24,856 nucleotides of DNA from a virus, in IMG/VR virus record IMGVR_UViG_3300032224_000632, positions 1-24,856 of that record, one strand, 5' to 3'. Below are positions 1-24,856 of the stretch, one piece after another. The notes under the pieces are model-generated. The model was not told where the DNA came from. It was given only the letters and a program-made list of their open reading frames with translations, and searched no databases. Position 1 is the first letter of the stretch. Every line of letters begins with the position of its first letter. Made by a program: the position numbers and the translations under genes.

Positions 1-29
1 CTGGATATACATTAGTAATTGGATAACAA

Positions 30-407
30 ATGAAAGTATACGATATAATTTGCGAAGGCGGTGGAACTAAGCCAATTCATAAACACCACAAAGCCGCAAT
101 TAAAAATGCAACTACTTTTCCTGCAATGAATCAAAGTACAGGTAGTTCATATATGGGCTATAGAATGGGTATTGCACTAGCTGGTGCACCTGATTATCCT
201 ACTAAACAAGAAGCAGATAATTGGATTGGCGGAGACCCGTTATTATCGCCTTACACTGACGAAGAAAACGAAATGATTAATGCCGCAGCCAAACAAGTGG
301 GCGGTGGCAAACGCCAAACTTGGAGCAATAATCGTAGTTTAGAAACGGCTGATGTCAACAAGACTAGCACAGTAGCTAAACCTAAAAAGAACAAATACGG
401 TGTATAA
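30..407 (+). CDS. Conserved T4-like phage protein, function unknown
   Basis: A 125-residue soluble protein with no signal peptide or membrane segment. The central part (YRMGIALAGAP, then a GGDP and a SPYTDEE segment) and the basic end KKNKYGV look like a small protein family I associate with marine T4-like phages, but I know no function for it; a virion role is only a guess from the late-gene context. The start is ATG 30, with a GGAT-type ribosome site about six bases upstream. It is followed by a short gap that holds the early promoter of the next gene, so it probably ends an upstream operon lying outside the window. No hairpin terminator is visible after it. Confidence 0.75.
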   Translation: MKVYDIICEGGGTKPIHKHHKAAIKNATTFPAMNQSTGSSYMGYRMGIALAGAPDYPTKQEADNWIGGDPLLSPYTDEENEMINAAAKQVGGGKRQTWSNNRSLETADVNKTSTVAKPKKNKYGV

Positions 408-411
408 TTTC

Positions 412-440
412 TTGACCTTGTAATAAAACTGTTATATACT
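412..440 (+). promoter_or_regulatory. Sigma70-type early promoter for dNMP kinase
   Basis: TTGACC (412-417), a 17-base spacer and TATACT (435-440). Transcription should begin near 447, giving a leader of about 15 bases that contains the AGGAGG ribosome site. This decides the kinase start: an in-frame ATG at 441 lies upstream of the expected transcript. Confidence 0.75.
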
Positions 441-461
441 ATGTCATATCCAGGAGGCATT

Positions 462-1160
462 ATGATTATAGGTGTGTGCGGTTTTATTGGTTCTGGCAAA
501 GATACTATTGCCGATTATCTAACAAATTTCCACGGTTTTAGAAGAGAAAGTTTTGCAAATTCACTTAAGGATGCTGTAAGCCACGTATTTGGGTGGGACA
601 GAACTATGCTTGAGGGTCGTACTAAAATGGCCCGTGAATGGCGAGAACAAGTTGATCCTTGGTGGAGTGAACGCTTAGGAATGCCACACTTAACACCACG
701 TTGGGTACTGCAATATTGGGGCACAGAGGTTTGTCGCAAAAGTTTTCACGATGATATTTGGATAGCCGCATTAGAAAACAAACTACGCAACAGTCAAGAC
801 GATATTGTTATTAGTGACTGTCGTTTCCCCAACGAAATTAAATCAATCAAAGATGCAGGTGGGATTGTTGTTCGTGTTGTGCGTGGTCCAGAACCAGAAT
901 GGTATGATTGGGCTGTGAGTGCAAATGCAGGAGAACGTGGTAATTTTACCTGGGCTACTAGTAAAACAAAATTAGAAAAAGCTGGAATACACGCCAGTGA
1001 AACTGCTTGGGTTGGCACTAAATTTGATGCTGTATTGGACAATAACGGCAGTATTGATGACTTGTTTGCACAAGTTAAAGATCTGGTACAAGATCACCCT
1101 GCTTCCAAAGAATCCCTTCCTTATGTAGTAAACGCTGACAGTTCGCACATACTGTCTTAA
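462..1160 (+). CDS. gp1: Deoxynucleoside monophosphate kinase (T4 gp1-like)
   Basis: Phosphorylates dNMPs to dNDPs in the cytoplasm to feed phage DNA synthesis. The 232-residue length is close to that of T4 gp1. A P-loop GFIGSGKDT occupies residues 7-15, directly after the first beta strand (MIIGVC), and ISDCRFPNE later in the protein fits the nucleotide-kinase core of this family. I chose ATG 462 over the in-frame ATG 441 because a strong AGGAGG lies at 452-457 and because the promoter at 412-440 would start the RNA after 441. The last 86 bases overlap the antisense HNH gene, so the two are convergent. Having its own early-type promoter fits an enzyme needed before late genes, although it sits beside tail genes. 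Confidence 0.9.
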   Translation: MIIGVCGFIGSGKDTIADYLTNFHGFRRESFANSLKDAVSHVFGWDRTMLEGRTKMAREWREQVDPWWSERLGMPHLTPRWVLQYWGTEVCRKSFHDDIWIAALENKLRNSQDDIVISDCRFPNEIKSIKDAGGIVVRVVRGPEPEWYDWAVSANAGERGNFTWATSKTKLEKAGIHASETAWVGTKFDAVLDNNGSIDDLFAQVKDLVQDHPASKESLPYVVNADSSHILS

Positions 1161-1416
1161 GATTAGTAGGACGGGAATTATTTAGATTCCCGTCAATATG
1201 AAACACATTGAATTGTTCTTTGTGTTTACTTTTGTACCCACACTTCTCACACTGATCCTTTTGGCGGTAACCGTCTAAGTACCACTTGGGAAAACCATGG
1301 GCAACTCCCCCATGACGTAGACAAGTTTCACACTTTTTTCTAAAAAAAGTTTTATTGTCTTTTTTATAGTTAATTGCGGCTGGTCTTAGCCCGCAAACAC
1401 ACATTGGTCTAGTCAT
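1075..1416 (-). CDS. HNH homing-type endonuclease with two zinc ribbons
   Basis: A 113-residue protein starting MTRPMC. Cysteines C6/C8 and C29/C32 form one likely zinc site; C56-x2-C59 and C90-x2-C93 form the second, flanking an HNH-like core with FHIDGNLNN (H73, D75) and N85. This matches small free-standing HNH nucleases of T4-like marine phages, which cut DNA and can spread to sister genomes; activity here is inferred. The frame is open to an ATG at 1494, but MTRP is the family's usual start, and a late-type promoter (GGTAAATA, 1428-1421) ends five bases before ATG 1416. There is no Shine-Dalgarno sequence. It runs antisense to the kinase tail and diverges from the sheath gene. Confidence 0.75.
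   Translation of the reverse strand: MTRPMCVCGLRPAAINYKKDNKTFFRKKCETCLRHGGVAHGFPKWYLDGYRQKDQCEKCGYKSKHKEQFNVFHIDGNLNNSRPTNLKTVCANCQRLLHKEGILWKQGDLVPDL
1170..1194. other. Nine-base-pair hairpin just after the kinase stop
   Basis: GACGGGAAT (1170-1178) pairs with ATTCCCGTC (1186-1194) around a seven-base loop. It lies ten bases past the kinase stop but also inside the HNH reading frame (minus strand), where it codes for the HNH-core segment. No T run follows on either strand, so a rho-independent terminator is unlikely; it may stabilise the kinase mRNA 3' end or slow HNH translation. Confidence 0.4.
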
Positions 1417-1420
1417 ACTG

Positions 1421-1428
1421 TATTTACC
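1421..1428 (-). promoter_or_regulatory. Late-type promoter for HNH gene
   Basis: GGTAAATA read on the minus strand, with CAGT and then ATG directly after it. It has the TAAATA core of the T4 late motif, and the predicted start point falls on the AUG itself. Confidence 0.45.
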
Positions 1429-1483
1429 TAACCTTTTAGGTACCTTTTTTGGTGTTATAATGCCTGTTATTTTATCAAAATAC

Positions 1484-1491
1484 ACTAAATA
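1484..1491 (+). promoter_or_regulatory. Late promoter for tail sheath gene
   Basis: ACTAAATA, a variant of the T4 late motif TATAAATA. With the usual spacing the RNA starts near 1497, leaving a leader of about 28 bases with AGGAGAG at 1511-1517 before ATG 1525. The motif is also part of a short palindrome (CTAAAT, AC, ATTTAG). Confidence 0.6.
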
Positions 1492-1524
1492 CATTTAGAT
1501 AAGAATCTTAGGAGAGACCATACA

Positions 1525-4500
1525 ATGGCTACATTATCATCACCAGGCGTATCAGTAACAGTTATCGATGAAAGTTTCTATACGCCAGCGGCCCCAGGAA
1601 CAGTACCTTTGGTTATTGTTGCGTCCGCTGAAAACAAACAAAATGGAGCGGGTACAGGGATTGCCCCAGGTACACTAAAAGCAAATGCTGGCAAAGTTTG
1701 GTTACTAACAAGCCAAAAAGATTTGTCAGATACTTTTGGTACACCCGTATTTAAAACAGATGCAAACAACAATCCAATTCACGCTGGTGAACAAAACGAG
1801 TATGGTCTTCAAGCCGCATACAGTTTACTAGGTGTTAGCAATCGTGCTTATGTTGTTCGTGCAGACGTTAACGTAAACGATTTGAATGCTGCCGCGGCAG
1901 CTCCAAAAGCTGATCCAGATAATGGCACGTATTGGCTAGACACAGCAAATACATCATGGGGTGTATTTGAATGGAACGGATCTCCAAGAACTGCAACAAA
2001 TGGTCAAACATTTACTAACAAAACACTAATTGTAATTACAGAACAAAGCAAAGTTGTAAATTACAGTGGATCAAATTTTGCTCCAAAAGGTAGCATTGGT
2101 GCAATTGGCGATTATGCTATTGTAGCATTAGCAGATTTAAACACAGCTTACAAAGACGCAGACAAATTATACTTTAAAAACCGTACAGGTTCTTGGGTAC
2201 AAGTTGGTACTAGTGCATGGGCAAGTAGCTGGCCAACAGCCACTGGCACAGTGGTAAATCCAGCAATTACTCAAGGTCATGATTATACAATTAATGGCAC
2301 AACAATTACAGCATCTGGAACAACACTACAATCATTAGTTGATCAAATTAATGGTAACACACCATTGCAAACCGCAGGTATAACTGCTGCCAAAGTTAAT
2401 GGTAAATTAGAATTGTATTCAGCAACTGCTGACATTGTAACAACTGGTACACATTGGGCCGTTGTTGGTTTAACTACGCAAACTTATTCTTTGCCAGCTT
2501 TGTCAATTGCTAGACATACACAAGTTCCACAATGGAAAAATGCAGGAACAGGCCAAACTGCTCGCCCAACAGGTAGCGTTTGGATTAAGAGTACAGAACC
2601 AAATGACGGTGCAAGATGGAGAACTAAGCGTTATAACAGCGCAACTGATACATTTGAATCAGTATCCGCTCCATTGTATGCTACCGGTCAATCTGCAATT
2701 GCCGCATTAGATCCTACAGGTGGTGGTGATAAAATTGCCGCTGGTGCATTATTTGTTAAAACAAATGAAGACGAAGGAACAACACCAGACGCTAGTTTTA
2801 GAATTTTTAGAAAATCAGCTGTTGGGTATACAACAATTAAATCAGCAAAAATTAACACACAATTTACTGCTGGAGTGTATACATTTAGCATTAAAGAAAC
2901 TTTAGTTGGACAGGATACATTTAGTAGTGCTGTTCAAATTTCATTTACAGCAACACACGCATCAAGCGATGCAGACTTGTTTGCAAGTGCAATTAATAGC
3001 GCAGGTTTAGTAAACATTGAAGCTGAAGTTGATTCACAAAATAGAATTAATATCAGCCACAAATTGGGCGGTGACTTCCTACTTCAAGATGTTACAACAA
3101 ACTATGCAATGACAGCCGCAGGTTTTAGTGGTTACAATTCAATCACAGAACAAGGTACACAAAACTTATATGATGCTGCCGATGGTGTAGCACATAAATT
3201 TTTAGCAAGTTTGTGGGAGCCATTACGCTATACAGCAAGTTCTATTAGCCCAAGCACACTAACAGCTGATGGTAAATTGTGGTACAGTAGCGTTGTTGAT
3301 GAAGTAGATATTATGGTTCATAACGGAAGTCGTTGGGTTGGATATCTAGCATCAACAAGTCCTTTCTATGACGCTGATCCTACTAGACAAACAGATCCAA
3401 ACGGTCCTATTGTTAGCGCAACAGTTCCATTACTACAAAGCGATGGTACAGCACTAATGAATGGTGATATTTGGATTGACACAAGCGACATTGAAAACTA
3501 CCCATTGATTTACAAGTTTGATGCTAACAAGCCAAACACACCAATTGCAAATCGTTGGACACTAGTTAACAATGCAGATCAAACAACAGAAGATGGCGTA
3601 TTATTCCATGATGCACGTTGGGGTGTTGCTGGTAGTAGCGTACAACCAGCAAGCATTGTTGACTTGTTATCAAGCAATTACTTAGATCCAGATGCTCCAG
3701 ATCCTGCACTATATCCAAAGGGTATGTTGTTATGGAATCTACGTCGTTCAGGATTTAACGTTAAGAAATTCCACAGAAATTATGTTGACCTAAATGAAGA
3801 TAATTTACGTGCAGCCAATCATGAAAGTATGGCCAACTACTATCCACATCGTTGGGTAAGTGAAGCCGCTAATCAAGAAGACGGTAGCGGAACATTTGGT
3901 CGTAAAGCACAACGTAAAGTTGTTGTTCAAGCATTACAAGCAACAGTTAACGCTAACCAACAAATTCGTGATGAAGAAGCAAGAGTATTCAACTTAATTG
4001 CAACTCCTGGATATCCAGAGCTAATTGGTGAAATGATTAGCTTGAACTACGATAGAGGCTTAACAGCATTTGTTGTTGCAGATACTCCAGCACGTTTAAC
4101 ACCAGATGCAACAAGTTTAAGCAACTGGGGTAACAACGTAGCATTGGCTCTTGAAGACAATGACTTAGGTGCTGCCAGCTTTGATGAGTATATGGCTATG
4201 TTCTATCCATGGGGTTATACAAGTGATAACTTAGGTAATAACGTAGTTGTTCCACCAAGCCACATGATGTTACGTACTATTGCTCTAAGCGACAACGTTT
4301 CATATCCATGGTTTGCACCAGCAGGTACACGTCGTGGCGGTATTACTAACGCAACAGCAGTTGGTTATATTGACAGCACAACAGGCGAATTTAATGCAGT
4401 TGCATTGAACACTGGACAACGTGATACATTGTATGATGTTAAAGTTAACCCAATTACATTCTTAACAGGTGTTGGTTTAGTTAACTATGGACAAAAAACT

Positions 4501-4842
4501 CGTGCAAGAAACGCAAGTGCGTTGGATCGTATTAACGTAGCTCGTTTAGTAGTTTACTTACGTAGACAACTAAGTGTTCTTGCTAAACCATACATTTTTG
4601 AACCAAACGATAAAATTACTCGTGATGAAATTAAAAATGCTGTAGAAAGTTTATTGTTAGAATTGGCAGGACAACGAGCATTGTACGACTACATTGTAGT
4701 GTGCGATAGCAGTAATAATACTCCTTCTAGAATCGATAGAAACGAATTGTATGTTGATGTTGCCATCGAACCAGTTAAGGCAGTTGAGTTCATCTACATT
4801 CCATTACGCCTAAAGAATACTGGTGAAATAGCAGGGCTATGA
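1525..4842 (+). CDS. gp18: Contractile tail sheath protein (gp18-like), enlarged
   Basis: Forms the sheath that contracts to drive the tail tube into the host. The N-terminus (SSPGVSVTVIDES) and the C-terminal third (from about residue 720: YPKGMLLWNLRRSGFNVKK, later the FEPNDKITRDEIKNAVESLL segment and the end VKAVEFIYIPLRL) are typical of T4-like sheaths. At 1105 residues it is far longer than T4 gp18 (659). The extra length lies in the middle, about residues 130-680, and holds five copies of a G-x-[YVLI]-[WF]-[LIVY]-x-[TS] motif (residues near 135, 350, 407, 583 and 647), suggesting inserted beta-rich domains exposed on the sheath surface. AGGAGAG precedes ATG 1525, which lies downstream of a late promoter. 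The gene is followed by its own tube gene. Confidence 0.93.
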   Translation: MATLSSPGVSVTVIDESFYTPAAPGTVPLVIVASAENKQNGAGTGIAPGTLKANAGKVWLLTSQKDLSDTFGTPVFKTDANNNPIHAGEQNEYGLQAAYSLLGVSNRAYVVRADVNVNDLNAAAAAPKADPDNGTYWLDTANTSWGVFEWNGSPRTATNGQTFTNKTLIVITEQSKVVNYSGSNFAPKGSIGAIGDYAIVALADLNTAYKDADKLYFKNRTGSWVQVGTSAWASSWPTATGTVVNPAITQGHDYTINGTTITASGTTLQSLVDQINGNTPLQTAGITAAKVNGKLELYSATADIVTTGTHWAVVGLTTQTYSLPALSIARHTQVPQWKNAGTGQTARPTGSVWIKSTEPNDGARWRTKRYNSATDTFESVSAPLYATGQSAIAALDPTGGGDKIAAGALFVKTNEDEGTTPDASFRIFRKSAVGYTTIKSAKINTQFTAGVYTFSIKETLVGQDTFSSAVQISFTATHASSDADLFASAINSAGLVNIEAEVDSQNRINISHKLGGDFLLQDVTTNYAMTAAGFSGYNSITEQGTQNLYDAADGVAHKFLASLWEPLRYTASSISPSTLTADGKLWYSSVVDEVDIMVHNGSRWVGYLASTSPFYDADPTRQTDPNGPIVSATVPLLQSDGTALMNGDIWIDTSDIENYPLIYKFDANKPNTPIANRWTLVNNADQTTEDGVLFHDARWGVAGSSVQPASIVDLLSSNYLDPDAPDPALYPKGMLLWNLRRSGFNVKKFHRNYVDLNEDNLRAANHESMANYYPHRWVSEAANQEDGSGTFGRKAQRKVVVQALQATVNANQQIRDEEARVFNLIATPGYPELIGEMISLNYDRGLTAFVVADTPARLTPDATSLSNWGNNVALALEDNDLGAASFDEYMAMFYPWGYTSDNLGNNVVVPPSHMMLRTIALSDNVSYPWFAPAGTRRGGITNATAVGYIDSTTGEFNAVALNTGQRDTLYDVKVNPITFLTGVGLVNYGQKTRARNASALDRINVARLVVYLRRQLSVLAKPYIFEPNDKITRDEIKNAVESLLLELAGQRALYDYIVVCDSSNNTPSRIDRNELYVDVAIEPVKAVEFIYIPLRLKNTGEIAGL

Positions 4843-4846
4843 AAGT

Positions 4847-4854
4847 AATAAATA
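4847..4854 (+). promoter_or_regulatory. Late promoter for tail tube gene
   Basis: AATAAATA lies five bases after the sheath stop. The RNA would start near 4860, just ahead of a GGAG ribosome site and ATG 4876, so tube can be made apart from sheath. Confidence 0.6.
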
Positions 4855-4875
4855 TCAATAACGGAGCATAAGAAT

Positions 4876-5502
4876 ATGGCAATCGCAACATTAAGTAAAT
4901 TTACAGTACCGTTGGCAAGTGATGCTAGTGCGTCAGCACAAGGCATGCTAATGCCTAAGTTAAAATATCGCTTTAGAGTGATGTTTCAAAACTTAGGTGT
5001 AAGCACACCAACTACTGAACTAACAAAGCAAGTTCAAACAGCGGCTCGTCCACAAGTTCAATTTGCTAACCAAGTTATTGAAATCTATAACAGTAAAATC
5101 AACTATGCAGGTAAGCCAACATGGCAACCACTAAGCATTGTATTACGTGATGACGTTACTGGTGCAGTGAGTAAATTAGTTGGTGAACAGCTACAGAAAC
5201 AGTTTGACTTTTTTGAACAAAGCTCTGCGGCATCTGGCGTAGACTACAAGTTTACAATGGCCATTGAAATGTTAGATGGCGGTAATGGCGCTAATACTCC
5301 AACAGTATTAGAAACATGGCAATGTTTTGGTTGCTACATTACTCAAGCTAACTATCAGTCATTGGGCTACGGTGAACAAGGTCCAGCAACAATTGATATT
5401 CAAATTCAACCAGATAATTGTATCCAAAGCCCACAAGGCACTGGTATTGGTACAGCAATTGGTAGAACAATTAATACACTTGCTACTGGCGGCGGTAAGT
5501 AA
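4876..5502 (+). CDS. gp19: Tail tube protein (gp19-like)
   Basis: Subunit of the inner tail tube through which DNA passes. The 208 residues compare with 163 in T4. The order of elements fits the family: an N-terminal RFRVMFQNLG strand, the ARPQVQFANQVIEIYNSK segment, the TWQPLSIVLRDDV strand, then a C-terminal pair of strands around CFGCYITQANYQSLGYGEQG and IDIQIQPDNC. It directly follows the sheath gene, as in T4. A GGAG ribosome site stands nine bases before ATG 4876 and a strong terminator follows eight bases after the stop, so this is a one-gene unit when driven from its own late promoter. Confidence 0.92.
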   Translation: MAIATLSKFTVPLASDASASAQGMLMPKLKYRFRVMFQNLGVSTPTTELTKQVQTAARPQVQFANQVIEIYNSKINYAGKPTWQPLSIVLRDDVTGAVSKLVGEQLQKQFDFFEQSSAASGVDYKFTMAIEMLDGGNGANTPTVLETWQCFGCYITQANYQSLGYGEQGPATIDIQIQPDNCIQSPQGTGIGTAIGRTINTLATGGGK

Positions 5503-5509
5503 TACAACA

Positions 5510-5535
5510 AAAAAAGGCTGGCAACAGCCTTTTTT
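5510..5535 (+). terminator. Rho-independent terminator after tail tube gene
   Basis: AAAAAAGGCTG (5510-5520) pairs perfectly with CAGCCTTTTTT (5525-5535) around a GCAA tetraloop (GNRA type). The flanking A and T runs let it work in both directions. No minus-strand gene ends nearby, so the plus direction matters. Confidence 0.88.
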
Positions 5536-5571
5536 AACGACTAAAAGTTATGTACGTAGTTAATTTAATAC

Positions 5572-5579
5572 TATAAATA
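5572..5579 (+). promoter_or_regulatory. Late promoter (exact TATAAATA) abutting a start codon
   Basis: TATAAATA matches the T4 late consensus exactly. Only ATGT separates it from ATG 5584. By T4 spacing the RNA starts at about 5584-5585, that is on the AUG, so the message would be leaderless. There is no ribosome site upstream. Confidence 0.75.
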
Positions 5580-5583
5580 ATGT

Positions 5584-6633
5584 ATGACCAGTAAATCAAA
5601 CGGCTTTTTAGATCAATTAATAAATGGTGTTGGCAATCCTAAAGGAACATTGGGATCTTGGCAACACGCTAGTCGCACCTTTGAAGATGATTATTTTAGG
5701 CTTGCTCCAAAGGCTAAGTTTTTATATCATGTATTTTTTGACATTAACACTAGTGCGTTAAAAACTCTTAATTTAAAATATCAAAGTCAAAATGAATTAG
5801 GCTTGTTGGTAAAGGGTGTAGACTTACCTAAATTTACATTAAAAACAGCAACACTTAATCAATACAATAGAAAGAAAGTTGTTACAATGGATCACGACTT
5901 TCAACCTATCAATATTAAATTCCATGATGATAGAGCGCATCTTATAAACACATTGTGGCAAAACTATTATAGCTATTATTTTGCAGACCCAAGCAGTGCT
6001 CAGTTTGCAGGTGCATACTCAAGAAATGCTATGAGATCATCAGATTTTATTAGAAACAAATATGGTTTAGACAACAACAGTTCTATACCATTTTTTAATT
6101 CAATTACAATATATCAACTTAACAATCGTGAATATGTAAGTTATACGTTGGTCAATCCTGTAATTACAGCTTTTAGTCATGACCAACCACAGGCAAGTGA
6201 TCAAGGTAGTGCTGGTGCAGAAAACAATATGACCATAGCTTATGAAGCAGTTGCATATGACATTGGGTACACAGCATCAGGTGCAGTCAAAGGTTTTGCA
6301 GTTGATCATTACGATAAAATGCCTAGCCCATTAAGTGCGGCAGGTGGCGGCACATCAAGTTTATTTGGCCCAGGTGGTGTTGTTTCAGGTGTGGCAAATA
6401 CCTTAAGCAATATTGAAAGAGGCAACATTGTTGGAGCCGCAATTACAGCAGTTAATACGTATCAAAACGCTAAGAGTTTAACAAACGCTGGATTAAAGCA
6501 AGAGGGCAATGCTATACTAACAGCTGGAGCAATAGCAGTTGCCGCGGCAGGTTTGAGTGGAATTAAAAATATTGTATTCCCGTCTGCTGGCACAGGCAAC
6601 ACAACAACAAATGCCACTCAAATTGATTTTTAA
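5584..6633 (+). CDS. Tail-tube-fold structural protein (gp54/gp48-like)
   Basis: A 349-residue protein whose middle carries the tail-tube pattern: FLYHVFFDIN, then LVKGVDLPKF, an NQYNRKK segment, FQPINIKFHDD and, near residue 185, a strand pair ending in YTLVNPVITAF. It therefore looks like a paralogue of the tube protein. T4 baseplate-tube junction proteins gp54 (320 aa) and gp48 (364 aa) have this fold and similar length, so tail-tube initiator or cap is the best guess; the exact match is not certain. The C-terminus (residues 260-345) is Gly/Ala-rich. ATG 5584 is the only possible ATG start near the N-terminus, since an in-frame stop lies one codon upstream, and it has no Shine-Dalgarno sequence. 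Confidence 0.6.
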   Translation: MTSKSNGFLDQLINGVGNPKGTLGSWQHASRTFEDDYFRLAPKAKFLYHVFFDINTSALKTLNLKYQSQNELGLLVKGVDLPKFTLKTATLNQYNRKKVVTMDHDFQPINIKFHDDRAHLINTLWQNYYSYYFADPSSAQFAGAYSRNAMRSSDFIRNKYGLDNNSSIPFFNSITIYQLNNREYVSYTLVNPVITAFSHDQPQASDQGSAGAENNMTIAYEAVAYDIGYTASGAVKGFAVDHYDKMPSPLSAAGGGTSSLFGPGGVVSGVANTLSNIERGNIVGAAITAVNTYQNAKSLTNAGLKQEGNAILTAGAIAVAAAGLSGIKNIVFPSAGTGNTTTNATQIDF

Positions 6634-6642
6634 GGAATAGCA

Positions 6643-7011
6643 ATGTTAAGTAATTTACCATCAAATAGTATCACTGGAAGTTCACAAGAAGTAAGAGCAT
6701 TTTTTGACAAATTCTTTTTACATCAAATAACATTCCCAGCAAATCAAATTGATGCAGTAGTTGGTTTTTTCTTAAAACGTGGATTTGATGAAACAGCCGC
6801 ACGTAGCACAGCTATTGTATTATTAAATCAAGCTAGAATAGACAATGTTAATGTATTTGAATTAATTGACACACTAAAAGGGTTAACTGATGTACAGTTA
6901 ACAAAAGTTGTTACTGAAGTGCTTAACGCTTACAGAGAACAAACTAGTACATTAGGATACAAAGTATCAACAGTTACTGATACTTATGAAAGTCGCAATA
7001 TTTTGATATGA
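6643..7011 (+). CDS. Small conserved virion-type protein
   Basis: A 122-residue, mostly helical protein. AVVGFFLKRGFDETAAR and the VVTEVLNAYREQTSTLGY segment are features I associate with a conserved family in marine T4-like phages, usually listed as structural; I know no mechanism. An AAGGAA ribosome site precedes ATG 6643. The stop overlaps the next start by four bases (ATGA), implying translational coupling with gp4. The place between a tube-fold protein and head completion suggests a role in joining head and tail, which is inference. Confidence 0.75.
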   Translation: MLSNLPSNSITGSSQEVRAFFDKFFLHQITFPANQIDAVVGFFLKRGFDETAARSTAIVLLNQARIDNVNVFELIDTLKGLTDVQLTKVVTEVLNAYREQTSTLGYKVSTVTDTYESRNILI

Positions 7012-7445
7012 GCCGATTCGCACGTGGCAAATACATACTCAAAAACCCAGAAAAATATATAGGAAACAAAACTCCTACATATAGATCAAGCTGGGAGTGG
7101 AGTTTTATGAATACTTGCGACACACACCCAAGCATACAACGTTGGGCTAGCGAAGCAATTTCAATTCCCTACAGAGATCCACTAACTAATAGACAAACAA
7201 TATATGTACCAGATTTTTTTATACAATATGTAGATAAAACTGGTAAAATGTTTGTAGAACTTATTGAAGTCAAACCCAGTAATCAAGCTACCTTAGAAAA
7301 CGTAGGTAAAAGCAAATATAATCAAGCCCAATTTGTTAAAAATCAAGCTAAGTGGAGTGCCGCTAATGCTTGGTGCAGAAAACAAGGTATACGCTTTAGA
7401 GTCCTAAGTGAAAAAGATTTATTCCATCAGGGCGGAGTTAGATAA
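7008..7445 (+). CDS. gp4: Head completion protein (gp4-like, nuclease fold)
   Basis: In T4, gp4 (also called gp50/65) finishes the filled head before tail joining and resembles PD-(D/E)xK nucleases. This 145-residue protein has nearly the T4 length. It shows KNPEKYIGNKTPTYRSSWE, then the presumed active-site residues E30, D69 (YVPDFF) and E87-x-K89 (EVK), followed by a helix with NQAKWSAANAWC. All four catalytic-type residues are present, so cleavage activity is possible. The start overlaps the preceding stop by four bases and has no separate ribosome site. The gene ends eight bases before the presumed start of gp16. Confidence 0.85.
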   Translation: MSRFARGKYILKNPEKYIGNKTPTYRSSWEWSFMNTCDTHPSIQRWASEAISIPYRDPLTNRQTIYVPDFFIQYVDKTGKMFVELIEVKPSNQATLENVGKSKYNQAQFVKNQAKWSAANAWCRKQGIRFRVLSEKDLFHQGGVR

Positions 7446-7448
7446 GTA
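7441..7448 (+). promoter_or_regulatory. Weak late-promoter-like motif before gp16
   Basis: GATAAGTA has two mismatches to TATAAATA. It spans the gp4 stop and lies six bases before ATG 7454, the same spacing as at 11737-11744. Sequence support is weak; the spacing match is the main reason to list it. Confidence 0.25.
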
Positions 7449-7453
7449 TTGCT

Positions 7454-7928
7454 ATGACTAAAAAAACTTGAAGAAATTTTAAATTTACCAGAAAACAAGA
7501 AAATTGTTAAGGATACAGATAAACTTGTTACTGCTAAACCAGAACCTTTCTTAAGAGATATGGCTGAATTTGATAAAATATCAGCCGCATTGCCACAAGT
7601 TAAAGGTTTAGGTGATATTAGCGATAACGAGTTTGATGCACTGGCTCAACGTGCCACAGATGCTTACGATGACTTGATGGATCTAGGCATGAACGTAGAA
7701 GCACGTTATAGCGGACGAATTTTTGAAGTAGCAGGCGGCATGCTAAAAAATGCTATTGATGCTAAAGCCGCAAAAATAGACAAAAAACTTAAGATGATTG
7801 AACTACAGCTTAAGAAGCAAAAGTTGGACCAGGAAACTAATGAAGATACTGGAATCAACATTTCAGGGGAAGGATATGTGGTTTCAGACCGCAATAGCCT
7901 ACTTGAAAAACTTAAGAATATGAAATAA
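7454..7928 (+). CDS. gp16: Small terminase subunit (gp16-like) with apparent frameshift
   Basis: Recognises phage DNA and regulates the large terminase during packaging. From ATG 7560 the frame gives 122 residues with LMDLGMNVEARY, then a long basic helix (AKIDKKLKMIELQLKKQKL), typical of gp16 in marine T4-like phages. That frame stays open upstream to 7458, but without an ATG. ATG 7454 lies in another frame, reads MTKKT and stops at 7471. Removing one A from the seven-A run at 7460-7466 joins the two into a 157-residue protein starting MTKKLEEILNLPENKK, close to T4 gp16 (164 aa). So there is a sequencing or natural indel, or a programmed slip. ATG 7560 is a possible internal start but has only a weak AGAG before it. 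Confidence 0.75.
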
Positions 7929-7931
7929 ATA
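7924..7931 (+). promoter_or_regulatory. Late promoter overlapping the gp16 stop
   Basis: AATAAATA contains the gp16 TAA stop. Transcription should start near 7937, which gives an 18-base leader for ATG 7955 and makes the in-frame ATG 7940 an unlikely start. Confidence 0.6.
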
Positions 7932-7954
7932 CAATACTAATGGATGTAGATAAA

Positions 7955-8512
7955 ATGGCCACAATAAGAGAATATATAGCAGAAAGCGTAAAAACATACG
8001 AATTTAAAGTTAAGATTGCCGGTGATTTGCCTGAGGGTATTGAGCAAGCAATGAAGACAGCTTTGATGAAATATGACTGTGCCAGTGTAAGCAAAGGCAA
8101 GCGCAACCCAATTCAAGAAAGCCCATTAGATTTCCCAGACATGAAAAATACCCATGTTACAATTTTTGATGTTTCATGTCGTTATCCAACTACAAGCCAA
8201 GTTATGACAGAGTATCTTGCAGACACATTAAAAATTGCTCGTGGCGGAATTCGTGTACGCAACCATCAAGAAGAAGCAGAGATTGCTATGAACTTAGAAG
8301 GTGCTGATAGAATTGATACCAAAGGCGATGCTGTATTAGGTAAAGACTATGAAGCAAGCGATAACCAAGATCTAGTTGGAACTAAAAGAACATTTAAACT
8401 TTTAAAAGAACTAGGTAAAAAGATTGATGAAACAGATTCAAAAATTGGAACAACAAGTCCAGTTGGTTCACAAACCACAAAATTTGTTGACCCGTATAAA
8501 GGACAAAAATAA
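7955..8512 (+). CDS. Conserved virion-associated protein, function unknown
   Basis: A 185-residue protein beginning MATIREYIAESVKTYEFKVK. The N-terminal part alternates strands and helices like a small ferredoxin-type fold (IAGDLPEGIEQAMKTALMKY, then VTIFDVSCRYP), and the C-terminal 60 residues look polar and disordered. The 'REYI.ES...Y' start resembles a conserved protein family of marine T4-like phages next to the terminase genes; no role is known to me. I chose ATG 7955 over 7940 (five residues longer) because family members begin at this point and because the late promoter at 7924-7931 would leave only three bases before 7940. The stop overlaps the next start (TAATG). Confidence 0.7.
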   Translation: MATIREYIAESVKTYEFKVKIAGDLPEGIEQAMKTALMKYDCASVSKGKRNPIQESPLDFPDMKNTHVTIFDVSCRYPTTSQVMTEYLADTLKIARGGIRVRNHQEEAEIAMNLEGADRIDTKGDAVLGKDYEASDNQDLVGTKRTFKLLKELGKKIDETDSKIGTTSPVGSQTTKFVDPYKGQK

Positions 8513-9159
8513 TGAACTTCCAAAATTTACTTAATAAAATTGATGCACTTGATAAAGGCACATCTGTTTTAAAAGAACAAACAAACAAAAATGTTGTATT
8601 AACAAGCAACCCTGATTTAAATGCTATCAAGCAATTGTCAGGACTTAATGAAAATGCAGTTGCTGAGTGTGGCATGATGCCAAGCCCAATGCAACATGGC
8701 ACGCCTGTATCAATGAATGTTAGCCTTAATGCTAGTGGTGCTGATAACATTCGCGACTTGCTGGATTTGATCAGCAATAAAGCTGGCGAGCTGGGTGCAG
8801 GTCCAGTTGGTGGACCAATTGGCGCAATATTAAGTGTTAAGAGCGATAACAATGCAGGTCCAGCAATGGATTTGGATGGTGATAGAGAATTAGACGAACC
8901 TGGCGAAATGCATCGCCATGATGAGCCAGAATTAGAATTAGACGAGACTGGTGAGGATGGTGGATTCCAAACAGCCACTACTGAACCAAATGAAGAATAT
9001 GCAGGTGTTCAAGCAGTTATACCAAAAGGTAACGACTTGTCCAGCAAAGGCGGCAACGAAGTAGAAAAAGTTAACGGCGGAGGAAATCCTTACGCAGTTA
9101 CTACTGAAAGTTTAAAAGCTCAGTTGTCAAACCTATATCAAGAAGTGAGATTAAGATAA
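8512..9159 (+). CDS. Acidic conserved virion-type protein
   Basis: A 215-residue protein with three parts: an N-terminal helical region ending in the LSGLNENAVAECGMMPSP motif, a middle helix after SMNVSLNASGADNIRDLLDL, and a strongly acidic low-complexity stretch (about residues 120-165). It closes with KVNGGGNPYAV and a short amphipathic helix (LSNLYQEVRLR). The NASGADNIRDLLDL and VNGGGNP elements resemble a family found beside terminase genes in marine T4-like phages; function unknown. The acidic composition would suit a scaffold or internal head protein, which is inference. AAGGA stands before ATG 8512, and the gene is coupled to both neighbours by one-base TAATG overlaps. Confidence 0.7.
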   Translation: MNFQNLLNKIDALDKGTSVLKEQTNKNVVLTSNPDLNAIKQLSGLNENAVAECGMMPSPMQHGTPVSMNVSLNASGADNIRDLLDLISNKAGELGAGPVGGPIGAILSVKSDNNAGPAMDLDGDRELDEPGEMHRHDEPELELDETGEDGGFQTATTEPNEEYAGVQAVIPKGNDLSSKGGNEVEKVNGGGNPYAVTTESLKAQLSNLYQEVRLR

Positions 9160-10091
9160 TGTCCCAAGCAGAACTATATCGTAAATTAGCAGATAAATTA
9201 GCCATTATTGAAAATAATGGTATCATCAGTGAATTAAAAATTGGTGACATTGATCCAAAGAATGGTAAAAAGATTCTTTCTGCACTGACCAGCGCAGATG
9301 GTAATGTAGTTACTAATGCTTATGGAGATATTTGGAATGTAAAATACGGTGAGCCAGATAAGGCTCCTGAGCCAACTCCAACTCCAACTCCAGAGCCAAC
9401 AACAGAACCAACTCCAGAGCCAACAACAGAACCAACTCCAGAGCCAACAACAGAACCAACTCCAGATACTAAGCCTACAGAAAAATGCGGGCCAGAAGTT
9501 AAAGAAAAAATCAAACAACAAAAAACATTTAGTGCCGCTTACAAGATGGCTAAAGATGCAGAGTGTCCAGATTTTGATTGGTGCCAAATTGTAGAAGTTC
9601 CTGGACAGGGTCCAACTCCAAACCCTACTGGCAAAGTAGACTTTGTTGGTCAGCAAACACCATTAGGTGGTGATTCACAAAATCCAATGAGTTTTGCACC
9701 TAACAGCAACTTTGGTGCTGAAGAAGGATATGAGTCCGATGCTTATATTCTTGAAGATGAACTTAACCGTGTGCGTGAAATTGCTGGTACACAAGTAGTA
9801 CAAGAACTCAGTCCTCCTAAAACAGGTGGTGCTATTCCTGAAATCAAAGCCGCTAGTAAACAAGCCGCAATTGAAATTGCTCGTAAGAAAGGCATTACAA
9901 AATTCAAGTTCTGTGGCAAGTATAAAGTAAAAGCCGCTAAAAAAGGACAAGCACCTACTCCAAAACCAAAACCACCATTAAATCGTCCAACCACTGGACC
10001 AAAAGTTGACTATCTTGGGCAACAAACACCATTAGGTGGCAATAGTGAAAATCCAATGAGTTTTGCACCTAACAGCAACTTTGGTGCTTAA
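9159..10091 (+). CDS. Repeat-bearing virion-type protein with PT-rich linker
   Basis: A 310-residue protein of repeated modules. Residues 69-110 are a Pro/Thr/Glu linker built on three perfect 24-base repeats (PEPTTEPT). Two similar helix-strand modules follow (about 122-148 and 230-258; pattern A-x3-A-x3-[GC]-x3-F-x-[FW]-C). Each ends, after a Pro-rich spacer, in the same 28-residue segment (VD-[FY], GQQTPLGG, NPMSFAPNSNFGA) at 160-187 and 283-310. The second copy is the exact C-terminus, so the gene probably grew by internal duplication. No function is recognised; exposed modular repeats suggest a capsid or tail decoration. It starts in a TAATG overlap and ends 16 bases before the next terminator. 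Confidence 0.75.
   Translation: MSQAELYRKLADKLAIIENNGIISELKIGDIDPKNGKKILSALTSADGNVVTNAYGDIWNVKYGEPDKAPEPTPTPTPEPTTEPTPEPTTEPTPEPTTEPTPDTKPTEKCGPEVKEKIKQQKTFSAAYKMAKDAECPDFDWCQIVEVPGQGPTPNPTGKVDFVGQQTPLGGDSQNPMSFAPNSNFGAEEGYESDAYILEDELNRVREIAGTQVVQELSPPKTGGAIPEIKAASKQAAIEIARKKGITKFKFCGKYKVKAAKKGQAPTPKPKPPLNRPTTGPKVDYLGQQTPLGGNSENPMSFAPNSNFGA
9390..9461 (+). repeat. Three perfect 24-base tandem repeats
   Basis: Copies at 9390-9413, 9414-9437 and 9438-9461 are identical and encode PEPTTEPT. They lie in frame, so copy-number change would only lengthen or shorten the linker. Confidence 0.95.
9636..9719 (+). repeat. 84-base direct repeat, copy 1
   Basis: Encodes 28 residues (160-187) nearly identical to those at 283-310; the last 48 bases are the most conserved at DNA level. 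Confidence 0.9.
10005..10088 (+). repeat. 84-base direct repeat, copy 2
   Basis: Second copy of the segment at 9636-9719, placed so that the stop codon follows at once. Differences cluster in the first half, mostly at third codon positions and in the DS-Q/NS-E positions. Confidence 0.9.
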
Positions 10092-10107
10092 CAAAACTTG
10101 TCTTATC

Positions 10108-10135
10108 AAAAGCGACCTCTAGGGTCGCTTTTTTT
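10108..10135 (+). terminator. Rho-independent terminator before gp17
   Basis: AAAAGCGACC (10108-10117) pairs with GGTCGCTTTT (10123-10132) around TCTAG, within a run of seven T. The late promoter of gp17 begins two bases later. Confidence 0.88.
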
Positions 10136-10136
10136 A

Positions 10137-10144
10137 TGTAAATA
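10137..10144 (+). promoter_or_regulatory. Late-type promoter abutting the gp17 start
   Basis: TGTAAATA differs from TATAAATA at one base. ACGT and then ATG 10149 follow, so the RNA should begin on or next to the AUG. No Shine-Dalgarno sequence is present; the terminator T run is immediately upstream. Confidence 0.55.
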
Positions 10145-10148
10145 ACGT

Positions 10149-11741
10149 ATGGCTAAAAGTTTAGATGGCGTCCTAACTAAAAAGGCGCACACCAAAGAAA
10201 AGTTCAGTGAAGAACAAATAGAGTCCCTGTTGCGTTGTAGTGACATTGAAACAGGGTATCACTATTTCTGTCAAACGTATTTCTATATACAACATCCTGT
10301 TAAAGGCAAACTGTTGTTTGAACCTTTTGAATATCAAAAAGGTTTATTAGATGCATATCACAATCATAGATTTAATGTTAACATGCTTCCACGACAAATG
10401 GGCAAGACAACCTGTGCGGCTGGATATTTGCTTTGGTATGCTATGTTTCACCCAGATCAAACTATTTTAATTGCCGCACACAAATACACAGGTTCACAAG
10501 AAATTATGCAACGTATACGTTACGCATACGAGTTATGCCCTGATTTTATACGTGCAGGTGTTGTTAACTATAACAAAGGTTCAATGGAGTTTGATAATGG
10601 ATCAAGAATTGTATCGGCTACTACAACTGGTAATACCGGTCGTGGTATGTCAATTTCCCTACTGTATTGCGATGAGTTTGCATTCGTACAACCTAATATC
10701 GCAGATGAATTTTGGACGTCAATAAGTCCAACACTAGCAACTGGTGGACGGGCAATTATCACGTCAACACCTAACAGTGACGAAGATACATTTGCTAATA
10801 TTTGGAAAGATGCTAACAAAAAGTTTGACGAATATGGTAATGAAAATTCTGGCGGTGTTGGTCTTAATGGTTTCTTTCCGTTTACATGTAAGTGGAGTGA
10901 ACACCCTGATAGAGATGATGAGTGGGCCAAACTAGAACAAGGACGCATTGGTGAAGAACGCTTCCGTCGTGAGTATGGGTGTGAGTTCTTAATTTATGAT
11001 GAAACCCTAGTAAGCAGTATTAAACTTTCAGAACTTGAGGGACGTGAACCCATATTTAAAATGGGACAAACACGCTGGTATTCTAAACCGAGAAATGATA
11101 ATTTATATTTGATTAGTTTAGACCCAAGTTTAGGCACTGGCGGGGACTATAGTGCTATTGAAGTATTTGAGTTACCTTCCTTTAGACAGGTAGCAGAGTG
11201 GCATCATAACTTAACCCCTATACAAGGTCAAATTAAAATATTAAAAGAAATACTGCAATACCTAGCAGATAATATGGAAGGTTATACTAATAACATTTAT
11301 TGGAGTATTGAAAACAATACTGTAGGTGAAGCAGGGTTAGTATGTATTAAGGATTTAGGCGAAGAACAATTTGCTGGCCAAATGATTAGTGAACCCATAC
11401 GTAAGGGGCATGTACGCAAATTCCGTAAAGGATTTAATACTACACATGGTAGTAAAATCGCAGCCTGTGCTAGATTAAAGCACTTGATTGAGTCAGGTAA
11501 GATGGAATTAAACAGCAAAACGTTAATATCAGAATTAAAAACTTTCATAGCAACAGGCTTTAGTTTCAAAGCAAAAAACGGGCAACATGACGATTTAGTA
11601 GCAAGTTTGCTACTTATTATACGAATGAGTACCCTAGTAGCTGACTGGGATCCTAGAGTGTTTGAAAGTCTCAGCGGGGTACATTCTGAGGAAGATTTTG
11701 AAGCCCCATTACCCATTTTTGTTTCCAGCACTTTAAGCTAA
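10149..11741 (+). CDS. gp17: Large terminase subunit, ATPase and nuclease (gp17-like)
   Basis: Motor that drives DNA into the prohead and cuts it. The ATPase half has Walker A RQMGKT (residues 82-87) and Walker B LLYCDE (171-176, catalytic E176), with a coupling motif near ITSTPN. The nuclease half shows the first active-site Asp in SLDPSLGTGGDYS (D325) and the final pair in QHDDLVASLLL (D481/D482). At 530 residues it is a little shorter than T4 gp17 (610), as is usual for marine relatives. It lies three genes away from gp16 rather than next to it. Its stop codon is part of the late promoter of the following gene. Confidence 0.96.
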   Translation: MAKSLDGVLTKKAHTKEKFSEEQIESLLRCSDIETGYHYFCQTYFYIQHPVKGKLLFEPFEYQKGLLDAYHNHRFNVNMLPRQMGKTTCAAGYLLWYAMFHPDQTILIAAHKYTGSQEIMQRIRYAYELCPDFIRAGVVNYNKGSMEFDNGSRIVSATTTGNTGRGMSISLLYCDEFAFVQPNIADEFWTSISPTLATGGRAIITSTPNSDEDTFANIWKDANKKFDEYGNENSGGVGLNGFFPFTCKWSEHPDRDDEWAKLEQGRIGEERFRREYGCEFLIYDETLVSSIKLSELEGREPIFKMGQTRWYSKPRNDNLYLISLDPSLGTGGDYSAIEVFELPSFRQVAEWHHNLTPIQGQIKILKEILQYLADNMEGYTNNIYWSIENNTVGEAGLVCIKDLGEEQFAGQMISEPIRKGHVRKFRKGFNTTHGSKIAACARLKHLIESGKMELNSKTLISELKTFIATGFSFKAKNGQHDDLVASLLLIIRMSTLVADWDPRVFESLSGVHSEEDFEAPLPIFVSSTLS

Positions 11742-11744
11742 ATA
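11737..11744 (+). promoter_or_regulatory. Late-type promoter overlapping the gp17 stop
   Basis: GCTAAATA includes the gp17 TAA. The last A is six bases before ATG 11750, so by T4 spacing (-6) the A of AUG is +1. No Shine-Dalgarno sequence precedes the ATG. Confidence 0.5.
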
Positions 11745-11749
11745 TTACT

Positions 11750-14482
11750 ATGAATGCCAATTTTGAAAAAATATCTATAGATCTAGTTAATCAGTTAAGC
11801 ACTAGATTTCCTTCCCTACGTAAGGAAACAGACGATGCTAAACCTGTTGATGGAAAGAAACTCACAGACAAAGATGTTAGAAAAGTAAGTTTTGACTTTA
11901 CTGACAAACGTAACGGTAAAAAACTTACTAATGTATCTGTTAGTTTAAATGCATCTTCAGGAACTCCTGGTATGTCTGTTCTATGGAATAAGAATCCTAA
12001 AGATGGAGATTGGCTAGAATTTTTAGAAGAATTAGGCACTTTTGCAAAAGATCACGGACTAAACTTTGATTTGCAAAATCCATCACAATCAAATTTAGAT
12101 ACAAGAGATCCTATCGGAGATGAGCAAATGACAGAATCAAGACTTTTTGGAACTAGTAAGACTAGTTACCAAGACATGGGGGAGGCGCAGATTATTGTAC
12201 GTCATACCCAACCAGTAAACTACAATGCCCCTAACGGTAGGACACAACACATTGATGCAATCTTTATTGAAAACTCACAAGGTGAAAGATTCCGTTATCC
12301 AGTTAAACATTTAAATGGCGCAAGAGCATTGGCACAACACGTATCCCATGGTGGTACTCCATATGATGCTATTGGACAGCACGTTATCAGTTTAAGTGAA
12401 GAATTAAGCAAATTACGTTTGTTTAAAAACTATGTTGAACGTAGTCCAGTAATTAGTGAAAACATGGGTAGCATACACAGTAAGGTTGTTGAACGTATTG
12501 ATCAAGTTAAAAAAGAAGTTCACAGTTTACAAAATTCAAATTACTACAGTGAATTTGCAGAAGGCTTTACAGCAAAAGAAGCAAGAGAAATTCCAGAAGA
12601 TATTTTAAATGATTGGATTGATAGACTAACTGTACGTAGCTTCAATGAAGAATTAAAAACAGTTTTCCCATTCATTTATAATTTAATTGATGAATCAGAT
12701 GTGCCAGTTAAAGAATTAAATCCAGATGATTTATTAGACGAAGCTGGCAAAACACACGGAATTAAAAATGATTGGCACAAGCGTTATAAAGAACATAAAC
12801 AACGACATGATGATTATGTTAATAGTGGTGATCACGACAATGCTGACAAAGCTGGCAAGTTAGCAAGACAAGCAGCCAAACATCACGAAAATGAAACAGG
12901 AGAAAAGATTTCTGGTTCAGACGAATTTGATATGTACGAAGACCGTACTGAAGTCAAAGACAAAGATGGTAAAGTTGTTAGTTGGAAAGATGAAGGTGAA
13001 TGGAAGAAATCACAAAATAAAGATGGTCGTGGCAAAGTTACTAACTTGAGTGATAAAGCTCGTCGTGAGACAGAGAAGTTAGACAAGAAGGACGAAAGTC
13101 TTGACCCATTAAGTAGATTTGAAAGTTTCATGGACAGTTTAGTTCAAGAAGACGATGACTTATTAACTGGTGATGAAGAACAAAGTGCAGAAGCAATGAA
13201 CAAGTTAAAAGACTTGTTTAATCAAAACGTACCATTAGGCACAGATGCAAGTAATGTTAAAAGTAGTTTACAAAACATTGTAGATGACGACAAACTAACA
13301 AAAGCATTTGATGCACTAGCAGAATTAGGTTTAGATGAGATGGATGCTCGTCCAATCATTGCACAATTCTTAAAATCACATGATAAAGAGAACGGTACAG
13401 ACTTTGCTACAAAGTTAGGCTTTGATGCAGAAGATGGTAAGGCTCCGGCGGCACCAGCAACACCTCCACCAGAGGCGGCTGCTCCAGAAGCTCCCCCGGC
13501 AGAAGCACCTCCAGAAGCTCCCCCGGCAGAAGCACCTCCAGCAGAAGAACCAGCTCCAGCGGCACCAGTTGCTGAAGATCCAGAAAATGATCAACTACAA
13601 AACTCAGTGAAGAAGCAAGGCGCGGCTGAGAAGTTATTTGGCGACATCAAAGAACGTGTAAGCGGTTTCTTTAATAGCAACGAAGGCACAATGACTATTG
13701 GTGAGGAAGGCTTTGTTACTAAGATGTGCAAAGAGCTTAAAGAAAAATACAGTATTGAACCTGGCACACCAAAAGCAGACAAGTTTGACCAAATGGTTGA
13801 ACGTACTTGCTACAAAGTAATGGAAAAATACAAACAACATAATGCTGTTCAACAACAACACAATCGTATGCTTGAACTAGCAGGATTGCCAACAAACGAA
13901 GGTGTTTGGGATAGTATTAAAGGCGCAGTAGGAGGTGCAATCGACGGAGCTAAAGCAGGATGGTCTGCTGGCGAAACTCCTAAAGTACCAACAACCCCAG
14001 AAGAAATTAAAGCGTTCCAACAAGCAAACGGATTAACAGCTGATGGCATTGTTGGACCAAAAACGTTAGCGGCTATGAAGGCAAAGGGCATTGCTCCAAA
14101 TCAATCTGCAACACCGTCACCAAAAGCCCCAGGTGCAAATATCCCAAATCCACCAGCAAGCGGAACGACAAACACAAGTTCTAACACAAGTGTTTCTGGA
14201 ACTTTAAAAATGGGCAAAGCTGATGGTCCAATTACATATAATGGTAAGACTGTTAACCCAGGAGATCCACAATATGCGGCGGCGGAACAAGCATTGTTAC
14301 AAAGTCAAAAGCGGGCTCAGCAATACAAATATCCAATGAGATCAAATATGCAACCTACACAAGGTGGTCAAATATCTCAAGGTGCCAGTCAAGCAATGGA
14401 TCAAGATTTTGAAGAAAGTCGAAGTGTAGGATACAGTGAGGATCAAACACTAGCTCGTATTATTGAGTTATCTCGTAGATAA
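11750..14482 (+). CDS. Large virion-type protein with peptidoglycan-binding motif
   Basis: A 910-residue modular protein. Residues 1-330 hold a mixed-fold region with the conserved-looking VRHTQPVNYNAPNGRTQHID and a long helical part. Residues 340-480 are highly charged and likely disordered. Residues 565-606 form an Ala/Pro/Glu linker with two perfect 27-base repeats. Around 747-780, EIKAFQQANGLTADGIVG followed by PKTLAAM fits the PG_binding_1 family, which binds peptidoglycan. The C-terminus ends in a short helix (LARIIELSRR). I do not recognise the whole protein. A cell-wall-binding module suggests a virion part that meets the host envelope, but no lytic catalytic domain is visible. It starts without a ribosome site at a late promoter and ends before a 144-base control region. 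Confidence 0.75.
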   Translation: MNANFEKISIDLVNQLSTRFPSLRKETDDAKPVDGKKLTDKDVRKVSFDFTDKRNGKKLTNVSVSLNASSGTPGMSVLWNKNPKDGDWLEFLEELGTFAKDHGLNFDLQNPSQSNLDTRDPIGDEQMTESRLFGTSKTSYQDMGEAQIIVRHTQPVNYNAPNGRTQHIDAIFIENSQGERFRYPVKHLNGARALAQHVSHGGTPYDAIGQHVISLSEELSKLRLFKNYVERSPVISENMGSIHSKVVERIDQVKKEVHSLQNSNYYSEFAEGFTAKEAREIPEDILNDWIDRLTVRSFNEELKTVFPFIYNLIDESDVPVKELNPDDLLDEAGKTHGIKNDWHKRYKEHKQRHDDYVNSGDHDNADKAGKLARQAAKHHENETGEKISGSDEFDMYEDRTEVKDKDGKVVSWKDEGEWKKSQNKDGRGKVTNLSDKARRETEKLDKKDESLDPLSRFESFMDSLVQEDDDLLTGDEEQSAEAMNKLKDLFNQNVPLGTDASNVKSSLQNIVDDDKLTKAFDALAELGLDEMDARPIIAQFLKSHDKENGTDFATKLGFDAEDGKAPAAPATPPPEAAAPEAPPAEAPPEAPPAEAPPAEEPAPAAPVAEDPENDQLQNSVKKQGAAEKLFGDIKERVSGFFNSNEGTMTIGEEGFVTKMCKELKEKYSIEPGTPKADKFDQMVERTCYKVMEKYKQHNAVQQQHNRMLELAGLPTNEGVWDSIKGAVGGAIDGAKAGWSAGETPKVPTTPEEIKAFQQANGLTADGIVGPKTLAAMKAKGIAPNQSATPSPKAPGANIPNPPASGTTNTSSNTSVSGTLKMGKADGPITYNGKTVNPGDPQYAAAEQALLQSQKRAQQYKYPMRSNMQPTQGGQISQGASQAMDQDFEESRSVGYSEDQTLARIIELSRR
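13484..13537 (+). repeat. Two perfect 27-base tandem repeats
   Basis: Identical copies at 13484-13510 and 13511-13537 encode PEAPPAEAP. The stretch is richer in G+C than its surroundings. Confidence 0.9.
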
Positions 14483-14518
14483 ACGGCAAAAAAATACCAG
14501 TTTTAAGCAAGATTTCAC

Positions 14519-14547
14519 TTGCGAACATAAATAAAAGCGTATACAAT
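14519..14547 (+). promoter_or_regulatory. Sigma70-like promoter ahead of gp32
   Basis: TTGCGA (14519-14524), a 17-base spacer and TACAAT (14542-14547). The start would be near 14554, inside the 3' arm of the terminator at 14533-14564, so its RNA could not fold that hairpin. The late motif lies within the spacer. Confidence 0.45.
14526..14533 (+). promoter_or_regulatory. Late promoter ahead of gp32
   Basis: CATAAATA. Start expected near 14539, within the 5' arm of the terminator hairpin, giving a leader of about 88 bases before ATG 14627. The 144-base gap 14483-14626 holds only this, the sigma70-like promoter, the terminator and the ribosome site. Confidence 0.6.
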
Positions 14548-14564
14548 AACATGTATGCGCTTTT
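14533..14564 (+). terminator. Rho-independent terminator after the 910-aa gene
   Basis: AAAAGCGTATAC (14533-14544) pairs with GTATGCGCTTTT (14553-14564), twelve pairs with one G-U, loop of eight, T run at 14561-14565. It ends the late transcript from the packaging block. Confidence 0.8.
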
Positions 14565-14626
14565 TGTTTTGTGTAGTGGCACAGAACAAATAAAGGCAAA
14601 CAAAGGCATATTAAAGGAGAAATATT

Positions 14627-15598
14627 ATGGCATCTTTGGCTGAAATTAGAGCAAAACTTAAAGAACAAGAAACCCGCAGTTCAGGTGAACGCACAAGCGG
14701 TGACAATTCAATTTACCCATTCTGGAACTTAAAAGAAGGACAAGAATCAACAGTCCGTTTCTTACCAGATGGCGATTCCAACAACACTTTTTTCTGGGTA
14801 GAACGAGCAATGATTAAGCTCGAGTTCGCTGGAATTAAAGGTGAAACAGAAAGCAAAAAAACAATGGTACAAGTACCCTGCATGGAAATGTATGGTGAGA
14901 CATGTCCTGTTTTGAGCGAAGTACGTGGTTGGTTTAAAGACCCAGCATTGGAAGATATGGGTCGTAAATATTGGAAAAAGCGTAGTTACATTTTCCAAGG
15001 TTTTGTATCAGAAGATGGACTAAAAGAAGATAGTAAAGCTGAGAATCCAATTCGCAGATTTATTATTGGTCCACAAATTTTCCAACTTATTCGTGGTGCG
15101 TTGCTTGATCCAGAAATGGATGAATTGCCAACAGATGCACTACACGGTGTAGACTTTAGACTTATTAAAACTTCAAAAGGCGGTTATGCAGACTATAGCA
15201 CAAGCAAATGGTCACGTCGTGAACGTCCATTGACTGATGAAGAACAAGCGGCAATGAAACAATTTGGTTTGTTTAACTTGAGAGACTTCTTGCCTAAGAA
15301 GCCAACTGATGTTGAAGTTAAAGTTATCAAAGAAATGTTTGAAGCAACAGTAGATGGTGCAGCATTTGATTTAGCACGTTGGGGTCAGTATTACAAACCT
15401 AGCGGCGCAAGTCAAAACACCGGGGACCCAGTAGCACAAGGATCTTCAAAGAAAGCATCAGCAGTTGTTGATGATATTGACGAAGATGTTACTCCAGCAG
15501 TTGCAACAGAAACAACTGCTAAGCCTGTAGAAAGCGCAAGCGGTGGTGATCGTGCCCAAGATATCTTGGCAATGATCCGCAATCGTCAAAAGCAATAA
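14627..15598 (+). CDS. gp32: Single-stranded DNA-binding protein (gp32-like)
   Basis: Coats ssDNA in replication and recombination and loads partners such as UvsX and UvsY. The 323 residues are close to T4 gp32 (301). The N-terminal basic segment (LAEIRAKLKEQE) fits the cooperativity arm; the core has NSIYPFWNLKEGQESTVRFL and a metal-site region with C85 and C93 (ETCPVL). T4 has CPVC there, so the last cysteine is replaced by Leu and the zinc site is incomplete or uses another ligand. The tail carries the acidic DDIDEDV typical of protein contacts, then an extra RAQDILAMIRNRQ end. AAAGGAG precedes ATG 14627. It is served by nested early and late promoters. Confidence 0.93.
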   Translation: MASLAEIRAKLKEQETRSSGERTSGDNSIYPFWNLKEGQESTVRFLPDGDSNNTFFWVERAMIKLEFAGIKGETESKKTMVQVPCMEMYGETCPVLSEVRGWFKDPALEDMGRKYWKKRSYIFQGFVSEDGLKEDSKAENPIRRFIIGPQIFQLIRGALLDPEMDELPTDALHGVDFRLIKTSKGGYADYSTSKWSRRERPLTDEEQAAMKQFGLFNLRDFLPKKPTDVEVKVIKEMFEATVDGAAFDLARWGQYYKPSGASQNTGDPVAQGSSKKASAVVDDIDEDVTPAVATETTAKPVESASGGDRAQDILAMIRNRQKQ

Positions 15599-15599
15599 T

Positions 15600-15623
15600 T
15601 TAAGGGGGCTCAGTCCCCCTTAA
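15600..15623 (+). terminator. Strong GC hairpin between gp32 and uvsX
   Basis: TTAAGGGGG (15600-15608) pairs with CCCCCTTAA (15615-15623), loop CTCAGT. No T run follows, so it may attenuate, or protect the gp32 mRNA 3' end, rather than stop all transcription; uvsX has no visible promoter of its own. Confidence 0.6.
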
Positions 15624-15650
15624 TAACTACAGTACAAGGAGAATTAACTT

Positions 15651-16703
15651 ATGGCTACAAAAGCCTTCGATTTATCAAAATTTAGAAAAACTTTGACTAA
15701 GTCTATTGACGGACTTGGTGTAGGGTTTAACGATCCAACAGACTGGATCAGTACAGGTAACTTTGCCTTAAACTATCTAATCAGTGGCGATTTCCACAAA
15801 GGTGTTCCGCTAGGCAAAGTAACTGTTTTTGCTGGAGAATCTGGTGCAGGTAAAAGTTTTATCTGTTCAGGCAATCTAGTTCGTAATGCACAAGCACAAG
15901 GCATTTATGTTATCTTAATTGACAGCGAAAACGCACTTGATGAAGCATGGTTACACGCACTTGGTGTGGATACTAGCGAAACTAAACTACTCAAACTTAA
16001 CATGGCAATGATCGATGATGTGGCAAAAACCATTCACGAATTTACCAAAGAGTACAAAGAAATGGAAGATCGTCCTAAGGTCTTATTTGTCATAGACTCA
16101 TTAGGTATGTTGCTTACACCTACTGACATTAACCAGTTTGAAGCTGGTGATTTAAAGGGCGACATGGGTCGTAAACCTAAAGCATTGACAGCATTAGTTC
16201 GTAACTGTGTTAATATGTTTGGTAACTTAAATGTTGGCATGGTATGTACTAACCACACATACGCAAGTCAAGATATGTTTGATCCAGATGACAAAATTAG
16301 TGGCGGACAGGGCTTTGTTTACGCAAGTTCTATCGTAGTTGCTATGAAAAAACTTAAACTTAAGACTGATGAAAACGGTGTTAAGACTAGTGAAGTACAT
16401 GGTATCCGTGCCGCTTGTAAGATTATGAAAACTCGTTATGCAAAGCCTTTTGAGACATTGCAAATTGAAATTCCATATGAAACTGGTATGAATCCTTATA
16501 GCGGATGTGTTGATTTATTTGAAAAACACGGCTTGTTAAAGCAGTCAGGTAACCGTTTGGCTTACATTGACCCAGAGACAGGTGAAGAACACAAGTTCTA
16601 CCGAAAAGAATGGAAAGATGATAAATTAGATATGATAATGGGCAAATTCCATATCAAATCCACTATAACAACTATTCCTGAGGAGACAGAAGTAAATGAA
16701 TGA
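15651..16703 (+). CDS. uvsX: UvsX RecA-like recombinase
   Basis: Forms filaments on ssDNA and performs strand exchange in phage recombination-dependent replication. At 350 residues it is slightly shorter than T4 UvsX (391). Walker A GESGAGKS is at residues 62-69, Walker B is LFVIDSLGML, and the conserved KALTALVRNCVNMFG and VCTNHTYAS segments of the RecA core follow, with an SGGQG loop. An AGGAG site stands nine bases before ATG 15651. The end overlaps the next gene by eight bases. It lies between its loader's partners: gp32 upstream and probable UvsY two genes downstream. Confidence 0.96.
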   Translation: MATKAFDLSKFRKTLTKSIDGLGVGFNDPTDWISTGNFALNYLISGDFHKGVPLGKVTVFAGESGAGKSFICSGNLVRNAQAQGIYVILIDSENALDEAWLHALGVDTSETKLLKLNMAMIDDVAKTIHEFTKEYKEMEDRPKVLFVIDSLGMLLTPTDINQFEAGDLKGDMGRKPKALTALVRNCVNMFGNLNVGMVCTNHTYASQDMFDPDDKISGGQGFVYASSIVVAMKKLKLKTDENGVKTSEVHGIRAACKIMKTRYAKPFETLQIEIPYETGMNPYSGCVDLFEKHGLLKQSGNRLAYIDPETGEEHKFYRKEWKDDKLDMIMGKFHIKSTITTIPEETEVNE

Positions 16704-16941
16704 TAATCAAATTGCCGATGTTTGGCTTTTATTTAAAGAGTACATTGATAAAAAAGATGTAGGCACACTTGCTGAACAATATATTGACTTATTGGCAGAC
16801 TATGGTATAAAAGATAAGGCATTAGAAGGTGCAAGAGGTGCTGATGCAGATCTTGATCATGCTATTGACTATTATTTAGAAGACGATGCCGGCGACTATG
16901 AAGAAGAAGAAGATAGTTACTACGAAGAAGACGAAGAGTAA
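16696..16941 (+). CDS. Small highly acidic protein downstream of uvsX
   Basis: An 81-residue protein: a helical N-terminal domain (VWLLFKEYIDKKD through LADYGIKD) and a C-terminal tail after residue 60 made almost only of Asp, Glu and Tyr. The tail may mimic DNA or contact basic proteins; that is inference. A GGAG-type site lies within the uvsX end, the start overlaps uvsX by eight bases, and the stop overlaps the next start (TAATG), so it is coupled to recombination genes on both sides. Similar small acidic proteins follow uvsX in marine T4-like phages as far as I recall, without assigned function. Confidence 0.75.
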   Translation: MNDNQIADVWLLFKEYIDKKDVGTLAEQYIDLLADYGIKDKALEGARGADADLDHAIDYYLEDDAGDYEEEEDSYYEEDEE

Positions 16942-17393
16942 TGTGGTATAACAAGATTAGCAAAGATATATCGTACATACCCGATGCTGTGGCGCATTAC
17001 AACGCCGAATTACAGGCCGCAAAACAAGATACTCGCATAGCGGGAAATATAGAAAAGGCAGCGGCCAATATGCCTGGCATCGTGGAACAACGATTTAATC
17101 AATTACAAGAAATTGAAGCTATTCTTGAATATTTAAACATTGAACTTCGCCGACTACGTAGTCAACATTTTAGAAAATACTTAGAAAACTATCAACGGGC
17201 CTTAACATCGAGAGATTGTGAAAAATTTGTCGATGGTGAGGCTGACGTTGTTGATTTTGAAAAAATTATTAATGAGTTTGCCTTGCTAAGAAACAAGTGG
17301 TTAGGCATTACTAAAGCATTAGACATCAAACAGTGGCAACTTTCCAACGTTATTAAACTAAGAACGGCTGGAATGGAAGACGCTACACTATAG
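16941..17393 (+). CDS. uvsY: Probable UvsY recombination mediator
   Basis: UvsY helps UvsX displace gp32 from ssDNA. This 150-residue, all-helical protein is close to T4 UvsY (137 aa). The C-terminal half has the UvsY pattern: a charged helix (LRSQHFRKYLENYQRAL), a middle acidic segment, then LLRNKWLGITKALDIKQW ending in NVIKLRTAGMED, which parallels the T4 end with its KHIQDMRAFEAG. T4 identity is low, so this rests on pattern, length and place in the gp32-uvsX cluster. The start overlaps the acidic gene's stop. It closes the operon; a consensus early promoter starts 20 bases later. Confidence 0.65.
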   Translation: MWYNKISKDISYIPDAVAHYNAELQAAKQDTRIAGNIEKAAANMPGIVEQRFNQLQEIEAILEYLNIELRRLRSQHFRKYLENYQRALTSRDCEKFVDGEADVVDFEKIINEFALLRNKWLGITKALDIKQWQLSNVIKLRTAGMEDATL

Positions 17394-17412
17394 TAATATT
17401 TTTATAAAAGAC

Positions 17413-17429
17413 TTGACATTTTATGTCAA
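17413..17429. promoter_or_regulatory. Possible operator: inverted repeat over the -35 box
   Basis: TTGACAT and ATGTCAA form a perfect seven-base inverted repeat around TTT. It covers the -35 box and half the spacer, where a dimeric repressor would block polymerase. No regulator is identified. Confidence 0.4.
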
Positions 17430-17441
17430 AGATTTTATAAT
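17413..17441 (+). promoter_or_regulatory. Perfect-consensus sigma70 promoter for the uvsW operon
   Basis: TTGACA (17413-17418), 17-base spacer, TATAAT (17436-17441). Both hexamers and the spacing are consensus. The normal start, seven bases past the -10, is 17448, the A of the first ATG, so the mRNA would be leaderless. Confidence 0.9.
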
Positions 17442-17447
17442 ACTAAC

Positions 17448-18641
17448 ATGATTACCATAGATGAAATACTTTTTAAAATAGAACTTCACGGTGTTGATGC
17501 ACTAGGTCCTTCGGTTCCTTTTAAAGATAAAAAGATTTTAAAAAACTTGTGTAAGCTGATCAAGCTACCAAGCTACATTACTGAAAATCAGTCAAAATTA
17601 CTGATTAAAATACTCCAAGAAAACATGGAGTCATTAAATTTTATTGGCACAGAACTAATTCCTAGTTTAAGATCACCGTCGTGGTCAAAGAATTTTAAAA
17701 TTTTGGAAGTTAGTAAAACTGTTAATATAGTAAAAACCTTTGATAATGAATTTTTGATAGATATTGAGTTTTCTTCGAACAAAAACATAAAAAGAGACGT
17801 TACTCAACTACAAAAAGAATTAGAAGGAACATTTTTTGACGCCAATGGTCGACACTATAGGTCACCTCTTACTGAAAAAAATCTGTTTAAAACAGTACAA
17901 CTTGCGAAAAAGTACGATTTTGAGATTTCACCACAAATTTTGAAATTATATGGTGAAATTTGTGAAATTGACCAAGATTTTGTAAAAGCCGCATTTAACA
18001 TACAATTGACGGACAACAACAAAATGAAAGAATTAGTGAGTAACGACATTGGTCTGTTAACAACTGATAACTATGTTTTTTTACAAGATAGAAAAATCGC
18101 TTATCAATACACTATCCACGAAAAAAGACCAAAAATTCAAGAAAATTCACTAATTTCTAAAATAGCCCATAGAAAAAATAATAAAATTTTTATTAACAAA
18201 ACAACTGACTTTAAAGATTTGTTGTCAGCAATAAAAGATTTAAAACGCAATCCATTACTATTAGTTTTTGATGAGTACAATACTAGAAATTGCATAGAAA
18301 ACATAAAATTACTGAAAAATACCCTTGATGAATTAGGTGTAACAACTAATGTTGGAATTTATTTTAGATTTCCAAATGAAAGTGACGGACTAGTGTTTAA
18401 TCAATTAATTGCTGAGTATGGATACAATAAAGCATTGGATTTGGACAATGAAATTTCAGTAATTTCAAACGGAAAAATACCTAAATTCTTCCTAAAAACT
18501 GAATGGTACCCAAAAGCTACAATTACGTTCAGTAACCAATTAAGAAATAATAAAACAAGTGTGTATTGCAATGAATGTGATTTGATTGTATACTACAACA
18601 CTACAGTTCCAGTATCAGGAAATATTGATGTCATCGTGTAA
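17448..18641 (+). CDS. Uncharacterised protein paired with UvsW helicase
   Basis: A 397-residue protein I do not recognise. Three regions can be seen. Residues 25-60 are a helical segment with PSYITENQSKLLIKIL, resembling short motifs next to primase/helicase domains. Residues 118-172 (a strand, then HYRSPLTEKN, LAKKYDFEISP) resemble the HARP-type domain seen beside annealing helicases. Residues 268-382 alternate strands and helices like a Rossmann or helicase second domain (LLLVFDEYN, then KIPKFFLKTEW and CDLIVYY). It has a DEY at 275-277 but no Walker A, so it is probably not an ATPase. It is more AT-rich than its neighbours, heads the operon behind a consensus promoter, and overlaps uvsW by 14 bases, so a joint role is likely. 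Confidence 0.75.
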   Translation: MITIDEILFKIELHGVDALGPSVPFKDKKILKNLCKLIKLPSYITENQSKLLIKILQENMESLNFIGTELIPSLRSPSWSKNFKILEVSKTVNIVKTFDNEFLIDIEFSSNKNIKRDVTQLQKELEGTFFDANGRHYRSPLTEKNLFKTVQLAKKYDFEISPQILKLYGEICEIDQDFVKAAFNIQLTDNNKMKELVSNDIGLLTTDNYVFLQDRKIAYQYTIHEKRPKIQENSLISKIAHRKNNKIFINKTTDFKDLLSAIKDLKRNPLLLVFDEYNTRNCIENIKLLKNTLDELGVTTNVGIYFRFPNESDGLVFNQLIAEYGYNKALDLDNEISVISNGKIPKFFLKTEWYPKATITFSNQLRNNKTSVYCNECDLIVYYNTTVPVSGNIDVIV

Positions 18642-20097
18642 ATTGATTATAAAAGACGAAGTTAATATCAAGTTTGAAAGACTTGAGTTAGAAGCACGAA
18701 GAAAATTAGCCAACACATTTAAATATGAAATTCCATACGCAAGGTACCATCCTGCATACAAACTTGGACGTTGGGACGGCTGTAATACGCTATTTGGTAT
18801 TGGTGGAAATGGGTACTTAAATCAGCTGGAAAAAATCATAGAAATACTCACTAATATGGGTATTGAGATTGAGGAAATTGAAGACTTACGTGAGCCTGTA
18901 AAATTAAAATTTGAAGCAGTTACAGAAAATTATTGGGCTGACCAAGGAAAAGTTTGGCCCGAGGGGCATCAACAAGCAGGACAACCTATTATGTTGCGTG
19001 ACTATCAAGTTGATGCAATTAACAAGTTTTTAGAGAATCCACAAAGTTTACAAGAGATAGCAACTGGTGCTGGTAAAACTATTACTACAGCTACTCTAAG
19101 TCAAGTTTGTGAAAAATATGGACGCACAATTACTATTGTTCCAAACAAAAGTCTTGTTGAACAAACTGAAGAAGATTTTGTTAATGTTGGGTTAGATGTT
19201 GGTGTTTACTATGGTGATCGTAAAGATTTAAACAAGACCCACACAATTTGTACTTGGCAAAGTCTTAACATATTAGATAAGAAAAGTAAAAATTATGAGC
19301 ATGCCGTACTAACACTTGCTGAGTTCTTAGATGGTGTTAAGTGTGTAATAGTTGACGAAGTACACATGGCGAAGGCTGATGTATTAAAGAATTTATTGAC
19401 AAATAATTTAAGTAATGCTTGTATACGTTGGGGATTAACTGGAACAGTTCCTAAAGAAGCATACGAATCAGAAAGTATTTTTGCGTCAATTGGTCCAGTA
19501 ATTGGTGGCATCAAAGCGCATGAGCTACAAGAAAAAGGTGTGTTAAGTAACTGCCACGTTAATGTAGTACAGATGCTAGATATAACTGAATTTAAAAGTT
19601 ATGCAGAAGAATTAAAATATCTTGTTACTAATGACGATAGGATGCAGTACATTAGTAAGTTAATAAAAACAATTAGTGAATCAGGCAATACATTGGTTCT
19701 AGTTAATAGAATCGACTCAGGCAAATTTTTAGTTAATGAATTAGAAGGCTCAGTTTTTATATCTGGTGAAGTTAAAACAACTACTAGGAAAGAAGAATAT
19801 GACGAAATTAAAACAAGCGATAACAAGATTATTGTGGCGACTTACGGTGTGGCCGCTGTTGGTATTAATATCCCAAGGATTTTTAATCTGGTTCTTCTTG
19901 AACCCGGAAAGAGCTTTGTCCGCGTTATACAGAGTATTGGGCGAGGCATTAGAAAAGCAGAAGACAAAGACTTTGTCCAAATATGGGACGTTACATCAAC
20001 ATGCAAGTATGCCAAACGTCACCTTACGCAACGTAAGAAATTTTACAAGGAAGCCAAATACCCATTTACATTAGAAAAAGTGGATTGGCAAAAATAA
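18628..20097 (+). CDS. uvsW: UvsW-like SF2 DNA helicase
   Basis: Remodels branched DNA and R-loops, moving the phage from origin- to recombination-dependent replication. The 489 residues compare with about 500 in T4. An N-terminal domain with KLGRWDG (T4 UvsW type) comes first; then LRDYQ (Q motif), Walker A ATGAGKT (145-151), DEVH (243-246), LTGTVP, and motif VI QSIGRGIR (435-442). All helicase motifs are intact. An in-frame ATG at 18586 would add 14 residues, but 18628 has AGGA seven bases upstream and gives the usual N-terminus. The gene overlaps the preceding one and lacks a promoter, so it depends on the promoter at 17413. Confidence 0.95.
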   Translation: MSSCKLIIKDEVNIKFERLELEARRKLANTFKYEIPYARYHPAYKLGRWDGCNTLFGIGGNGYLNQLEKIIEILTNMGIEIEEIEDLREPVKLKFEAVTENYWADQGKVWPEGHQQAGQPIMLRDYQVDAINKFLENPQSLQEIATGAGKTITTATLSQVCEKYGRTITIVPNKSLVEQTEEDFVNVGLDVGVYYGDRKDLNKTHTICTWQSLNILDKKSKNYEHAVLTLAEFLDGVKCVIVDEVHMAKADVLKNLLTNNLSNACIRWGLTGTVPKEAYESESIFASIGPVIGGIKAHELQEKGVLSNCHVNVVQMLDITEFKSYAEELKYLVTNDDRMQYISKLIKTISESGNTLVLVNRIDSGKFLVNELEGSVFISGEVKTTTRKEEYDEIKTSDNKIIVATYGVAAVGINIPRIFNLVLLEPGKSFVRVIQSIGRGIRKAEDKDFVQIWDVTSTCKYAKRHLTQRKKFYKEAKYPFTLEKVDWQK

Positions 20098-20103
20098 GGA
20101 ATT

Positions 20104-20610
20104 ATGCAAATATTAACATTAGACAACAAGTTATTTTCATTGAATAACTTACCAGATGAGGTAGACGAAAATACTAGATTTGCTGTACTAGATAACAACG
20201 AACCTAAAGAACCAGATTTTTTCTTTATGCCTCTAATATTTTTAGAAAGTTTTAATAGCCCAGCAATGGTACTTAGAATTGGCAAGAATGAGATTGCAAT
20301 GCCAATTGATTGGAGTATTGCAGTAGGTGATAGTAGTTGTGCTACAGACATTGAAATACTGCCGTTAACTAGTTTAAATGATAGAGGATTTGAAGCATTA
20401 ATTTTTAATCCGTTAAGTAGTTTTAGAGTTGAGTTTCAACCAATTGAGATTGTAAATTTTTATAATGATGTCAAATGGTATTTTCCAAAAATGAAAAACA
20501 ATCAATTACTAGCAACACCTTTATCAAATAATGAAAAGCCTGATTGTGCTTATTTTGTAAAAGAAATTAGCCGTCAAAGTGAAATTATACAATTAGATAA
20601 AATATTATGA
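20104..20610 (+). CDS. Conserved phage protein downstream of uvsW
   Basis: A 168-residue mostly beta protein. The C-terminal part (WYFPKMKNNQLLATPL, then CAYFVKEISRQSEII) resembles a protein I associate with the same place after uvsW in marine T4-like phages; its function is unknown. No membrane segment, metal site or nucleotide motif is visible. AAGGA lies before ATG 20104. Six bases separate it from uvsW and its stop overlaps the next small gene by four bases (ATGA), so it belongs to the operon. Confidence 0.8.
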   Translation: MQILTLDNKLFSLNNLPDEVDENTRFAVLDNNEPKEPDFFFMPLIFLESFNSPAMVLRIGKNEIAMPIDWSIAVGDSSCATDIEILPLTSLNDRGFEALIFNPLSSFRVEFQPIEIVNFYNDVKWYFPKMKNNQLLATPLSNNEKPDCAYFVKEISRQSEIIQLDKIL

Positions 20611-20750
20611 ACGACAAAGAATTATTAGATCGACTTAGTATAGCATACAAAGTTTACCCTCATCCAAGCAAAGAAATTGAATTTTTCATAGCTTGGATGT
20701 ACAAACAATACGGAATCGTACAAACGGAAAAACAAAATGGGCAGTCTTAA
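20607..20750 (+). CDS. 47-residue small protein
   Basis: Starts MNDKELLDRLSIAYKVYPHP and ends QTEKQNGQS. It is predicted helical, with an aromatic FFIAWMYKQYG stretch. Support comes from its fit in the operon: it begins in an ATGA overlap with the stop before it, fills an otherwise empty 126-base space, and overlaps the following gene by 14 bases. Codon use matches the neighbours. I know no function. Confidence 0.65.
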   Translation: MNDKELLDRLSIAYKVYPHPSKEIEFFIAWMYKQYGIVQTEKQNGQS

Positions 20751-21030
20751 ACCTGGTGCAACTTATATCCGTGAACGAGTAGGCAGTGTTGTTTATCGAA
20801 GAGAATTTGGATCAGATCCTATGACAAGAGAAGTAGAAGGGTGGGATTATGATCATAAAAATCCAAAATTTGATCCACGCACTAGTGACGGACGACCATT
20901 ACACACCCACATAATGGAAGATAAACTTTGGGGCGAGATTCGGAGAGAAGCACATACCAATCCTGCTTTACAAAAGGCTCTTGATCGTGCTATAATGATA
21001 TATCGACTTAGCAAGGATAAACCATTATAA
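20737..21030 (+). CDS. Conserved small protein (MGSLKPG family), function unknown
   Basis: A 97-residue protein beginning MGSLKPGATYIRER, a start I associate with small proteins of marine T4-like phages. A basic, aromatic N-terminal half (VVYRREFGSDPMTRE) is followed by a helix with NPALQKALDRAIMIYRLSK. There is no catalytic motif. The start lies inside the end of the 47-residue gene, and the next gene starts two bases after its stop. Not assigned to a process, though it sits among replication genes. Confidence 0.75.
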   Translation: MGSLKPGATYIRERVGSVVYRREFGSDPMTREVEGWDYDHKNPKFDPRTSDGRPLHTHIMEDKLWGEIRREAHTNPALQKALDRAIMIYRLSKDKPL

Positions 21031-21031
21031 T

Positions 21032-21502
21032 ATGGCAAAAATAGAACTTAAAGAGAAATTAGCCGCAGTTGATCTCGGAGCTAAAGAGCTGTGGGATGAC
21101 ATGGATGAAGAACAACGTAAGGCTTTAAAGAGTGAATTTTTTATCCTAAATCGTTACATTAGTAATGTAAAAGGACAAAGCAGAGAAAAACAAGAACATT
21201 TTGTTTTAACTGTTAATGAGTATTTTAACAAGCACTGGAACACATTACAAAAGCATCCAAAACTTTTATGGCAGTTGCTATGTATGTGCAGTTGGGATAA
21301 GAAAACAATCTTTTATCATGAATGGTTAGGTAATAAAAAGAAAGCTGGCGAAGGTAAAAAATTAAAATTGTTGATGAGAATTTACCCAAATAAAAAAGTT
21401 GACGAGCTTGAATTGATAGCGGCGTTGAATCAAACTAAAGATTTAAAAGCCCTGGCAATCGACCACGGGATTGATGAAAAAGAAGTTAACAAATTTTTCT
21501 AA
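21032..21502 (+). CDS. Possible clamp-loader small subunit (gp62-like)
   Basis: A 156-residue helical protein. FFILNRYISNVKG, then VLTVNEYFNKHWNTLQKHPK, LLWQLLCMC and FYHEWLGNKKK follow the order seen in short phage gp62 proteins (Asn-Arg in an early helix, a later aromatic helix, a basic KK stretch, a C-terminal helix with KALAIDHGI). T4 gp62 has 187 residues and helps gp44 load the sliding clamp. No gp44 or gp45 gene is beside it in the window, unlike in T4, so the call is tentative; it may instead be an unrelated conserved protein. It ends in a TAATG overlap with the zinc-finger gene. Confidence 0.45.
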   Translation: MAKIELKEKLAAVDLGAKELWDDMDEEQRKALKSEFFILNRYISNVKGQSREKQEHFVLTVNEYFNKHWNTLQKHPKLLWQLLCMCSWDKKTIFYHEWLGNKKKAGEGKKLKLLMRIYPNKKVDELELIAALNQTKDLKALAIDHGIDEKEVNKFF

Positions 21503-22194
21503 TGTTGAAATTAATGACACAGCCATATGAATGTCCACATTGTAACAACAAGTTCACTAAAGAAAAAACTTTGGTGGTCCATATGTGTGAACAAAAACGC
21601 AGGCACTTGGCTAGGACTGATAAACACGTACAAGCAGGTTACCAAGCATACGTAAAATTTTACCAATTAGTACAAAAATTTGATGGCATTAAGACTTACG
21701 ATGATTTTGCCCACAGTCCTTATTACAATGCATTTGTCAAGTTTGGATCATTCATACACAATGTGAATCCGTTGTATCCAGATCAATATATTGACTATGT
21801 AGTAACAAGCGGAGTTAAGTTGGATCATTGGTGTAGAGATGGACTTTATGAATTATATGTAGTACATTTGATTAAGACTGAAACTGTGGAAACAGCATTG
21901 CAAAGAAGTATTGGACATATGATGACATGGGCTGAAGAAAACAAAAGCCAGTGGAATCATTATTTTAGGTATGTAAGTGTTAATAGGGCAGTATATGATG
22001 TTAAGGACGGAAAAATTAGTCCTTGGGTACTATTAAACAGCATTACAGGGAAGAAACTGCTAAGTAATTTTAACGATGAGCAGTTGTCTGCTGTGGGAAC
22101 AATTATCGATCCACAGTTCTGGATGAAGAAATTTAAACAATTACCTGCTGATGTTGAACTGGCCATCACAGTGGCAAAGGAAATAGATCAATGA
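21502..22194 (+). CDS. Zinc-finger protein, probable DNA/RNA binding
   Basis: A 230-residue protein with one N-terminal zinc finger: C11-x2-C14-x12-H27, then C29 or H36 as the last ligand, followed by a basic EQKRRHL helix. The rest (45-230) is a helical domain rich in Trp and Tyr (for example WCRDGLYELYVVHLIKTE and MMTWAEENKSQWNHYFRY) that I cannot assign. Finger plus large helical domain suggests nucleic-acid binding in replication or gene control; this is inferred. ATG 21502 overlaps the preceding stop; ATG 21514 (MTQPYEC) is an equally likely start. Neither has a clear ribosome site. The stop overlaps the next start by four bases. Confidence 0.75.
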   Translation: MLKLMTQPYECPHCNNKFTKEKTLVVHMCEQKRRHLARTDKHVQAGYQAYVKFYQLVQKFDGIKTYDDFAHSPYYNAFVKFGSFIHNVNPLYPDQYIDYVVTSGVKLDHWCRDGLYELYVVHLIKTETVETALQRSIGHMMTWAEENKSQWNHYFRYVSVNRAVYDVKDGKISPWVLLNSITGKKLLSNFNDEQLSAVGTIIDPQFWMKKFKQLPADVELAITVAKEIDQ

Positions 22195-22379
22195 CATTTA
22201 CTCCCCAAACAAACGAAGACACAACAAAGTTGGACCTTGAAGTTATTGTTAGTGAAGAAGACACAGCAGTTTATGTTAAGTTAACAGGTTTTGAAAATAT
22301 TGAAGAAGCCGATAACTATGCAACACATCTTACAACTCACTTGCCATTACTTCTATTTGAATCAGAGATTAGACATTGA
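22191..22379 (+). CDS. 62-residue acidic small protein
   Basis: Acidic protein with a strand-rich centre (LDLEVIVSEEDTAVYVKLTGF) and a helix (IEEADNYATHL). It begins in an ATGA overlap with the zinc-finger gene and ends in a TTGA overlap with the next gene, so it is coupled at both ends. The function is unknown. Confidence 0.65.
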   Translation: MTFTPQTNEDTTKLDLEVIVSEEDTAVYVKLTGFENIEEADNYATHLTTHLPLLLFESEIRH

Positions 22380-22564
22380 GAAAATTATTAGATAATACTG
22401 AGGCTGAAGAATTAGACACACCAGTGACATTAACTATAACAACTAAGTGTCCTGGAAAATGGATGATAGCCGATAAAGAAACAGGTGAAGTGTATGTGCC
22501 TTACACTACGCCTGGGAAGTTACAATGGAAAAAAATTGCAACATGGGATGGTGAAGATGCCTGA
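22376..22564 (+). CDS. 62-residue small protein with TTG start
   Basis: A small protein with VTLTITTKCPGKW and a GEVYVPYTTPG segment, likely a small beta sheet. The only start that gives this frame is TTG 22376, overlapping the previous stop as TTGA; the first in-frame ATG is at residue 30, past the conserved-looking part. It overlaps the DnaE-like gene by eight bases. The function is unknown. Confidence 0.55.
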   Translation: MRKLLDNTEAEELDTPVTLTITTKCPGKWMIADKETGEVYVPYTTPGKLQWKKIATWDGEDA

Positions 22565-23138
22565 TATTGATATTGACTTTGCAGATAGAACTCGAGCATT
22601 AGCTGTATTCAAACACGTTGCAGCCAGTGTGCTAGAACAAAATGGTGTTTTTAAAAAGCACAATTCGGGAGTATACTGTACTAGTATCCCGCATAATCCA
22701 ATTACAGGTATGAGTACTGTGGATTATAAAACAGCAGAAGATAGAGGCTACTTTAAAATAGATTTTTTAAATGTTGGAATCTATAAAGATGTGCGTGACG
22801 AACTACACCTTAAGCAACTAATGGAGACAGAACCACTATGGGATCTACTGGAACAGGACGAGTTTTCGAATCTACTCTTTCACGTGAATGGACACGGGCA
22901 CGTATTGAAGAAAATGAAACCAAAAAATATAGAACAGCTCGCGGCTTGTCTAGCAATCATAAGACCAGCCAAGAAACATTTGTTAGGCAAACCGTGGACA
23001 GAGGTGTTGCAGGACGTTTGGACGAAACCAACGACTGACGAATATTACTTTAAGAAAGCTCATGCTATTGCCTATGCAACGGCAGTGGTGGTACAGATGA
23101 ATTTAATCTGTGAAGGTATCAGTTACGAATTCAGTTAA
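22557..23138 (+). CDS. Miniature DNA polymerase III alpha (DnaE)-like protein
   Basis: A 193-residue protein that follows the DnaE palm/fingers in order. MPDIDIDFADRTR matches the PDxDxDF motif (D5 and D7 = the two metal-binding Asp); KKHNSGV (33-39) matches GKHAGGV; GYFKIDFLNV (64-73) matches the strand carrying the third catalytic Asp (D69); KNIEQLAACLAIIRP (123-137) matches the fingers segment ending in RPGP; and FKKAHAIAYATAVVVQMN (165-182) matches NKSHAAAYALVSYQ. PHP, thumb, clamp-binding and OB domains are missing: E. coli DnaE has 1160 residues. Catalytic residues are kept, so selection has acted, but activity is unproven. ATG 22557 has GGTGA upstream and overlaps the previous gene by eight bases; an ATG at 22485 would add 24 unrelated residues. 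Confidence 0.75.
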   Translation: MPDIDIDFADRTRALAVFKHVAASVLEQNGVFKKHNSGVYCTSIPHNPITGMSTVDYKTAEDRGYFKIDFLNVGIYKDVRDELHLKQLMETEPLWDLLEQDEFSNLLFHVNGHGHVLKKMKPKNIEQLAACLAIIRPAKKHLLGKPWTEVLQDVWTKPTTDEYYFKKAHAIAYATAVVVQMNLICEGISYEFS

Positions 23139-23506
23139 CGTTTTCTTACTAACTGAACACTTTTACGTTTAATACGTCTTACAGTTAGGTTCAGTAGATT
23201 AACTACCGGACCTAATAAAACACGCACATCTTTGCTATTAAATGTTTTAATACAATAGCGAAATGGTTCTATTTCGTGGCGGAGAAAGATATTAATAGGA
23301 ACTTGTCTATTACTTTCCCACCACCAAGTTTCACCAACTTCTAAGAAAGCAGTTTTTTCTTCTGGAGTGCGTATGGCGTCTATGTCATAGAAGCTAGTAA
23401 CGTACTGATCTTGGTTGATTATGATGCCCACATATTCGTGTTCTCCGTAGTTTAACACGCTTATAAAGGGCAGTTGTTGTTCAGTAGTCTGTCTTATTTT
23501 GGCCAT
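23135..23506 (-). CDS. Conserved phage protein on the minus strand
   Basis: A 123-residue protein starting MAKIRQTTEQQLPFISVL. A beta-rich body with WWWESNRQVPINIFL and ending in a very basic helix (TVRRIKRKSVQLVRKR) resembles a conserved family of marine T4-like phages without known function; the basic end may bind nucleic acid. It converges on the DnaE-like gene, the two stops overlapping as TTAA. The start codon lies within the late promoter of the opposite strand, and its own late-type motif (23557-23550) is inside the neighbouring gene. No ribosome site is seen near ATG 23506. Confidence 0.75.
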   Translation of the reverse strand: MAKIRQTTEQQLPFISVLNYGEHEYVGIIINQDQYVTSFYDIDAIRTPEEKTAFLEVGETWWWESNRQVPINIFLRHEIEPFRYCIKTFNSKDVRVLLGPVVNLLNLTVRRIKRKSVQLVRKR

Positions 23507-23513
23507 ATAAATA
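23506..23513 (+). promoter_or_regulatory. Late promoter (exact TATAAATA) for the 273-aa gene
   Basis: TATAAATA begins on the complement of the minus-strand start codon. RNA should start near 23519, giving a 13-base leader with GAGG before ATG 23532. Confidence 0.75.
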
Positions 23514-23531
23514 CTTATTGAGGCTTACCTT

Positions 23532-24353
23532 ATGCAAAAAATTTCAAGTTATTTATATCCAAATCGAATCCAGACCATAGCAGATGTGGTAGCAGATTCG
23601 GCATACCCTGTGGAGTGGAAAATCGTGTATCAAAGACCAATTAGAATTTACAAAGGCGTGGACAACGTCCTTGAGTTTGATGTTAAAAATTCAGACCAAA
23701 AGCGAATAGAGCTAGTAACTAGTCCAACAATAACAAACATCAAACTAAATGTAATGGATGCCGCTAATAACGCATTACCTAATAGTCCATACACTGTTAC
23801 AGCAAGTACAACTATCAAAGGCATTGCAGTTGTTACTATACCAAAAGAAGATGTCGAAGGGCTGGATGCACAATACTTGAAGTTTAGTTTAACAGCTAGA
23901 AAGGGTGCTGATGATATAGTTCTGTATGCAGATACAAAGTTTGGTGCTGCCGGTACTTTGGAATTGGCTGGTGGTGTTGTACCTGAAGTTCGTCCTGCAA
24001 GACACTATAAAGATTTCCGTAGTGAAACGAGTTGGGCTACAGGTTCAGTGGGTTATCAAATATTCCACAGTAGTGCTATTCCTGTTAAATTTTACGAAGC
24101 AGTGCCAACAACCAGTGTTGAAATCGAAGTAGAAGTTGCTGGATTTATTGGCGTAATCAGCGTAGAAGGAACAGATCGTGACATTACTGGGCATGAATCA
24201 TTTCCACATAATGCTACACCAATTAGTACCCAAACGTTTACGGTTGCACAAAACTTGCCAGTAACATTTACCATTGATGTTACCGATTATACTTACCTAA
24301 GAGTAAGTTACCATAAGACTGCCGGAACTGTTGACTTAGTAACTGTATCGTAG
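23532..24353 (+). CDS. Probable virion (baseplate-type) structural protein
   Basis: A 273-residue, almost entirely beta protein. It starts MQKISSYLYPNRIQ and continues with IYKGVDNVLEFDVKNSDQKR, a beta-sandwich opening I associate with marine T4-like virion proteins that build baseplate or fibre attachment parts. The second half (after residue 155) is a second beta domain ending in TYLRVSYHKTAG. No enzyme motif is present. An exact late promoter supports a structural role. GAGG stands before ATG 23532. Its stop lies between the -35 and -10 boxes of the next gene's early promoter. Confidence 0.6.
   Translation: MQKISSYLYPNRIQTIADVVADSAYPVEWKIVYQRPIRIYKGVDNVLEFDVKNSDQKRIELVTSPTITNIKLNVMDAANNALPNSPYTVTASTTIKGIAVVTIPKEDVEGLDAQYLKFSLTARKGADDIVLYADTKFGAAGTLELAGGVVPEVRPARHYKDFRSETSWATGSVGYQIFHSSAIPVKFYEAVPTTSVEIEVEVAGFIGVISVEGTDRDITGHESFPHNATPISTQTFTVAQNLPVTFTIDVTDYTYLRVSYHKTAGTVDLVTVS
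23550..23557 (-). promoter_or_regulatory. Late-type motif facing left, inside the 273-aa gene
   Basis: TATAAATA read on the minus strand (codons for Tyr-Leu-Tyr on the plus strand). It would start RNA near 23544, a 38-base leader for the minus gene starting at 23506. It could be chance within coding sequence, but the minus gene has no other promoter. Confidence 0.45.
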
Positions 24354-24359
24354 TATAAT
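24331..24359 (+). promoter_or_regulatory. Sigma70-type early promoter for the primase-like gene
   Basis: TTGACT (24331-24336), 17-base spacer, TATAAT (24354-24359). The start near 24366 leaves at most three bases before ATG 24369. The stop of the preceding gene lies at the end of the spacer. Confidence 0.8.
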
Positions 24360-24368
24360 TAGACTTAT

Positions 24369-24856
24369 ATGAGTCTAATCGTTGATACCGTAAGAACTTA
24401 CCTGCCGCCGAAACGAAAACAAACCCCTAGTGGTTGGATCAGTTTCAATGCGCCCTGTTGCGCTGATAAACGGCAACGTGGCGGGCTTATATTCAATCAA
24501 GGCACAACAGTCAGTTACCATTGCTTTAACTGCCAATTCAAAGCCAGCTGGCAACCTGGCAGACAGCTAAGTCAAAAGTTTAAAAAACTATTACAACTGC
24601 TAAATGTTCCCGATGATGCTATCAGTAAGTGTGCTATTGAAGCATTGCGTTTGCATGAATTGGATGACTACACTAGTGTAGAAACAGCCTTACCCACAAT
24701 ACCAGAAAAGACCTTGCCCATGGGCAGTAGACTAATCACAGAGTGGTTAGATGAAATGCCTGAAGCACTAGTACCAGTATTAGAATACATAGCAGAACGC
24801 AATATGTATTTGGATCAGTATCCCTTGTATTGGACAGACGAAAATGGATTTGACAA
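24369..24856 (+). CDS. Zinc-ribbon primase-like protein, 3' end outside window
   Basis: The first 162 residues are visible and the frame stays open at the window edge. After VRTYLPPKRKQTPSGW comes a zinc ribbon: C30/C31, then HCFNC (C52 and C55; H51 may help), spaced by a RGGLIF strand pair, like the CHC2 zinc domain of primases. T4 gp61 has a comparable ribbon ending in HCYNC. The family cannot be fixed without the rest: DNA primase or another ssDNA-binding replication protein. Early promoter, no Shine-Dalgarno sequence and almost no leader. The composition (more G+C in the first 200 bases) differs slightly from the neighbours. Confidence 0.65.
   Translation, partial: MSLIVDTVRTYLPPKRKQTPSGWISFNAPCCADKRQRGGLIFNQGTTVSYHCFNCQFKASWQPGRQLSQKFKKLLQLLNVPDDAISKCAIEALRLHELDDYTSVETALPTIPEKTLPMGSRLITEWLDEMPEALVPVLEYIAERNMYLDQYPLYWTDENGFD

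Follow-up and report, generated by a model that had tools for sequence, protein, structure and literature searches.

In bacteriophage T4, the late promoter octamer TATAAATA occupies positions -13 to -6, with its first T at -13 (late-transcription review PMC2988020). Short distances between a promoter element and a start codon have been described in bacteria, where -10-adjacent genes have the -10 element 6-7 bp (its first T about 10-12 bp) before the start codon (PMC12340547, PMC3160421). In large phages, leaderless mRNAs are found among the middle and late transcripts of the Thermus phage phiYS40, during whose infection IF2 rises and IF3 falls (review PMC3594737). The heptamer ATAAATA has also been noted before structural genes of phages CBB and GAP32, without the close spacing described below (PMC5259590).

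The stretch of DNA analyzed here (the window) is a virus record of 24,856 bases from an uncultured giant T4-like phage, and the closest isolate to its terminase is the Pseudomonas giant phage PA5oct (53% identity). Based on sequence comparison, a subset of the late genes is very probably leaderless or nearly so, by means of a T4-type promoter located 4-6 nt before the start codon. Four genes in the window have this layout, and a variant motif may make up a fifth site.

5572..5579, plus strand: late promoter octamer TATAAATA of the tube-fold gene (from sequence; spacing kept in 44 of 44 distinct relatives)
5580..5583, plus strand: 4-nt spacer ATGT of the tube-fold gene (4-6 nt long in relatives, final base always a pyrimidine)
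5584..6633, plus strand: tube-fold gene (tail tube family), start codon ATG at 5584-5586; PHROG tail tube families, best E 4.9e-13; predicted leaderless
10139..10144, plus strand: TAAATA of gp17, followed by the 4-nt spacer ACGT and ATG at 10149
10149..11741, plus strand: gp17, terminase large subunit; PHROG terminase E 3e-128, Pfam Terminase_6N; predicted leaderless
11739..11744, plus strand: TAAATA of the 910-aa gene, followed by the 5-nt spacer TTACT and ATG at 11750 (68 relatives with the layout)
11750..14482, plus strand: gene for a 910-aa virion-type protein; PHROG virion structural E 1e-11, peptidoglycan-binding domain PF01471; predicted leaderless
1426..1421, minus strand: TAAATA of the HNH gene, followed by the 4-nt spacer CAGT and ATG at 1416-1414 (46 relatives with the layout)
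1075..1416, minus strand: HNH-family gene, 113 aa, conserved start MTRPMCVCG; weak HNH matches; predicted leaderless
7443..7456, plus strand: variant TAAGTA, 5 nt before ATG 7454 of the MTKKLEE gene (from sequence; possible fifth site)

The positions of motif and ATG that the earlier note gave at 5572-5586, along with the recurrences it saw at gp17, at the HNH gene and at 11737-11752, were all correct on checking against the sequence. The full octamer TATAAATA is present only at the tube gene, the other three sites having the TAAATA core, and at the 910-aa gene the TAA of this core doubles as the gp17 stop codon (11739-11741). TAAATA occurs 18 times in the window, both strands counted, and in four cases an ATG starting an ORF of at least 100 aa follows after 4-6 nt. 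For each of the 14 other hexamers made of these letters, 0-1 such placements were found, though most are commoner in the window than TAAATA. Counted per gene, there were 4 sites versus 0.3 expected (Poisson p = 2e-4), where the expectation, here and for the other phages below, is the mean of 14 letter-permuted hexamers. None of the four genes has a ribosome site, as had been claimed, but since TAAATA occupies the exact place of a Shine-Dalgarno sequence (SD), its absence is not independent evidence.

The MTKKLEE gene has relatives in which TAAATA lies 4 or 8 nt ahead of the same start. In the window (7441-7928), the ORF called at 7560 resembles the 3' part of a gene starting at ATG 7454 (MTKK...), whose frame is broken in an A-run just past the start; intact copies occur in two related loci (L109 and L003), and the break could be an assembly error or a genuine change. 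Matches for the HNH gene were weak (PHROG E 2e-4; Pfam 19.0 bits, with a cut-off of 21.4). Its mechanically called ORF (1075-1494, minus strand) opens at 1494, and conservation begins only from the ATG at 1416, so automated start calling would put 26 spurious residues on the protein. A duplicated, purine-rich motif of the AAAAGG(GG) type lies directly upstream of the HNH promoter (window ~1428-1460, minus strand) in nearly all relatives shown, and could serve to bind an activator or be targeted by the HNH protein itself.

Two further genes in the window have TAAATA at a longer distance and serve as a contrast.

1486..1527, plus strand: gp18, TAAATA followed by a 33-nt gap with AGGAG and ATG at 1525
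4849..4878, plus strand: gp19, TAAATA followed by a 21-nt gap with GGAG and ATG at 4876

The SD that the earlier note had assigned to the genes with longer leaders is borne out at gp18 and gp19; at gp32 an AAGGAG is present but makes a weaker example. In this case, the nearest TAAATA (14528) is 93 nt upstream and adjoins a terminator-like hairpin (window 14528-14564), and for that reason may not be the gp32 promoter.

Relatives were obtained by scanning viral contigs with the gp17 and tube proteins, which gave 155 loci, to which three long related contigs were added, and wherever TAAATA lay 3-8 nt before an ATG, the protein encoded there was taken for clustering. The four largest clusters were the four window genes, with 77 loci for tube, 68 for the 910-aa gene, 64 for gp17 and 46 for HNH, the counts for tube and gp17 being partly by design because these proteins were used to fetch the loci, and the other families being unselected. 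A fifth family (MPRLSLYRPE, 25 loci) and a sixth (MTKKLEE, 10 loci) followed. Overall, the spacing of the layout is kept in more than 100 related contigs, and the sequence of the spacer varies freely among relatives of the four families. Loss of this spacing in close relatives had been named as a finding that would count against leaderless transcripts; for tube, the 4-6-nt spacer was found in all 44 distinct upstream regions, and for gp17 in 46 of 54. All 46 gp17 regions with the layout are without SD and all eight regions lacking it have an SD-like motif (a weak call in one of them, L077), with no mixed combination. The position of the motif rules out an SD in the first group but does not require one in the second. 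In a gp17 tree that included two isolate outgroups, the two states require at least six changes, five of which are forced by supported branches. As gp17 is SD-led in PA5oct, Phosso and CBB, the leaderless type probably arose within this clade.

Most distances from motif to start in the related loci are either 4-7 or about 15-24 nt, and values of 8-14 nt are uncommon. An SD is present in the leader in 80 of the 143 clusters of the longer class, whose 15-19-nt peak is partly due to a single family with a promoter that forms a divergent pair with that of the MPRLSLYRPE gene. A leader of intermediate length would have no room for an SD and yet keep the AUG away from the 5' end, and the scarcity of such leaders is a prediction of the leaderless reading. 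At the MPRLSLYRPE loci (L049, L054, L020 and others), the paired late promoters nearly overlap, with TATTTA a few bases before TAAATA; the gene on one side has a 4- or 7-nt spacer and would be leaderless or nearly so, and that on the other is SD-led with a 16-18-nt gap.

The T4 numbering of TATAAATA puts +1 at the sixth base after the octamer, a base that is a purine in 76% of the leadered late promoters of T4. A 5-nt spacer would therefore put +1 on the A of the ATG, and with a 4-nt spacer the strict +1 would be one base inside the AUG, requiring a start one base earlier, on the A. The start at the AUG that the earlier note had derived from the six-base rule of T4 thus agrees with the 5-nt spacing, and three of the four window sites, with 4 nt, need a shift of one base. 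Bacterial RNA polymerase favours a purine at +1 that is preceded by a pyrimidine at -1. With a 5-nt spacer, the base before the ATG was a pyrimidine in 186 of 186 sites and in 39 of 39 N-terminal clusters, a Y(-1)R(+1) initiator signature, versus 51% at SD-led ATGs of the same contigs (n = 558; p = 1e-11, an indicative value as the sequences counted are partly related). The same was true of every distinct 5-nt spacer for tube (23/23), the 910-aa gene (14/14), gp17 (28/28), HNH (15/15) and a nucleotidyltransferase-like family (6/6), and in the five best-sampled families the other spacer positions were far more mixed than -1. At 4-nt sites, a pyrimidine was found at -1 in 9/9 for tube, 7/9 for the 910-aa gene, 5/7 for gp17 and 12/14 for HNH. 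Start codons 4-6 nt from the motif were ATG in 311 cases versus GTG or TTG in nine, an excess that a need for a 5'-terminal AUG would also account for. Late promoters of the clade that have leaders showed a weak start-site signature (A 0.46 at position 5), and RNA structure at the predicted 5' ends of the tube and gp17 mRNAs was nothing unusual (z 1.6 and 0.1).

Intrinsic terminators were located directly upstream of two of the promoters.

5510..5535, plus strand: intrinsic terminator, a hairpin after gp19 and ahead of the tube-fold gene (fold -14.9 kcal/mol, z -4.5)
10108..10138, plus strand: intrinsic terminator with its T-run adjoining the gp17 promoter (terminator scan; fold z -5.4)

The stem of the first is symmetric, and the terminator scan places it on the minus strand. 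In 63 of 64 gp17 relatives, a T-run is at most 6 nt from the motif. With terminators in these positions, the tube gene and gp17 are unlikely to rely on a leadered read-through transcript. No terminator was found between gp17 and the 910-aa gene.

A homologue of the late sigma factor gp55 (phrog_12791, phrog_234) was identified in all seven large contigs of the clade, with E down to 1e-81, and also in PA5oct and the Pelagibacter phage HTVC008M; the window is a fragment and not expected to hold the gene. Host sigma-70 promoters were considered in place of late ones and rejected, as sigma-70-like matches numbered 39 versus 43 expected from shuffles. A search of genome contigs for terminase relatives that could point to a host returned none. 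Ribosomal protein bS21, of possible interest for late translation, is phage-encoded in several of these phages: in G001 (one clade contig; G001:C1:10787-10945), HTVC008M (91237-91392), PA5oct (170985-171143), Mosig, Phosso and Atu_ph07. It was searched for and absent in T4, Syn9 and P-SSM2. As a translation partner of the leaderless layout bS21 was discarded, because PA5oct has bS21 without the layout and the trait is thus not tracked. Phage-encoded IF3 was absent from the clade contigs and found only in Phosso, Atu_ph07 and CBB.

The placement of TAAATA near ATGs was compared with the controls across phages, and enrichment was seen in the window, in the clade and in HTVC008M. In the clade contigs G001, G002 and G003 there were 17 versus 3.9, 7 versus 2.0 and 6 versus 1.2 sites at 4-6 nt, respectively. 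Such sites were not enriched in T4, Syn9 or CBB (0 each), in PA5oct (1 versus 3.1) or in P-SSM2 (2 versus 1.0). HTVC008M had 11 versus 1.3 (p = 1e-7), and Mosig, another Pelagibacter phage, 5 versus 2.2 expected (p = 0.07). In the first 50 kb of HTVC008M (NC_020484), TAAATA lies exactly 5 nt before nine of 62 annotated starts, including those of the DNA end protector, head closure, tube cap and baseplate wedge genes, and a distance of 18-21 nt goes with SD-led genes that have GGAG leaders. Since its start codons were placed by others, HTVC008M provides independent support for the spacing grammar.

The leaderless late mRNA claimed in the earlier note is therefore supported by conserved spacing, enrichment, the -1 pyrimidine, the ATG starts, the reciprocal SD use at gp17, the gp55 homologue of the clade and the terminators; the actual 5' end, the use of gp55 and translation through recognition of a 5'-terminal AUG are what we infer from these patterns in the DNA. 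In the proposed mechanism, a gp55-like sigma factor on host RNA polymerase would read the TAAATA -10 element 4-6 nt before the start codon, and the polymerase would start on the A of the AUG, leaving the mRNA leaderless or within one or two bases of it. Ribosomes would then bind the 5'-terminal AUG without an SD. Other late genes would use the same promoter at least 15 nt upstream, together with an SD.

The start could instead vary between about the fifth and the seventh base past the motif, giving ultra-short leaders of 1-3 nt. The 4-nt spacers, which need a shifted start, are consistent with this, as are the spacers of 6-7 nt (tube at 6, MPRLSLYRPE at 7), in which position 5 is a purine and pyrimidines come after it, suggesting a start 2-3 nt before the AUG; sites of this kind may carry 2-3-nt leaders. 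At the dominant 5-nt spacing, however, no purine occurs at position 5, as if selection acted against starts just before the AUG, and ultra-short leaders as the general explanation seem rather unlikely. For the 910-aa gene by itself, the motif might be no promoter at all, with translation coupled to gp17 and ribosomes restarting 8 nt downstream of its stop. The position of that stop inside the motif and the lack of a terminator between the two genes would fit coupling, but many relatives keep the spacing with a different sequence before the motif. Coupling would also leave the tube gene and gp17, both behind terminators, unexplained and would not demand a pyrimidine at -1, and we regard it as very improbable.

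Initiation at A/U-rich sites without an SD is a known general phenomenon, which lends some plausibility to UAAAUA being an A/U-rich translation element on a transcript from further upstream, so that the genes would be SD-less and not leaderless. Against this are the terminators just ahead of the gp17 and tube promoters, the use of the motif together with a more downstream SD at other late genes, the rule of a pyrimidine at -1, and the availability of a gp55 homologue for a T4-type motif, all of which make a translation element hard to credit. Finally, translation could begin at codons downstream of the wrongly annotated ATGs, each with a ribosome site of its own, as the variable N-termini of some families might suggest. 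This is extremely unlikely given that gp17 (MxKSLDGVL) and HNH (M(T)RPxC) align from this very residue in dozens of relatives, and that the public HTVC008M annotation places nine starts at the same spacing.

If the leaderless reading holds, it predicts base-exact 5' ends for named structural genes in more than 100 environmental contigs and one cultured phage. The grammar of TAAATA, 4-5 nt ending in a pyrimidine and ATG also corrects start-codon calls, as for the HNH gene of the window. Furthermore, gp17 constitutes a natural experiment, in which leaderless and SD-led forms swap between close relatives, on the value of leaderless translation to a late gene. A tentative and more speculative proposal is that T4-type phages made part of the late set leaderless at least twice independently, in this clade and in HTVC008M, by moving the gp55 promoter up to the start codon, perhaps for SD-independent translation as the host initiation machinery changes late in infection.

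The layout resembles the late promoters of T4 gp55-RNA polymerase (PMC2988020, PMC7892883) in its TAAATA -10-like element with no requirement for a sigma-70 -35, in the structural genes downstream and in the gp55 homologue of the clade. Unlike these phages, T4 has no sites 4-8 nt from a start, its sites lying ~23-29 nt upstream with SD leaders. The short distance from -10 to start, the missing SD and the leaderless reading are shared with the -10-adjacent genes of Deinococcus-Thermus (PMC12340547) and the TA-led genes of bacteria (PMC3160421), but those use the host housekeeping -10 (TANNNT), whereas here the motif is that of a viral late sigma factor and only some late phage genes have it. 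HTVC008M (NC_020484) has the same 5-nt TAAATA spacing alongside SD-led genes at 18-21 nt; unlike the clade of the window, it belongs to the Kyanoviridae, whose cyanophages Syn9 and P-SSM2 are without enrichment, and its layout likely arose independently. Our literature search, with most subscription papers outside its reach, turned up no description of this layout at T4-type late promoters, HTVC008M included. The middle and late transcripts of phiYS40 (review PMC3594737) are similar as leaderless mRNAs late in the infection of a large phage, but phage and host are unrelated and, as far as that review says, no T4-type motif is involved. Leaderless late phage mRNA is thus already known from phiYS40, and what appears to be new here is its layout with a T4-type late promoter.
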